This document shows, piece after piece, positions 1-64,000 of a stretch of DNA of 64,000 nt. Source of the DNA: Dehalococcoidia bacterium (lineage in GTDB: Bacteria; Chloroflexota; Dehalococcoidia; Dehalococcoidales; UBA2162). Within the stretch, counting starts at the first letter, position 1. Each line of letters opens with the position of its first letter. The translations under genes were made by a program, and so were the position numbers. The stretch lies in assembly GCA_011191975.1 (NCBI GenBank), contig DUFA01000117.1, forward strand, positions 1 through 64,000, read 5' to 3'. The notes under the pieces were generated by a model, which made no database searches, was not told the origin of the DNA, and saw only the letters and a list, made by a program, of their open reading frames with translations.

Positions 1-379
1 ACAGGTCATCACCAATGTTTCCAGACTTCACTGTGGGAAGAGCCCCCGGCCTGGAATAAATCTCGGAACGGGCGGTAGCGAAATCAATTCTCTTGCCTTC
101 CCATTTCACAGTGGCGGTGCGGAACCGGGTATGAACCGAAACATTACCCTGAAGAATATCGGCAAACCGGCGAGCAATATCCACGGCATCGCCTTCGACT
201 ACGAGATCAAGGTCAAAACTGGAACGTCCAAGAATCAGGTCGCGTACCATCCCGCCGACCAGGTACAGTTTATATTGTTGTTCACCGGATATCCCACCGG
301 CGATTGAAAGAATTTTCTGCATTTCTTCCGGAAGCTGACTCTTTACCAGTTCCGAAATGTTCTCAGCGTATTGCATCAT
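1..379 (-). CDS. CCA-adding tRNA nucleotidyltransferase / poly(A) polymerase family, N-terminal part (truncated by window edge)
   Basis: Reverse strand from ATG at 379 reads MMQYAENISELVKSQLPEEMQKILSIAGG...YLVGGMVRDLILGRSSFDLDLVVEGDAVDIARRFA, with the GG(x)VRD...DLDLV nucleotidyltransferase signature. Confidence 0.88.
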   Translation of the reverse strand, partial: MMQYAENISELVKSQLPEEMQKILSIAGGISGEQQYKLYLVGGMVRDLILGRSSFDLDLVVEGDAVDIARRFADILQGNVSVHTRFRTATVKWEGKRIDFATARSEIYSRPGALPTVKSGNIGDDL

Positions 380-564
380 TGTCCGCCCTTTGCCATGCAG
401 TCAGAATTATATCACATCGCTGTTTATTCAGTTGAGGTAATTATGGATCCAACAAAGATTCAGACATGATTTTACGGTTTTTCTAATAATTCTATTGACC
501 GTGAACCTGTTTGCTGTTAGGATGAAGAGCGTATGTAATTTTACTACAGGAGAGAAAGAGAAAA

Positions 565-1959
565 CTGAAAGATACTACCGAGCGCCTTGGTTACGCTCCA
601 CTGGGGAAACTTCTTCTCAGTATGAGCCTTCCCGGTATTGCCTCACTGGTAACCATGGCGCTTTATAATATTATAGACACCTTCTGGGTGGCGAGATTAG
701 GGCATGAAGCTATTGCGGCTTTAACGATCGTTCTTCCTTTTACCGGACTGGTACTGGCGTTTGGGGCAGGGACGGGAGTAGGAGTCAGTTCTCTCGTTTC
801 TCGACGATTCGGTGAAGGTAAAATAGAGGTTACCAACCACATAGCGGGGCAAATTTTCCCGTTAACGATTTTTTTCGGCGGAATACTGATCGTAATGGTG
901 GTGTTCTTTCCCGAGTTCATACTCCGGTTATGCGGTGCCACGCCTGATATTATGGCTTTAGGCATCGACTACCTGACGATAATTGGGTTTGGTCTTCCTA
1001 TAGTTTTTTTTGCTCTCGTAGGTACCGAGCTTCTCCGTGGTTCAGGGGATGCGTTAAGGCCTATGATATTTATGGTTACTGCTTCGGTAATAAATATCAT
1101 CCTCGATCCTTTCCTGATTTTCGGCTGGTGGATTTTTCCCGAGATGGGAGTAAAGGGCGCCGCTCTGGCTACTTTGATAGCCCAGGGAGTCGGAGGTGGT
1201 CTGGGATTACTATACATACTTTCCAGGAAATCGTCCTACAAGATTAAACTTTCTCATATTGTGCCGGACTTTGACATCATTAGAGATATTTACAGGGTAG
1301 GGCTCCCTTCGATGCTGGTAGAGATTTCCGAGAGTGTCTGCTTTATCCTTCTTAATAACGTACTGTCACAGTTCGGGTCGATGGCGATAGCCGGGGTTGG
1401 AATTATTATTCGTGTGGTTGATTTTGCTTTTATGCCGATAATAGGGGTTGCTCATGGTCTACTGCCGATAGTCGGCTACAATTATGGAGCCCGAATATGG
1501 AAACGGTTGTGGGGTTCATTAAAACTGGCTGTGACATGGCTGGTGGTATTAATGGGTGCTGCGACTATCGTGATGGAAATACTTGCCCCGCAGCTTATCG
1601 GGATATTCAGTAAGGAACAAGAGATGCTGGAAATGGCTGTCCCTGCAATGAGGATTGTGATTGCCGGTATGTTTCTTATAGGTCCGACAATACTCTTTAT
1701 CGTTACTTTCCAGGGACTGGGCAAGGGAAAAGCCGTCCTTTTACTTTCAACGGCGCGTCAGTTCCTGTTCTTCGTTCCTTTTTTGTATATACTATCGAAT
1801 TTAATGGGACTGACCGGCGTTTGGATAGCTATGCCTATCTCCGATGTATGCGGTTTCCTGGTAACCGGTTCCTGGCTGTTACGCGAGTATAGATATCAGC
1901 GAAGAACCGGTGGATGGAAGGATCTTCATGAAATGGGCGGTCTTGATATCAGAGATTAA
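565..1959 (+). CDS. MATE family efflux transporter (ORF track starts at ATG 622; frame likely extends to CTG 565)
   Basis: Multi-TM MatE-like protein; in-frame upstream residues KDTTERLGYAPLGKLLLS resemble a MATE N-terminus; SD-like aggaga at 548-553. Confidence 0.85.
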   Translation: MKDTTERLGYAPLGKLLLSMSLPGIASLVTMALYNIIDTFWVARLGHEAIAALTIVLPFTGLVLAFGAGTGVGVSSLVSRRFGEGKIEVTNHIAGQIFPLTIFFGGILIVMVVFFPEFILRLCGATPDIMALGIDYLTIIGFGLPIVFFALVGTELLRGSGDALRPMIFMVTASVINIILDPFLIFGWWIFPEMGVKGAALATLIAQGVGGGLGLLYILSRKSSYKIKLSHIVPDFDIIRDIYRVGLPSMLVEISESVCFILLNNVLSQFGSMAIAGVGIIIRVVDFAFMPIIGVAHGLLPIVGYNYGARIWKRLWGSLKLAVTWLVVLMGAATIVMEILAPQLIGIFSKEQEMLEMAVPAMRIVIAGMFLIGPTILFIVTFQGLGKGKAVLLLSTARQFLFFVPFLYILSNLMGLTGVWIAMPISDVCGFLVTGSWLLREYRYQRRTGGWKDLHEMGGLDIRD

Positions 1960-1970
1960 ACTTTAGGCAG

Positions 1971-2483
1971 TTAGTCTGATTCTACAGCCTGTTTTTGTTT
2001 CGTCCTGTACCTCTTGATACTGTCAAGGTGTCTTTTTTTCGCTTCATCACTCATATTTTTATATTTATGGCTTTCTGTATAACACCTTAAAGAGCAGAAT
2101 GCTCTCCGGTTAGAGGGAATACCGACACCGCAGTGTTTACACACTTTTGTCGCATTTTGATAGGAGTTTATCTGACTGATTGCCGTAACTGACCACAGGA
2201 GATATTGACCGTTGCTGGCTTTCCATTCCTTTACAGGAGTAATTACCCCGCTATTGTACAAATCCAGGATGTGATGGCGGGAGAAGCCGAATAGCTTTCG
2301 TAGTTGTTCGGTTGACATCAACTTATGCTTGGTCGAGCCATAATTGCTGATAAGTATCTGTCTGATTCGTTCTTTCGATTTACCTGATTTATCAGCTATC
2401 TGCTGAAGTGTCGAGCCGGATCGACGCATTGTGTAGATAGCATTGATGTTAACATTGCTTCTGGTTCTTATTGATAGTTCCAC
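1971..2483 (-). CDS. HTH protein with C-terminal Cys zinc-finger-like motif
   Basis: LQQIADKSGKSKERIRQIL resembles sigma-70 region 4/HTH; C-terminal CKHCG...CSLRCY. Confidence 0.6.
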   Translation of the reverse strand: MELSIRTRSNVNINAIYTMRRSGSTLQQIADKSGKSKERIRQILISNYGSTKHKLMSTEQLRKLFGFSRHHILDLYNSGVITPVKEWKASNGQYLLWSVTAISQINSYQNATKVCKHCGVGIPSNRRAFCSLRCYTESHKYKNMSDEAKKRHLDSIKRYRTKQKQAVESD

Positions 2484-2807
2484 AATCGTACCTCGAAATA
2501 TCAGGCGGTATGCCGTATATTAAGGAATTATTATCCGGATAGTAGTAGTACATATTTTGCATCTGGAACAATCATCCCCTAGTGTATAATATGATATTAC
2601 TGCAAGCCTGCCATCGGTATATATACCGTTTTTATATAGATGTATTTCAGTGAAATATATATTACACTCAAGTGAAAACACCTGTTGTTCCAACAGCAGC
2701 GCGTATAAATAGTGACACATTCTTAAGGGAGGTGAGGGTGGATAAAGAGTGTTAAAAACACCCGTGGTGGATATCCACCCTCTGTATGAAGAAGGGAACC
2801 GTCTAAT

Positions 2808-3392
2808 TTATTGTCTGGACAAGAAGGAACCAATAGGAAGAATCCACCGACCATACTTGGTATATACTATTATCGCAGCTGAGCCGTATACGGCTGCCCC
2901 TCCACAGATAATACCTACTACACCCGGTATTACCGCAGGGATCAGATCATAAAAATGTAAAGCCAGCAGGCCGAATAAGAGAACCAGACTGAGAAAAATG
3001 AGTACATGAAGGCGTGATGTTCTAAAGGTACCTATACTCATGTAAGCGGAGAAGACTCCCCAGCAGATGCAGAGCCATGCAAGACCGGGACCGTCCAGCT
3101 TGATCAGTCCTATCCATTGCAGGAGAAATCCAAGACTTAAACCAAGCCAGAACGCCCCGTATGAAGCGAAAGCGGTGAAGCCGAAGGCGTCACCGCTCCG
3201 CGCGTCGATGATGCCAGCAATAATCTGGGCGATCCCTCCCCAGAACAGCCCGTAGACCAGGGGAATAGTGCTGTCAATCAACCCGATATTATGTATCTGC
3301 AGCAGAATAGTATTGAATCCGAAACCTGCCAGTCCGACAGCTCCGGGATTAGCCCACTGGTTTATTTCAATTTTGGTGATTTCACGCTCCAT
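2808..3392 (-). CDS. GPR1/FUN34/YaaH (SatP)-type acetate uptake transporter
   Basis: WANPGAVGLAGFGFNTILLQIHNIG...LVYGLFWGGIAQIIAGIIDARSGDAFGFTAFASYGAFWLG family signature. Confidence 0.88.
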   Translation of the reverse strand: MEREITKIEINQWANPGAVGLAGFGFNTILLQIHNIGLIDSTIPLVYGLFWGGIAQIIAGIIDARSGDAFGFTAFASYGAFWLGLSLGFLLQWIGLIKLDGPGLAWLCICWGVFSAYMSIGTFRTSRLHVLIFLSLVLLFGLLALHFYDLIPAVIPGVVGIICGGAAVYGSAAIIVYTKYGRWILPIGSFLSRQ

Positions 3393-3548
3393 ATTGAATT
3401 AATAATACCTGTTTGTGATCGGGACGCCATCAGCAATTATGCTTATTTCTATATTGGTGAAAATACGGGCGATAATACTTTTAATAACGAGTCGATCAGA
3501 GCGATTGATTGCCATATGTCCCGGTAATTCATATAATTAATCAGGCAA

Positions 3549-4094
3549 ATGAAAGTAGCAGCAATCGTCGGGATGGCAGGTTCCGGTAAGTCAGAAGTAG
3601 CCAACCGATTCGAGCAGAACGGATTCAAGCGGATACGATTCGGTGATATTACGGACGAGGAAGTGACTCGCAGAAGTGTACCGCTGAATGAAGAAAATGA
3701 ACGTGCGGTCAGGGAAGCATTACGCAGTGAGAACGGAATGGCTGCCTATGCGATTCTAAACAAACCAAAAATAGATGATGCATTAAAAGTTTCCGATGTA
3801 GTGGTCGATGGACTATATTCCTGGGAGGAATACCTGTTTTTGAAAGAGTCCTACGGTAATGATTTTTTTGTTATTGCAGTGTGGTCGTCTCCGGACACAA
3901 GGTATTCACGCCTTGCCGCGAGAAAAATACGAGGATTGACCAAGGATGAATCTTACAGTAGGGATAAAGCTGAAATAGAGAACGTCAATAAAGGCGGACC
4001 TATCGCTATGGCGGATTTTACTATTATCAATGAATCGACCATGGAAAATCTGATTGCTGAAGCAGACAGGATAATACTGAGGGTAAAAGGATGA
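3549..4094 (+). CDS. AAA/P-loop nucleoside-monophosphate-kinase-like protein (UPF0200/dephospho-CoA kinase-like)
   Basis: N-terminal Walker A GMAGSGKSE; size and DFTIINE motif. Confidence 0.7.
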   Translation: MKVAAIVGMAGSGKSEVANRFEQNGFKRIRFGDITDEEVTRRSVPLNEENERAVREALRSENGMAAYAILNKPKIDDALKVSDVVVDGLYSWEEYLFLKESYGNDFFVIAVWSSPDTRYSRLAARKIRGLTKDESYSRDKAEIENVNKGGPIAMADFTIINESTMENLIAEADRIILRVKG

Positions 4095-4573
4095 CTAATA
4101 TAACCAGACCGGACTTCGATGAATATGTACTTAAAATAGCCTCGGTGGTGGCTGAACGCTCGACGTGCCGTCGTCACCATATGGGCGCGGTAGCGGTAAG
4201 AGACAAGCATATCCTGACTACCGGTTATAATGGAGCTCCCGCCGGACAGAAGGACTGCCTGGAACTCGGCTGTATCCGGGATGAAATGAACATAGCTTCT
4301 GGTGAAAAGCAGGAAACCTGCCGGGCTATTCATGCCGAACAAAACGTGATAATACAGGCCGCTCTCCATGGTATCAGTCTTGAAGGCAGCACTATTTACT
4401 GCACCCATACACCCTGCATCCTATGTGCCAAGATGCTGGTAAACGCAAAAATCAAGAGGTTTGTCAGCTTCAGCGAGTACAATGATGACAGGTTTATCGA
4501 CCTATTCAGGGAGGCCGGTATCGAGATCGATATAAAAGACAGGCCGCCTTCCGAAATCACTTACCTGGACTAA
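4091..4573 (+). CDS. dCMP deaminase family protein
   Basis: CHAE-type zinc motif (CRAIHAEQNVI) and CTHTPCILCAKML. Confidence 0.9.
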   Translation: MTNITRPDFDEYVLKIASVVAERSTCRRHHMGAVAVRDKHILTTGYNGAPAGQKDCLELGCIRDEMNIASGEKQETCRAIHAEQNVIIQAALHGISLEGSTIYCTHTPCILCAKMLVNAKIKRFVSFSEYNDDRFIDLFREAGIEIDIKDRPPSEITYLD

Positions 4574-4632
4574 GCAGGTACGATACCGTATACTACACGG
4601 AAAATCTGAGTGTATAACGAAATGGTCAATAG

Positions 4633-5082
4633 ATGATAACCCGTACCGAAAGGGAATACCCGAAACGACCAATAGCCTCAGTGGCAGCCTGCGTATTCAA
4701 AGATGATAAAATCCTTCTGGTGAAACGCGGAACTCAACCGAGTAAAGGGAGATGGAGTGTTCCCGGCGGCGCAATCGAACTCGGAGAATCATTTGAAGAT
4801 ACCGCAAAGCGGGAACTGGATGAAGAATGCGGTGTGGAAATAGAGACCGACGATATCATCGATGTTGAGAACTTCGTTATCCGTGATAAAGACGGAACTA
4901 TTCAGTTTCATTATATTGTGACATACTTGATGGCAAGATATGTCTCCGGTGATATCAGACCGGGCGACGACGAAATGGATGTCTGCTGGGTAACCAGGGA
5001 GGAACTGATGAATCTTGACATGAATCCTGTCACCCGGGACTATATGCTTAAAGCCTTCGAGAAAGTAAATTCCGTTAGTTAA
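4633..5082 (+). CDS. NUDIX hydrolase
   Basis: NUDIX box GGAIELGESFEDTAKRELDEECGV. Confidence 0.92.
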   Translation: MITRTEREYPKRPIASVAACVFKDDKILLVKRGTQPSKGRWSVPGGAIELGESFEDTAKRELDEECGVEIETDDIIDVENFVIRDKDGTIQFHYIVTYLMARYVSGDIRPGDDEMDVCWVTREELMNLDMNPVTRDYMLKAFEKVNSVS

Positions 5083-5127
5083 AAACTTGACATCGGTGAT
5101 ACAATTAGTAAACAACACGGGTAGTAA

Positions 5128-5850
5128 ATGACTGAATCAATCGTAATCGACAGCCTGACCAAATACTACGGCAAGTTTCTTGCCCTGAACGGACTGTCTC
5201 TTAAGGTTGAAGAGAATACCAACATCGGGCTTCTCGGTCCGAATGGTGCGGGAAAAAGCACAACGTTAAAGATACTCTGCGGATTGATACGGGCTTCATC
5301 GGGCAGCGTTTATATTCACGGGATTAATGTTGCTGAGAAACCCGAGCAAGCTCTGGCGAAAATCGGTACTATAATTGAGACCCCCGAGTTCTATACCTAT
5401 CTTACACCTGAGGAGATATTGGGTTACCTTGGAAAGATTCGAGGTATGAAAGGCAGTTATCTAAGACAGCGAATCAAGGAAGTGATCGAACTGGTCAGGC
5501 TTGAGCAATGGAGTAGACAAAGAATCGAAAAATTTTCTAGGGGAATGAAGCAGCGCCTCGGCCTTGCCCAAGCTCTACTCCATGATCCTCCGATCCTTAT
5601 CCTGGATGAACCTGGTCTGGGGCTGGATCCACGCGGTGTGGTGGAATTCAGAGCGATAATCGAAGACGTAGGAAAGAACAAGACAGTGTTTTTTGCTTCG
5701 CATCAACTTACGGAAGTATCCCAGGTGTGTCAGGAAGTGGCAATCATCGATCATGGAAAGCTGCTTGCTTATGACAGTATTACGGAACTTGAGAAAAAGT
5801 ATGAATCACTCGAACAGGCATACCTCCAGCTAACCGGAGGGGAATTATGA
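5128..5850 (+). CDS. ABC transporter ATP-binding protein
   Basis: Walker A GPNGAGKST, signature FSRGMKQRLGLAQAL, Walker B ILILDEP. Confidence 0.93.
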   Translation: MTESIVIDSLTKYYGKFLALNGLSLKVEENTNIGLLGPNGAGKSTTLKILCGLIRASSGSVYIHGINVAEKPEQALAKIGTIIETPEFYTYLTPEEILGYLGKIRGMKGSYLRQRIKEVIELVRLEQWSRQRIEKFSRGMKQRLGLAQALLHDPPILILDEPGLGLDPRGVVEFRAIIEDVGKNKTVFFASHQLTEVSQVCQEVAIIDHGKLLAYDSITELEKKYESLEQAYLQLTGGEL

Positions 5851-6662
5851 TAGAGTTCGAGAAACTAAAAATAGTAGCTGCGTATGAATTCCTAAAACAT
5901 ATTCGTCGGAAGCGACTGTACGTGATTCTTGGTTTAACTCTTATTTCCGAATTAGCGGTCATCATACTTCTTCCATTATTGATGGATGGTAAATACCCAG
6001 ATAATGTAATAACGATGGCCGCCACACTTACTGTGGGTCCCAGCCTTGCTACAATCGGAGCCGTCTTTTTTGCCGGTGATGCCATAGCCGGTGAATTTGA
6101 AGGAAAAACCGGTTTTATACTTTTTACCAATCCTGTGAAGCGGACTACCCTTATCCTTGGTAAATACCTGGCAAGCTGCATTGCGGTTATCATACTTGTC
6201 ATATTTGGATATGTTATTACTGCCATTACCCTTTTTGCGATATATGGAGAAATCCCAAGCGAGATACTCAATTCTTTCGGCCTGTGCCTTCTTTTTGGTG
6301 GCGCCGTGTTATCGATCACTTTCTTCTTCAGTTCCATTTCCAAGGGATCGATGGGTGCCACAGTAATTACACTGGTACTGATAATGGTGATTTCTGGTAT
6401 AGTGGAAAGTGTCCTGATTATGGCAGGAAAGCCATATTTTTATCTTCCTTCTGTTGGTGGCGATGCTATAGCGCTGGTCTATGGCGGAATGGATCTCTAC
6501 GAGAATTTAATACCGGCAGGAGCTGCCGGCATGGGCGGTATGGAAATGTTCCTCGACATGAAGCTGCCGGACATAGGACATATCGCATATTCTACGGCCG
6601 GGTACCTGATAGTCTGTCTCGGTCTGAGTTTATGGATTAGCAGGAGGCGCCAGTTAGCCTAG
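5847..6662 (+). CDS. ABC transporter permease (ABC-2 type)
   Basis: Overlaps ATPase stop by 4 nt; multi-TM. Confidence 0.82.
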   Translation: MIEFEKLKIVAAYEFLKHIRRKRLYVILGLTLISELAVIILLPLLMDGKYPDNVITMAATLTVGPSLATIGAVFFAGDAIAGEFEGKTGFILFTNPVKRTTLILGKYLASCIAVIILVIFGYVITAITLFAIYGEIPSEILNSFGLCLLFGGAVLSITFFFSSISKGSMGATVITLVLIMVISGIVESVLIMAGKPYFYLPSVGGDAIALVYGGMDLYENLIPAGAAGMGGMEMFLDMKLPDIGHIAYSTAGYLIVCLGLSLWISRRRQLA

Positions 6663-6682
6663 GTGTTATAAGGAAGTGGTGG

Positions 6683-7609
6683 GTGGATAAAGTGACGACA
6701 GTACCTCGGGCAAAGGTTATCGTTAATCCGGTAGCAGGGGCCAATAAAACTTACAAGAAATGGCCTCAATTAAATCGTCTGCTCGACCATATCGGGCTGT
6801 CTTTCGATCACCAGTATACGGAAGGAGCAGGCCATGCAATCGAGCTTGCTCGTGATGCTGCTTCAGATGGTTACCGCTATCTTGTTGCCGTAGGAGGTGA
6901 CGGAACGGTTAATGAGGTTGCCAATGGCATTCTCAATACTGGAAGTGCCGGTGATGTATCATTCGGTGTGATAAGTACCGGTACGGGAAGCGACTTTGCC
7001 CGTTCTGCCGGTATACCAATGGACTCTATTAATGCTTGTTCTGTATTGACGAGTGTAAAAAGACTGGTAATTGACGCAGGAATTGTTGAATACCACAAGA
7101 ATGGACAAAAAACTCAGCGCTATTTCGTAAACGCAGCCGGTATCGGATTCGATGCCGCGGCGGTCGAATCCACGGAAAAGATCCCGAAGTACTTCGGAGG
7201 AACGATACCGTATTTAGCAGGTTTACTCAGGACCCTGATCGGCTACCGGAACAAGTCTGTTGTCATGGATATAGACGACAGGAATCAACCAGCGAAAATC
7301 CTCAGTATGATCGTAGCAAACGGTAATTACCTGGGCGGGGGTATGCACGTAGCTCCCGATGCAATGATGGACGACTCACTCCTGGATGTGGTGGTCATAG
7401 GCGATGTCGGTAAACTCGATCTGCTGAAATCATTACCGATGATATACAAGGGAACTCACGGTAACCATCCAAAGGTTAGTATAGAGAAAGCTGTAAAAGT
7501 GTTCATCAATACCTCTGAACGAGTCCTTGTTCATGCAGACGGCGAACTGCTGGGTGAGGGTCCGGCGTTATTCAGACTTATACCATCGGCTTTAAGCCTG
7601 GTGGTGTAG
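6683..7609 (+). CDS. Diacylglycerol/lipid kinase family protein (YegS/DagK-like)
   Basis: GGDGTVNEVANGI and GTGSDFAR motifs. Confidence 0.92.
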   Translation: MDKVTTVPRAKVIVNPVAGANKTYKKWPQLNRLLDHIGLSFDHQYTEGAGHAIELARDAASDGYRYLVAVGGDGTVNEVANGILNTGSAGDVSFGVISTGTGSDFARSAGIPMDSINACSVLTSVKRLVIDAGIVEYHKNGQKTQRYFVNAAGIGFDAAAVESTEKIPKYFGGTIPYLAGLLRTLIGYRNKSVVMDIDDRNQPAKILSMIVANGNYLGGGMHVAPDAMMDDSLLDVVVIGDVGKLDLLKSLPMIYKGTHGNHPKVSIEKAVKVFINTSERVLVHADGELLGEGPALFRLIPSALSLVV

Positions 7610-7678
7610 CCGATTTATATAACATGAATTGTTCTTCGTATCTGATGACCAGTAATTATTTATAGAGAGGATTTACCT

Positions 7679-8293
7679 GTGAAAATTAATCTTAGTGATG
7701 AAAAAGCCAGGGAAATGCACCATATACTGATGAGTATAATCGCGCCGCGTCCTATAGCTTGGGTTTCGACAGTAAGTGAAGACGGAATATATAACCTGGC
7801 ACCGTTCAGCGCTTTTTGTGTAATGAGCGTTAATCCTGCAATTGTCGGTTTTAATTCGGCTGCGTTCCGCGATGGGCGGAAAAAAGATACGTTAATAAAT
7901 ATAGAATCGAACGGTGAATACGTGATTAACATGGTCGATGAGTCGCTTGCTGAAGCGATGAATATCACGTCAGCATCTTTTCCTCCCCAAACAGATGAGT
8001 TTCAAGAAGCAGATCTGACAACGGTCAAAGCTGATCTGGTAAAAGTTCCAATGGTAGGCGAATCACCAGTCAATCTTGAATGTCGGTTGAGACAGATCCT
8101 GAAGTTCGGAGAAGAGCCGATGACAAACAACTTTATCATTGGCGATGTCCTCCTCATACATGTGAAAGACGAATATTATTCTAATGAAGAGATAAACGCT
8201 TCGGCATTAAAGCTTATCGGAAGACTGGGAGGTAGGGGAATAGACCGGTATTGCAGAACAACGGACAGTTTTAAGATGCAGAGACCCGTTTAG
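7679..8293 (+). CDS. Flavin reductase-like domain protein
   Basis: IAPRPIAWVSTVSEDGIYNLAPFSAFCVMSVNPAIVGF signature. Confidence 0.88.
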   Translation: MKINLSDEKAREMHHILMSIIAPRPIAWVSTVSEDGIYNLAPFSAFCVMSVNPAIVGFNSAAFRDGRKKDTLINIESNGEYVINMVDESLAEAMNITSASFPPQTDEFQEADLTTVKADLVKVPMVGESPVNLECRLRQILKFGEEPMTNNFIIGDVLLIHVKDEYYSNEEINASALKLIGRLGGRGIDRYCRTTDSFKMQRPV

Positions 8294-8302
8294 GTTCCCC
8301 TA

Positions 8303-8842
8303 TCACTCACTGATGTTTTCATTCTGATAGGTACCGCTGTACCCTTCGGTATTTTCCGCTAATCTGAAAAAGACAAGCTGCACTACCCGTGAGTTCTTCT
8401 GTATCCGGAAACCGCCCGGGTGGTATACATTGAGAAGTGACTCGGAGCGCCCGGAGTATCCGGCATCCCAGACCGCCGTACCTACCGTTACTCCGCATCG
8501 AAGCAGGCTTGACCTGGGTCTGGCCAATGCCATAACATTGTTAGGCAGGTGGACTATTTCGTTGTATGTGATCGAGTAAATACCGAATTCGAGTTTGATA
8601 AATCCGTTGCGGTCAAATTCAAGAGGAGATAATTCGGATACTGCTCGCTCGGTGTTACTGACGGCAATCTGCCCCGGAGTCTGAAGTATGAAAATATCAC
8701 GTAACGTGATATCGAAGCCGTTGGGCTGGACCTGTGATTCAAGGTCAAGATAACCTTCAACCAGGGGTGGATCCCGGTCGATCAGTTTTCGAATATCATT
8801 TGCGGACAGGACGGCTGTCATAGTACTAAGGTAGTATAACAT
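8303..8842 (-). CDS. dCTP deaminase/dUTPase family protein
   Basis: LARPRSSLLRCGV...TAVWDAGYSGRSES and VVQLVF motifs. Confidence 0.82.
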   Translation of the reverse strand: MLYYLSTMTAVLSANDIRKLIDRDPPLVEGYLDLESQVQPNGFDITLRDIFILQTPGQIAVSNTERAVSELSPLEFDRNGFIKLEFGIYSITYNEIVHLPNNVMALARPRSSLLRCGVTVGTAVWDAGYSGRSESLLNVYHPGGFRIQKNSRVVQLVFFRLAENTEGYSGTYQNENISE

Positions 8843-8880
8843 TTTGGGGTGAATGCAGCGATAATACGGGAGAAAATTGA

Positions 8881-9702
8881 TTGAAGAACAGTAAATACAA
8901 GCTGCTGGTTGTGGATATAGACGGGACGATTCTTGATATCAATAACAGAATTTCGGATATCGATAAAAGAGCATTGAAGGATGTGGTTGATTCAGGTATT
9001 CCGGTCGCTCTCTCCACGGGACGGGTAGTGCAGGCAAGCCTGAGATTCCTGCAACAGCTTGAACTTGACGGATACCATATGTTTTTCGATGGAGCCCTGG
9101 TATACAGTCCTGAAAAAGATGAAGAAGTATATGTCGATCCGATCAGCGCTGAAATTATCGGGGAGATGATCGAGTTTTCACGCCTGGTTCAACTTGATTT
9201 CGACCTGTATTCAATCACACATTTCTTTGCCGAGAGGGAATCCTGGGCAACCGATATACGGCGTGATTTCTTCAAACTGGACGCGACAATAGTCGATTTC
9301 AGCAAAATTCAGCATAAAGAGAGATTTATTAAGGGAACTCTTGTGGTTTCATCTGCCGAGGAGAAACAGAAAGCCCGGGATTTCGTCGATCACTTTAATA
9401 GTAAACTGAATTTTTCGTGGACGAAAACACCGGCGTATCCTGATGTCGATTTCATAAACATCATTGCCAATGATGTATCGAAGGGTAAGGCCCTGAAAGC
9501 ACTGACATCATTTATGGGAATATCATTGAACGAGGTGGCGGCTATAGGTGACGGAATGAACGATATTCCTTTGCTTACTTCTTCAGGCCTGGCAATAGCG
9601 ATGGCAAATGCTCCCGACGAGGTAAAGGCAATTGCCAATCATGTCACACTGGATGTCGATCACCAGGGAGTAGCCGAAGCCGTGAGGAAGTATATTCTTT
9701 AA
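8881..9702 (+). CDS. Cof-type HAD-IIB family hydrolase
   Basis: VVDIDGTI motif I; GDGMNDIPLL motif IV; TTG start. Confidence 0.9.
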   Translation: MKNSKYKLLVVDIDGTILDINNRISDIDKRALKDVVDSGIPVALSTGRVVQASLRFLQQLELDGYHMFFDGALVYSPEKDEEVYVDPISAEIIGEMIEFSRLVQLDFDLYSITHFFAERESWATDIRRDFFKLDATIVDFSKIQHKERFIKGTLVVSSAEEKQKARDFVDHFNSKLNFSWTKTPAYPDVDFINIIANDVSKGKALKALTSFMGISLNEVAAIGDGMNDIPLLTSSGLAIAMANAPDEVKAIANHVTLDVDHQGVAEAVRKYIL

Positions 9703-9740
9703 AGCTATCAGATCAGCGGCATGGTATTGAGGGAGGTACT

Positions 9741-10472
9741 ATGAAGATACTGGCAGCGGTACAGGGAGAATATGGAAAACGAATAGCAGAGAATGTTTCT
9801 GAAAGAATGCCCGACGACTGGAACCTTGAGACGATCACACTTCCACCGGCTTTACCTGTATTGATCGATGAACCGGAAGAATTCCTGCCTTCCGATATAC
9901 CATCGGCTGATCTTTTACTTGGACTTATCGAGTCTGACGGTGCTGCTCAGCTTGTTCCAGCCATAGCACGTATCAGTAGATCAAACTCAGTGATAGTACC
10001 GGTGGATAATCCCGCCTGGCTGCCGCTGGGTCTTCAGAACCAGCTAGAACAGGAGATGGCAAGAGATGGCATCAAGAGTGTTTACCCCAAGACTTTTTGC
10101 ACATTAATGGAGAAGTGTACAGGATACCGAAGTAATACAGTACTCTATGATGATGAAATGATTTCCTTATTTACTCGATATTTCGGTCGACCAAAACTCG
10201 GTATTACTTTGGACGACAATGGTGAGAAAATTACCAGCGTTGTTGTCGAACGTGGCTCTCCCTGCGGCTCTACCCATCACACAGTCGAAAAGATGGTAGG
10301 AATGTCAGTTAATGATGTAGTACCCCGTGCAGGACTTATGGTCCACCAGTTTCCTTGCCTGGCATCCATGCAGCAAGAAGAAATCGATAAGGGAGTGTTC
10401 GAACCCCTGATGAACATATCTGGTTACGTGATGAATGAAGAGATAGAAGCCGAGTTGAAATCATCCGGTTAA
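9741..10472 (+). CDS. DUF166 family protein
   Basis: Resembles DUF166: MKILAAVQGEYGKRIAENV...PVDNPAWLP...FCTLME; Cys-containing C-terminus. Confidence 0.65.
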   Translation: MKILAAVQGEYGKRIAENVSERMPDDWNLETITLPPALPVLIDEPEEFLPSDIPSADLLLGLIESDGAAQLVPAIARISRSNSVIVPVDNPAWLPLGLQNQLEQEMARDGIKSVYPKTFCTLMEKCTGYRSNTVLYDDEMISLFTRYFGRPKLGITLDDNGEKITSVVVERGSPCGSTHHTVEKMVGMSVNDVVPRAGLMVHQFPCLASMQQEEIDKGVFEPLMNISGYVMNEEIEAELKSSG

Positions 10473-10518
10473 TCCGTAGCCGGTTTTTTATTTGGTTGCC
10501 GTAATTCCTATTATCCCG

Positions 10519-10545
10519 CTCATCCTGAGCCTGTCGAAGGATGAG
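10519..10545. repeat. REP-like element, unit A (ctcatcctgagcctgtcgaaggatgag)
   Basis: Same 27-mer occurs as reverse complement at 49419-49445. Confidence 0.85.
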
Positions 10546-10561
10546 CTTGCCGAATGACGCC

Positions 10562-10589
10562 GTTGTGGTTCGACAGACTCACCACGAAC
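10562..10589. repeat. REP-like element, unit B (gttgtggttcgacagactcaccacgaac)
   Basis: Imperfect palindrome; related to 49466-49496. Confidence 0.75.
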
Positions 10590-10617
10590 GGCTTGGTTAT
10601 CCCACTTATTTGAGAAA

Positions 10618-11091
10618 CTAGGTAGTACCTTTAGCCGGACTCCCGCGACGAAGAATCAGGACAACGACCAGAAGTATTATCAATACGAGACTGCCGATAG
10701 ATGTACCGATAAGCCGCCAGTCGACTTTAAAACTAGCGGCTATGGTTTTATTGCAGTCTATAACGACAAAAACCGGATTATCCATGGTCGTGAGTTGTTT
10801 TCCCCAGCCATTAAATGTGTACCCAAAAGAAGGGATCGCCTCAACGGTAACGACAGTTCCCTGGCTGTAACTTTTTGTAAATGGGAAAGACCAAGGTTCG
10901 GTAAGATCGATCTTCACGGTGCCACCGCCGGTGCTGACATCCACGGTCAGACTGAAAGAATCCCCTGCTCAGCCTGCTTTTGCAGGTTCCGGGATGGTTA
11001 TAGTAACAGCCACTAGTACCAAAATGGGTGCTATGGCTAGTACTGAAAGAATCTTGATGATTTTACTAACGATTCTAGTTTGATTATACAT
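10618..11091 (-). pseudogene. Secreted, membrane-anchored Bacterial_repeat-type protein with one in-frame TGA (10969-10971)
   Basis: Continuous frame from ATG 11091: MYNQTRIVSKIIKILSVLAIAPILVLVAVTITIPEPAKAG*AGDSFSLTVDVSTGGGTVKIDL...SFGYTFNGWG... plus C-terminal TM. Confidence 0.7.
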
Positions 11092-11097
11092 ACTAAG

Positions 11098-11313
11098 TTA
11101 TCTCTTAAATAGTTTTTTCCACCAGGGTATGTTATCATCGAATCCCTGTATGACGAAAGTGTGTTCACATTTACCACAACGCCACGTTCGGTATTGTTTG
11201 TTATAATATGTGTTTGAACTTCCACAACGAGGGCAGGTGGACCTGATTTTCTTTGCCGTTTCTTTGTCCATCTGGTCCCAGTATTCGTCATGCCAGCCGG
11301 GACGTCCGGGCAT
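11098..11313 (-). CDS. Small zinc-ribbon protein
   Basis: CPRCGSSNTYYNKQYRTWRCGKCEHTF. Confidence 0.7.
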   Translation of the reverse strand: MPGRPGWHDEYWDQMDKETAKKIRSTCPRCGSSNTYYNKQYRTWRCGKCEHTFVIQGFDDNIPWWKKLFKR

Positions 11314-11376
11314 TGCATCCTCCTGGTAGATTATGAATTCATTATAACATTAATTATAAATGTCGTAATTACATTC

Positions 11377-12399
11377 TTACATATGAAGTTCTATGATATC
11401 ACCATCCTGAAGGACATGATCTCTCTTTGCCATTACACCGTCATGCTTGCCTGATCCCCAGATACGGGCAAATTTAAGATTGGCGGCAAAATCCTTGTGG
11501 ACTTCTGTCGCGGCATCCGACAGTGCGCTGCCTATCGGAAGTACGATTGGATCGTCCAAATCAGGTTTTTGGCCGGGTGTTTTGGTGTAAACACGGATAA
11601 TCTCCAGGAGTTGGAATATAGCGCGTTTCAATTCTTCCAGACCTGTTCCCCTGGCTACCGAAATAGCCTGTAACGGAAAATCGTTGCGATACAATTCGTC
11701 CAGCACCTCGTAATTTTCACTAGCTCCTTCTATATCTATCTTATTTCCGATTATCAGCGCTTTTTTATTATGTCTGATTATTTCTTCTTCGTTACTTTGA
11801 CCTACTGGTTTCCCAATACCTATACGCATACCGGACAATTCGGTGGTAACGGTTTCCATCTGGGAAAGCGGATCTTCCGAGAGGTCTATCACTATGAGTA
11901 GGGCATCCGCTCTGACAAGGTTGGGCGGGAGAAGAGCAAGAGTAGATCCGGACACCAGTGGAGGAGTATCAAGTAACTGGATCTGGATATTCTCAAATTC
12001 CATCATTCCGGGAATTATTGTATAAGTTGCGAACGGATATTCTGCAACTGTGGGTGAAGCGTTTGTCAGAGCGTTGACAATACTTGACTTACCCGAATTC
12101 GGTGTGCCGATAACAGGAACCTGGGCGGCGCCTTCTTTCTGAACCGTCATCGCCGCTCTCTGGATTGCCGCTTTTTTCCCACCAGACTGCATGAGTTTGG
12201 CAATTTTCCGTCTGAGGTCTGCTTTCAGGTGGTCGGTACCCTTATGCTTTGGCATAATAGCCAGCATTTCTTCAAGCGCGGCAATTTTATCAGGGGCGGT
12301 TTTCGCCTCGCGGTAGCGTTTTTCGGCATCGAAATAATGCGGGGGCAGGTTGGTCGGCATCTTTCTGATTAAACTCCGCTTAATTTCTTTACTTCTCAA
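11377..12399 (-). CDS. DRG/Obg-like GTPase with C-terminal TGS-like domain
   Basis: G1 GTPNSGKSS, DTPP (G3), GNKID (G4); C-terminal DHVLQDGDIIELH typical of TGS. Confidence 0.85.
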   Translation of the reverse strand: MRSKEIKRSLIRKMPTNLPPHYFDAEKRYREAKTAPDKIAALEEMLAIMPKHKGTDHLKADLRRKIAKLMQSGGKKAAIQRAAMTVQKEGAAQVPVIGTPNSGKSSIVNALTNASPTVAEYPFATYTIIPGMMEFENIQIQLLDTPPLVSGSTLALLPPNLVRADALLIVIDLSEDPLSQMETVTTELSGMRIGIGKPVGQSNEEEIIRHNKKALIIGNKIDIEGASENYEVLDELYRNDFPLQAISVARGTGLEELKRAIFQLLEIIRVYTKTPGQKPDLDDPIVLPIGSALSDAATEVHKDFAANLKFARIWGSGKHDGVMAKRDHVLQDGDIIELHM

Positions 12400-12502
12400 T
12401 TATACATTATCGCCTCTGTTTTAATGAATCCTGTGCTGAACCTTTTACCGCCGGGATACTTTTATTGTGCCAATTAGCCTGGGGTGATACTATGAAAGAG
12501 AG

Positions 12503-13075
12503 ATGAAAAAGAAACTGAAGAAGACACTTTCAGAGAGAGACAGGCTCGAGATCGAAGATAATTCGCTGATATCGGCTGCTGTATTAATACCGCTGCTGGA
12601 ACAAGATGGTGAGTACCATCTGCTGTTCACCAAGCGGACAGATACATTGAGGGATCACAGGGGACAGGTATCTTTTCCCGGGGGAAGATGTGAGAAGGAT
12701 GATACGACACCACTGGACACCGCTTTAAGAGAGTCTTATGAAGAAATAGGGCTTTGTTCCGATACGGTTGAGATTCTAGGAGCACTCGATGACAGACCGA
12801 CCATGCATACCAATTACCTGATCACGCCGTATGTCGGCGTAATACCTTGGCCGTGCGAATTGAACATCGATCCGGTAGAGGTCGACGAGGTATTCACGGT
12901 TCCTGTTTCTATTCTCATAAACAAAGACACCTTGCGACAGGAAGATGATCCTGCGAATGACGGCACAAGCGAGGGCTATTTCTACTATTGTGATAACCGC
13001 ATAATCTGGGGGGCGACCGCCCGGATTATCACTCAGTTCCTGGATTTATGGTCGAGGGCGGCGAACAAAGACTAA
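12503..13075 (+). CDS. NUDIX hydrolase, CoA pyrophosphatase-like
   Basis: RGQVSFPGGRCEKDDTTPLDTALRESYEEIGL. Confidence 0.9.
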   Translation: MKKKLKKTLSERDRLEIEDNSLISAAVLIPLLEQDGEYHLLFTKRTDTLRDHRGQVSFPGGRCEKDDTTPLDTALRESYEEIGLCSDTVEILGALDDRPTMHTNYLITPYVGVIPWPCELNIDPVEVDEVFTVPVSILINKDTLRQEDDPANDGTSEGYFYYCDNRIIWGATARIITQFLDLWSRAANKD

Positions 13076-13182
13076 TACACATTTCCCGAATAAGCCTGCT
13101 TCCTCTTGATTGTTCACGCGTTTCACAGTATCCTTTTAAGTGCATCATTTGTGATAGAATATCCTTCTTAAAGAGTATTCAA

Positions 13183-14250
13183 ATGAAAGCTGCTGTAATC
13201 ATGGATATGTATGGTTGCCCGAACCGGTGCCGGCATTGCTGGCTGAGACATGACAGGAATGCGAATACACCGGTGGAAGAGTTTACCTGGCTGGCCGAAC
13301 AGTTCAAAGAATACGAAAGGGATGGAAAACCTTTCTTCGAAGAACTTATATTCAATACCTGGTACCGGGAACCTGATTACCCGGATAATTACCGGGAATT
13401 ATGGGAGCTTGAGAACCGGTTGAGCACCGGTAAGGTCCCCCGATTTGAACTGGCGAGTGTCTGGCGATTAATCAGGGACAAGGAATATGCCCCCTGGCTG
13501 AAAGAACTGGGAGTTGAGATCGTCCAGTTATCCCTTTTCGGCACCGAGAAGAATACGGATTATTTCAGGGGAAGAAAAGGTGCCTACAGGGAGCATATGC
13601 AGGCGATCGATATCCTGCTTGAAAACGGAATAATTCCCAGGATACAGATATTCCCGTTTTCGACGACTATCGATGATATTAGCAGGCTGTACCAGGTCCT
13701 CAAGGATATCAGGCTCGAAGAAAAGGTAAATGATATGGGAAAGGAATTTCCCTGTTTTCTGAACACGACGGGTCCGATCGGAGCCGGTTTCGACCTGGAG
13801 GATATCAGGTTCAGAAGAAGTGATATACCAAAACTACCGGAGTACCTTATCGAGAAAACAATGAAGCATTTTAGAACCGAGAGTACGGATACGCTTTGGA
13901 AAACGGAATCCGAACTGCTGCCTGAACTTCTCGATGAAAACAGTCCTCTGAACGAAGAATCTGAAATTCTTGCTTTCATGGTAGATGGGGACTTTAATGT
14001 CTATCCTAACTTTGGTGAAATTGCCGAATGGTGGTGCCTGGGAAATGTAAGGGTAGACGGAGTGGGGAGAATTATCGATAATTTTATCAGCCGGAACAGT
14101 CCGGGAATGAAAATGAATTTCGAGATTCCGGTCAGTTACTTCGCTAGGAAATACGGAAAACAGGATAATGAACGACTCTGGGCAAAGGTCGACCTTGTCC
14201 AGAAATGGCATAGACTTGAGGCGATGAATAACAGGGAAGTGTATTCGTAG
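13183..14250 (+). CDS. Radical SAM protein
   Basis: CPNRCRHCW (CX3CX2C); start chosen at 13183 inside ORF 13048-14250. Confidence 0.82.
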   Translation: MKAAVIMDMYGCPNRCRHCWLRHDRNANTPVEEFTWLAEQFKEYERDGKPFFEELIFNTWYREPDYPDNYRELWELENRLSTGKVPRFELASVWRLIRDKEYAPWLKELGVEIVQLSLFGTEKNTDYFRGRKGAYREHMQAIDILLENGIIPRIQIFPFSTTIDDISRLYQVLKDIRLEEKVNDMGKEFPCFLNTTGPIGAGFDLEDIRFRRSDIPKLPEYLIEKTMKHFRTESTDTLWKTESELLPELLDENSPLNEESEILAFMVDGDFNVYPNFGEIAEWWCLGNVRVDGVGRIIDNFISRNSPGMKMNFEIPVSYFARKYGKQDNERLWAKVDLVQKWHRLEAMNNREVYS

Positions 14251-14293
14251 TTTTTTCGGTATTTTTCGTATACACTATACTGAAACTCACGTA

Positions 14294-14322
14294 TTGACAT
14301 CCGCGTTAACCCGATATATAAT
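14294..14322 (+). promoter_or_regulatory. Consensus sigma-70-type promoter upstream of cob(I)alamin adenosyltransferase
   Basis: TTGACA (14294-14299), 17 nt, TATAAT (14317-14322). Confidence 0.75.
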
Positions 14323-14394
14323 ATCAAGTATAATTGATAATACACAAGTAAAATAGATTTAATTGATACAGCTTTATTACCAGTACGAGGACAT

Positions 14395-14964
14395 ATGACA
14401 GAGAAATCGATCCGAAAAACTGATGAAGAAGAATCCGGAAAAGATCGTGGCCTGGTATTGATCAATACCGGAAAAGGCAAGGGGAAAACCACTGCCGCGA
14501 TGGGATTGATGCTGCGTGCATGGGGACATGACAAGAAGGTAATAATGCTTCAGTTTGTGAAGAATACCAAGGCGAATTTTGGCGAACATCGTGCTGCCAG
14601 GCGGATAGGTCTGGAAATAATTGCCGGCGGCGCCGGATTTGTCGTGCCCGGAGTTACCGGCGATGTAGAAAAAAGTATCCGATTGTCGAGAGAATTGTGG
14701 AGTCGGGCGGCACAAATTATCGCTTCCGGCGAGTATGATGTGGTCGTCTTGGATGAGTTGAGCTATCCATTAAAATATGAATGGCTCGATGTGCAGGAAG
14801 TTATCAGCGTATTGAGAAACAGACCGGATAATGAGCATGTGGTGATCACGGGGCGGGACATGCCCGACGAACTAATCGAGTTTGCCGATATGGTAACCGA
14901 GTTTACCGAGATCAAGCATCATTTTAACGACGGCATCGAAGCTCAACCGGGAATAGAATTTTAA
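14395..14964 (+). CDS. cobO: Cob(I)yrinic acid a,c-diamide adenosyltransferase
   Basis: GKGKGKTTAAMGLMLRAWGHDKKVIMLQFVK. Confidence 0.92.
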   Translation: MTEKSIRKTDEEESGKDRGLVLINTGKGKGKTTAAMGLMLRAWGHDKKVIMLQFVKNTKANFGEHRAARRIGLEIIAGGAGFVVPGVTGDVEKSIRLSRELWSRAAQIIASGEYDVVVLDELSYPLKYEWLDVQEVISVLRNRPDNEHVVITGRDMPDELIEFADMVTEFTEIKHHFNDGIEAQPGIEF

Positions 14965-14995
14965 TAACTGGCGTTCACTCATTCCATTCACCTCG

Positions 14996-15026
14996 CTTCC
15001 CTTCCCGGGTCGATCGGGAAGGGAAG
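14996..15026. terminator. Perfect 12-bp inverted repeat (hairpin) after cobO
   Basis: cttcccttcccg-ggtcgat-cgggaagggaag; no T-tract. Confidence 0.5.
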
Positions 15027-15153
15027 ATATGGGGTGACGGTGACCTATCCTCCATGGCGATCAGATACCAAGACTCATTGTTGCTAGTACTCCACAATTG
15101 CTATAATGAGAGAAAATCTACCAGACTTGTAGTTCAGTCAAGCGTGGTGAATT

Positions 15154-15936
15154 ATGATCGAAGTATTGCGCAATAAAAACCTGACGACCAAGTTCCAGAT
15201 TCTCGCCGAAATAGCGGACAGAGGACCTGAGATACAGCAGAGAGAAATCGCCAGAAAACTCGATATCACTCCCCAGGCGGTATCTGACTATATCGCCCAG
15301 CTTATCAAAGAAGACATGCTTATATCGAGAGGTCGTTCGAGTTACAAGGTTACCAACGAAGGTATAAACTGGGTAATCAAGGAATTGAAAGAACTGAACA
15401 ATTACAGTATCTCGATACAACGAGCTGTGAACAGTATATCCGTCAGTGCCGCGATAGCGGCCGACGACCTGAATAAAGACCAGCAGGTCGGGCTCAGGAT
15501 GAAGGACGGATTATTATTTGCCACTACTGATACCGATGCGAGTGCCACAGGTATTGCGACCACTGCTGCCAAGGCAGGGGATGATATCGGGATATCGGAT
15601 ATCAGGGGAATAGTGTCTCTAGAGATAGGTAAAGTAGTGATCGCGATAGTTCCGGGAATCGAGAAGGGCGGTTCCGGAAAAGTGAATTACGATGCGTTAA
15701 ACAGGCATATCAAGGGAAGCCAGTTCATAGTTTCGATGGGGCTGGAATCTTATGCCGCTCTGAACAAAGCCGGCGTGAATTTTCACCAGTTCGGCGCGAT
15801 CGAAGCGGCGATCGAGGCGGCGAAGTGCGGACTTAAACCGCTTGTCGTCTGTGTTGAGAATGAAGCATCCAGGCTTATATCAAGACTGGAACAGGAACGT
15901 ATTAACTACGAATTGAAAGAAGTTACAAAGAAATAG
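15154..15936 (+). CDS. Winged-helix transcriptional regulator, archaeal-like domain architecture
   Basis: N-terminal wHTH QREIARKLDITPQAVSDYIAQLIKEDMLI; C-terminal conserved domain of unknown function. Confidence 0.7.
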   Translation: MIEVLRNKNLTTKFQILAEIADRGPEIQQREIARKLDITPQAVSDYIAQLIKEDMLISRGRSSYKVTNEGINWVIKELKELNNYSISIQRAVNSISVSAAIAADDLNKDQQVGLRMKDGLLFATTDTDASATGIATTAAKAGDDIGISDIRGIVSLEIGKVVIAIVPGIEKGGSGKVNYDALNRHIKGSQFIVSMGLESYAALNKAGVNFHQFGAIEAAIEAAKCGLKPLVVCVENEASRLISRLEQERINYELKEVTKK

Positions 15937-16014
15937 CCGTCTGTTCTAAACCTGACTCATACCGAAAAGCAACGGGACACGATTCATTGCGGCTACTGTC
16001 AAGGAACATCCGTT

Positions 16015-16950
16015 ATGCTTGAATATCTTTACATTTTACCCCTGGCGCTGGTGATCGACCTGGCAGCAGGAGAATATCCTGATTTTCTTCATCCGGTAAC
16101 CTGGATAGGAAATGTTATTTCATTCCTGTTGAAAGCAGCCCCAAGGAAAGGATCGATGCTGCAGTTTATTTACGGCGTATTGATAGTTGTTTTTACGGCT
16201 GCTTTATTTTCTGTCCCCGTGGTCTTCCTGCTTCTTTACCTCAGGGACTGGTCGACCATTGCTTTTATCATCGTTACCGCGCTGCTCTTGAAATCCACAT
16301 TCTCAGTCAGAATCCTGTACAAGCTGGCTACCAACGTAAAACGACTCATTGATGCAGGTAACCTACCAGCTGCAAGGAAAGAGACGTCATACCTGGTAAG
16401 TCGCGATACAACCAGGCTGAACCAGGAACAGATAACATCGGCTATCGTCGAAATGGAGACCGAGAGTATAACAGACAGCCTGGTGGCGCCATTATTCTAC
16501 TGGCTGATTTTCGGTGTACCGGGTGCAATTGCGTATCGCGTGATAAACACGTTCGATTCGCGAATAGGGTATCACGGGCAATATGAATATACAGGAAAAT
16601 TCGCGGCACGACTGGATGACATCCTGAATTTTATTCCGGCACGTTTAGCGGGACTGCTTCTCGTGGTGGCTGCCTATATTTCGAGGAAAAACGGAAGGAA
16701 AGCCTGGAGGACCCTGGTAAGCGACCATAATAAAACAGCGAGTCCGAATGCCGGATGGACGATGTCAGCAGCAGCCGGAGCCATGGATATACGACTTGAA
16801 AAACCGGGTCATTACAGACTGGGACATACAGGCAGAGAACCTGATTCGGCATCGATATCCGGTGGTTTACAGCTTGTAATAGTAACATGCCTGTTGTGGA
16901 GTTGCATCTGCATTGGGATAATTGGAGTACGATATGCCCTTGCAGCCTAG
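16015..16950 (+). CDS. cbiB: Adenosylcobinamide-phosphate synthase
   Basis: HPVTWIGNVI; SYLVSRDT; DSLVAPLFYWLIFGVPGAIAYRVINTFDSRIGY; SPNAGWTMSAAAGAM. Confidence 0.92.
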   Translation: MLEYLYILPLALVIDLAAGEYPDFLHPVTWIGNVISFLLKAAPRKGSMLQFIYGVLIVVFTAALFSVPVVFLLLYLRDWSTIAFIIVTALLLKSTFSVRILYKLATNVKRLIDAGNLPAARKETSYLVSRDTTRLNQEQITSAIVEMETESITDSLVAPLFYWLIFGVPGAIAYRVINTFDSRIGYHGQYEYTGKFAARLDDILNFIPARLAGLLLVVAAYISRKNGRKAWRTLVSDHNKTASPNAGWTMSAAAGAMDIRLEKPGHYRLGHTGREPDSASISGGLQLVIVTCLLWSCICIGIIGVRYALAA

Positions 16951-18028
16951 AAAAGCCGTTTCGAATCTTAAGGCGGGAATTCACGGCGGGTTCGATCAAG
17001 GGGAACTGGAAACGCTTAGAATACGACCCGATGAGATAATCGATTTCAGTGTGAGTACCAATCCCGCGGGAACGCCGGCCGGAATGTTGCGACAGGTTTC
17101 GGTCAAGGATTTATCAAGGTACCCCGATTCACAATCTACCCTTTTGAGGAGAGAGATCGCCCGTATTAACGGAGTTTCTGAGAGTAACGTGCTTGTATCC
17201 AGCGGTTGAACCGAGATAATCCGCCTGGCGGTGACAGCGTATCTTAAAGAAAAAGACAGTGTACTGCTGGTAGAGCCAACATATGGTGAATATCGTTTAT
17301 CCTGCGAGATCGCAGATGCCGAAGTTATATCATTTCTCACATCGGCAAAAGACGATTTCAGACCGGATATAAGTGCATTGACAAATCAGATCAAGAGTGA
17401 GAAACCTAAGATACTATTTCTGTGTAATCCGAATAATCCGACGGGCTACTACCTGAAAAGAAATGAGTTCGAGAAAATACTCTCAGCAGCATCAGAATCG
17501 CTGGTAGTCCTTGATGAAGCGTATATTTCCTTTGTGGACAAGGCCTGGAAATCTGAAGGATATATCGACCGAAATAATCTGCTTATACTGCGGTCCATGA
17601 CCAAGGATTATGCCCTTGCCGGACTGCGTCTCGGGTATGCTATTTCAAGAGAAGAGATAATCGACGTGTTGAGTCGGGTTTGTCCACCGTGGAACGTAAA
17701 TGTGATAGCGCAGAAGGCCGGCGTTACGGCTTTAAAGAGTAAGGAATATCTCGAAAAGAGCCGGAAGTCAGTATTCAGGGAGAAACGATACCTTGAGTCC
17801 AGCCTGGAAAAGTTGGGATTTCTCTGCGTTCTCTCCGAGGCTAATTATTTCCTGGTGAAGGTTAACAAAGCTGCCGAATTAAGAAAACAACTTTTAATTA
17901 GCAAGAGAATACTCATCAGAGACTGCACTTCGTTCGGTTTACCGGAGTACATACGTATTGCTCCTCGTTCTCATAAAGAAAACCGAAGGCTGATAGCCGC
18001 AATAAAGGAACTTGTTGATGATAAGTAA
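16934..18028 (+). pseudogene. cobD: Histidinol-phosphate aminotransferase/L-threonine-O-3-phosphate decarboxylase (CobD-type) with in-frame TGA at 17207-17209
   Basis: ORFs 16922-17209 and 17231-18028 share one frame; HGG, CNPNNPTGYY, DEAYISF, RSMTKDYALAGLRLGY on either side of the TGA. Confidence 0.85.
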
Positions 18029-19550
18029 GGAAAATAAAGCAAAGGTAGTAATGGTGCAGGGGACTGCTTCTTCAGCAGGGAAAAGTATACTGGTAACTGC
18101 GTTGTGCCGCATTCTAAAACAGGATGGATATAAGGTTGCACCGTTTAAATCACAGAATATGTCACTGAATTCTTTCGTCACCAGGGAAGGCGGTGAGATC
18201 GGGCGTGCCCAGGTAGTCCAGGCTGAAGCCGCGGGAATAGAGCCGACAGTCGATATGAATCCTATACTCCTGAAACCGGAAGCCGACAGCAAGTCACAGG
18301 TTATTGTTATGGGTAAGGTGATGAATACCCTCCAGACCAGGAAATACTATGAACGTAAATCCGACCTGCTGAGAATAGCCTCGGAAGCGCTGGATCGTCT
18401 CAGGTCTGCTTATGACGTGGTGGTTATCGAGGGAGCCGGAAGCGCCGCTGAGATAAATCTTAAGGACAGGGAAATCGTCAACATGCGGATAGCAAAGCTG
18501 GCGAATTCACCGGTACTGCTTGTCGGCGATATCGACAGGGGAGGAATATTTGCGTCTCTTATCGGTACCGTTGATTTGCTAGAACCTGACGAGAGGAAAT
18601 TGGTCAAAGGCCTGGTAATCAATAAATTCAGGGGAGACATTTCTCTGTTTGAGTCGGGCATCAGGTTCATCGAGGAAAGATCAGGTATACCTTGTGCCGG
18701 TGTTATCCCGTATTTCCGTGATATCGCTATAGCTCAGGAAGACTCGGTTTACCTGGATGAGAGACCAGATAACGGGACGAATGCAAATCTCGATATAGTG
18801 GTGATCAGATTACCGCACATATCGAACTACGATGACTTCGATCCACTGGAGAGAGAAGGCTGTGGCGTACGTTATATCACGAATCGTAGAAAACTGGGGA
18901 ATCCGCAGTTGATTATTATACCTGGCAGTAAGAGCACTGTTGCGGACCTTCATTTCCTGAGGGATACAGGACTGGCTGATGAAATTATCCGGTTGAATCA
19001 TAGCGGTACTCCGGTAATGGGGATATGCGGAGGATACCAGATGCTGGGCAGGCGACTGGAAGATCCCTGTGGAGTTGAATCATCAGAAGGTTCGATCCAG
19101 GGCCTGCAACTCCTAGACGTGGTGACTGTTTTCAACCGGGGAAAAACCACCACCCAGGTAAAGGGAAGGGTGAGTAATGGCAGGGGCATATTATCTGAAG
19201 CTAATGGAAGAGAGATAGAAGGCTATGAAATTCATATGGGCGAATCCGTCGAAAATAATGAGGAGAGTCCTTTCTTAATACTGCAGACGCCAGGAGGAAA
19301 AGCTGCCTATACCGATGGAGCTATAAACAGTCAAGGTACTGTCCTGGGTACGTATATACACGGTATTTTTAACAAAGACGGTTTCAGGGTTGGTTTTCTG
19401 GGTTCACTGCGGAAATACCATCGGATGCCGGTGCACGAAGCATACAATGTCGAAGAAAAGGAAAAAGAGTATGACAAACTGGCTGACCTGGTACGCGGCA
19501 GTCTTGATATGCAGTTAGTGTACCGGATAATCGACGAAGGTATCCGGTAA
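18018..19550 (+). CDS. cobQ: Cobyric acid synthase
   Basis: MVQGTASSAGKSILVTALCRI, FKSQNMSLNS, GDIDRGGIFAS, glutamine-amidotransferase domain PVMGICGGYQMLG. Confidence 0.94.
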   Translation: MISKENKAKVVMVQGTASSAGKSILVTALCRILKQDGYKVAPFKSQNMSLNSFVTREGGEIGRAQVVQAEAAGIEPTVDMNPILLKPEADSKSQVIVMGKVMNTLQTRKYYERKSDLLRIASEALDRLRSAYDVVVIEGAGSAAEINLKDREIVNMRIAKLANSPVLLVGDIDRGGIFASLIGTVDLLEPDERKLVKGLVINKFRGDISLFESGIRFIEERSGIPCAGVIPYFRDIAIAQEDSVYLDERPDNGTNANLDIVVIRLPHISNYDDFDPLEREGCGVRYITNRRKLGNPQLIIIPGSKSTVADLHFLRDTGLADEIIRLNHSGTPVMGICGGYQMLGRRLEDPCGVESSEGSIQGLQLLDVVTVFNRGKTTTQVKGRVSNGRGILSEANGREIEGYEIHMGESVENNEESPFLILQTPGGKAAYTDGAINSQGTVLGTYIHGIFNKDGFRVGFLGSLRKYHRMPVHEAYNVEEKEKEYDKLADLVRGSLDMQLVYRIIDEGIR

Positions 19551-19651
19551 AATACGTTTCCCCAGTGATCGATTTAGACGTATACGAAATTGCGTTAGCG
19601 TGCTGTAAAAACCTATAATAAAATCAGTACGGTTGTGGAAAGGTATATATC

Positions 19652-20155
19652 ATGAGTCATCTCGAGCACAAGGAACTATCGCCAAAGGCAATAACCTGCA
19701 ACGTCCTGATAATATCCGACAGCAGAACGGAAAAAACGGATGAATCCGGGAAGTACCTGGTCGAAAACCTGAAGGGTTGCGGTCATACGGTAGTTGATTT
19801 CGCATTTCTGAAGAACGATCAGGAAGCGATAAAGAACAAGCTAAAAGAATACCTGGCTCAGGAAGAGTTGCAGGTAATCATTACCAGCGGAGGAACGGGT
19901 GTCAGTATGCGTGACGTCACGGTAGAAACAGTGACACCAATGCTGGATAAGATGCTGGACGGATTCGGCGAACTGTTCCGGACGTTGTCTTACACGGAGA
20001 TAGGCACCGCCAGTATTATGAGCAGGGCGATAGCAGGAGTAATCAGCGGAAAGGTAATAGTATGTGTTCCGGGATCACTCGCAGCGGTCAAGTTGGCTTT
20101 GGATAAAATTATTCTACCCGAAATCGGGCATATGGTCAGGGAGGCTACAAGATGA
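19652..20155 (+). CDS. MoaB/MogA family molybdenum cofactor protein
   Basis: ITSGGTGVSMRDVTVETV. Confidence 0.92.
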   Translation: MSHLEHKELSPKAITCNVLIISDSRTEKTDESGKYLVENLKGCGHTVVDFAFLKNDQEAIKNKLKEYLAQEELQVIITSGGTGVSMRDVTVETVTPMLDKMLDGFGELFRTLSYTEIGTASIMSRAIAGVISGKVIVCVPGSLAAVKLALDKIILPEIGHMVREATR

Positions 20156-21357
20156 GACCTTTAGTGTCACTACTACCCTTTGATGAAGCACTGGATACGG
20201 TAAAAAAGAATATCAAACCGATTAACGAAACAGAAATAATACCGATCGACCATGCAATGGGAAGAGTTTTAGCGGAGGATGTAATCGCTACCCAGAATAC
20301 CCCACCTTACGATCGCGGCTCAATGGATGGTTACGCGGTTATTGCTGAAGATACAAGAGGTGCAAGCGACGCCAACCCGGTGGTACTGGAAATGATCGCT
20401 GTTATTCATGCCGGTGATTCACCCGACGTAGCCATCAGTTCAGGAAAGTGCACGCAGATTGCTACGGGGGCAATAATGCCGGAAGGAGCCAATGCGGTAG
20501 TGAAGGTAGAAGAAACAAGTATAACCGGCAGTACTGTTTCGATATATAAAGAAATCGCACCTCTTACAGATGTGGGAATGAAGGGAGAGGATATTAAGGC
20601 AGGTGAAACAGTATTGAGTAGCGGTGCCTATCTTGATGCTGGAAAGATAGGAGTACTTGCTTCCCAGGGACTTGAAAAGGTGAAAGTTTACATAAAGCCA
20701 AGAGTTGCCGTAATGCCCTCCGGTGAAGAAGTGGTCGAGCCTGGCAAAGAACTCAAGCCAGGACAATTGTATGATATTAATTCATATACCATATTATCGG
20801 TGGTAAACGAGAATGGCGGAATACCCGTCAGACCGGGAATTATCGGTGACACCGTAGAAGATATCAGGGCGAAACTTACCAAAGCACTTGAAATCAGTGA
20901 CTTCCTGGTATTTTCCGGAGGTTCATCGGCAGGGGAGAAGGATCTGCTGTCATCGGTAGTAGCAGAGATGGGAGTTATCGTATTCCACGGCGTCGAGATA
21001 AAACCTGGAAAGCCGACAATGTTTGCCATTATTAATGACAAGCCAGTTTTCGGTATGCCAGGGCATCCGGCGTCATCACTGGTCAATTCTTACCTCTTCT
21101 TGGCGCCTGCTTTGAGAAAAATGGCACGATTGCCGGAGAAACGCCCACAGACTGTAAAAGCAAAAATGAGTAAGACCACTGCAGGGGCAAAAGACAGACC
21201 CCAGTTTATGACCGTGAAGATCGAAGGTGATGAGGTAGTGCCGGTGTTTACGGTATCGGGTGCGATAATGAGCATTGCCCGGGCTGACGGATATTTCAAG
21301 ATAGAAAAAAATGGATTGGTCGAAAAAGGCGAGGAAGTTACCGTTACACTTTTTTAG
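20152..21357 (+). CDS. moeA: Molybdopterin molybdenumtransferase MoeA
   Basis: PPYDRGSMDGYAV, GDSP, ATGAIMPEGANAVVKVEE, GMPGHPASSLV. Confidence 0.93.
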   Translation: MRPLVSLLPFDEALDTVKKNIKPINETEIIPIDHAMGRVLAEDVIATQNTPPYDRGSMDGYAVIAEDTRGASDANPVVLEMIAVIHAGDSPDVAISSGKCTQIATGAIMPEGANAVVKVEETSITGSTVSIYKEIAPLTDVGMKGEDIKAGETVLSSGAYLDAGKIGVLASQGLEKVKVYIKPRVAVMPSGEEVVEPGKELKPGQLYDINSYTILSVVNENGGIPVRPGIIGDTVEDIRAKLTKALEISDFLVFSGGSSAGEKDLLSSVVAEMGVIVFHGVEIKPGKPTMFAIINDKPVFGMPGHPASSLVNSYLFLAPALRKMARLPEKRPQTVKAKMSKTTAGAKDRPQFMTVKIEGDEVVPVFTVSGAIMSIARADGYFKIEKNGLVEKGEEVTVTLF

Positions 21358-21365
21358 TCAGGGAA

Positions 21366-21890
21366 ATGGATATTTCCAACCTCAGGATAGAGATTAATCC
21401 GGTAATAACCGATGAAGAGCTATTCTCTTTTTACCAGCGGAATCATATCTGCGAAGAGGGCTATGGCAGGATTGAATATCCTTACCTGCGAAAAAGTAGC
21501 CTCATAGTCGGTGCTTTCGAAAGTGAAAAGCTGGTAGGTATCGCTAGGGCGATGTTCGATGGTATGACCGGCGTCATTATGGAGTTCTGCCTTGAACTGG
21601 AATACCAGGGAACCAACCTTGCATATGAAAACGGTTCACTCATAGGTAAAGATGATTACGGGTTAGGTAAGAGGATAGGTGATATTCTGATCAACGAATT
21701 ATTCCAAATGGGAGCTGATTTCATAGATGCTCCCTCTATAGTGGAAAACTATGAAGAGACTTTTTACGAATCTATCGGATTCGAAAAAAAGAATAATCAT
21801 CTTGCTTATTATATCGATAAAAGACCCTATAAAGATGATGAACGATTTATGACAACACGTCGTACTTTTTCTGATGAAGTAAGTAGCTAA
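21366..21890 (+). CDS. GNAT-like N-acetyltransferase
   Basis: GNAT-like length and fold; weak motif support. Confidence 0.5.
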   Translation: MDISNLRIEINPVITDEELFSFYQRNHICEEGYGRIEYPYLRKSSLIVGAFESEKLVGIARAMFDGMTGVIMEFCLELEYQGTNLAYENGSLIGKDDYGLGKRIGDILINELFQMGADFIDAPSIVENYEETFYESIGFEKKNNHLAYYIDKRPYKDDERFMTTRRTFSDEVSS

Positions 21891-22366
21891 TTTTCAATGT
21901 ACAGGATCTGTTCGTAATCTTGAAATCCCTGTTCCCGCCAGAATGAATTTCCTATCGTGTTTTTCGTGACCACGCTTATCTCGATTCTCTTGATATCACG
22001 CTCTTTAAACCAGGCTTTTATACGATCCAGCATCTCTTTCCCGATCCCTTTTCTCCTGTGACTGGCGGTAACGGCCATGTCATAAATGACACCGATATTT
22101 TTTCCCCGCGAGAAGGGTGGCATCCGTGTTATCTGCGATATCGAATATCCAACCACGTTTTGATCGTCCAGAGAGACCAGGACAAGTGAATCGTCCGACC
22201 TGATCTTATTTCTGAGATGTGTTTCTACCTGTGTAAGGACGTTGTCACCACTGGTATCAAACGGTTCTATTTCAGCGTTGAAATACATGAACTCCATCCA
22301 GAGTTTAGTAATTTCAGGGATATGCTTTTCTGAAGCTTCTTTGATCTCCATTACAGAATTCTTCAA
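21887..22366 (-). CDS. GNAT family N-acetyltransferase
   Basis: YDMAVTASHRRKGIGKEMLDRIKAW. Confidence 0.88.
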   Translation of the reverse strand: MKNSVMEIKEASEKHIPEITKLWMEFMYFNAEIEPFDTSGDNVLTQVETHLRNKIRSDDSLVLVSLDDQNVVGYSISQITRMPPFSRGKNIGVIYDMAVTASHRRKGIGKEMLDRIKAWFKERDIKRIEISVVTKNTIGNSFWREQGFQDYEQILYIEN

Positions 22367-22380
22367 CTTAAGATTAAAGG

Positions 22381-22863
22381 TTAACCTCTTATATATGTCC
22401 CACTCTTACCACCCGATTTACTCTCTAGGCGGATATCGGTGATCGTCATTCCGCGGTCGACTGATTTGGCCATATCGTAGATTGTCAGGGCGGCGACCGA
22501 TACGGCGGTCATGGCTTCCATTTCTATGCCTGTCTTTCCGCTGCACCTGGCGGTTGCGGTAATTTTAATATTATTCTTACCGGAAAGATCGAAATCTATC
22601 GATATTTCATCGATTAAGATTGGATGACAGAGAGGAATCAGGTGAGGAGTATTTTTGGCCGCCATTATTCCGGCGATCCTGGCAGTTGCGATTACATCGC
22701 CCTTTTTCAGGCTGGCAGACCTGATCTGTTCAAGAGTTTCGGGTTTCATTATCACTTTTCCGCTGGCGGCGGCTTCACGGAAGGTGATATCCTTGGAACC
22801 GACATTGACCATCCTAGCTTCACCGTTAGAATCAAGGTGGGTCAATTCACTCATTATTCTCAT
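22381..22863 (-). CDS. moaC: Cyclic pyranopterin monophosphate synthase MoaC
   Basis: [46 protein letters not shown]. Confidence 0.94.
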
Positions 22864-22890
22864 CCCCTCCTGTATCCCTTATAATACCAT

Positions 22891-23913
22891 TTAACCACCA
22901 ATCTGGCACATAGGGCGATCGTCAGTGTCAGGAGCCAATCTGCCAGCAAGATTGTGCTGCTCTCTCTTGATGTTAACGGCTTTCTGGATGAGCTCCTTGA
23001 GATCATCGGTGTCTGCACCGCTTCTTAACGCATCTTTAACATTGATCTCCTCACGGGCAAGTAGACAAGGACGAAGATTACCATCGGAAGTTACACGCAG
23101 ACGATTACAGCTGTGGCAGAAATGTTCTGTCATGGGAGTGATAAAGCCGATTGTCCCCTTTGTCTTGGGAAACTGATAGTATCTTGCCGGGCCGTTACCT
23201 GTAAGCCCGGAGTACGGTTCTAGTTCACCCAGTGACTGAATCTGCTCTTTAATCTCAGCAGTAGTTACCATACCGGAAACATCGCCGTTAGGAATACCGA
23301 TAGGCATGAATTCAATATAGCGGACATTCCAGCCTTCTTCGATGGTCTTTCTGGCGAAGTCGATTATCTCGTCATCGTTTATCCCTTTCAGGGGAACCAT
23401 GTTTATCTTGATGGGATTCAAACCTGCCCTATCCGCAGCTTCTATACCGGCAAGCACGTCTTTCAGTCTGTCATGGCCGGTGATCCGTTTAAACCTGTCG
23501 GCTTGCAGTGTGTCAAGGCTGATATTTACTCTTTTCAGTCCGGCTGCTTTAAGCTCTTCAGCGTATCTTGCTAGAAGAATGCCGTTGCTTGTCATTGATA
23601 TATCATCTATACCATCGATTCCGGCAATCATACGCACAAGAGTCGTGAATTGAGGTCTCATAAGAGGTTCACCCCCGGTAAGGCGTACTTTGTTTATACC
23701 CATATCGGCGGCCACACTGACGAGTGTTTCAATTTCCTCGTAAGAAAGAATATCTTCATGTTTAAGGGGAAGCATACTGCTGACCGAGCAGTAAATGCAG
23801 TTAAGATTACAGTGGTCGGTCACCGATATCCTCAGGTAGTTTACCTGGCGGTGCCAGGAGTCATAGAGGGCCTGTTTTATCCTGTTTTCCTGTGATTGTT
23901 GAATTTTACTCAT
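22891..23913 (-). CDS. moaA: GTP 3',8-cyclase MoaA
   Basis: LRISVTDHCNLNCIYC, LTGGEPLMRP, second cluster CHSCNRLRVTSDGNLRPCL. Confidence 0.93.
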   Translation of the reverse strand: MSKIQQSQENRIKQALYDSWHRQVNYLRISVTDHCNLNCIYCSVSSMLPLKHEDILSYEEIETLVSVAADMGINKVRLTGGEPLMRPQFTTLVRMIAGIDGIDDISMTSNGILLARYAEELKAAGLKRVNISLDTLQADRFKRITGHDRLKDVLAGIEAADRAGLNPIKINMVPLKGINDDEIIDFARKTIEEGWNVRYIEFMPIGIPNGDVSGMVTTAEIKEQIQSLGELEPYSGLTGNGPARYYQFPKTKGTIGFITPMTEHFCHSCNRLRVTSDGNLRPCLLAREEINVKDALRSGADTDDLKELIQKAVNIKREQHNLAGRLAPDTDDRPMCQIGG

Positions 23914-24971
23914 TACTGATCCTGTCTGAATACATTTACATCCGATATGTCGAACGTTAAAAATATCCTGTCGTTCTCGGATAGATCAAGTTCCTTCAAC
24001 GTCCGACGAAGAGCAAGGCAGGTAAATTCTGGCGGAATGTTCACTTTAATGTGAGTAATCGTTCCCCGGTCGATAATTCGCGTAACGGTACCTTCAATAC
24101 AGTTATTCCCTGGTGAATCTATCGGTTCTCTCGAAAGCAGAATGTTTTCCGGTCGTATCGAAACGTGCGTCTTTCCTTCCAACTCGGTATTCACGAAAAT
24201 CCTGGTACCATCAATGGTAAAAACCTTGTTTCCGTTCGATTCAGGGGTGATCTCTCCTGAAAAAACGTTGCGTGTCATAAGGAAACGTGCCAGTTGTTCA
24301 GATTGCGGGTAGAGGAATATTTCTTCCGGTGTTCCTACCTGGAGTATTTCTCCGTCAATAATAACGGCGATCCTGTCGCCGAGTGCGACTGCTTCCTCAA
24401 AGCTGTGAGTCACGTGTATGGTGGTCAATTCCAGGTGGTTATGGAGTTCTCTTAACTCCCGTTCATAATCTTCTTTAGTCTCCGCATCTACCGCACTGAG
24501 AGGTTCGTCAAGTATAAGAAGATCGGGCTTGATAGCTATTGCCCTAGCCAGAGCTATCTTCTGGCTTTCGCCACCGCTGAGTGTCCAGGCCCTTTTATCT
24601 AAGAGATTTTCAAGGTGCAGTAACTCGACTGCTTTGTCTACCGCTTTATCGATATCTTTCTGCTTCTGATTTTTCCACATCAGACCGAAGGAAATGTTAT
24701 CGCGTACCGAAAGATGCCGGTAAAGGGCGTAATCCTGGAAAGCAAACCCGATTTTCCGTTTTTCCAGATTAAGGTCTGTCACATCTTTACCGTTAATCCA
24801 TACTTCACCGCTGGTAACGGAGGTGAGACCGGCGATAGACTCAAGAAGAACGCTTTTGCCGGAACCGGTCGGCCCCAGGAGAACGAAGTATTCACCATCA
24901 CGCACTTCCAGACTGACATTCTTCAGGAAAAACTTCCCTACTTGGACGCATAAATTTTTAACTTCAAGCAT
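23913..24971 (-). CDS. ABC transporter ATP-binding protein, molybdate/tungstate type (ModC/WtpC-like)
   Basis: GPTGSGKSV, LSGGESQKIALARAI, LLILDEPLSAVD; C-terminal TOBE-like region; stop/start overlap with moaA. Confidence 0.85.
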   Translation of the reverse strand: MLEVKNLCVQVGKFFLKNVSLEVRDGEYFVLLGPTGSGKSVLLESIAGLTSVTSGEVWINGKDVTDLNLEKRKIGFAFQDYALYRHLSVRDNISFGLMWKNQKQKDIDKAVDKAVELLHLENLLDKRAWTLSGGESQKIALARAIAIKPDLLILDEPLSAVDAETKEDYERELRELHNHLELTTIHVTHSFEEAVALGDRIAVIIDGEILQVGTPEEIFLYPQSEQLARFLMTRNVFSGEITPESNGNKVFTIDGTRIFVNTELEGKTHVSIRPENILLSREPIDSPGNNCIEGTVTRIIDRGTITHIKVNIPPEFTCLALRRTLKELDLSENDRIFLTFDISDVNVFRQDQ

Positions 24972-25000
24972 AGTTTACCTTTTTAAGATTGTTCAGGTTC

Positions 25001-26077
25001 CTAACGCTTGATGACGTGTATCGCAGTGGCTTTGAAGCTGGCAAAGACTTCTTTATCTTTCACCAGGTTGAGTTCGCTGGCAGACCTGGTGGTCACAAGA
25101 ACAACCAGAGTAAATCCGCAATCTATAGTTACACGGGTGAGAGCGCCAAAGGAAACTGTATTTTTTATTTTACCAGCAAACGAGTTCCTGGCGCTAGTTG
25201 ACGTCCTCGTTGTGGAAACGGTAATGTCTTCAGGTCTTATACAGACACTGATTTTATCACCTACAGGATAGTTAGTAACTGCCTCGATCACGCTGCCGTC
25301 TACCTTTATCGTCACCAGTTCATCCTGGGCAGAAACGATTTCTCCATCTATGATATTCTCGACTCCGACGAAATAAGCAATGTCTTTGCTACCAGGCGTA
25401 TTAAAAACCTGGTGCCAATCTCCTGTTTGCAGGATTTCGCCATTCAGCATTACGGCTACTCTATCCGCCATTCTCTGCCCCTGGGACATATCGTGAGTGG
25501 CCATGACAGTCGTTGTCTTATACCGGTTTATGATATCCAGTAATAATTCTTCTGTTCTTGCTGATGACACCGGGTCAAGGTTGGCACCCGGTTCATCCAG
25601 TAGTAAGATTTCCGGCTCGCTGATAACAGCCCTGGCTATTGCCACCCTCTGCGTTTCACCACCCGATAATGTTCTGGCGTTCCGGTTTCCGTAGTCAGCC
25701 AGGCCGATCAGCTCAAGTATATTCGATGTTTTTTCTGTAATTTCAGTTTTGTTGTTTCCTCGCCATTTCAAACCGATAGCAATGTTGTCAAAAACACTCA
25801 TATTGAAGACGACCGGTTTTTGAAGTACGAACGCCATTTTACGGCGGAGTTCCAATCGGACAATTGGTGACTCTGCGGTGTCTTTGCCATCAATGATTAC
25901 TCTACCTGACGAGGGGAGCTCAAGGGTATTCAGCAGGCGAAGAAGTGTAGTCTTACCGGCTCCTGTAGGACCGATAATTGCCAGGACTTCTCCTTTATCA
26001 ATACGAAGGTTGATATTTTTCAGGATATCCTGTTCGTTGAGTGTGTGAAATAGGTCGATTGTTTCCAGTAAGGGCAT
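25001..26077 (-). CDS. ABC transporter ATP-binding protein, tungstate type (TupC-like)
   Basis: GPTGAGKTT, LSGGETQRVAIARAV, LLLDEPGANLDP; C-terminal TOBE-like region. Confidence 0.85.
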   Translation of the reverse strand: MPLLETIDLFHTLNEQDILKNINLRIDKGEVLAIIGPTGAGKTTLLRLLNTLELPSSGRVIIDGKDTAESPIVRLELRRKMAFVLQKPVVFNMSVFDNIAIGLKWRGNNKTEITEKTSNILELIGLADYGNRNARTLSGGETQRVAIARAVISEPEILLLDEPGANLDPVSSARTEELLLDIINRYKTTTVMATHDMSQGQRMADRVAVMLNGEILQTGDWHQVFNTPGSKDIAYFVGVENIIDGEIVSAQDELVTIKVDGSVIEAVTNYPVGDKISVCIRPEDITVSTTRTSTSARNSFAGKIKNTVSFGALTRVTIDCGFTLVVLVTTRSASELNLVKDKEVFASFKATAIHVIKR

Positions 26078-26079
26078 AT

Positions 26080-26766
26080 TTACCTCTGCTGTACCCGGTT
26101 CATGATGATATTAACGACCAGGGCAATAAAAATAAGGATTATTCCCAGAGCTAAAGCCAGTTCAAGGTCTCCTTTTGAGGATTCAAGAGAGATAGCGGTG
26201 GTAATGACGCGGGTGAAACCTCGTATGTTCCCACCAACCATCAGAGATATACCTACCTCAGAGATCGCCCGACCAAAACCCATTATTACCGCTGCCATGA
26301 CAGCGAATCTGGCTTCACGGATAACAAGAAGCGTAATTTGAATATTACTGGCCCCAAGTGACCGTGCAGTATCAATGAGGGTCCTGTCTACTCCACTGAG
26401 TGCCGATATGGTAAGTCCGAGTAATATTGGAGCGATCAGTACCACCTGCCCGATAATAATGCCAGTTGGAGTGAACATCAACTCCAATTCACCCAGGGGG
26501 CCTTTTCGGGATATGAAAACGAACACAAACAGACCGATGACGACAGTGGGCATACTATAGAAGGTCTGGATCAGATTAATTAACGTTCTTTTACCTGGAA
26601 ACTGCTTGAAAGCAATAATACTTGCGATAGGGACAAAAATGATGGAACCAATAATCGCTGAAGTAATGGCAATCCTGAGAGATCTCCCAGCGATTTCCAT
26701 TACTTCGGGATCAAGGTTAATTATCAGTTCGACGGCTTTGACCAGGCCCTGCCAGAGTTCAGTCAA
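26080..26766 (-). CDS. ABC transporter permease, tungstate type (TupB-like)
   Basis: Single-domain permease; DTARSLGASNIQI EAA loop; GRAISEVGISLMVGGNIRGFTRVITTAI. Confidence 0.87.
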   Translation of the reverse strand: MTELWQGLVKAVELIINLDPEVMEIAGRSLRIAITSAIIGSIIFVPIASIIAFKQFPGKRTLINLIQTFYSMPTVVIGLFVFVFISRKGPLGELELMFTPTGIIIGQVVLIAPILLGLTISALSGVDRTLIDTARSLGASNIQITLLVIREARFAVMAAVIMGFGRAISEVGISLMVGGNIRGFTRVITTAISLESSKGDLELALALGIILIFIALVVNIIMNRVQQR

Positions 26767-26842
26767 TTTTGCTTTCCTCTAGTGAGTGTAAGTGTAATAA
26801 ACCAAATTCCTGTGGTAAATAAGGTTTTATATTATATCTTAA

Positions 26843-26889
26843 CATTGAAAGGACAGTAGCCAGATATCTGGCTACTGTTCCTTTCAATG
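26843..26889. other. Long intra-operon hairpin between tupA-like and tupB-like genes
   Basis: cattgaaagga(c)agtagccagat / atctggctactgttcctttcaatg: about 23 bp with a 1-nt bulge. Confidence 0.75.
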
Positions 26890-26905
26890 AATCAGACTTT
26901 TTAAA

Positions 26906-27892
26906 CTATTTCACGTAATCTGGAACAGGAGTCGTCCAGTCCGTGGAGGGAGGACAACCTGGTATATCACAGCCGGCGATAGGATAGAAGAGTGACCTAC
27001 CGTATTCGGCTTCTCCGTAGGTTCCGATTATCTCTTGAACCTCATCTGATATCAGCCAGTTGATGAATTTATTGGCTATATCTATTTTGGCCGCGGAGTG
27101 TGTTTCAGGATTGATTGCTATGGCGGCATACACATTGATGAATATGGAGTCTTTCTCAACCAGTGACTTTATACCCAAGTCAGATTTAAGACTGTATGCC
27201 AGGAAGGTCGAGATATCAGCCATGGTGTAGGCTGACATCTCATTGGCCATCAGGAGAGTCGGCCCCATACCTTTACCGGCTTCCACGTACCATTCACCAG
27301 AATTACGTACTTCTTCGTAATCAAAGCCGGCTTCTTTCCAGATCAATTTCTCCTTGGCGTGAGTTCCGGAATCATCACCTCTGGAGACGAATTTGATGTT
27401 ACCTTTCATACCTTCATCGTATATTTTCTGATAGGCTTCTGCTGCAGACAGACCGACTATTCCAGCCGGGTCATCTTCAGGACCGGCAATTAAAAAGAAG
27501 TTATAGCCGAAGTTCCTGCGGTTTATGCCGTAACCATCAGCTATAAACTGGTCTTCCCTTGCCCTGTCATGGACGATTATGGCATCTACATCACCTCTTT
27601 TACCCCATTCCAGGGCAATCCCGGTTCCGGCGTATACGATGTCCATTTCAACATTAGCCAACTCTTCGAATATTGGCTCCAAGTGATACCAGAGACCCGT
27701 GTCGTAAAGGCTGGTGGTAGTGGCGATCTTGAACCTGACCATCGGGTCATGAAGTTCATAGGTCTTTTCAGCAGTTACTTCTTCCTTAACACCAGTTTCC
27801 CCTTTGGCATCCTCTGAGGAGCATCCCACGATCGCAAATAGCAAACTCGAAATGATTATCAGGCTTGATATAATGTATAATATTTTTTTCAA
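26906..27892 (-). CDS. Tungstate-type ABC transporter substrate-binding lipoprotein (TupA-like)
   Basis: Lipobox LFAIVGC; RFKIATTTSLYDTGLW, GDVDAIIVHDRAREDQFIADG, FVSRGDDSGTHAKEK. Confidence 0.9.
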   Translation of the reverse strand: MKKILYIISSLIIISSLLFAIVGCSSEDAKGETGVKEEVTAEKTYELHDPMVRFKIATTTSLYDTGLWYHLEPIFEELANVEMDIVYAGTGIALEWGKRGDVDAIIVHDRAREDQFIADGYGINRRNFGYNFFLIAGPEDDPAGIVGLSAAEAYQKIYDEGMKGNIKFVSRGDDSGTHAKEKLIWKEAGFDYEEVRNSGEWYVEAGKGMGPTLLMANEMSAYTMADISTFLAYSLKSDLGIKSLVEKDSIFINVYAAIAINPETHSAAKIDIANKFINWLISDEVQEIIGTYGEAEYGRSLFYPIAGCDIPGCPPSTDWTTPVPDYVK

Positions 27893-27931
27893 AATATACC
27901 TCTTAGTTTATATTCTTATTTACAATCCAAT

Positions 27932-27955
27932 AAAAAAGCACCTCAAGGAGGTGCT
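27932..27955 (-). terminator. Intrinsic terminator between leader RNA and tupA-like gene
   Basis: Minus strand AGCACCTC-CTT-GAGGTGCT-TTTTTA. Confidence 0.88.
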
Positions 27956-28090
27956 CTGCTCGACAAAAGCCAAGTCATTGGGCTGTCTCCTTTCCTGAAC
28001 GGGAGGCGCAGGCGTTTCCACCTGTACCCTATCGGTTGCTTCCCATAAGCCTAATGCTCTTAGGAGCGGCAACTCGGAAACTCCGTTTAT
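27956..28090 (-). ncRNA. Structured leader RNA, probable molybdenum/tungsten cofactor (Moco RNA motif-like) riboswitch
   Basis: Minus strand: CAGGUG-GAAA-CGCCUG helix (28009-28024); CCUAAG/UAUGG receptor strands (28059-28064 and 28043-28047) closed by AGC/GCU; GCCUCCC; followed by terminator and tungstate operon. Confidence 0.65.
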
Positions 28091-28172
28091 TTAATTGTCC
28101 ACGTGCTATGAAAAATCAAACATTACGAGTATATATGATTGTCTCGATGAGTGTCAAATCAGACGTTCGGAT

Positions 28173-30980
28173 TTATTTATCTGCTGTCAGTTCCGCCAGT
28201 TTTTCCAGGACTTCCTGAAGGGCATCCCACTCTTTTCCGAAACCTGCCCAGTCTCCGTCCTGGACGTATTCCTGCGCTTTTTCGTAATGTGCCTGAGCCT
28301 GTTCGATCAGTTCGGCAATATCGTTGGTTACAGGTGTTTCAGGTTTAACCTCGACCGGGGGTGTTATATCAGGTTCTTCGACTACCGGAGTTTCTTGACC
28401 GAATATTGCTGCCAGACTTTCTCTTAGGCTGGGTGTCATGGCTATCTTTTCGCCGGCAGCGACAATGACCCGTTTCAGTTCAGGCAGACCGCCGCCTTCG
28501 GCTTGCAGGAATACCGGTTCAACATACAATATAGATTCTCCGAGAGGTATCAACAACAGGTTTCCCCGTAAGACGGTGGATCCTCCACGACCCCAAAGAG
28601 CAAGCTGTTCGGTTATGACAGTATCCTGACCGATGCGATTTTCTATTTGACTCGGACCGTCTACCCATTCTTCCTTGGGAAAGCTGTAAGCCAGTAGTTT
28701 TCCATAGTTTTCTCCGTCACAGCGTGCTGCCAGCCAGCCGATCGTGTTTTTCTTGTTCGCCGGAGTAAACGGAAGCATGAGCAGGAATTCTTCCATATCT
28801 TCTTCAGGAAGACGCATGATGATGTAGTACGGATCCATCGATTGCTCGGGGCCGAAATAGACTTCTCTGGGAACTTCCCACAGGTCTTCCTTGTTATAGA
28901 ACACCCTGGCGTCTTTCATATGATAGGTGAGATATGTTTGGACCTGAACATTGAACATGTCTTCGGGATACCGCAGGTGTGATTTCAGTTCATCTGGCAT
29001 CTGCTCCATGGGAATAAACAGGTCGGGAAATATTGCCTGGTAGGTGCGGATAAGCGCGTCCTCAGGATCGGCGATATAGAAAGAAACATCGCCATTATAA
29101 GCGTCGATAACCACTTTAACACTGTTGCGTATATAATTCAGACCGTTCGGGAGAGGTGTTGAGTATGGATACCGGTCACTGACGGTATAAGCATCCTGTA
29201 TCCAGTACAGATTATCGTCCATCACGGTTATATATGGATCTCTGTCGAGCATAAGGAAAGGTGCCAGATGGTTCACTCTCTGCTGTATATTACGGTGGTA
29301 GAGTAATTTACTCTCGGAAGTTAATTCACCGCTTATCAGTATATTGAAATCTCCCATTTCCCATGCGTACATAAGTCTTCGGAAAAATCCGTTAAGGCTG
29401 ATACCTCCGGTGCCTTCATAACTGCCGTAGACGTTTTCATCACCGGCAGGATAATCGAATTCCTGTGTTTCGGTGTTTACGATTACATAGTTATTTGTCT
29501 TTTCACCGTAGTAGATACCCGGCTGCGCGATTTTTATTTTTCCAACAGGGGGTATATCCTTTACCATGAGAACAGGCAGACCCTGTGTGGCGACTTCATT
29601 AACGGGACTGAGCGTGATACCGTACCCGTGAGTATAGAGAAGTCGACGGTTTACCCACGTCTGGGCTTCTTCCGGTAACTTTTCGGCTGAGAGTTCCCGA
29701 ACCGACAGCATTACCTGCCGATAATTCCCGTCGATGGTGTAACGGTCGATATCAACATCATTGAAGTCATAATAGGGGCGTAATGACTGGATATGGTTGA
29801 AGGTGTCTTTCAAAGGGCGATGGTCCCACAGCCTGACATTACTAATCGTCACTTCATTTGCTGCGATGTCCTGAGGGCTGGGTGTATCATTCGCCGGATA
29901 GGGTTGCTCCACGATATCGTTCAGTCCGAAAGCTTCCCTGGTAAAGTCGATATTATATTTAATATATGGCGTCTCCTTCGCCAGTTCACTCGGCTGGACC
30001 TGGAAACGCTGGATGATAGCGGGATATACGGTGCCTACAAGAACAGCGGCCACTATCCAGGCGCCGATGCCGTATAATATCAGACGGTAATTTCGCCTGA
30101 CTATTGAAAAAATTACAAGTATGATGAAGAGAATAACCACTGCCAGCAGGATCCACTGGGCCGGTAGCTTGGAGTGCATATCCGCATAGCTGGCGCCGAA
30201 AACGACGCCACGACTTGAATACACCAGGTCCCAGATGCCAAGCCAGTAAGCCCAGGCGAAAAATCCCAGGATGATGATAAAGAGTCCGCCGAGATGTATC
30301 ATAACCGGCCGGGCGTAGTTGAATTTCAATCTCTGAATTCCATAACTGACCGCGTATACACCGGCGCTGCCGATCAGGCAGACAATGAATGCACCTGTCA
30401 ACCAGCCCCGCAGAAGGCTCAGAAAGGGTAGTGAGAACACATAGAAACCGACTTCTTTTTGAAATACGGGGTCTACAATTCCAAAAGGCTGCCAGTTAAG
30501 GGCAAGAAGAATAACCTCCCAGTTACTCTGGGCGACAAGACCGAATATCAGGCTGAGGAATAAAGTAACGATGATGACACCTGTCCTGATTGCGGGTTGC
30601 AGTCGTTTAACCAGAGCCCATGGCCATAGACTGTTGTCAGTCTTGGGGACAAGACGGGTTGCCAGAAACAGATTTCCAGCGAATAGAATCGTAAAAATGA
30701 TGGTAGCGATAAAGAAGATAAGAATCCGCGACCATAATATGGTAGTGAAAACTGAACCGTATCCAATACTGCTGAACCAGAGCCAGTCCGTGTAGAATCC
30801 TTTAGAAACACTGATTATTATGAACACTACTATCAGAATACCGAGTGTCCATAATATCCTGGAGGTTCTGCTGGCAGCGGAACCTCCCTTTTTTTTATCC
30901 TGATCTTCAGGAAACCATTTTTGCCATTGTTTCTCGAAAGAGCCCAATCCGGAGTCTCCTTTAGTCTTTGAGAATATCAT
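28173..30980 (-). CDS. UPF0182 family large membrane protein
   Basis: N-terminal TM bundle then conserved region NVRLWDHRPLKDTFNHIQSLRPYYDFNDVDIDRY...LLYTHGYG. Confidence 0.92.
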   Translation of the reverse strand: MIFSKTKGDSGLGSFEKQWQKWFPEDQDKKKGGSAASRTSRILWTLGILIVVFIIISVSKGFYTDWLWFSSIGYGSVFTTILWSRILIFFIATIIFTILFAGNLFLATRLVPKTDNSLWPWALVKRLQPAIRTGVIIVTLFLSLIFGLVAQSNWEVILLALNWQPFGIVDPVFQKEVGFYVFSLPFLSLLRGWLTGAFIVCLIGSAGVYAVSYGIQRLKFNYARPVMIHLGGLFIIILGFFAWAYWLGIWDLVYSSRGVVFGASYADMHSKLPAQWILLAVVILFIILVIFSIVRRNYRLILYGIGAWIVAAVLVGTVYPAIIQRFQVQPSELAKETPYIKYNIDFTREAFGLNDIVEQPYPANDTPSPQDIAANEVTISNVRLWDHRPLKDTFNHIQSLRPYYDFNDVDIDRYTIDGNYRQVMLSVRELSAEKLPEEAQTWVNRRLLYTHGYGITLSPVNEVATQGLPVLMVKDIPPVGKIKIAQPGIYYGEKTNNYVIVNTETQEFDYPAGDENVYGSYEGTGGISLNGFFRRLMYAWEMGDFNILISGELTSESKLLYHRNIQQRVNHLAPFLMLDRDPYITVMDDNLYWIQDAYTVSDRYPYSTPLPNGLNYIRNSVKVVIDAYNGDVSFYIADPEDALIRTYQAIFPDLFIPMEQMPDELKSHLRYPEDMFNVQVQTYLTYHMKDARVFYNKEDLWEVPREVYFGPEQSMDPYYIIMRLPEEDMEEFLLMLPFTPANKKNTIGWLAARCDGENYGKLLAYSFPKEEWVDGPSQIENRIGQDTVITEQLALWGRGGSTVLRGNLLLIPLGESILYVEPVFLQAEGGGLPELKRVIVAAGEKIAMTPSLRESLAAIFGQETPVVEEPDITPPVEVKPETPVTNDIAELIEQAQAHYEKAQEYVQDGDWAGFGKEWDALQEVLEKLAELTADK

Positions 30981-31134
30981 AGCCTATGTGTGAAGGTCAA
31001 TGATACATGGTTAAACCAAAACTCAACCACAGGTTGAATTTGAGCTTGATACGACTTGTAAAATCATGTATGGTAATACAATTCCGAAAAGCGGCGTGTA
31101 ATACCGGCAGACTACGGACCGGAGGGAGAATTGG

Positions 31135-31608
31135 ATGAGTAACAGTGATATTTCCAGTGTAATGCATGACCAGTGTCGGCGTCCCCTGAAGATGTTCAGG
31201 GATGCCGTCATAGCATTTCCTGCGGACGAATGGAAGAAAGGCGAGATCGACTATCTACGCCCCGCCGGGGTAGCATATCACGTCGTTGAAACACTCGATT
31301 TCTATTTAAGTGACCAGCCGCCGGATAAGTTCGGCTGGGGAGGCCGGTTTGGGGTAGACTGGGAAGATAAAGATTCTGAACGCCTGCCAGGTCAGGGAGA
31401 AATTATCGGCTACCTGGATGAAATGGAAGACAAGTTCCAGCAGTGGTTGAAAAAAGCAGACTTAATGGCAGCAGAGGCAATGTATCCTTGGACAGGATCA
31501 CTGGTGCTGGGCAGAGTGGTATACGTAGCAAGACATCTCCAGCATCATGTATCCGAGATGTCCCTGGAACTGACCAGGCGGGGTCTCCAGAGTCCGGAAT
31601 GGTTGTAA
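31135..31608 (+). CDS. DinB-like damage-inducible family protein
   Basis: RPAGVAYHVVETLDFY and YVARHLQHHVSEM metal-binding helices. Confidence 0.7.
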   Translation: MSNSDISSVMHDQCRRPLKMFRDAVIAFPADEWKKGEIDYLRPAGVAYHVVETLDFYLSDQPPDKFGWGGRFGVDWEDKDSERLPGQGEIIGYLDEMEDKFQQWLKKADLMAAEAMYPWTGSLVLGRVVYVARHLQHHVSEMSLELTRRGLQSPEWL

Positions 31609-31694
31609 AACAAGATCGTTTTCCTTGACTCGTAGTACTACCTTTACTAAAACTGAATACCTTCTGTTGTTCTTCCTGGCATCATCCGAATAGC

Positions 31695-32900
31695 TTGCCC
31701 CTGTTTACCGGGCTGGACTATAATCGAAACAGGGAGATTTACGGAATGGCGAATATTCCCGGGACAGGGAATGACATAGATTTCTCAAAACTGAAGTCAT
31801 ACTCGTATGAAATTGGTCCTATCCGTCCGCCCAGCGAAGGCGGCAGTTTTTCACTGTTGCTGCGTGTTACCGGTAACTGTCCCTGGAGTAGATGCACCTT
31901 CTGCTACGGCAGGTTCTATAACCGCGAGAAATTCAGGCTGAGACCGGTCGAGGAAGTCAAGGCTGATATCGACGCCGTGAAGGGAATTGCCGATGAACTT
32001 GCGGCTATTTCACGAAAACTGGGATACGCGGGAAGCCTCCAGCCGATCGGGGCAATTATTCAGAGCAGCCTGATCGAAGGCAGGGATCGATATGCCCTGA
32101 CGGAACACGATTACTATAACATTCAGAGTGTAGTAAATACCTACAACTGGCTTGTTGCCGGCGGCAGGACCGTATTCCTCCAGGATGCAGACACTATTAT
32201 CATCAAGGCTTCACAGCTTGTTGAGATTCTGAGATACTTGAAAGAGCTGTTTCCGAGTATTACCCGGATTACCACCTATGCCCGGTCGAAATCTATCTCT
32301 CACAAGACGCTGGAGGAGCTGAAGGCATTGAAAGAAGCCGGGCTGACCAGGCTGCATGTCGGACTTGAGACAGGAGATGACGAACTGCTGGAACTGATCG
32401 ACAAAGGCGTGACCGCGGAAGAACATATTTCTGCCGGAAAGAAAGCACTTGCCGCCGGATTTGAGTTGTCCGAGTACGTGATGCCGGGACTTGGCGGTAA
32501 GAAATTATGGAGACAGCACGCTGAAAACACGGCGCGGGTACTGAATGAGATAAATCCGAATTTTATCAGGTTAAGACCATTCGTTCCCAGTGCGGATACA
32601 CCGTTACTTGAATCGTATCGGAATGGCGAATTCGAGATGCTTTCGCCCCATGAGATACTGCGAGAAGTAAAATTGATGATAGAAAACCTGGAGGTTGATT
32701 CCGGGGTATGCTTCGATCATAATCTCAATACTTCATACCAATCCGGGAATGTTGTGGTACCCTTGATGAAACAGGACTATAACGGCTATAAGTTTCCTGA
32801 GGAGAAGAAAACAATCCTTGAGTTGATAGATAAAGCGCTTGGTCTCGATGAGAAGTTGTTCGTCGACCTGCGAAACAGCGTCGGCGCGACAAGCATGTAA
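31695..32900 (+). CDS. Radical SAM protein with CX4CX2C cluster motif
   Basis: LLRVTGNCPWSRCTFCYGRFY; GLTRLHVGLETGDDELL. Confidence 0.87.
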   Translation: MPLFTGLDYNRNREIYGMANIPGTGNDIDFSKLKSYSYEIGPIRPPSEGGSFSLLLRVTGNCPWSRCTFCYGRFYNREKFRLRPVEEVKADIDAVKGIADELAAISRKLGYAGSLQPIGAIIQSSLIEGRDRYALTEHDYYNIQSVVNTYNWLVAGGRTVFLQDADTIIIKASQLVEILRYLKELFPSITRITTYARSKSISHKTLEELKALKEAGLTRLHVGLETGDDELLELIDKGVTAEEHISAGKKALAAGFELSEYVMPGLGGKKLWRQHAENTARVLNEINPNFIRLRPFVPSADTPLLESYRNGEFEMLSPHEILREVKLMIENLEVDSGVCFDHNLNTSYQSGNVVVPLMKQDYNGYKFPEEKKTILELIDKALGLDEKLFVDLRNSVGATSM

Positions 32901-32912
32901 TGAGGTTGCAGA

Positions 32913-33416
32913 TTGACCACTGAAGAAGTTGAAAACAGGCAGGAAACGAAAAAGGTGCTCAAAAGATTCGGAAAAAAAAGGGGGAACCTTATCCCGATTC
33001 TTCAAAAAGTCCAGAGCAGACTCGGTTATCTTCCTGTTGAAGCGATGGAGGAGGTCGCCGGTTTCCTTGGTATTTCAGAAGTTGATGTGTATGAAGTGGT
33101 TACTTTTTATAACCAGTTTCGCCTGAATCCCCCGGGAAAACACTCGATAAGGGTATGTCTCGGGACTGCTTGTCATATGAAAGGCGGCTATATCACGATG
33201 GATGCCTGGAAAAGACGACTTGGTATCGATGTACGGCAGACTACGCCTGACAGGGAATTCGACCTGGATAGTGTCGCCTGTGTTGGCTGCTGCGTTATGG
33301 CTCCGGTTACGGTTGTCGATGATAAACCAGAGGGTAACGTGGAACCAACCAAGGTTGACGGTATACTCCTCTCCTTCGAATTGGAAAGGGAAAAAGAGGC
33401 TAAAAAGAACAGATGA
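32913..33416 (+). CDS. NuoE-like 2Fe-2S subunit (HndA/HoxE-like)
   Basis: LIPILQKVQSRLGYLP, VCLGTACHMKGG, CVGCC. Confidence 0.9.
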   Translation: MTTEEVENRQETKKVLKRFGKKRGNLIPILQKVQSRLGYLPVEAMEEVAGFLGISEVDVYEVVTFYNQFRLNPPGKHSIRVCLGTACHMKGGYITMDAWKRRLGIDVRQTTPDREFDLDSVACVGCCVMAPVTVVDDKPEGNVEPTKVDGILLSFELEREKEAKKNR

Positions 33417-35335
33417 ACAGGATGGATCCAGCCGCTATCACTTCTACATATGGTGAACTCAGGGAAAATGCTCTAACACGCTGGAACGAATTATGGAACA
33501 GCGGTAGCCCCGTAATTCTTGTCGGCGCAGCTACCTGCGGAAGAGCAGCTGGTGCACTGGAAGTGGAGGATGCCCTCAGGCAGGAAGTAAGGAAAAGAGG
33601 ACTTGAATGCCCGGTAATAGAAGTCGGCTGTATGGGGCATTGTTATGCCGAACCGCTGGTAGTTATCAGTAAACAGGGTAATCCACCGGTATGTTACGGG
33701 CAGGTCAACCCGGTAGTAGCTGAAAAACTGGTCAGAGACTATCTGATTGGAGACGACCCGTGCCTGGAATTCGTCCTTGGTGCAATGGAGTCGAACGATC
33801 TCATCCCGAGTTTCGATGATTTTCCAAGGGCAGCTTATGAACAAAAGATTCTTCTCGAGAACTGCGGCAGGATAGATCCCGAAGATATAGACCATTACGT
33901 GGCGATTAACGGATATTCTGCTCTTGCTACAGTGTTGACCGGTGAACCGGATAAAGTGATCGAAGAGATAAAGCAATCCGGTCTAAGGGGCAGGGGAGGG
34001 GCTGGTTTTTCTACCGGACAGAAATGGGAAACCTGCCGGAAATCAAAGGGCAGGACGAAATACATTATCTGCAACGGGGATGAGGGCGATCCAGGGGCTT
34101 TCATGGACCGGGATATCCTGGAGAGTGACCCACACTCGGTAATAGAGGGAATGATAATCGCCGGTTATGCAGTCGGTGCTCGAAACGGTTATATTTATGT
34201 AAGAGCTGAATACCCCCTTGCTGTTCACCGTGTCGAGATAGCTATCAGACAGGCCAGGAAAAAAGGATTGCTGGGCAGGAATATCTTGCAGAGTGGATAC
34301 AGCTTCGATATCAAGGTGTTCCACGGCTCCGGAGCTTATGTCTGTGGTGAAGAATCAGCTCTGATAACATCCATGGAAGGTCATGCGGGAATGCCAAGGC
34401 ACAGGCCGCCATATCCGGCTACGAACGGTCTGAATGGTAAACCTACAGTCATTAATAATGTGAAAACACTTGCCTTTGTACGCCATATTGTTAGCAAAGG
34501 AGTAGAGTGGTTCAGGAGTATCGGTTCAGACCAGAGTAAAGGAACAGCGGTATTTGCCCTTGCCGGGGACATCGTCAACACCGGGCTGGTGGAAGTACCG
34601 ATGGGCACCCCCCTGAGAAATGTTATATATGATGTTGGAAGCGGTGTACCAGGAGGTAGGAAATTCAAGGCGGTACAGATAGGAGGTCCTTCCGGCGGCT
34701 GTCTTCCGGAGTCCGTTCTCGACCTGCCGGTTGATTTCGATTCTTTGAGTGAAGCCGGAGCAATGATGGGCTCAGGGGGTATGGTTGTTCTCGGTGAAGA
34801 TAAGTGTATGGTTGAAATTGCCAGGTACCTCCTGGAGTTCACACAGAGAGAGTCCTGCGGGAAATGTACTTTCTGTCGACTGGGGACGAAGCAGATGCTG
34901 GGGATTCTGGACAGGATCACGAAGGGACAGGGAGAACCGGAAGATATCGAAATGCTTGACGACCTGGCGCGGGATGTAAAAACGGGTTCTCTGTGTAACC
35001 TTGGGAAGACGGCTCCGAATCCGGTACTAACAACTCTGCGGTATTTCCTGGATGAATATGAAGCCCATATAAACGAAAAACGCTGTCCGTCACTGATGTG
35101 TCCTGAACTGATAGCGTTTTATATACTCCGCGATAAGTGCGAACGTTCCTGCGATGCCTGTATCGGAACCTGCACGGTTGAAGCGATTTCTCCGGATAAA
35201 TCCAGGATTAAAGTGATAGATCAGGAAAAGTGTGTGAAGTGTGGTACCTGTGTTACAAGCTGCCCTCCGCAATACAACGCGATTATCAAGGTTTCACCTC
35301 CGAGTAAAGTGGAGGAGTATGAAAAGAACCGATGA
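33413..35335 (+). CDS. NuoF-like NAD(H)/FMN subunit with N-terminal 2Fe-2S and C-terminal 2x4Fe-4S domains
   Basis: GLRGRGGAGFSTGQKW, CNGDEGDPGAFMDR, GAYVCGEESALI, ESCGKCTFCRLGT, C-terminal CVKCGTCVTSCP. Confidence 0.93.
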   Translation: MNRMDPAAITSTYGELRENALTRWNELWNSGSPVILVGAATCGRAAGALEVEDALRQEVRKRGLECPVIEVGCMGHCYAEPLVVISKQGNPPVCYGQVNPVVAEKLVRDYLIGDDPCLEFVLGAMESNDLIPSFDDFPRAAYEQKILLENCGRIDPEDIDHYVAINGYSALATVLTGEPDKVIEEIKQSGLRGRGGAGFSTGQKWETCRKSKGRTKYIICNGDEGDPGAFMDRDILESDPHSVIEGMIIAGYAVGARNGYIYVRAEYPLAVHRVEIAIRQARKKGLLGRNILQSGYSFDIKVFHGSGAYVCGEESALITSMEGHAGMPRHRPPYPATNGLNGKPTVINNVKTLAFVRHIVSKGVEWFRSIGSDQSKGTAVFALAGDIVNTGLVEVPMGTPLRNVIYDVGSGVPGGRKFKAVQIGGPSGGCLPESVLDLPVDFDSLSEAGAMMGSGGMVVLGEDKCMVEIARYLLEFTQRESCGKCTFCRLGTKQMLGILDRITKGQGEPEDIEMLDDLARDVKTGSLCNLGKTAPNPVLTTLRYFLDEYEAHINEKRCPSLMCPELIAFYILRDKCERSCDACIGTCTVEAISPDKSRIKVIDQEKCVKCGTCVTSCPPQYNAIIKVSPPSKVEEYEKNR

Positions 35336-35982
35336 AATCTGTTTCGTTGATAATAGACAATAAGGAGATAATGGCTGAAGAAGGCGCGAACCTTTTATGG
35401 ACAGCGCTGGATAACGGTATTTACATCCCTAATCTGTGCGCTATCGGCGAAAAAGAGGAGCCGTCTGCTTCCTGCCGGCTCTGCTTTGTCGAGATCGAAG
35501 GGTATCAAAAACCGGTCACAGCCTGTACCGAGAAGGTCAGGGAAGGAATGGTCGTCAATACCAGAGGAGGAGAATCTCTTCGGCTTGCGTCCACAGGTTT
35601 CGAGTTGCTGATGGCTTCCCACCCGGTCGACTGCGCCCACTGCCTGGCAAACGGCAGCTGCGAGCTCCAGAAAATCGCCGCCCACCTGAAGATAAGAATT
35701 ACTACAAAACGGTTTCCCAAAATACTGCATGATTTTCCGATCGATGAAAGTCACCCGAAATATATTCACGATCCCAACAAATGCGTGCTCTGCGGCAGGT
35801 GTATTTGGATGTGCCGGAAGAACGGCAGCGGGGCATTTGGTTTTGCCCATCGCGGATTCGACAGGGTCATAGAACCGTTCAGGAACATGCCTTTAGGCGA
35901 GATTGATTGCACACTCTGTGACGAATGCGTTAATGCCTGTCCTACTGCGGCACTGGCGTTAAAAAACACGGATAAGGGATAG
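35332..35982 (+). CDS. NuoG N-terminal-like (HoxU-like) Fe-S subunit lacking a catalytic domain
   Basis: CRLCFVEIEG, HPVDCAHCLANGSCELQ, CVLCGRCIWMC, CTLCDECVNACP; ends at 216 aa. Confidence 0.9.
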   Translation: MKSVSLIIDNKEIMAEEGANLLWTALDNGIYIPNLCAIGEKEEPSASCRLCFVEIEGYQKPVTACTEKVREGMVVNTRGGESLRLASTGFELLMASHPVDCAHCLANGSCELQKIAAHLKIRITTKRFPKILHDFPIDESHPKYIHDPNKCVLCGRCIWMCRKNGSGAFGFAHRGFDRVIEPFRNMPLGEIDCTLCDECVNACPTAALALKNTDKG

Positions 35983-36007
35983 TTCCGTTAACGGATCTGT
36001 ACGTGTA

Positions 36008-37735
36008 CTAAGCGATATCGTTCGAACTGAATTCTTCGACTTTTTCGTCCTTTTCAGCTTCAATGACGGCACGCAGGATTTCTCTCCTGTTCCAACCGGA
36101 AACAGAGAGAATCCTTTCAATGAATTCCAGGCTGGCTTCATATTCAGGACTAATAAGTTCGTCAACACCCATACTTTTTAACAAGTCAGCTTCCCTGGTA
36201 CGGTGAACTCTTGCCACGATGCGAAGTTCAGGATTTATCTCCAGGGCATTTTTAACTGTGTTTACGACCGCAAGAGGATCTGGAAAAGTAACAACCAGGA
36301 TTCCGGCATTATTCAGGGCAGACTGCGCCAGCACATGAACATTGCTGGCATCGCCATAAATTCTCGGTTTCTTATTTTTCTTCAATACGTTAATTCTTTC
36401 CGGGTCGAGCTCAATTACCGTAAAGGGCAGGCCTGCGTCCTCGATTCCCTGGGCAACGTTTTCGCCGATTCTTCCATAACCTGCGATGACCACCCTAGTA
36501 TTTACCGATTCTTTCTCTACTGTGACAGAAGGCGAAGGTTCAGGAGATGATGCGGTTTTTGGCACTGAAGGCGCAGTCGACCGTGAATACAGCCTTGATA
36601 CAACATTCAATAGCAGCGGCGTCAGTAACATGGAGAGAATTGCGGTAGAAAGGATAAGCGAATAGAATTCCCCTGTGACGATTCCGCTACTGACACCTCC
36701 CTGGGCAATAATAAATCCGAATTCACCTATTTGAAACAGACCTGTCCCCGTTAAAGTGGCAATACGGTTGCTGTGCCCGAACAGGCGGACAATGCAGAAG
36801 ACCACAAGGATTTTCACGATTAGTATAATAAGTACAGTGACCAGCACCAACGACCAATTTTCGAGGAGAAATCTCGGATCAAGCAACATACCCATCGTGA
36901 TAAAAAACAGTGTAGCGAAGATATCTCTCAAAGGAGTGATCTCTGCTGTAGCCTGGTATCCGAACTGAGGCCCACGGAGTACCAGACCGATCAAGAACGC
37001 GCCAAATACCATAGAAAGTCCCAGGATCTGGGTTCCTACAGCGGCTCCCAGGCAGAGAACCAGAATGGTTAGTAGAAAGAGTTCTCTGGAACGCATTCCG
37101 CCGATTCTACCAAGTAGCCATGGTAGCAACCATAAGCCAGACACAACCGCTATTCCAATGAAGAGGGCAGCTTTTCCGAAAGCGATACCGAGAGTCAATA
37201 ACAAATTCTGGTCCGAACCTGCTATCACAGGCATAATAACCATCATCAATACCACGGAAACATCCTGAAAAATGAGAATCGCAACCATAATCCGGCCATG
37301 GACTGAGTTTAATTCACCCCTTTCCAGTAGCAATTTCAGACAAACTGCCGTACTGCTCAGCGATATTATCAAACCGAAAACTATTGATTGAGAAACAGGC
37401 CATTTAAGCAGTGCAATACCCGCAAGGAATCCCAGGGCAAAGGTAAAAGTAATCTGAATTATCCCACTCCATATCCCTATTTTGCCCAGTTCGCGGAATT
37501 GTGATACAGATATCTCAAGACCCAGGGTGAACATGAGCAAGGCAACGCCGATAGTAGCAGTAGTTTCGATTAATTCAAGGTCATCGACAAGGCCAAGTGA
37601 GTGTGGTCCGACGGCAATCCCTATGGCGAGATAACCTAATAAGATCGGTTGTCTCAGCCGATGTGCTATCATCCCTCCCACCAGGGCAGCTGCTAAGAGG
37701 ACAGCCAGGTCGATAAGAGCGTCAGATTGATGCAT
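36008..37735 (-). CDS. CPA2-family cation:proton antiporter with TrkA-N domain (KefB-like)
   Basis: Multi-TM exchanger plus RVVIAGYGRIGENVAQGI Rossmann motif. Confidence 0.92.
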   Translation of the reverse strand: MHQSDALIDLAVLLAAALVGGMIAHRLRQPILLGYLAIGIAVGPHSLGLVDDLELIETTATIGVALLMFTLGLEISVSQFRELGKIGIWSGIIQITFTFALGFLAGIALLKWPVSQSIVFGLIISLSSTAVCLKLLLERGELNSVHGRIMVAILIFQDVSVVLMMVIMPVIAGSDQNLLLTLGIAFGKAALFIGIAVVSGLWLLPWLLGRIGGMRSRELFLLTILVLCLGAAVGTQILGLSMVFGAFLIGLVLRGPQFGYQATAEITPLRDIFATLFFITMGMLLDPRFLLENWSLVLVTVLIILIVKILVVFCIVRLFGHSNRIATLTGTGLFQIGEFGFIIAQGGVSSGIVTGEFYSLILSTAILSMLLTPLLLNVVSRLYSRSTAPSVPKTASSPEPSPSVTVEKESVNTRVVIAGYGRIGENVAQGIEDAGLPFTVIELDPERINVLKKNKKPRIYGDASNVHVLAQSALNNAGILVVTFPDPLAVVNTVKNALEINPELRIVARVHRTREADLLKSMGVDELISPEYEASLEFIERILSVSGWNRREILRAVIEAEKDEKVEEFSSNDIA

Positions 37736-38036
37736 ACTTTCCCCTGATACCTAAAAATTTCTCAGGTATACTGACTTATTCAGACGATAATATATTTTAC
37801 TTTATAATATATCGGATAATAAATATTTGATGGATTTATTTAGATCGATTTTTCAGCCATTTGGCGATATATGCAAGGGTCTACTGCCAGTAGTGGATGA
37901 TGATTAAAGAGTGCAAAGGGATCTCAGAATATCGGAAGTGGTTTTACATTCTATTGAACTAGGAAAGCGATTAAAGAAATAACCGATAAGTTGAAAAATA
38001 TTGACAAGAAAATGTTATAGATGAAGATGTTTTTTA

Positions 38037-38891
38037 TTATTCGGCCGGTTTCTGGGAAGCAATTACCATCCACTGGGGCAGGGCAGCCCGGGGATTAACG
38101 TGCCAGTCGAGGAGCCGTTCGTCACCGCCGTCTTCTCCGTAATATCTCCCTTCCCAATAAGACGGTTTCTCGGCAGGATCTTCTGAAATACGGCGTATAA
38201 TCAGTCCGCTGTCAGCCAGTGCGTTTAGAAAATCACTCATCATCCAGTAGAAGTTATGGGTCAATCCTTTTTCTCCTTCGTTGGTATAGGGACCCGGTTT
38301 AAAGTAAGGTTGAGCTATTTCGAACTCCGGCTGATCTTTAAATGGACGGTTGAAGGGATGAATTTCGTGGAAAACAAAAAATCCACCCGGCTTCAGTACC
38401 CGGTACACTTCCGAATAGACTTTTTCAAGATCTGATATCCAGACATAGGTTCCCGGTGTGGAGATAACCAGATCGTACTTATCATCACGAACGGGTGATA
38501 AATTCGATGAATCGCACTGGAAAAAATCGATAACCAGTCCGAGTTCTGCCGCGCGTTCCCTGGCAATGTCAAGTCGTAATTCGGAAATATCCGTAGAGGT
38601 AATTTTCATGCCCTTTGAAGCCAGGGCGAAAGCGGCGAAATTATCTCCGCTGGAGATGACACAGGCTTTCTTCCCTTCAGGATTCCCGATGAATTCATCA
38701 ACGATCTCCTGCATTTTTCTGTCCAGAGCAAAAGAAGATTGCTCTTTGCATGTTCTCCACATTTCCTCGTCCCGCTTTTTACAGTCCATCGAAGTCACGT
38801 CCCACCATTTTCTGTTTACATCGTGTATTTCGTTGAAATTATCCATGTGAAATAGTGTAACATATTTTCTTTTATGAATATATATACCCAA
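38037..38891 (-). CDS. Class I SAM-dependent methyltransferase (start may be internal at 38846)
   Basis: VISSGDNFAAFALASKGMKITSTDIS; YDLVISTPGTYVWI; VYRVLKPGGFFVFHEI. Confidence 0.88.
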   Translation of the reverse strand: MGIYIHKRKYVTLFHMDNFNEIHDVNRKWWDVTSMDCKKRDEEMWRTCKEQSSFALDRKMQEIVDEFIGNPEGKKACVISSGDNFAAFALASKGMKITSTDISELRLDIARERAAELGLVIDFFQCDSSNLSPVRDDKYDLVISTPGTYVWISDLEKVYSEVYRVLKPGGFFVFHEIHPFNRPFKDQPEFEIAQPYFKPGPYTNEGEKGLTHNFYWMMSDFLNALADSGLIIRRISEDPAEKPSYWEGRYYGEDGGDERLLDWHVNPRAALPQWMVIASQKPAE

Positions 38892-38903
38892 AGTAACAGT
38901 AGT

Positions 38904-38937
38904 GTGAAAATTGTTCAGGGATGTTTTTAATTTTCAC
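38904..38937. promoter_or_regulatory. Inverted repeat, candidate MarR operator
   Basis: GTGAAAATT-N16-AATTTTCAC perfect 9-bp arms between divergent genes. Confidence 0.5.
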
Positions 38938-38982
38938 AATTTATGATATACTAAAAATAATTTCTTAAAAGGAGGAGGTCCT

Positions 38983-39477
38983 TTGATTAACATTGAAGTA
39001 GGTAACCCAGTTTTTAATGCATACCATCTTTTCATGCAGACGGCAGATGCGGTCCAGAAGTACGCTGATTCTACCTTTTACAGGAGATCAGGTCTTTCCG
39101 TAAGTAAGTTTGGGGTGCTGCAGATCCTGGCTATCAGGGAAGGTTCGATGACGCCTTCCGAGATTGCGCGGTGGATATTGAGAGAAAGGCACAACGTGAC
39201 AACCCTGGTCAGCAGAATGAAGAAAGAAGGATATGTCCGGGTTGAGCCAAGTGCCACTGACAGGAGATCAATCAATATAATTCTTACTGAAAAGGGTTAT
39301 GAAAAACTCGAACAGGCGCAACCTGTTGCCAGAGACATAGCAAACCAGGTAATGGCATCGATGAGTGAACGCAGTCTGAACAGCATGACCAAAACCCTGA
39401 ACATGGTCAGGAAAAATGCTCATAATGGACTGGATGAACTTACGAACAAGAGTAAGAAACGTAGAAAGTCTGCCTAG
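38983..39477 (+). CDS. MarR family transcriptional regulator
   Basis: wHTH TPSEIARWILRERHNVTTLVSRMKKEGYVRVEPSATDRRSINIILTEKG. Confidence 0.88.
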   Translation: MINIEVGNPVFNAYHLFMQTADAVQKYADSTFYRRSGLSVSKFGVLQILAIREGSMTPSEIARWILRERHNVTTLVSRMKKEGYVRVEPSATDRRSINIILTEKGYEKLEQAQPVARDIANQVMASMSERSLNSMTKTLNMVRKNAHNGLDELTNKSKKRRKSA

Positions 39478-39661
39478 CTGGGATAACTTGTCTCCATCTT
39501 GTCTTAACAATAGATAAATAAGGGCTGCTATCAGGTATCTTTCACTTCAGGTATTTCAACACCAATATTGCACGCCACACTTCATGATGCAGATTTTGTG
39601 ATAACATCGCGTGTGTGCTACAATAGCTTGTCTTAAAAAATATGTGGAGTAGTGTACATTA

Positions 39662-39778
39662 ATGGCTAAGAAAGAACTTCCGGATGTTCAGGAATTTATA
39701 GATAACGTAAATAAAAAAGACAAACTAAACGGAAAAAAGATCAAATTTGGCTTCGTTAAGAGAAAACGGAAAAGCTAG
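39662..39778 (+). CDS. Small basic ORF (38 aa), possible small protein
   Basis: MAKKELPDVQEFIDNVNKKDKLNGKKIKFGFVKRKRKS; isolated in intergenic space. Confidence 0.35.
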   Translation: MAKKELPDVQEFIDNVNKKDKLNGKKIKFGFVKRKRKS

Positions 39779-39803
39779 TTTACAGCCTCAAACTTCTGGA
39801 GTT

Positions 39804-40805
39804 TCAAGTTTGTTCGAAGGGATTTTCTTTTTTTGAAAAATCTGGCAGGTAGTACTCTTTGGATTCCATTTCCTGTATCCAGCCATCTTCCAAACCGAGT
39901 TCATGTGCCAGGCTGACTACTTCCAGGTATTCTTCCATCGAAATCGATCTATCTAGCTGGGGTATCTTACGAGCATTGATGGTAGGATGGTACTGCGACA
40001 TAATACTAACCGTGACTGACGGAGAGATCTCATTTGCCAGCCATCTAAGCGAATTATCACTACCTGCCAGCCGGTTAGGTAGAATAAGGTGACGTACTAT
40101 CATTCCTTTCAAAGCAATCCCGTTTTCATCCGTTATGATGTCTCCTACCTGCCGGTACATTTCCTTGATCGCGGCACGGGAATGCTTGACATAATCAGGT
40201 GCTATTGAGAATTTATTGCTATTATCATTCGAAGCATATTTCAGGTCGGGTAGATAAATACTGATAATCCCGTCGAGTGTTTTAATGGTCTCCAGTGAAT
40301 CATAACTGCCGGTATTATAGACAATTGGCAGTCGGAGTCCTAACGGTACCGCTTCCATTAATGCCCGGACTATCTGGGGAACATAGTGGGTAGGGGAGAC
40401 GAGATTAATGTTATGGCATGCAAGTTTATCCTGGAGATAGATCATCTTTTCTGCAAGGGAATTAATCTCTATTTCGTTGTTTTTCTGTGTTTCAGGATCC
40501 TGGCTTATCTGGTAATTCTGGCAGAAAACACAACGGAGATTACAGTTGCCAAAGAAAATAGTACCGGAGCCCCATGTGCCGGAAAGGACGGGTTCCTCGC
40601 CGTGATGAGCGACTGCCGAGGAGACAGCGGGAAGATACACGGAATTACAGAATCCTCTTTCACCTTTCAGGCGGTTGACTCCACAATTCCGGGGACAAAT
40701 ATCGCAGGAGGTAAGTCTGGATTCAAGCCGTACCACCCGTTTCTGTAGTTCACCGGATTTGTACAGAGACAGATATTCCGGTTCGACTGTGCTGTCTTTG
40801 TTCAA
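39804..40805 (-). CDS. Radical SAM protein, PflA-like
   Basis: CDICPRNCGVNRLKGERGFC; GNCNLRCVFCQNYQIS. Confidence 0.9.
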   Translation of the reverse strand: MNKDSTVEPEYLSLYKSGELQKRVVRLESRLTSCDICPRNCGVNRLKGERGFCNSVYLPAVSSAVAHHGEEPVLSGTWGSGTIFFGNCNLRCVFCQNYQISQDPETQKNNEIEINSLAEKMIYLQDKLACHNINLVSPTHYVPQIVRALMEAVPLGLRLPIVYNTGSYDSLETIKTLDGIISIYLPDLKYASNDNSNKFSIAPDYVKHSRAAIKEMYRQVGDIITDENGIALKGMIVRHLILPNRLAGSDNSLRWLANEISPSVTVSIMSQYHPTINARKIPQLDRSISMEEYLEVVSLAHELGLEDGWIQEMESKEYYLPDFSKKENPFEQT

Positions 40806-40890
40806 AGTTACCTCATTTACTTTTATTACCTGCTCTTTGTTAATGGTATCTCTGCTTTTACACTGATTTCCTGTATCGATGATGTAGATT

Positions 40891-40904
40891 CCCGCTTTCG
40901 CGGG
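40891..40904. repeat. Short hairpin repeat CCCGC-TTTC-GCGGG
   Basis: Context gattcccgctttcgcgggagtaacgag; related to 45923-45940. Confidence 0.6.
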
Positions 40905-40920
40905 AGTAACGAGGAGGTTG

Positions 40921-41421
40921 CTACGATTTATCAGGATATATCTTTTGCATCAATACGACATCGAGTAATCTGCCGAATTTAATACCGACTTCTTTCATGA
41001 CACCGATATGTTCGAATCCAAATATCTTGTGAAGATGAATACTTTCATCATTGCCGACAACTATTCTTGAAATAATCGTGTGAAGCCCTGCTTCTTCGCC
41101 TGCCCGTAGTATTCTTTCGATCAACTGCCTGCCGACTCCCTGTCCCCGGTATCCGTCTTTCACATACAAGGAAATCTCCGCTGTGTCGGAATAGGCGCAC
41201 CTGTCCGACCATTTACTGAGTGACGCCCAGCCGACTACTTTTTCATTGGATTCAACGACCAGAATAGGGTTTCTTGAATCGTGGCTGTCGAACCATTCCT
41301 TCTGACTCTCGATTGTTTTTATTTCGGTATCGAAAGTAGCGTCGGTTGTAAGGATCGCTTCGTTATATATATCGGTGATTGCTGCAAGGTCGTCCGGTTT
41401 TGCCGGTCTGATGATAAGCAT
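40921..41421 (-). CDS. GNAT family N-acetyltransferase (phosphinothricin acetyltransferase-like)
   Basis: IRPAKPDDLAAITDIYNEAI; GYRGQGVGRQLIERI. Confidence 0.9.
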   Translation of the reverse strand: MLIIRPAKPDDLAAITDIYNEAILTTDATFDTEIKTIESQKEWFDSHDSRNPILVVESNEKVVGWASLSKWSDRCAYSDTAEISLYVKDGYRGQGVGRQLIERILRAGEEAGLHTIISRIVVGNDESIHLHKIFGFEHIGVMKEVGIKFGRLLDVVLMQKIYPDKS

Positions 41422-41435
41422 TTATCAATATCCTG

Positions 41436-41945
41436 TTATGAAGATATTTCGAAAACCCATTCGCACCAGTATTCGGGTGAATCGGGATTCGGAACGCAGG
41501 CATTGCACCTGGTAGTAATCCGGGGATCTACCAGTTCAGCGTACGCCTGGAATAGCATGGTACATCCCGGAATTCCGTCGTAAACACCTTTCCCATCTCG
41601 TATTCTTGCCACCTGTATCGGACATTCTGTACAGCGGAATACGGCCTTAGAATCAGTCAGTTCGATTACTTCGGGCTTGTGGACATATATCAGGGGATCG
41701 GCAAACAGCATCTGCATGAGAACCCGGAGTGGAGACTTACCTTTCGTGTCCAGGTTTTTCAGAATTCTTTTACCGATAATGGGACTGGCTTTTCTCCAGA
41801 CGACCTGGTTCAGCTCGAAAGCAGCATCGAATCCGAATTTTTCTTCAACTGCCAGAAACCAGAGTCCGTCGATGGTGTAATAGGTCCTGGCAGCTACTTC
41901 TCTCAGGTCTTCGCCGGATATGGCGGAATAATCGAAATCGAGCAT
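41436..41945 (-). CDS. Conserved hypothetical protein (possible DUF6125 family)
   Basis: TYYTIDGLWFLAVEEKFGFDAAFELNQVVW; C-terminal Cys-rich region. Confidence 0.55.
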   Translation of the reverse strand: MLDFDYSAISGEDLREVAARTYYTIDGLWFLAVEEKFGFDAAFELNQVVWRKASPIIGKRILKNLDTKGKSPLRVLMQMLFADPLIYVHKPEVIELTDSKAVFRCTECPIQVARIRDGKGVYDGIPGCTMLFQAYAELVDPRITTRCNACVPNPDSPEYWCEWVFEISS

Positions 41946-41959
41946 CGGGTGAACTCCTT

Positions 41960-43426
41960 CTAACTCTTGAGCTTTTTCAAGGCTGTTTCCATCCGGTCAA
42001 GGCAAACTTCTTTACCGAGGACTTCCATGGTCTGGAATAACGGCGGTGCCGCCGTACGTCCGGTGGTGGCGACTCTCAAAGTCCCGAATAGCTGCCCGGC
42101 TTTGAGTCCCAGTTCTTCTGCCAGCGGCCTGAGCAGGTTTTCCATCGAATCTATATCGAATGGTTCCAGCGTGGTCAGTCGCTCCAGAGATACTTCCAGG
42201 ACTTTGACAGCGTCTTCTTTTGTCATCTTCTTTCCGATAAGCAAGTCAGGCTCATAACCGGATTCCTCGATATAGAAAAATTTAACCAGTTCAGGAACTT
42301 CAGCCAGTGTCTTGGCACGTTCCTGGACGAGTTCGAGCATCCGTTTCAGGTAGTCTTTATCCAGGGGACGTTCGACCGTTTCTGGTAATCCATTTTCAAG
42401 ATAGGGTATCGACCTCTCCATGAAGTCATCCAGGCTGAGGTTACGGATGTACAGGCCGTTCATCCATTCCAGTTTTTCCCAGTTGAACAACGCTCCTGTT
42501 TTGCTAATTCTCTCCAGCGAGAAATTATCGATAAGTTCCTGTCGTGTCATAATCTCGGTCTTGTCATCGAGCGACCAGCCGATCAATGCCAGGAAGTTAA
42601 ACAGCGCTTCAGGCAGGTAACCTTTTTCCCTGTACTGAAGGACTGCTACGTCGCCGTGTCGTTTACTTAGTTTGGCGCGGTTCGGTCCAAGAAGCATCGG
42701 ATGGTGCACATAAAGCGGAGGTGTATAACCGAGAGCTTTGTATATAGCCAGGTGCATCGGAACGCTTGATATCCACTCGTCTCCCCGAATAATGTGCGTG
42801 ATTTTCATGGCGGTGTCATCGACCACATTAGCCAGGTGATAGGTTGGATAACCATCCGATTTCAGCATTACGAAATCGGTAATCGTGCTGTAATCGAAAG
42901 TAACATCGCCGTATATCAGGTCACTGAACGTTACATGTCCTTCGAGTGGTATTTTCATACGTATAACCGGCTTGATTCCCTGCGCTTTATATTCGGCGCG
43001 CTGTTCGGGAGTGAGGTTGCGACAATGGCGGTCATAACCCGGCGGCTGCTTGTTCGCCATTTGTTCCTTGCGGACCTGTTCGAGTCGCTCCGACGAGCAG
43101 TAGCAGTAATAGGCGTCTCCCTGGGCGATCAGTCTATCTGCCGCTTCATGATATAGACTAAGTCGCTCCGACTGGACATACGGTCCGTATGGTCCTCCGA
43201 TGTCCGGGCCTTCATCCCAGTCCAGTCCCATCCATTTCAGGCTTTCGTAAATTACATCTATGGCTCCTTCTACTTTACGGGTTAGATCGGTATCCTCGAT
43301 ACGAAGTATGAAAGAACCGCCGGTGTGCCTGGCCAGGAGCCAGTCGTACATTGCCGACTTGATATTAGCTATATGCATGAAACCGGTCGGGCTTGGAGCT
43401 ATACGTACTCTCACAGGTTCAGTCAT
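41960..43426 (-). CDS. gltX: Glutamyl-tRNA synthetase
   Basis: RIAPSPTGFMHIANIKSAMYDWLLAR; KLSKRHGDVAV. Confidence 0.94.
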   Translation of the reverse strand: MTEPVRVRIAPSPTGFMHIANIKSAMYDWLLARHTGGSFILRIEDTDLTRKVEGAIDVIYESLKWMGLDWDEGPDIGGPYGPYVQSERLSLYHEAADRLIAQGDAYYCYCSSERLEQVRKEQMANKQPPGYDRHCRNLTPEQRAEYKAQGIKPVIRMKIPLEGHVTFSDLIYGDVTFDYSTITDFVMLKSDGYPTYHLANVVDDTAMKITHIIRGDEWISSVPMHLAIYKALGYTPPLYVHHPMLLGPNRAKLSKRHGDVAVLQYREKGYLPEALFNFLALIGWSLDDKTEIMTRQELIDNFSLERISKTGALFNWEKLEWMNGLYIRNLSLDDFMERSIPYLENGLPETVERPLDKDYLKRMLELVQERAKTLAEVPELVKFFYIEESGYEPDLLIGKKMTKEDAVKVLEVSLERLTTLEPFDIDSMENLLRPLAEELGLKAGQLFGTLRVATTGRTAAPPLFQTMEVLGKEVCLDRMETALKKLKS

Positions 43427-43573
43427 ATTAAGTCCTCAACAATTATTACATTACGATTATAGCAGGAAAACGTAACAGTCTCATAACAGAATTCTATTCG
43501 GTTGAGTTTATAGTAGTTGCTGATGTTTACCCGACCTCTGTGTTTCTTAGGATAATCCAAAAATACAAATATA

Positions 43574-43612
43574 TTGACAACTATCATAATGATAGATATA
43601 ATAATGATAGTT
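43574..43612 (+). promoter_or_regulatory. Consensus promoter with palindromic operator in the spacer
   Basis: TTGACA 43574-43579, 17 nt, TATAAT 43597-43602; palindrome CTATCAT-A-ATGATAG 43581-43595; extra half-site ATGATAGTT 43604-43612. Confidence 0.8.
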
Positions 43613-43640
43613 ATAATTAAAATAACAAAGGAGGATCAAA

Positions 43641-44099
43641 ATGCTCTTCGAAAATGAGCAGTATTTCGAACTCGTGCAACTGGTAGCTGGTATCCATATA
43701 AACATACGGAAATATACAGAGAAACAGATCAAGCAAATCAATATGACATATCCCCAACTTGGAGCCTTAATGGCTCTCATTCGTAATGAGGATGTAACAC
43801 AGAAGGAACTAGCCGCGTTGTTAGAGACAGATACCACGACGTCCAAGGTACTTTGTGATTCACTTGAAAAAAAAGGATGGCTTAAACGTACAGCGGATAA
43901 GAAAGACCGGAGAGTAAACCGACTACGTTTGACTGAAAAAGGAAAACTAATGTATTCAGAAGCGATGAATCTGATCCAGACCGGATACGAAAATGTCTTT
44001 AATAAGGTTCAGCCTGATGAACTGAACCGAGTATTACCGTTCCTTGGAAGGTTATATCACGACTTAAAAGAGATTACCCGCGAAAAAAAGGGAGGTTAA
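43641..44099 (+). CDS. MarR family transcriptional regulator
   Basis: TQKELAALLETDTTTSKVLCDSLEKKGWLKRTADKKDRRVNRLRLTEKG. Confidence 0.88.
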   Translation: MLFENEQYFELVQLVAGIHINIRKYTEKQIKQINMTYPQLGALMALIRNEDVTQKELAALLETDTTTSKVLCDSLEKKGWLKRTADKKDRRVNRLRLTEKGKLMYSEAMNLIQTGYENVFNKVQPDELNRVLPFLGRLYHDLKEITREKKGG

Positions 44100-44103
44100 T
44101 AGG

Positions 44104-44409
44104 ATGAAACATAATCCACGGTTAGCTGGTTTGTTGTCATTATTATTTCCTGGGTTAGGTCAAGTCTACATAGGGAAGAGGACACTCGGTGCTGCCTTAA
44201 TGCTAGCCTTTATCATTATAGGCAATCTTAATGTCATATGGCTTAGTGTTTATGCTGGGTTGCAGACAGAGATAACCTTCTTCAGTCATACATTTCCGAG
44301 ATTATTGCACTACATTTTTGCATCATATGGCGTCGTTTTTTGGATTTGGCAAGTCTTCGATGTATATCGGTTAGCCAAACAGAATAATTTTAGGCAGGAA
44401 GACGTATGA
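44104..44409 (+). CDS. Small TM protein (DUF5683/TM2-like)
   Basis: NPRLAGLLSLLFPGLGQVYIGKRTLGAAL. Confidence 0.65.
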   Translation: MKHNPRLAGLLSLLFPGLGQVYIGKRTLGAALMLAFIIIGNLNVIWLSVYAGLQTEITFFSHTFPRLLHYIFASYGVVFWIWQVFDVYRLAKQNNFRQEDV

Positions 44410-44882
44410 ATACAGCAAGAGAAATGACAAGACGTGATTTTATTAAAGCTACTGGTTTATTTACTGGCGGACTGGCTGTTGGCTCGTTAACATTTCTCTC
44501 CGGGTGTGGGTTTCCTGCGGCTCCTGGAATCGATCATGATGCTTATATATTGGATGGAGACCATCTTACGGTGAGACTGGATAAGACTCCACAATTGTCG
44601 CGTGTTGGAGATTCGGCAGCTGTCATTGATGAGAAGAATAATATTCGTTTGATAATTGCTCGAACAGGAGAAACGAAGTATGTCGTGGCTCTGAATGAGT
44701 GTCCACACAGAGAGAAACAACTGAGATATGACTCGAGTTCAGAAACCTTCCTTTGCGTAACTGGAAAGAGTGAGTTTAAACCTGATGGATCTTACGTAAA
44801 AGGGCCGGTGGAAGCACCGCTGAGGATATACAGATCAACTTTAGAAGGGAAAACACTGATCATTGACCTGAAAAATGGATAA
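44406..44882 (+). CDS. Tat-signal protein with degenerate Rieske-like domain
   Basis: TRRDFIKATGLFTGGLAVGSLTFLSGCG; ALNECPHRE...FLCVTGKSEF. Confidence 0.65.
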   Translation: MNTAREMTRRDFIKATGLFTGGLAVGSLTFLSGCGFPAAPGIDHDAYILDGDHLTVRLDKTPQLSRVGDSAAVIDEKNNIRLIIARTGETKYVVALNECPHREKQLRYDSSSETFLCVTGKSEFKPDGSYVKGPVEAPLRIYRSTLEGKTLIIDLKNG

Positions 44883-44894
44883 GGCGAGTGAAAG

Positions 44895-45587
44895 ATGAAA
44901 GCAATCATAGGGTTTCGTACAATTCTGTTTTCAACTCAAATAATTAACTCTACAATTAACGCTATAATTATTGATAGAAAACATATCGTAGCCATTGTAA
45001 CACCTCCGATATTATTTGCCATCATGTATCCTGTCTTTCAGTTTCTGGCGGGATCCCTTGAAGACGATAGGATAGCCTGGTATTTAGGTTTGGCAGCATA
45101 CTGGTTAATCTGGGGATCAATCTACCCGTTTTTCATGATTGGTTTTCAAACCATTAAGGAACTGATCAAGCCTAGGAAAATAACAAAACAAGTATTATTA
45201 CTACTTTCTATCCCCCTGGTGGGAGCTGTCGGTGCTAAATTAGTGCCTGGTATGGGCGAGTATGAAAAAGATACTGTATTAATAGCGATATTGGTGATTT
45301 CAACGGCATTTGGTAACGGCTTTTTTGAAGAAATATTATGGCGTGGTGTCTATACAAAATTATTCCCATCTAATATCTTCTTCAGGATGATATGGCCTGC
45401 TGTATGGTTTGGACTCTGGCATTATATACCGGTTTCCATTAATAACAACGAATTAACAGGATTGATCGGGATGATGGTTGGGCCAATGATGATGGGTTTA
45501 TATTTCAGTTACCTGACGAACAAGACAAGAACATTATGGTGGGCAATTATTGCCCACACTATCGGCGGATTGATCATGGTCTGCTAG
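44895..45587 (+). CDS. CPBP family intramembrane metalloprotease
   Basis: GFFEEILWRGVYTKLF (EExxxR) and WFGLWHYIP. Confidence 0.85.
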   Translation: MKAIIGFRTILFSTQIINSTINAIIIDRKHIVAIVTPPILFAIMYPVFQFLAGSLEDDRIAWYLGLAAYWLIWGSIYPFFMIGFQTIKELIKPRKITKQVLLLLSIPLVGAVGAKLVPGMGEYEKDTVLIAILVISTAFGNGFFEEILWRGVYTKLFPSNIFFRMIWPAVWFGLWHYIPVSINNNELTGLIGMMVGPMMMGLYFSYLTNKTRTLWWAIIAHTIGGLIMVC

Positions 45588-45922
45588 TAGTATGATAGAT
45601 GTTTATTCCGATTGACCTGAATTACAAAATAGACTTATTATTAAGTAGCTGGATGTACTTTTTCAGCAAGGAGGCATGAGGAGGTGGCTGTGCATGCTTT
45701 GAGTCTTCTTTCTATTCGGCAGAATATTTTATTCTCTGTGGATTTTCATAAGTAATTTTATCAAGAAGCAAAAATCGGCCCAGAAGGCATGGAGTACCTG
45801 ACCTGTCCTGGGTACACGCCGTGAAGCGGACTAATAATTCCTCACTACTCATATCGTATAGTCGAGTTACAGAGATTCTACTGCATCTTTTCGAAAAATG
45901 ATTAAGTACAAAGTTTACTGGA

Positions 45923-45940
45923 TACCGGCTTTCGCCGGTA
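45923..45940. repeat. Short hairpin repeat TACCGGC-TTTC-GCCGGTA
   Basis: Perfect 7-bp arms, TTTC loop; same design as 40891-40904. Confidence 0.6.
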
Positions 45941-45954
45941 TGGATTAATACATT

Positions 45955-46389
45955 CTATCCTTTATACTTTGCTTCCTCGGGTGAATGATTCCTCCAGTGG
46001 GCTATGCGTATCCTTTTCATCTTGCCTCCTTCGAGGTTGTAAAGGATGAAGTTGGTCATGATCATTGTCTCGCCTTTCCTGAGAGCCGGTCTGGCCGGTG
46101 AAGCTTCCATATCGTTGAAGGCGTGGAATTCAGTCCATAACTCGACAAACAGGTATTCGTCATCCGAAATATAGTCTCTGACTTCAAGGACTTCCACGAC
46201 ATTTTCGTGAAGTTTCTTATAGTTCTCAATGAATGCCTGGGGACCATGAAGCGTTCGGGCGGGACTTGTCGGATCGAGAGCATTGTCATAATATTCAACC
46301 GTGATATCAGACGCGAAATAGCTGACGATGTCATCATATCGCTTGTTGTTGAAATGATCTACATATCGTAGGAAGTCTTCTTTTTTCAT
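45955..46389 (-). CDS. SnoaL-like/NTF2-like protein
   Basis: FLRYVDHFNNKRYDDIVSYFASDITVEYY; LHGPQAFIENYKKLHENVVEVLEVRDYI. Confidence 0.8.
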   Translation of the reverse strand: MKKEDFLRYVDHFNNKRYDDIVSYFASDITVEYYDNALDPTSPARTLHGPQAFIENYKKLHENVVEVLEVRDYISDDEYLFVELWTEFHAFNDMEASPARPALRKGETMIMTNFILYNLEGGKMKRIRIAHWRNHSPEEAKYKG

Positions 46390-46476
46390 TAATCTTCTCC
46401 TAATTATATTCAGTTCCGTACTCTTGTCATACCTTTAGTGATAAGTTATACTTGATTAACATTAATAATTCAATAG

Positions 46477-46583
46477 TAACGGGGAGCTTGGGGAACCGGG
46501 CTGAGAGGATGTGCTGGATCTGAAATATGGTCTCCCACATCGACCCAGAGAACCTGATCCGGATAATACCGGCGGAGGGAAAA
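46477..46583 (+). ncRNA. TPP riboswitch (THI element)
   Basis: ACGGGGAGC...CCGGGCTGAGAGGAT...CGACCCAGAGAACCTGATCCGGATAATACCGGCGGAGGGA. Confidence 0.96.
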
Positions 46584-46590
46584 CAAAGCA

Positions 46591-46622
46591 AAAAAGGCTA
46601 CCCGTTATTGGGTAGCCTTTTT
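46591..46622 (+). terminator. Intrinsic terminator of TPP riboswitch expression platform
   Basis: AAAAAGGCTACCC-GTTATT-GGGTAGCCTTTTT. Confidence 0.9.
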
Positions 46623-46629
46623 ATATGGA

Positions 46630-47289
46630 GTGAGTTCGGTGAATGTTTTAATACTTACCAACGGCGAATTATCCGAAACTGAGACACTGCGAAGAAGGAT
46701 TTCCGGCGAGGTGTTTGATCTCGTAATCGGGGTTGATGGCGGTTCACGTTACGCATCTGAACTGAACGTCACTGCTGATGTCATTATCGGCGATATGGAT
46801 TCCATTTCTTCTCATGTGCAAGATGAAAACAAGAATGCAAAGCTTATTTTACATCCCGAAGAAAAAGACGAAACAGATCTGGAGTTAGCACTACTATACG
46901 CCAAGAAGCAAGGAGTAGATAGGATCGTTGTGGTCGGGGCAATGGGCGGGCGCATGGATATGATAATTTCCAACATACACCTTATAGCCCATGCCAGTTC
47001 AGGTTCCTGTAAGATCGAGGTATGGCATGATAATCAGACTGGGTGGGTCATTCAGCCGCCGGGAGAAGATATACCTGGAAATCCTGGAGATACTATCTCA
47101 TTAATCCCTGTAGGCGGCGATGCTTCAGGAATTATGACCAAGGGTATGAAATACCCTCTTAACAATGAAAAATTAACGATGAAATCAAGAGGGATCAGCA
47201 ACCGGATAGAGAGCCCACCGGCTCATGTTGCTTTTGCTGATGGATTACTCCTGGTAGTACATACTCCTGGTAAATCACTCGAGAGGTAG
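46630..47289 (+). CDS. Thiamine diphosphokinase
   Basis: GVDGGSRYASELNVTADVIIGDMDSI; EEKDETDLELAL; TPP riboswitch upstream. Confidence 0.9.
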   Translation: MSSVNVLILTNGELSETETLRRRISGEVFDLVIGVDGGSRYASELNVTADVIIGDMDSISSHVQDENKNAKLILHPEEKDETDLELALLYAKKQGVDRIVVVGAMGGRMDMIISNIHLIAHASSGSCKIEVWHDNQTGWVIQPPGEDIPGNPGDTISLIPVGGDASGIMTKGMKYPLNNEKLTMKSRGISNRIESPPAHVAFADGLLLVVHTPGKSLER

Positions 47290-47299
47290 AGAAGAAAAA

Positions 47300-47605
47300 A
47301 TGACAGAAAAACGAACTATAAATGTTGCAGTACAGGTTTTACCTTTACACGAAGATGTATATCCAATCGTCGATGCAGCGATAAAGATAATACAAAACAG
47401 CGGCGTAAAGTATGAGGTTGGGCCGCTGGAAACAACTCTGGAAGGCGATGACCTGGATCAGTTAATCGACATAGCTAAATCAGCCCACAGAGCCTGTTTT
47501 CTCGCAGGTGCTGGCAAGGTAGTTACCATTATTAAAATTTGTGATGCACTGGAAGGTACAACGATAGAGGATAAAGTCAGTAAATATCGAAAGGTTAACC
47601 GGTGA
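47300..47605 (+). CDS. MTH1187/YkoF-type thiamine-binding protein
   Basis: INVAVQVLPLHEDVYPIVDAAIKIIQNSGVKYEVGPLETTLEG. Confidence 0.85.
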   Translation: MTEKRTINVAVQVLPLHEDVYPIVDAAIKIIQNSGVKYEVGPLETTLEGDDLDQLIDIAKSAHRACFLAGAGKVVTIIKICDALEGTTIEDKVSKYRKVNR

Positions 47606-48390
47606 AGTGGCGTAAAGAAATCTTACCTCCGATGGCTTTTATTGTCACGCTTATCATCGGCTGGTACTTTATAGCCGAGGTTAGCGGGCTTAGTTCGTTC
47701 ATCCTGCCTACTCCGCTGGAAGTTATCAAGGCAGGCTGGGAAACGCGAAGCATACTTGGTAATGCCATTGGAAATACTCTCCTGGCAACAGGAATCGGAC
47801 TGGTCCTGGCACTTGTAACGGGAACAGGGATTGCTGCTCTCATGGATTTCTGGCCCTTCATGCAACGTGCCCTGTACCCGATACTGGTCGTTTCACAGAC
47901 TATCCAGATACTGGCCATTGCGCCTATTTTTATCATCTGGTTCGGTTTCGGCCTGACGCCTACAATCTTGATTGTGGTACTGTTCTGTTTTTTCCCGCTG
48001 GCGATAAGTACTGCCGATGGTTTAACCTCCTCTGATCCGGAGTTGATAGCATTACTCCATACGATGAGAGCCAGCAGGTGGCAGATCTGGAGGATGGTAC
48101 GCCTGCCGTCGGCTCTGCCGTCCTTTTTTTCCGGGCTGCGTTTAGCCGTAACATACAGTGTAGTAGCGGCTACCATCGGGGAATGGGTAGGAGGTTCTTC
48201 GGGGCTGGGATTGTACATGCTTCGATCTAAAAACGCTCTGGCGACCGACCAGGTATTCGCCGCCATGTTTATCACATCCCTATTGAGTATTTGCCTGTTC
48301 ATGCTTGTTTACTACATCGAACGCCTGGTTCTGCCGTGGTACCACTCCAGGCAGCGAACAGAAAAATGGGAAGGTTCAGGCATTTTCTAA
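47602..48390 (+). CDS. ABC transporter permease, thiamine-precursor type (ThiX-like)
   Basis: SsuC/ThiX-like; PSALPSFFSGLRLAVTYSVVAATIGEWVGGSSGLGLYML. Confidence 0.87.
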   Translation: MKWRKEILPPMAFIVTLIIGWYFIAEVSGLSSFILPTPLEVIKAGWETRSILGNAIGNTLLATGIGLVLALVTGTGIAALMDFWPFMQRALYPILVVSQTIQILAIAPIFIIWFGFGLTPTILIVVLFCFFPLAISTADGLTSSDPELIALLHTMRASRWQIWRMVRLPSALPSFFSGLRLAVTYSVVAATIGEWVGGSSGLGLYMLRSKNALATDQVFAAMFITSLLSICLFMLVYYIERLVLPWYHSRQRTEKWEGSGIF

Positions 48391-48407
48391 TTTAAGGAGG
48401 TAAAAAA

Positions 48408-49388
48408 ATGAAACGTTTACCTGTAATTTTAACGCTTGTAATTGCTATTCTCGTGTTAACCGGATGTGGCAGTCCGGAAGAAGAGGAACTTACCCCGGTG
48501 ACAATTATGCTGGACTGGGTTCCGAACACAAATCACACGGGTATATTCGTAGCGGAAGCAAATGGTTACTTTGAAGATGCAGGTCTTGACGTAAGAATAA
48601 TCCAGCCAGGCGAAGTGTATGCAGAAGCAGCGGTAGTCAGCAGTGTTGCGGATTTCGGCATCAGTTTCCAGGAACAGGTGACGCTGGCACGGGCTGACGA
48701 TGTACCCATCGTGTCAGTTGCGGCTGTACTTCAGCATAATACATCCGGTTTCGCTTCTCTTTCCGAGATAAATGTAACCGATCCTTCAGATTTTGAAGGC
48801 TTGCGTTACGGTTCGTTCGGTTCGCCTTTTGAAATTCCAACACTTAAAGTATTAATGGAGTGTGCCGGTGGGGATTTTACTAAGCTTGAAATAGTCAATA
48901 CTGGTTATGCCGATCCTCTGGCTTTACTATCCGAAAGAAAGACCGATCTGGGCTGGATTTTTTACGGCTGGCAGGCTTTCCAGGCAGAACAACAGGATAT
49001 CGATATTAGTGTAGTGATGATGAAAGACTGGTTTGACTGCATTCCCGACTACTATACCCCTGTTGTAATCACGAGTGAAGAGTTAATTACCAGTAAGCCT
49101 GAAGTGGTCAGAAATTTTTGTAAAGCTCTATCACGAGGGTATGAATTTGCTATAAAAAATCCGGATGATGCCGCCGACCTATTACTTTCGGCGGTACCTG
49201 AACTTGATCCTGAACTCGTAAAGGCAAGTCAGAACTGGCTCTCGAAGTACTACCGGGCTGAAGCGCCGCGCTGGGGAGAACAGAAGGAGACTGTCTGGCA
49301 GGGTTATGCAGACTGGATGGTGGAAAACGGTATTTTATCAACCTCAATCTCAGGTAAGGATGCTTTTACGAATGAGTTTCTGCCTTAG
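48408..49388 (+). CDS. ABC transporter substrate-binding lipoprotein, NMT1/THI5-like (ThiY-like)
   Basis: Lipobox LVLTGCG; MLDWVPNTNHTGIFVAEANGYFEDAGLDV. Confidence 0.9.
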   Translation: MKRLPVILTLVIAILVLTGCGSPEEEELTPVTIMLDWVPNTNHTGIFVAEANGYFEDAGLDVRIIQPGEVYAEAAVVSSVADFGISFQEQVTLARADDVPIVSVAAVLQHNTSGFASLSEINVTDPSDFEGLRYGSFGSPFEIPTLKVLMECAGGDFTKLEIVNTGYADPLALLSERKTDLGWIFYGWQAFQAEQQDIDISVVMMKDWFDCIPDYYTPVVITSEELITSKPEVVRNFCKALSRGYEFAIKNPDDAADLLLSAVPELDPELVKASQNWLSKYYRAEAPRWGEQKETVWQGYADWMVENGILSTSISGKDAFTNEFLP

Positions 49389-49418
49389 TATTTTGCCTTG
49401 GAAACACCTTTTTATATA

Positions 49419-49445
49419 CTCATCCTTCGACAGGCTCAGGATGAG
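49419..49445. repeat. REP-like element, unit A
   Basis: ctcatccttcgacaggctcaggatgag, exact reverse complement of 10519-10545. Confidence 0.85.
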
Positions 49446-49465
49446 CGTAATCATGCTTTCTCGAC

Positions 49466-49496
49466 CGCTTATGGTGAGTTTGTCGAACCATAAGCG
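49466..49496. repeat. REP-like element, unit B
   Basis: cgcttatggtgagtttgtcgaaccataagcg; related to 10562-10589. Confidence 0.75.
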
Positions 49497-49536
49497 AATT
49501 TAACGGAAAACATATGACTTGTACAATTGAGTTAAG

Positions 49537-50301
49537 ATGACAATACCGCGTATTGAATTCAGGCATATAAGCAAGACTTTTACCGGTGTAACTCAGACCA
49601 TCCCGGCATTGAAAGATGTCTCTTTCAGTGTGATGACGGGTGAGTTTGTAACCATCACCGGAACCAGCGGCAGTGGAAAGAGTACGATATTCAACCTTTG
49701 TGCCGGACTTATCGAACCTGATGAAGGCGAAATACTGATCGATGGCGAAAAGCCCGCCAGCCTTGCGGGGATGACGGGCTATATGCCTCAGCGTGATCTA
49801 CTACTCCCCTGGAGAAGCGTATTAAGGAATGTACTTCTCCCCATGGAAATACAGGATGTTTCGAGAGAAGAATCACGCAAGAAAGCTCTTGAAATGCTTC
49901 CCTATTTCGGACTGGAGACATTCGAGAACGAGTATCCTTCGGCACTTTCCGGAGGGATGCGCCAGCGTGCCGCACTGATGAGAACATGGCTTACGGGATG
50001 TTCTACATTGCTACTCGATGAACCGTTCGGCGCCCTCGATGCCCTGACTCGTAAAGAGCTGCAAAACTGGCTGTTGAATGTCTGGCAGGAATTCGGACGG
50101 ACGGTTCTGTTCATAACGCACGATATAGAAGAAGCCGTGTATCTTGCCGACCGGGTAATCGTGTTGAGTGCACGGCCCGGGAAAGTCAAAAGAGAATTAA
50201 CCGTAAACTTACCACGTCCGCGGCACCAAAAAATGATTGCAGAACCTGAGTTCGGGAATCTTGTAAGAGAGTTACTTGATGAGCTGGGAGTAAGTTCCTG
50301 A
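49537..50301 (+). CDS. ABC transporter ATP-binding protein (ThiZ-like)
   Basis: GTSGSGKST, LSGGMRQRAALMRTWL, LLLDEPFGALD. Confidence 0.92.
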   Translation: MTIPRIEFRHISKTFTGVTQTIPALKDVSFSVMTGEFVTITGTSGSGKSTIFNLCAGLIEPDEGEILIDGEKPASLAGMTGYMPQRDLLLPWRSVLRNVLLPMEIQDVSREESRKKALEMLPYFGLETFENEYPSALSGGMRQRAALMRTWLTGCSTLLLDEPFGALDALTRKELQNWLLNVWQEFGRTVLFITHDIEEAVYLADRVIVLSARPGKVKRELTVNLPRPRHQKMIAEPEFGNLVRELLDELGVSS

Positions 50302-50514
50302 AGCAGGAGGTCACATCGTTACATTGATAAGTAACGCGGCACCTATCGATTAAGCTTTAAAGCCGATTTTGTGATCATCATTTGTCACACCTGGGCATCA
50401 GAATACTTCCGCCACTCACCCCTGATAAAAAACTCCCGGGATTGTACGAGAAGCACATCGACCAGGTACTTTCGAAAAGATCCTCATCCTGCCAATGATC
50501 CTATTCCTGTCCAA

Positions 50515-51738
50515 TCACGTTTTGAGCTTTCGTACAGATAGAACCAGTGCCAAAGCGACAGCCGCCGCTGCAGTACAAGCCCAGAAGGCCAGGCTATAAC
50601 TTTCGGTTGTATCAAATATGTGTCCGGAAACAACCGGGCCAATAGCACCCCCGAGCGTACTGCAAAAAAACAGGATGCCAAAAAGGCTGCCGTGCGAACG
50701 AAGTCCGAAGAACTCGGCCACTACTGGTGAAATCGTTGTATATAGCCCGCCATGAGCAAATGCATACACTACCGCAAACAGGAAGAACATCCATTGTTCT
50801 GTGGCAACCTGTAACCAGAGGAAAGACGAGATAAGAAAGATATAACAAAGTACCATGGTCAGCCTGTTGCCGATGCGGTCTATCGCGATACCGGTTAGGA
50901 AACGGCCTAATATACTTGTCGCTCCAATAGTCGAAAGAATTCCGGTCGCTGCCGTTGAGGATAGACCAATGTCCGTAGCATGAGGAATGATGTGTACCGT
51001 GACACTGAACAGGCAGAACATGGTTACCAGATAGGCAAGACAAAGTGTCCAGAACTGCCTGGTCCGGAGGGCTTCCTGCAGGGAGAAACCGGACCCTGAA
51101 AAGGCTGGATTCATTGATTGGCTTTCTTCATCTCCATCCGGCAGGAGTCCCATGCTGCCAGGTTCACCGCGTAACGGCAGGCTGCTGGTTATAAGCAGAA
51201 TGAGCATCGATATCCCAATAATCAGGTATGACGATTGCCAGCCATATTCCAGGATAAACATATTCGCCAGCAGGGGAATAGCGAATTGTCCAAGACCGGT
51301 GCCCATCTTCGTGATACCGGTCATTATCCCTCTTCGCCTGACAAACCAGCGCATCAATGTACTCAGCGGAATAATATCAACAGCACTTACCCCAATACCT
51401 ACAAAGAAGCTGTAGAAAAAGTAAAGCTGCCAGATACTGCTGAGTCCCGACATCAATATTAATCCCAGCCCTGCACAACCGGTCAGCATTATCAAGATTC
51501 TCGGGCCAAACCTGTCATTAAGTCTGCCAACTACGATGCTGAAGAATCCCGCAAAAATCGCCATGATAGACTGAGCAGCCGAGAGAGTAGCCCTGGACCA
51601 GCCAAACTCGGAAAGTATCGGTTTAAAAAAGACACCGAAAGTCATCATGGTACCAATACCTAAAGCCTGTATAACAAAACTGGAGGCGACGATATTATAT
51701 CCGTAGAAGTACTTCGGTCTCTTCATGACTGCAAACAT
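50515..51738 (-). CDS. MFS transporter (OFA-like)
   Basis: 12-TM pattern; MTFGVFFKPILSEFGWSRATLSAAQSI. Confidence 0.88.
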   Translation of the reverse strand: MFAVMKRPKYFYGYNIVASSFVIQALGIGTMMTFGVFFKPILSEFGWSRATLSAAQSIMAIFAGFFSIVVGRLNDRFGPRILIMLTGCAGLGLILMSGLSSIWQLYFFYSFFVGIGVSAVDIIPLSTLMRWFVRRRGIMTGITKMGTGLGQFAIPLLANMFILEYGWQSSYLIIGISMLILLITSSLPLRGEPGSMGLLPDGDEESQSMNPAFSGSGFSLQEALRTRQFWTLCLAYLVTMFCLFSVTVHIIPHATDIGLSSTAATGILSTIGATSILGRFLTGIAIDRIGNRLTMVLCYIFLISSFLWLQVATEQWMFFLFAVVYAFAHGGLYTTISPVVAEFFGLRSHGSLFGILFFCSTLGGAIGPVVSGHIFDTTESYSLAFWACTAAAAVALALVLSVRKLKT

Positions 51739-51902
51739 TATAGATATTTTAAAGACTATATAGCTAATGGCTTTCTTTCGTATCCCAGAAAACCTATCAC
51801 AAGCTATGTAATCAAAATCTGAGTCCTTGACTAACCTTGTGAATGCTACATTATTTTAAGGCTAAATGTATTTATGTAGTACGTCCATATTCTGACAATA
51901 AA

Positions 51903-52835
51903 TTAAGATAGGGCTTCGATAGCTTCCAGCGCTTGCCGGAGGTCCTCGGGAAGGGGAGAGGTGAATTCCCTGTATTCACCGGTTGATGGCAGAACAAAAC
52001 CTATGATAGCGGCGTGGACAAACTGTCTTTTCAAAGGGGCAGCTTTTACTCCATAAACCTTATCTCCGGCAACGGGAAAACCGATAGCTTTTAGATGGAC
52101 TCTGATCTGGTGTGTTCTGCCCGATACAGGTCGCACTTCCAGTAAGGTGAAATTACCTACATACCTGATAACGGTATATTCAGTCGTTGCTTCCCTCCCC
52201 CTGCTTTCAGGGACGACAGCCATCTGCTGGCGGTGACGGGGATCGCGTCCGACCGGAGCTTCTATTACACCTTCTTTCGGAGTAAGGTGACCTTGTACCA
52301 GAACCTGGTAGCGTTTTACGACGGTACGGGCTTTAAACTGGTCCATCAGGTTTTCCTGGGCTGTTATGTTTTTCGCTATTACCATCACGCCTGAAGTGTC
52401 TTTATCCAGTCGGTGTACGATTCCGGGTCTTTCTTCTCCTGAATCCGGTAGTTCGGAAAGGTGTGAAAGAAGAGCGTTTACCAGAGTGTGCGATGAATGA
52501 CCGGGTGCTGGGTGAACGGTAAGACCGGCTGGTTTATCGATTACCAGCAGTTCGTCATCTTCATATAATAGATTTAGAGGAATGTCTTCCGCTTGTAACG
52601 CAGAGGGTAGGGCTGGAGGTACCTCAATGGTGATTTTATCTCCGTTTTCCAGTTTATATCGCGCCCTGACGATATTACCGTTAACTTTGACATAGCCGTC
52701 ACTGATAAGCTTCTGTACCCGTGTACGGGATACGTCAGGATAGTGTTGGCTGACATATTTATCCACCCGAACTCCCTGCTCCTCTGATACTATCTCACAT
52801 ATAGAAGGTTTATCGATATTCATAGGCAATTTCAT
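51903..52835 (-). CDS. RluD-type pseudouridine synthase
   Basis: S4 domain RVDKYVSQHYPDVSRTRVQKLI; HRLDKDTSGVMVIAK; RTHQIRVHL. Confidence 0.93.
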   Translation of the reverse strand: MKLPMNIDKPSICEIVSEEQGVRVDKYVSQHYPDVSRTRVQKLISDGYVKVNGNIVRARYKLENGDKITIEVPPALPSALQAEDIPLNLLYEDDELLVIDKPAGLTVHPAPGHSSHTLVNALLSHLSELPDSGEERPGIVHRLDKDTSGVMVIAKNITAQENLMDQFKARTVVKRYQVLVQGHLTPKEGVIEAPVGRDPRHRQQMAVVPESRGREATTEYTVIRYVGNFTLLEVRPVSGRTHQIRVHLKAIGFPVAGDKVYGVKAAPLKRQFVHAAIIGFVLPSTGEYREFTSPLPEDLRQALEAIEALS

Positions 52836-53032
52836 TATACAGGAAAAAGGGAATGTTACCGAAAGGTGTCACTTATTTCACGCACCATTAAATTGACAAC
52901 ATACTGTTATAATTGATAAAATCCAACTGCTTAATTCGTTCAATTCCTAAGTGACCTTTATAAATTCAGGGATGAGGTGCAGAAATGTAGTGATGGATGA
53001 AAAACAATCTTGATTTTTAATAGGAGGGAATT

Positions 53033-54103
53033 ATGGCAAATATACCGGATAAGATAGAAACCTGGCAGATGACAGAGCCGGGTAAACTAGCGCGAGTGAG
53101 TCTTGATATGCCTGAAATACAGGCGGGAGAAGTGGTAGTTGAGATTGCAGGTTGTGGCGTATGTCATACCGACCTTGGTTATTTCTACGACGGCGTCCCA
53201 ACGGTAAACCAACCACCGATGACATTGGGGCATGAAATCAGCGGTACTGTCATAGCCGGTGATGAAAAGATGATAGGAAAAGAAGTGATTATTCCGGCAG
53301 TAATGCCGTGTAATAATTGTCCTATCTGTGCTTCTGGCAGGGGAAACAGGTGCCTTGCCCAGAAGATGCCTGGTAATAGTTATGGCATATATGGTGGTTT
53401 TTCAAGTCACATAGTTGTACCCTCACAGGACCTGTGTGTAATCGATGATAAGAAAGGTTTACCACTTGAAGACTTTGCGGTTATCGCTGATGCAGTGACA
53501 TCCCCATATCAGGCGGCGGTACGGGCGGATGTAAAACCTGGGGATTATATAATAGTGTTAGGCGGTACCGGTGGACTGGGTGTATATGCAACTCAAATCC
53601 TGTCGGCAATGGGAGCCAAGGAAGTAGTCGTTATAGCCCGTAATCAGGAAAAGCTGGACAGAGCGATGAAGTACGGTGCAACCTATACTATAAGCACCGT
53701 AGACAAGAGTCCTCGTGACGTTCGCGATGCTTTCAGGGCGTATAGCAAAGAAAACAAGCTACCAAACTGGGGATGGAAAATATTCGAGTGGTCCGGCTCT
53801 GAAGCCGGGCAGGCAATCGGACTTGAGTTACTTTCATACGTTGGCAAGATGGTGATTGCCGGTTATGGTATGCAGAAGAACGAGTACCAGCTTTCCAGGC
53901 TTATGGCATTTGATGCCGAGATTATCGGTACCTGGGGATGCCTACCTGAATACTATCCTGTAGTCCTCAAGATGGTACAGGAAAAGAAGGTAGCGATAGA
54001 GCCGTTTATCGAAACCCGGCCAATGAGCCAGATTCAACAGGCCTTTGAAGATGGTCATAAAGGCGGAATGGACAAGAGAATAGTACTGATCCCTGATTTT
54101 TAA
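53033..54103 (+). CDS. had: 6-hydroxycyclohex-1-ene-1-carbonyl-CoA dehydrogenase (zinc ADH family)
   Basis: GCGVCHTDLGYFYDGVPT, GHEISG; PNWGWKIFEWSG and GTWGCLPEYYP typical of Had; adjacent Oah. Confidence 0.88.
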   Translation: MANIPDKIETWQMTEPGKLARVSLDMPEIQAGEVVVEIAGCGVCHTDLGYFYDGVPTVNQPPMTLGHEISGTVIAGDEKMIGKEVIIPAVMPCNNCPICASGRGNRCLAQKMPGNSYGIYGGFSSHIVVPSQDLCVIDDKKGLPLEDFAVIADAVTSPYQAAVRADVKPGDYIIVLGGTGGLGVYATQILSAMGAKEVVVIARNQEKLDRAMKYGATYTISTVDKSPRDVRDAFRAYSKENKLPNWGWKIFEWSGSEAGQAIGLELLSYVGKMVIAGYGMQKNEYQLSRLMAFDAEIIGTWGCLPEYYPVVLKMVQEKKVAIEPFIETRPMSQIQQAFEDGHKGGMDKRIVLIPDF

Positions 54104-54131
54104 AAAATAATATAACAGGAGGTAATTAAAT

Positions 54132-55262
54132 ATGGCTTTAGACTGGATACCAAGAGAGGGTGGTATCAAAGATCATAATCTTTGGGGCGATGAGCTCTTT
54201 GGCACGGAAGCGCCGTGCGTAATTTATGAGGAGAAACCTATTATCGATCCGGAAGGAAATCCTGTAAAAGGACTATACTCGGCATGGGTTACGCTTAATA
54301 ATCCCGATCAGCTCAACTCCTATACAACTGAGATGGTTAAAGGCGTAATCGCGGGTTTCCATCGGGCTCAAATGAACCGGGAAGTAGTTGCCGTGGTATT
54401 TACAGGAGCCGGAACAAGGGCTTTCTGCACTGGCGGTAATACCAAGGAGTATGCCGAGTATTATTCGGAAAAGCACTCGGAATACTACCTGTATATGAAC
54501 ATCTTCAACGGCATGGTTGATGCCATTCTGGGATGTCAGAAGCCGACAATCCGTCGTGTCAATGGCATGAGTGTTGCTGGCGGACAGGAGATTGGTGGTG
54601 CCTGCGATATAGCTATTGCTTCCGACCTGGCTATATTCGGTCAGGCAGGTCCGCGGCATGGCTCTGCTCCTGTTGGTGGTTCTTCCGATTTCCTTCCCTG
54701 GGCTCTCAGCAGTGAAGATGCAATGTGGAATTGTATTTCCTGTGAGATGTGGAGTGCTTACAAGATGCTGAGGAAGAATTATATCAGCAAGGCAGTACCG
54801 ATACTCAAGGATGGTGACAAGTACATCCCGAATCCTCAGGTCATTACGGACAAGTGGATAGAGAACGGGCAGATTGTATACGGCGAATCAGTAACCGGAG
54901 AAGCGGCCAAAGAAGCAAGAGACATGGTTAGATCATTACCTCAGGACCTTACCCTTCTTGACAAGGAAATTGATAAGGTACTCTGGACATTCACCAACCT
55001 GTTCCCCAACTGTCTGATGAAATCGATTAACGGAATCAGGCAGAAAAAGAAATTCTTCTGGGATATGAACAAGAATGAACACCTGACCTGGCTGGCCGCT
55101 AACATGCAGGGTGAAGCATTCCTCGGTTTCACTGCGTTCAATACCAAGAGGATAACCGGAAAAGATACTATCGATTTTATTAAGTTCCGCCAGCTGGTAG
55201 CCGAAGCGGCTCCGATGAACTATGACATGTATGAGCAGGTTCTCGGTAAACCTCAGGAATAA
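54132..55262 (+). CDS. oah: 6-oxocyclohex-1-ene-1-carbonyl-CoA hydrolase (BamA/Oah)
   Basis: Crotonase fold: WVTLNNPDQLNSYTTEMVKGVIAGFHRA; FCTGGNTKEYAEYYS; GQAGPRHGSAPVGGSSDFLPW; C-terminal NMQGEAFLGFTAFNT. Confidence 0.93.
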   Translation: MALDWIPREGGIKDHNLWGDELFGTEAPCVIYEEKPIIDPEGNPVKGLYSAWVTLNNPDQLNSYTTEMVKGVIAGFHRAQMNREVVAVVFTGAGTRAFCTGGNTKEYAEYYSEKHSEYYLYMNIFNGMVDAILGCQKPTIRRVNGMSVAGGQEIGGACDIAIASDLAIFGQAGPRHGSAPVGGSSDFLPWALSSEDAMWNCISCEMWSAYKMLRKNYISKAVPILKDGDKYIPNPQVITDKWIENGQIVYGESVTGEAAKEARDMVRSLPQDLTLLDKEIDKVLWTFTNLFPNCLMKSINGIRQKKKFFWDMNKNEHLTWLAANMQGEAFLGFTAFNTKRITGKDTIDFIKFRQLVAEAAPMNYDMYEQVLGKPQE

Positions 55263-55280
55263 GAGATTCATTTATAGACA

Positions 55281-55318
55281 AAAAGAACCGTCTCGAAGTT
55301 TATCGAGACGGTTCTTTT
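55281..55318. terminator. Bidirectional terminator between oah and tetR
   Basis: Perfect 16-bp: AAAAGAACCGTCTCGA-AGTTTA-TCGAGACGGTTCTTTT. Confidence 0.92.
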
Positions 55319-55330
55319 ATTTTTACCTAT

Positions 55331-55936
55331 TTAAGCCTTGATACCTCTGTAGACGAAGTCGAATATTATATCGGCTACTTCATCTGCAGATAGTCTCCCT
55401 TTGGGAGAGAACCAGATTGTACTTCTGATAATTACCGAAGATATAAGATAGACCGTTACTTTAATATCCTTAACAGCAAAATCACCAGATTCAATACCAC
55501 GGGAAATTACCTTGCTCATTATCCGATCATAATCGTCTCGCAATACTACAATAACTTTGCGGTGTTCGCGCGTAAGGTTTTGTAAACCAGTATCGGAAAT
55601 CAATACACTTGATTTTTTCATTTGTACAAGGACACCCAAGTGGCTGTCTATAAAAGACCTGAGCTGTTGTAGAGGACTGGTATTACTATCGTCTTCAAGA
55701 TGTCTGACTGAGTTCACGGCCCGTTCGGTGATATCCTTAATCACCTCGAACAGAATATCTTCTTTACCTTTGAAGTAGTTGTATATATTTGCTGCTTTAC
55801 AGTCACAAGCGTCAGCAATGTCTCTCATGCTGGTACCATGGTACCCTTGTTGCCAGAAAAGCATACCTGCTTTGTCAAGTATCCAACTCTTCTTAATGGA
55901 TGACTTCAGTTCTTTGCGTTGACCTGCTCTTAACAT
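55331..55936 (-). CDS. TetR/AcrR family regulator
   Basis: AGMLFWQQGYHGTSMRDIADACDCKAANIYNYFKGKEDILFEVI. Confidence 0.92.
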   Translation of the reverse strand: MLRAGQRKELKSSIKKSWILDKAGMLFWQQGYHGTSMRDIADACDCKAANIYNYFKGKEDILFEVIKDITERAVNSVRHLEDDSNTSPLQQLRSFIDSHLGVLVQMKKSSVLISDTGLQNLTREHRKVIVVLRDDYDRIMSKVISRGIESGDFAVKDIKVTVYLISSVIIRSTIWFSPKGRLSADEVADIIFDFVYRGIKA

Positions 55937-56044
55937 TTCTGGTAACTCTCAATTTTTATATATTGGGATAAAGAATATCCGTTTATCCTGACATATTCTG
56001 TACTGCCTACTTGGACTATATAATATGAAGATGAATATGTCAAT

Positions 56045-56195
56045 GTTAATCAGCGTTAATCAAACAATCTATGAATATACATAGCACGTTATACCTAATT
56101 GACCTATGGATATAGAGATAAGTGTATATCAAAATATCTCTTGACAGTTAATAAAGTGTATGGTATTTTGTCACTAGGTTAATGAACGTTAATTA
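56045..56195. promoter_or_regulatory. Two near-identical 18-mers, candidate TetR sites
   Basis: GTTAATCAGCGTTAATCA (56045-56062) and GTTAATGAACGTTAATTA (56178-56195). Confidence 0.55.
56141..56169 (+). promoter_or_regulatory. Candidate promoter upstream of dch
   Basis: TTGACA-N17-TATTTT. Confidence 0.5.
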
Positions 56196-56249
56196 ATATA
56201 GTGCGGTTTCCACACATAAAATCACATGGAATTCCGATGAGATGATAGA

Positions 56250-56278
56250 TTGACAAAAAACCGGTAAAAGGCTAGTAT
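56250..56278 (+). promoter_or_regulatory. Second candidate promoter upstream of dch
   Basis: TTGACA-N17-TAGTAT. Confidence 0.5.
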
Positions 56279-56366
56279 TGTATACTATACACGAACACCG
56301 CGACAAACGCATTATCTAATCCAGGTAAGAATGTTATTACCAGTCAATTTCAGGCGAGGAGGAGTT

Positions 56367-57137
56367 ATGGCTTATACAAATATTATCGTTGATAAAAAAG
56401 AAGGTATTACGAAACTAACCATCAATCGTCCTCCAGTGAATGTGATGAACCAGGAAACACTTGGAGAACTATGTACAGCTCTGGAGGAACTAGCCAAAGA
56501 TGATGAAACCAGAGTCCTTTTAATTCGTGGTGAGGGTGAAAGAGCTTTTTGTGCCGGTGTCGAAGTCGCTGACCATGTCGGTGAAAAAATGCCGGTAATG
56601 ATGAAGGAATTTGGACGGATCTTTAAGCTTTTGAGAAACCTTGGTAAACCGACTATCGCTGTAGTCAACGGACTCGCTCTCGGTGGCGGTTGTGAACTTG
56701 TTCTCGGTTGTGATCTGGCTGTAGCCAGCGAAAAAGCCAAACTGGGTCAGCCTGAGATAATTCTCGGAGGGCTGGCACCGGCTGCCGCGCCGCTACTCCC
56801 CAGAATCCTAGGTGAGAAAAAGGCTTTCGAGGTATTGCTTCTTGGTGAAAGTATGAACGCCGTGGATGCGGAGCGATTCGGATTGGTGAACAAGGTTGTC
56901 CCTATTGAGGAACTGGATTCTGCTGCCGAAGAAATGGCCAGGAAATTCCTTAAGATGAGTGGACTCAGTGTTAAGCTTGTAAGGGAAGCATTCTACAAGA
57001 GTGCTGAAATTGCCGATCTCGATAAAGCTCTGGAGACTGCCGTTGAACTGGGAATCAAGAGCTGGGAAACTCATGACGGGCAGGAAGGTCTAAAAGCTTA
57101 TCTGGAAAAAAGAGATCCTGAATGGACTAATACTTAG
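56367..57137 (+). CDS. dch: Cyclohexa-1,5-dienecarbonyl-CoA hydratase-like enoyl-CoA hydratase (Dch/BamR-like)
   Basis: LTINRPPVNVMNQETLGEL; FCAGVEVADH; GLALGGGCELVLGCDLAVAS; strong SD ggagg before ATG 56367; near Had/Oah. Confidence 0.78.
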   Translation: MAYTNIIVDKKEGITKLTINRPPVNVMNQETLGELCTALEELAKDDETRVLLIRGEGERAFCAGVEVADHVGEKMPVMMKEFGRIFKLLRNLGKPTIAVVNGLALGGGCELVLGCDLAVASEKAKLGQPEIILGGLAPAAAPLLPRILGEKKAFEVLLLGESMNAVDAERFGLVNKVVPIEELDSAAEEMARKFLKMSGLSVKLVREAFYKSAEIADLDKALETAVELGIKSWETHDGQEGLKAYLEKRDPEWTNT

Positions 57138-57221
57138 CGGTAAAGCCGAGTTTAATAGTGTGTGCTGTCTCCTTGTTTGCAAACAGGTAAGGAGATGGTA
57201 TTAATCAAGAGGAGGTCTATA

Positions 57222-59279
57222 ATGACACAGAAAGTTGTCAAGACTGACTGCATCATGTGCATCAACAGTTGCGGCATCAACGCCTATGTTGAGGATGGTA
57301 AGTTAGTCAAGGTAGAAGGTATGCCCGAGCACACCATCAGCGAGGGTTATATCTGTCCCAGGGGAGAAGCGCTTGTTGAGTATGTATATTCTCCGGATCG
57401 TCTGCTACATCCGATGAAGAAGGTAAATGGGGAATGGGAAAGGATTACCTGGGATGAAGCCCTGGACACCATTGCTGCCAAACTAAAGGAAATCAAGGAA
57501 AAGTATGGCGCCAAAGCGCTTGCCGTGTATAATGGCTCAATAGGCACCGAAAATATCGAATTGGCTGGTTTCGGTCAGAGATTCCGCGGAGCATATGGAA
57601 CCCCTAATCTACTTACCGTTGAGGGTAACTGCTTCCGTTCCAGAATTATGGCACGGCAAATGACCTTTGGAACTCAGTATATAGAAGAGCCCGGGAAATC
57701 CAAGTGCACTATCGTCTGGGGGCGAAACATGGATAACTCCGGCGGCCTTGTCGCCGAGAAAATATACAGAGCACTGGATAACGGTACACTGGAGCATCTG
57801 GTAATAGTCGATCCCAAGCGTATCCCAATGGCTGCCAGAGGGACTTATATCCAGATACGTCCAGGGACCGACACAGCCCTAATGCTGGGGATGATGAATG
57901 TCATCATCGAAGAAAAGTTGTACGATAAAGAATTTATCGATGAGTATACAATCGGTTTTGATAAACTCGTCGAGCATGTAAAGGAATACCCACCGGAGAA
58001 GGTGGAAACGATTACATGGGTACCTGCTGAGGATATCAGGAAAATCGCCCGTATCTTTGCTAACAATAAGCCAGCGTGTAATGTTGCCGGTACGGCACCT
58101 ATTGATCAGCATATTAATGGTTTTCAGGGTAACCGTGCCATGAATCTGCTTCAGGTTATTACTGGTAACTTGAACATTCCAGGAAGCTGGATAACCATAC
58201 CGTTCATCCGCCTGGGCGACCTCAGGTTACCGGAAGTTGACGAACCAATCGGGGCGGAAGAACATCCTCTTTTCAGACGTTTCTGGGGCAGGACATCACC
58301 TTACGGCCAGCAGAACCTTTTTGCTGAGTCCGTGCTGGAAGGGAAACCTTATGCCTTAAAGGCTATGATAGTAAACGGTGGCAATCCCGCACTTACACTC
58401 CCTGATTCAGCCCGAATCCACGAAGCGATGGAGAAACTCGAATTCCTGGTAGTAACGGACCTGTTTATGACTGATACCGCCAAACTGGCGGACATTGTTC
58501 TTCCGGCTTGTTCCTTCCTCGAGAAGAGTGGTGTCGGATACGTTTATGGAGTTACCTTAGGTGAACCTTACGCTCTGCTGCGTAAAAAAGTGGTAGAACC
58601 TGTCGGTGAAAGCTGGCCTGACTGGAAAATCTGGACCGAACTGGGCAGGAGAATGGGCTATGACGAATACTTCCCCTGGAATTCTGACGAGGAGGTGGTA
58701 GATTTCTTCCTTGAACCTAGCGGCGTGACAAGGGAACAGCTTGACAAAGAACATCCTGAGGGTATGTATTACGTCGATGAGAATAGCAAATACCTAATCC
58801 CCAAATACAGGACTCCGTCAGGGAAAATTGAAATTTACTCAGAAACTCTGGAAGAGAATGGCTATGATCCCATACCTTGCCATATCGAACCTACCCAGAG
58901 TCCGGTCAGCTCACCGGAACTAGCCGAGAAGTATCCTGTAATTCTGACCACCGGTTCCCGTATTCCACAGTATACTCATACTCAGTATAGGACGTTGCCA
59001 TCACTGAAAAAAGATGCTCCGGAACCGATCGCAGAAGTTAATCCGACGACAGCAAAGAAATATGGAATATCTGACGGTGATATGATGTCCATAGAAACGA
59101 TCAAGGGGAAAATCGAGATGAAAGTTCACCTGATCGAGGAGTTGGCTCCTAATGTTGTCAGTATACCGCACGGCTGGACCGAGGCTAATGCCAACCTGCT
59201 AACTTCGGCTGATGTCCGCGATCCCATTACCGGTTATACCGAGATGAAAGCGCTGTTGTGTAAAATCCAGAAAGTGTAA
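57222..59279 (+). CDS. Molybdopterin-dependent oxidoreductase (DMSO reductase superfamily) with N-terminal 4Fe-4S
   Basis: DCIMCINSCGINAYVEDGKLVKVEG...YICPRG; DPLRLLHPMKK-like segment; ADIVLPACSFLEKSG; SD aggagg before ATG 57222. Confidence 0.92.
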   Translation: MTQKVVKTDCIMCINSCGINAYVEDGKLVKVEGMPEHTISEGYICPRGEALVEYVYSPDRLLHPMKKVNGEWERITWDEALDTIAAKLKEIKEKYGAKALAVYNGSIGTENIELAGFGQRFRGAYGTPNLLTVEGNCFRSRIMARQMTFGTQYIEEPGKSKCTIVWGRNMDNSGGLVAEKIYRALDNGTLEHLVIVDPKRIPMAARGTYIQIRPGTDTALMLGMMNVIIEEKLYDKEFIDEYTIGFDKLVEHVKEYPPEKVETITWVPAEDIRKIARIFANNKPACNVAGTAPIDQHINGFQGNRAMNLLQVITGNLNIPGSWITIPFIRLGDLRLPEVDEPIGAEEHPLFRRFWGRTSPYGQQNLFAESVLEGKPYALKAMIVNGGNPALTLPDSARIHEAMEKLEFLVVTDLFMTDTAKLADIVLPACSFLEKSGVGYVYGVTLGEPYALLRKKVVEPVGESWPDWKIWTELGRRMGYDEYFPWNSDEEVVDFFLEPSGVTREQLDKEHPEGMYYVDENSKYLIPKYRTPSGKIEIYSETLEENGYDPIPCHIEPTQSPVSSPELAEKYPVILTTGSRIPQYTHTQYRTLPSLKKDAPEPIAEVNPTTAKKYGISDGDMMSIETIKGKIEMKVHLIEELAPNVVSIPHGWTEANANLLTSADVRDPITGYTEMKALLCKIQKV

Positions 59280-59299
59280 AAAACGATCATAATATACTT

Positions 59300-59342
59300 A
59301 AGCTGTGCAGTTACCATGTCCGATAGCTGCACAGCTTTTTTT
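59300..59342 (+). terminator. Intrinsic terminator after molybdopterin oxidoreductase
   Basis: AGCTGTGCAG-N16-CTGCACAGCT followed by T-tract. Confidence 0.88.
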
Positions 59343-59387
59343 ATTATTCTCAAGCTGAAAGCGTATTAAAAAGGAAATAGTATATAA

Positions 59388-59873
59388 CTAAATACTCTGT
59401 TTAGGAAAAGTGCCAAGTAGTCTCTCTGCTGCCGCGTATTGTTTTGCAGCGTTCACTTCGGATGCATCGATGTAACGAATGGCGTTCGTCTCGCAGAACC
59501 TTACGCATTGAGGATCGCCGTCGCAGTAGTTACATTTTACGGTGATACCCTCGGCTTTATCGAACAAAGGAGCACCGAAAGGACAGGCAACGATACAGGT
59601 TTTGCATCCGATACACTTGTCCTTATCTATTATTACCCGATTAAGTTCCGGGTCCTTCCGGCAGGCTTTAGTAGGGCAGACTTCTACGCAGAAGGGATCT
59701 TCGCAGTTCTGGCATGTCATCGGGAGATAAATACCTTCCCACTCCCATTTGAACACTTTGATCCGGGCGCGGCTTGGGTTGCTGGCTCCGGTATGAAAAA
59801 CCGAACATGCGAGCTCACATTCCCGGCATCCTGTACATTTTTCATGGTCGATGTATAGTACTTTTCCCTGCAT
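59388..59873 (-). CDS. 4Fe-4S ferredoxin-type electron transfer subunit
   Basis: CTGCRECELACSVFH; CQNCEDPFCVEVCP; CIGCKTCIVACPFGA; CNYCDGDPQCVRFC. Confidence 0.92.
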   Translation of the reverse strand: MQGKVLYIDHEKCTGCRECELACSVFHTGASNPSRARIKVFKWEWEGIYLPMTCQNCEDPFCVEVCPTKACRKDPELNRVIIDKDKCIGCKTCIVACPFGAPLFDKAEGITVKCNYCDGDPQCVRFCETNAIRYIDASEVNAAKQYAAAERLLGTFPKQSI

Positions 59874-59911
59874 ATCAATAACTCCCTTCTGTATGCCCGA
59901 ATATAATTATC

Positions 59912-60775
59912 TTAATTAACAAACTCAAGGTATCTATGATTTTCTAGCCAACGCTGCATAGGAGGTTCTTCTTTAATACCTGCATAAATCGTTGCGTACC
60001 TTATAAAGAAACCTCCCAGCAACAGGAACGTACCCGCCAGAAACAGCAGAAAATACTGGTCGTGAAGTCGTGAGTATATTCCTTCAAGGATGACGGGCAA
60101 TAAGAATCCGCATATTACTATGCCCATCCAGAAAACGTATCTCAGGTTGCCGGACAGCAGTAGTTGGACCGAATACATCCCGTATTCTTTTAATCTGTAT
60201 CGGGTAAAAAGGTATGAAGCCAGAATAACAGCTTCGATAATAACCATCACCTGTTCTATAGAGGTAAGCGTCTTTGCCATCTGCTCTGGAAAGCCGGTGG
60301 ATGTGGTGAAGATATTATATGTTGTCGATAAAAGCATGACTGCCATCGCTCCGGTAGAGAGAGCCGATACAGTAAATAACAATGGCAGGAGCCAAGTATC
60401 CCAAAACGGAACATACCTTACGGACATAATAAGAATACCGGTATATATCGCTGTACTAAGTGCAAAGATGAAACTGATGATATCCAGCAACGTGATTAGC
60501 CATGGCCAGAGCTCAACATTGATATTCAAATACGGGAGAATGGATATGATAAAGTCGATACCACCGATAATTATACAGACAGATAGTATATAAAAACCTC
60601 GTGAAAGCCAGGAGGTCATCGGATTCATGATCGTGTTCAGAAATCTTCTTTTAACACCCAGTTTGAGGACAAGGAAAAGGGCACCTACAGCGACAAGCAC
60701 AGGCCCCCACAGTATGGTATATCTTAATCCATCGGGGATATAACCCAGCCAGTGCATCAACAGGCCTATAGTCAT
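59912..60775 (-). CDS. NrfD/PsrC-like membrane subunit (true N-terminus lies upstream of the first ATG)
   Basis: Multi-TM; in-frame upstream QHEWGWQVAVYLYLAGIGSGS typical of NrfD TM1. Confidence 0.8.
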   Translation of the reverse strand: MTIGLLMHWLGYIPDGLRYTILWGPVLVAVGALFLVLKLGVKRRFLNTIMNPMTSWLSRGFYILSVCIIIGGIDFIISILPYLNINVELWPWLITLLDIISFIFALSTAIYTGILIMSVRYVPFWDTWLLPLLFTVSALSTGAMAVMLLSTTYNIFTTSTGFPEQMAKTLTSIEQVMVIIEAVILASYLFTRYRLKEYGMYSVQLLLSGNLRYVFWMGIVICGFLLPVILEGIYSRLHDQYFLLFLAGTFLLLGGFFIRYATIYAGIKEEPPMQRWLENHRYLEFVN

Positions 60776-60936
60776 TGAACCTGAACCTATTCCCGCAAGG
60801 TACAGATATACCGCTACCTGCCAGCCCCATTCATGTTGAGGTTTAATTGATCTGGATTTTAAAAACTCGTCGATGTTTTTTATCTTATTTTCTATTCTTA
60901 CACCAGATATCAGGTATTCAGTGGTGAAATATCTCT

Positions 60937-61209
60937 CTATCCACCGGCGATCTGCATTAAAATATAGATCTCGTCGCCATTTTTCACTGGTTTAACCAGT
61001 TCGTCGGGATGGGCACTTTCATCATTAACGAAAATATCGATATATTTACTTAGTTTTCCCTTTGCCTCGAACAGCCATTCATCAAGCTCGGGAAATTCTG
61101 CAACAAGGTTTTTAAAGCACTCGCCGACATTATTACCATCCACTTCGACAACTTCCCGGTCATCAGTAATGTGTCGTAACGAGGGATGGATATGTATCTT
61201 AACACTCAT
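60937..61209 (-). CDS. MoaD/ThiS-like protein, copy 2
   Basis: 90 aa ending ...ILMQIAGG; beta-grasp like; paralog of 61237-61509. Confidence 0.87.
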   Translation of the reverse strand: MSVKIHIHPSLRHITDDREVVEVDGNNVGECFKNLVAEFPELDEWLFEAKGKLSKYIDIFVNDESAHPDELVKPVKNGDEIYILMQIAGG

Positions 61210-61236
61210 ATACGTAACCTCTACCGTGCAACCGAA

Positions 61237-61509
61237 CTATCCCCCGGCTATAACGATAACCAGGTTTATATCATCTCCGTCTGTTACCTTTGTTTCCAGT
61301 CTTTCAGATAGCGTACTCTGCATATTGACGAACACATCAAACATAATATTCAGTTCCCTATCTTTAGTAAAAAGCCATTCATCCAGTTCCGGGTATCTCT
61401 CGACCAGTTTCTGAAGACATTCGCCAACGGTTTTCCCGTCAACCTCGTGAATGTCTTTGTTTTCAGCCAGGTGAATCAGGAATGGGTGAAGGTGTATTTT
61501 TACACTCAT
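61237..61509 (-). CDS. MoaD/ThiS-like protein, copy 1
   Basis: 90 aa ending ...LVIVIAGG. Confidence 0.87.
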   Translation of the reverse strand: MSVKIHLHPFLIHLAENKDIHEVDGKTVGECLQKLVERYPELDEWLFTKDRELNIMFDVFVNMQSTLSERLETKVTDGDDINLVIVIAGG

Positions 61510-61525
61510 CTGTTATCCTGTTACG

Positions 61526-61558
61526 AAACAGCCTACAGACATAGGTTGCAGGCTGTTT
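61526..61558. other. Intra-operon hairpin between ferredoxin and moaD copy 1
   Basis: AAACAGCCT / AGGCTGTTT arms. Confidence 0.6.
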
Positions 61559-61569
61559 TACTGTTACAG

Positions 61570-62061
61570 TTAGATAGTAATTCCGACTGCATTCTGTACG
61601 AAGGCTATGAATTTATCAGCTATCGCTATCTGCTTATCGATGCTCTGCTCGGTAGCATCTGCATATCTGATGGCTTTCGTCTCACAGAATCGAACACACT
61701 GTGGATCTCCATCACAGAAATCACATTTCATTACTTTCTGGGTTAACGGATTGTAAGACATTGCTCCGAAAGGACAGACAGCAACACATGCCCGACATCC
61801 GATGCAGGTATTGTAGTCGATTACCACCCGATTCAGTTCATGATCTCGTGATATTGCACTCATCGGGCATATCGTCATGCAAGGTGCTGTTTCGCACTGC
61901 TGACAGGTAATCGGAATATATATTCCTTCCCATTCTCTTTTAATAACTTTTATCCGACTTCTCGCCGGGTTGCTGACGCCTTCATGCTGTATACCACAAA
62001 CTAACTCACATTCCCGGCAGCCGGTGCATTTCTCATAATCCAGTATTAGTACTTTGGCCAC
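61570..62061 (-). CDS. 4Fe-4S ferredoxin-type subunit (AOR partner)
   Basis: CTGCRECELVCGIQHEG; CQQCETAPCMTICP; CIGCRACVAVCPFGA; CDFCDGDPQCVRFC. Confidence 0.92.
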   Translation of the reverse strand: MAKVLILDYEKCTGCRECELVCGIQHEGVSNPARSRIKVIKREWEGIYIPITCQQCETAPCMTICPMSAISRDHELNRVVIDYNTCIGCRACVAVCPFGAMSYNPLTQKVMKCDFCDGDPQCVRFCETKAIRYADATEQSIDKQIAIADKFIAFVQNAVGITI

Positions 62062-62080
62062 TTATATTCTCCTTTCAATA

Positions 62081-63988
62081 TTACAGCATGTGTGAAGGCT
62101 CTTTATCGAGTCCAAGCCTCTTCAGGGTCTCCTCTGTGGGAACCCCGTTTTCATCCCACCCGTGGTGCTGATAAAATTCATCGATCATCTTGGTGAATTT
62201 TTCTCTGTCAATACTCAGTCCACGGATAGAGGGCATACCCAGCGGATTAGGTAAATCGAAGTAACGATCAACCAGCCAGTCGTCTTTTCGGGTTAATCCT
62301 TCTCTAAGGTTAAACATTCTTTCAAGGTTATTTGCCCTCTCAGCTGCTGTCCATATATCCAGAGGACTCATATCCAGTCCTGTGATTAAGTGGATCAACT
62401 TGGACCACTCTTCGAAATTCGGATGGGTAGCACCAAGGAATGTAGTATGGTATTTACAAATACCCAGACTGTCTACAGCCATATAGCAGTTCTCTTGCCA
62501 GAACACCTGCCATGGTTTTCCTTCATAATCCCGGAAATCAGAAGTTAGCGGTCCATCATAGGGAACAGGCTGGCTGTAAATCTTCCTGAGAACCGGTTCC
62601 GGCAGATGATAAAGATCAATCGCCGGACGACTCCTCAGGTGGTCATTGCCACGTGAGGCGGTGGCTACATTCAACGCCAGAGCGGGAGTACCTCTTTCAT
62701 CCGAGTTCATCTGGCCCATTCCTTTTACGCCAACCCAGTGGTCTATCGAATTCCTCCCTATTTTCGCGGCAGCGCGATGTCCGCCTTCTGCCAGGATATC
62801 ACCGAAGCCTTCTCGCTCACCGATTTGACGAGTAAGTTCGAGTACTGCGTCGATGTTGCCCCAGGTCAGTTCAAGACCGCCGGTATCTTCTTTATTTATA
62901 ATGCCATCTTCGTAGAGTTCGATTGCCCAGGCGATAATATTACCAACCTCAAGAACATCGATTCCGTACCTGTTGGTCAGGTGAGTCCCTTCAAGAATAC
63001 CGACGGTATCACGGCAGCCGGTTATTGAGCCAAAGGATACCTGGTGGGTGTATTCAGGGCCTTCGTCATATGTGCCAGCCATAGGACCCTCAGGAATCAC
63101 GAATTTTCCCCTGCAGTGAACGCCGCAGCCGAAACAGGCAGCCATTCCTTGAATATATTCGTCGATTGCTTCTGCTTCCACGGCATCAGAATTTACCAGC
63201 TGGTTGAGTAGAGTGTTATGAGTATTTACCAGTCCCTGTGTATTGGTCGCGCCGAAAATAAACGGTGTTCCTAGTCTTCCTTGGGTCTGGCTGACTTTCG
63301 ATGAGGTAATCTGAGTCATAAATTCACGGTTGTAATCAAGGGCTTCACGCGGATGTGCCAGCGTTATATCCATTGTTCCCCTTGCGGCAACCGCTTTCAA
63401 GTTTTTGGAGCCGAGTACGGCGCCCATTCCCGTCCGGCCACCCGAATTCTTAGGACCTGTCATTACGTTAGCAAAACGAACCATTTTTTCGCCACCGGGA
63501 CCGATGGTGAGTACCTTGATGTCCCTGTCGCCGAGTTCGTCACGGATAGCCTGTTGTGAATCCATTACGTATTTGCCCCATACGTTGGCGGCGTCCTTTA
63601 TCTCGATTTCACCGTTGTGTACCCAAAGGTATACAGGTTTTGGGGCTTTCCCGGTGATAACCAGGTGGTCGAATCCAGCCCATCTCATTTCAGGAGTAAA
63701 GAATCCTCCTCCGTTACAGCTTCCGTAGAAATTTGTTAAAGGTGATTTGGCGCAGACGTGGACGCGGCATGATGCCGATGCCGGTGTCCCTACAAGCAGA
63801 CCTGCGCTGATAATAGCCACGTTGTCAGGTCCGAGTGCATCCACTCCTGGTTTCAGATGATTGTACAGTAAATAAGCATCGAGACCCCTACTGCCGATAT
63901 ATTTCTTTCTCATCTCGATGGATATCGGACTGGTCTCGATTTTTCCGCTGGTAAGGTCGATAAACGCTACTTTTCTGTTAAGAGCCAT
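62081..63988 (-). CDS. Aldehyde ferredoxin oxidoreductase family tungsten enzyme
   Basis: FIDLTSGKIETSPISIEMRKKYIGSRGLDAYLLY; GPKNSGGRTGMGAVLGSKNLKAVAARGT; CFGCGVHC; DSLGICKY. Confidence 0.94.
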   Translation of the reverse strand: MALNRKVAFIDLTSGKIETSPISIEMRKKYIGSRGLDAYLLYNHLKPGVDALGPDNVAIISAGLLVGTPASASCRVHVCAKSPLTNFYGSCNGGGFFTPEMRWAGFDHLVITGKAPKPVYLWVHNGEIEIKDAANVWGKYVMDSQQAIRDELGDRDIKVLTIGPGGEKMVRFANVMTGPKNSGGRTGMGAVLGSKNLKAVAARGTMDITLAHPREALDYNREFMTQITSSKVSQTQGRLGTPFIFGATNTQGLVNTHNTLLNQLVNSDAVEAEAIDEYIQGMAACFGCGVHCRGKFVIPEGPMAGTYDEGPEYTHQVSFGSITGCRDTVGILEGTHLTNRYGIDVLEVGNIIAWAIELYEDGIINKEDTGGLELTWGNIDAVLELTRQIGEREGFGDILAEGGHRAAAKIGRNSIDHWVGVKGMGQMNSDERGTPALALNVATASRGNDHLRSRPAIDLYHLPEPVLRKIYSQPVPYDGPLTSDFRDYEGKPWQVFWQENCYMAVDSLGICKYHTTFLGATHPNFEEWSKLIHLITGLDMSPLDIWTAAERANNLERMFNLREGLTRKDDWLVDRYFDLPNPLGMPSIRGLSIDREKFTKMIDEFYQHHGWDENGVPTEETLKRLGLDKEPSHML

Positions 63989-64000
63989 CTATTTCTTCTC

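What the first reader, a model, noticed from the sequence alone, without database searches (positions are those of the whole stretch)
59388..63988. AOR-Fd-MoaD-MoaD-NrfD-Fd cluster: possible membrane-anchored tungsten AOR complex
Seen: a minus-strand cluster encodes an AOR-family enzyme, a 4-cluster ferredoxin, two MoaD-like proteins, an NrfD-like membrane protein and a second 4-cluster ferredoxin. Knowledge: AOR enzymes usually work with soluble ferredoxin. NrfD/PsrC proteins paired with ferredoxin-like subunits exchange electrons with quinones in DMSO/polysulfide/nitrite reductase-type complexes. Inference: this would be a quinone-linked AOR respiratory complex, an architecture I do not recall as characterised.
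Basis: partly seen in the sequence, partly recalled or inferred. Interest (0 to 1): 0.78.

Follow-up and report, generated by a model that had tools for sequence, protein, structure and literature searches.

The report
Membrane-linked tungsten enzyme in aromatic-degradation island
Beside its benzoate-degradation genes this uncultured Chloroflexota bacterium carries a tungsten-type enzyme, two electron-wire proteins and a membrane protein that recur together in distant bacteria, which suggests a membrane-attached tungsten enzyme that is probably not an ordinary aldehyde oxidase and may not use quinones.

Summary
The operon also has a zinc-ribbon gene just past the window edge, and the NrfD frame runs further upstream without a standard start codon. 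Association is not chance: among 395 sampled Desulfobacterota genomes, all 14 with this NrfD type also carry this AOR type (13 full length, 1 contig-end fragment; background 47-48/395; Fisher p 2e-12 to 2e-14, relatedness uncorrected), mostly within 10 kb and in several gene orders. Twelve other AOR loci have a different membrane subunit (TmcC/HmcE-like cytochrome b fused to ferredoxin) near the AOR. The two ferredoxins are 57% identical WorS paralogs. So a membrane-attached AOR-family complex is likely (0.6). Two inferences weaken. (1) Typical aldehyde oxidase: Glu313 and Tyr427 are Thr and Ser in the window and 74/74 close homologs. (2) Quinone link: neither menaquinone marker passed in this genome, and the literature says its subphylum makes no quinones. 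The enzyme sits by Had-Oah of the benzoyl-CoA pathway but is not the benzoyl-CoA reductase: a true BamB lies elsewhere in the genome. New variant of a known kind (membrane-associated tungsten oxidoreductases); substrate, electron direction and acceptor are unproven.

The parts
62081..63988 (-). AOR/WOR-family large subunit (WorL), 635 aa; [4Fe-4S] Cys285/288/292/511; Thr314 and Ser429 at the places of Pfu Glu313 and Tyr427; Thr241 and His450 kept; Asp308 where BamB has its W-binding Cys322
61570..62061 (-). Fd1: WorS-type four-cluster ferredoxin, 163 aa, GTG start, no Tat signal by inspection
   Evidence: best PDB matches are AOR small subunits 8c0z_C and 9mqx_E
61523..61556 (-). Stable RNA hairpin between Fd1 and MoaD1 (z = -4.0), no U tract; possible processing or attenuation site inside the operon
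61237..61509 (-). MoaD1 (MoaD/ThiS-like; WorX in tungsten-enzyme literature), C-terminal GG
60937..61209 (-). MoaD2, 48% identical to MoaD1, C-terminal GG
59912..60838 (-). NrfD-family integral membrane protein, about 308 aa; start codon unresolved (first ATG at 60775 lies inside the first predicted helix; frame open to 60991)
59388..59873 (-). Fd2: second WorS-type four-cluster ferredoxin, 161 aa, 57% identical to Fd1, no Tat signal by inspection; adjacent to NrfD in all 15 related genomes examined
63989..64000 (-). End of the zinc-ribbon gene (85 aa) directly upstream of the AOR; the gene runs on to contig C21:64246 outside the window; conserved before the AOR in most clade loci
59290..59340 (.). 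Long stem-loop between the convergent ends of Fd2 and MopB; terminator-like
53033..54103 (+). [quoted passage not shown] same island, up to 65% identical to Had in the Desulfobacterota islands
54132..55262 (+). Oah, 6-oxocyclohex-1-ene-1-carbonyl-CoA hydratase (TIGR03200, 512.6 bits against cut-off 464.45)
56331..57137 (+). Enoyl-CoA hydratase-family protein (possible dienoyl-CoA hydratase)
57162..59279 (+). MopB-family molybdopterin oxidoreductase (formate dehydrogenase/thiosulfate reductase-like), convergent neighbour; rival partner for NrfD

Best explanation
The operon encodes a membrane-attached tungsten (AOR/WOR-family) oxidoreductase complex on the cytoplasmic face, belonging to an aromatic-degradation island. 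WorL exchanges two electrons with an unidentified aromatic or alicyclic substrate; electrons run along its [4Fe-4S] cluster, Fd1 (four clusters) and the paralogous Fd2 (four clusters) to NrfD, which anchors the assembly and may couple electron flow to proton movement. The two MoaD proteins serve pterin-cofactor assembly. Shown: gene content, conserved linkage, WorS ancestry of both ferredoxins, replaced active-site residues. Inferred: physical complex, cytoplasmic orientation (no export signal on the Fds), tungsten, electron direction, proton coupling. NrfD's redox partner is open; a classical quinone link is not supported in this lineage, so an OmeB-like quinone-independent role is at least as likely.
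For: NrfD type (at least 57% to the L181 protein) in 14/395 Desulfobacterota genomes; all 14 have the AOR type, 13 at full threshold plus G813 as a contig-end fragment. On one contig in most, with gaps of 1.2-9.9 kb in 13 loci including the window, in at least four gene orders; Fd2 beside NrfD in 15/15 and MoaD nearby in most. Fd1/Fd2 57% identical, both matching AOR small subunits best; the Fd2s form one clade with the window's Fd2 (97/94). Alternative membrane subunit (TmcC/HmcE-like plus 2[4Fe-4S]) near ZnR-AOR in 12 loci, directly upstream in several. Had-Oah-ECH in the same island in the window, L132, L237 and L245.
Against: Most AOR-clade genomes lack this NrfD (34 of 48 in the Desulfobacterota sample), so the AOR does not need it. 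In two genomes (G496, G483) NrfD-Fd2 and AOR are on different contigs. A stable hairpin splits the operon after Fd1, and the MoaD genes lie between the modules. NrfD has no standard start codon. No complex could be modelled; the single-chain NrfD model was poor (mean pLDDT 51.6). The Fisher test ignores relatedness of the genomes.
Confidence: 0.6

Rival explanations
1. AOR-Fd1 is a soluble class II tungsten oxidoreductase using ferredoxin; NrfD-Fd2 is a separate membrane module that shares only the island and perhaps a soluble ferredoxin with it.
For: Core ZnR-AOR-Fd1 occurs alone in most loci; NrfD-Fd2 is on another contig in G496 and G483; hairpin after Fd1.
Against: This NrfD type was never seen without the AOR in the 395-genome sample; Fd2 is a paralog of the AOR small subunit; a second, unrelated membrane subunit is linked to the same AOR elsewhere.
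Confidence: 0.2
2. NrfD-Fd2 is the membrane arm of the neighbouring MopB enzyme (57162-59279), giving a PsrABC-like complex; the AOR is a bystander.
For: NrfD normally pairs with MopB enzymes; window MopB ends 109 bp away; close MopB homologs lie in the same island in G515, G526 and G564; more distant homologs (377-384 bits) occur in Fd-NrfD-MopB operons.
Against: MopB at about 49% identity or more was found in only about half of the 15 NrfD genomes, and also in genomes lacking this NrfD, whereas AOR is in all 15; MopB is on the opposite strand; Fd2 is WorS-like, best PDB match an AOR subunit (145.8 bits) and not NrfC (50.2 bits).
Confidence: 0.12
3. One reading: a menaquinone-reducing aldehyde oxidase that conserves energy.
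For: NrfD proteins usually bind quinones; a UbiA-family prenyltransferase is present in all 8 genomes searched.
Against: No PF02621 match above cut-off and no MenD above cut-off in 8 of 8 genomes (G000 is 92.7% complete); [quoted passage not shown] Glu313 and Tyr427 replaced.
Confidence: 0.1
4. The AOR is a second class II benzoyl-CoA reductase (BamB).
For: AOR-family enzyme with ferredoxin beside Had-Oah.
Against: BamB scores 220 bits against 336 for Pfu AOR; the W-ligating Cys322 is Asp in the window and Asp/Glu in nearly all of the clade; a true BamB (1071 bits) is elsewhere in the genome.
Confidence: 0.02

Closest known systems
Class V tungsten/molybdenum oxidoreductases (clade 41; E. coli YdhYVWXUT)
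   Same: AOR-family catalytic subunit with polyferredoxins and a membrane subunit
   Different: Ydh: YdhX begins with an RR export-like motif and YdhY with a hydrophobic N-terminus, YdhU is a putative cytochrome with no NrfD similarity; YdhV only 23% identical to the window AOR. Window: no export signal, NrfD anchor, paralogous Fd pair
Aromatoleum aromaticum AOR (8c0z) and Acetomicrobium WOR (9mqx)
   Same: WorL plus WorS-type ferredoxin subunits; both window Fds match these best
   Different: Those pass electrons to NAD or bifurcating subunits, not to a membrane protein; aldehyde-type active site
Class II benzoyl-CoA reductase BamBC
   Same: AOR-family plus ferredoxin, benzoyl-CoA pathway context
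   Different: No Cys322; low similarity; genuine BamB encoded elsewhere in this genome
Polysulfide/DMSO/nitrite reductase-type NrfD complexes (PsrABC, NrfCD)
   Same: NrfD plus four-cluster ferredoxin
   Different: Catalytic subunit in the operon is AOR-family, not MopB; Fd2 is WorS-type
Organohalide respiration complex of Dehalococcoides (OmeAB-Hup-Rdh)
   Same: NrfD-family membrane subunit (OmeB) in what I read as the same bacterial order, quinone-independent (PMC10772276)
   Different: CISM-type OmeA, hydrogenase and dehalogenase instead of AOR

Membership tests
AOR/WOR superfamily | AFOR_N plus AFOR_C domains and four cluster cysteines | tested here: met
AOR sensu stricto (aldehyde oxidoreductases) | Second-shell Thr243, Glu313, Tyr427, His448 (Pfu numbering; PMC12096430, PMC13328260) | tested here: not met
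   Window Thr/Thr/Ser/His; Glu313 to Thr and Tyr427 to Ser in 74/74 close homologs
Class II benzoyl-CoA reductase (BamB) | W-ligating Cys322; close similarity to 4z3w | tested here: not met
   Asp308; 220 bits; true BamB in L052
WOR class II (WorL plus WorS) | Large subunit with adjacent four-cluster small subunit | tested here: met
WOR class V | Tat signal and/or transmembrane segment in WorS | tested here: not met
   Fd1 and Fd2 start MAKVLILDYEKCTGC and MQGKVLYIDHEKCTGC, by inspection
WOR class V | Membership of WorL clade 41 (YdhV) | tested here: inconclusive
   23% identity to YdhV; falls far from YdhV in a quick FastTree tree; the published 92-clade tree was not rerun
NrfD/PsrC family | PF03916 above cut-off with multiple transmembrane helices | tested here: met
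   82.6 bits; about eight hydrophobic segments
Quinone-linked NrfD respiratory complex | Quinone available and bound | tested here: inconclusive
   MqnA/D and MenD markers not found above cut-off; salvage or incomplete genome not excluded
Quinone-linked NrfD respiratory complex | Physical contact NrfD-Fd-catalytic subunit | not testable with these tools
   No multimer prediction available; monomer model poor

The most novel reading that the evidence does not exclude
A quinone-independent, proton-coupled tungsten oxidoreductase complex (WorL-WorS-WorS'-NrfD) with a non-aldehyde active site that handles an intermediate of anaerobic aromatic degradation, present in Chloroflexota and Syntrophaceae-like Desulfobacterota.
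Probability: 0.2. Interest if true: 0.85.

Novelty: new variant of a known kind. Interest (0 to 1): 0.6.

Why it matters
How syntrophic aromatic degraders conserve energy is an open question. A WOR clade with replaced catalytic residues, wired to the membrane by NrfD in some lineages and apparently by a cytochrome b-ferredoxin fusion in others, would be a new membrane entry or exit point for electrons in benzoyl-CoA metabolism. It is also a case of an NrfD complex in organisms with no detected quinone pathway. The 2026 WOR classification (PMC13328260) places membrane-associated WORs only in clade 41 and does not mention NrfD.

Tried and rejected
BamB identity (rejected). MopB as NrfD partner (disfavoured). 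Contig contamination from Desulfobacterota (rejected: composition and housekeeping genes). NrfD AlphaFold model from 3 sequences was too poor to use for fold searching; phmmer of NrfD against PDB gave nothing. Other AORs of this genome: 26 further copies, none with NrfD in the stretches fetched, though some are cut by contig ends. Rfam found nothing at 52-64 kb. Promoter and terminator scans were about chance level. Literature searches for AOR with NrfD found nothing relevant by title and abstract. Substrate could not be deduced; the radical SAM, EutA-like, MetF/MetV and UbiD/UbiX-like neighbours seen in various Desulfobacterota loci did not point to one reaction.
Full report
Observation. The minus-strand genes AOR, Fd1, MoaD1, MoaD2, NrfD and Fd2 are present as described, with Pfam scores above cut-off. 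The operon starts earlier than the window: an 85-aa zinc-ribbon gene abuts the AOR ATG. It is conserved before the AOR in most homologous loci. The NrfD frame is open to 60991 without ATG/GTG/TTG before 60775, although homologs align from about 60838 on.

Organism. The window is contig C21 of a 3.33 Mb, 92.7% complete, 8.3% contaminated MAG. Its order contains a genome with reductive dehalogenases, hydrogenase and an NrfD-like gene (G073), so I read it as Dehalococcoidales (inference). Tetranucleotide composition of every part of the window matches the other contigs of the genome (0.85-0.87; own-own mean 0.82). GltX and RluD are closest to the Dehalococcoides-like G019, whereas Had, Oah, MopB, AOR and NrfD are closest to Desulfobacterota among the loci held. 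That fits an island shared by horizontal transfer (inference).

What the AOR is. The closest solved structures are Pfu AOR (336 bits), 9mqx and 8c0z, with BamB behind (220 bits). The genome has a true BamB (1071 bits to 4z3w), a paralog beside an HdrA-like protein and 27 AOR-family genes in all. Of 80 close homologs found (mostly 59-66% identical, mainly Desulfobacterota, also Aminicenantes and Acidobacteria), nearly all keep ZnR-AOR-Fd1. Aligned to Pfu AOR, the window and 74 close homologs have Thr for Glu313 and Ser for Tyr427, keep Thr243 and His448, and have Arg for Tyr452; Asp (69), Glu (5) or Gly (1) stands at BamB's Cys322. Reviews name Thr243/Glu313/Tyr427/His448 as the second-shell set of aldehyde oxidoreductases and give Glu313 and Tyr427 roles in the proposed mechanism (PMC12096430, PMC13328260). 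The enzyme is therefore a member of the superfamily but fails the sequence test for a typical aldehyde oxidase, and it is not BamB.

The ferredoxins. Fd1 and Fd2 are 57% identical and both match the AOR small subunits 8c0z_C and 9mqx_E best. Fd2 is thus WorS-derived; the NrfC chain of a solved polysulfide reductase scores far lower (50.2 bits against 145.8). In a tree the Desulfobacterota Fd2s group with the window Fd2 (97/94).

The NrfD link. A search of 395 Desulfobacterota genomes with the L181 NrfD found 14 close homologs (57% or more) and two distant ones (35-41%). All 14 genomes also have the AOR clade: 13 at the E 1e-200 threshold, G813 as a fragment at a contig end. The clade is in 47-48 of 395 overall; Fisher p is 2e-12 to 2e-14, not corrected for relatedness. 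The two genomes with distant NrfDs lack the clade. NrfD and AOR lie 1.2-9.9 kb apart on one contig in 13 loci including the window, and also on one contig in G813, in several orders and orientations. Fd2 is next to NrfD in all 15 related genomes examined, with MoaD, MoeB and an IclR regulator common nearby. G496 and G483 have the two modules on different contigs.

A second membrane subunit. Twelve other clade loci carry a TmcC/HmcE-like membrane cytochrome b fused to two [4Fe-4S] clusters near ZnR-AOR, in some cases directly upstream on the same strand. The genomes of five of these loci (L112, L122, L127, L136, L165) were searched for NrfD and none has the close type. Two unrelated membrane subunits linked to one AOR clade is the best argument for membrane wiring.

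Island. Had-Oah-ECH lie near the AOR in the window, L132, L237 and L245, and close MopB homologs in G515, G526 and G564. The acyl-CoA dehydrogenase of L132 is nearest the cyclohexane-1-carbonyl-CoA dehydrogenase model but below its cut-off.

Quinones. Neither PF02621 nor MenD passed its cut-off in this genome or seven NrfD-bearing Desulfobacterota; controls rang. A UbiA-family gene is present. [quoted passage not shown] PMC10772276 describes the quinone-independent NrfD-type OmeB of Dehalococcoides. Salvage or missing contigs are not excluded, so the quinone link is unsupported, not disproved.

Mechanism. Most likely: substrate to WorL, its cluster, Fd1, Fd2, NrfD, on the cytoplasmic face. Gene content, linkage, paralogy and active-site changes are shown; complex, metal, direction, substrate and proton coupling are inferred. 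A hairpin between Fd1 and MoaD1 (z -4.0) leaves co-transcription open.

Novelty. Membrane-associated WORs are known as class V, defined by Tat or transmembrane WorS and clade 41 (PMC13328260). E. coli Ydh differs in export signals, membrane subunit and sequence. NrfD is not mentioned in that paper or in PMC12096430. I rate this a new variant of a known kind.

Noticed in passing
whole genome G000: 27 AOR-family (AFOR_N) genes in one 3.3 Mb Chloroflexota MAG, most with different neighbours.
   Followed up: partly
L052:3206-5191 and L051:4573-6477: A close BamB (1071 bits to G. metallireducens BamB) and a BamB paralog next to an HdrA-like 1121-aa protein: class II benzoyl-CoA reductase in this Dehalococcoidales-like genome.
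   Followed up: yes
L163:56-1072, L165:6687-7691, L127:6507-7580 and nine other loci: TmcC/HmcE-like membrane cytochrome b fused to a 2[4Fe-4S] domain near ZnR-AOR; not found described in the papers read.
   Followed up: partly
contig C21:63989-64246 (L009:3989-4246): Zinc-ribbon protein with a conserved FPRIRGPVW motif before the AOR in most clade loci; only sub-threshold Pfam hits.
   Followed up: partly
window 60775-60991: NrfD frame lacks a standard start codon; non-standard start or sequence error.
   Followed up: no
window 61523-61556: Stable hairpin between Fd1 and MoaD1 inside the operon.
   Followed up: partly
L068:2392-6840: Another order member has Fd-AOR-NrfD followed by 2-oxoacid oxidoreductase-like genes, with a different AOR (active site Thr/Ala/Gly/His).
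   Followed up: no
L078:1-9009: MopB-MopB-Fd-NrfD-Fd-AOR gene order in the same order (G014).
   Followed up: no
window 57162-59279: Formate dehydrogenase-like MopB without its own ferredoxin in the island; 70% identical homolog in G615.
   Followed up: partly
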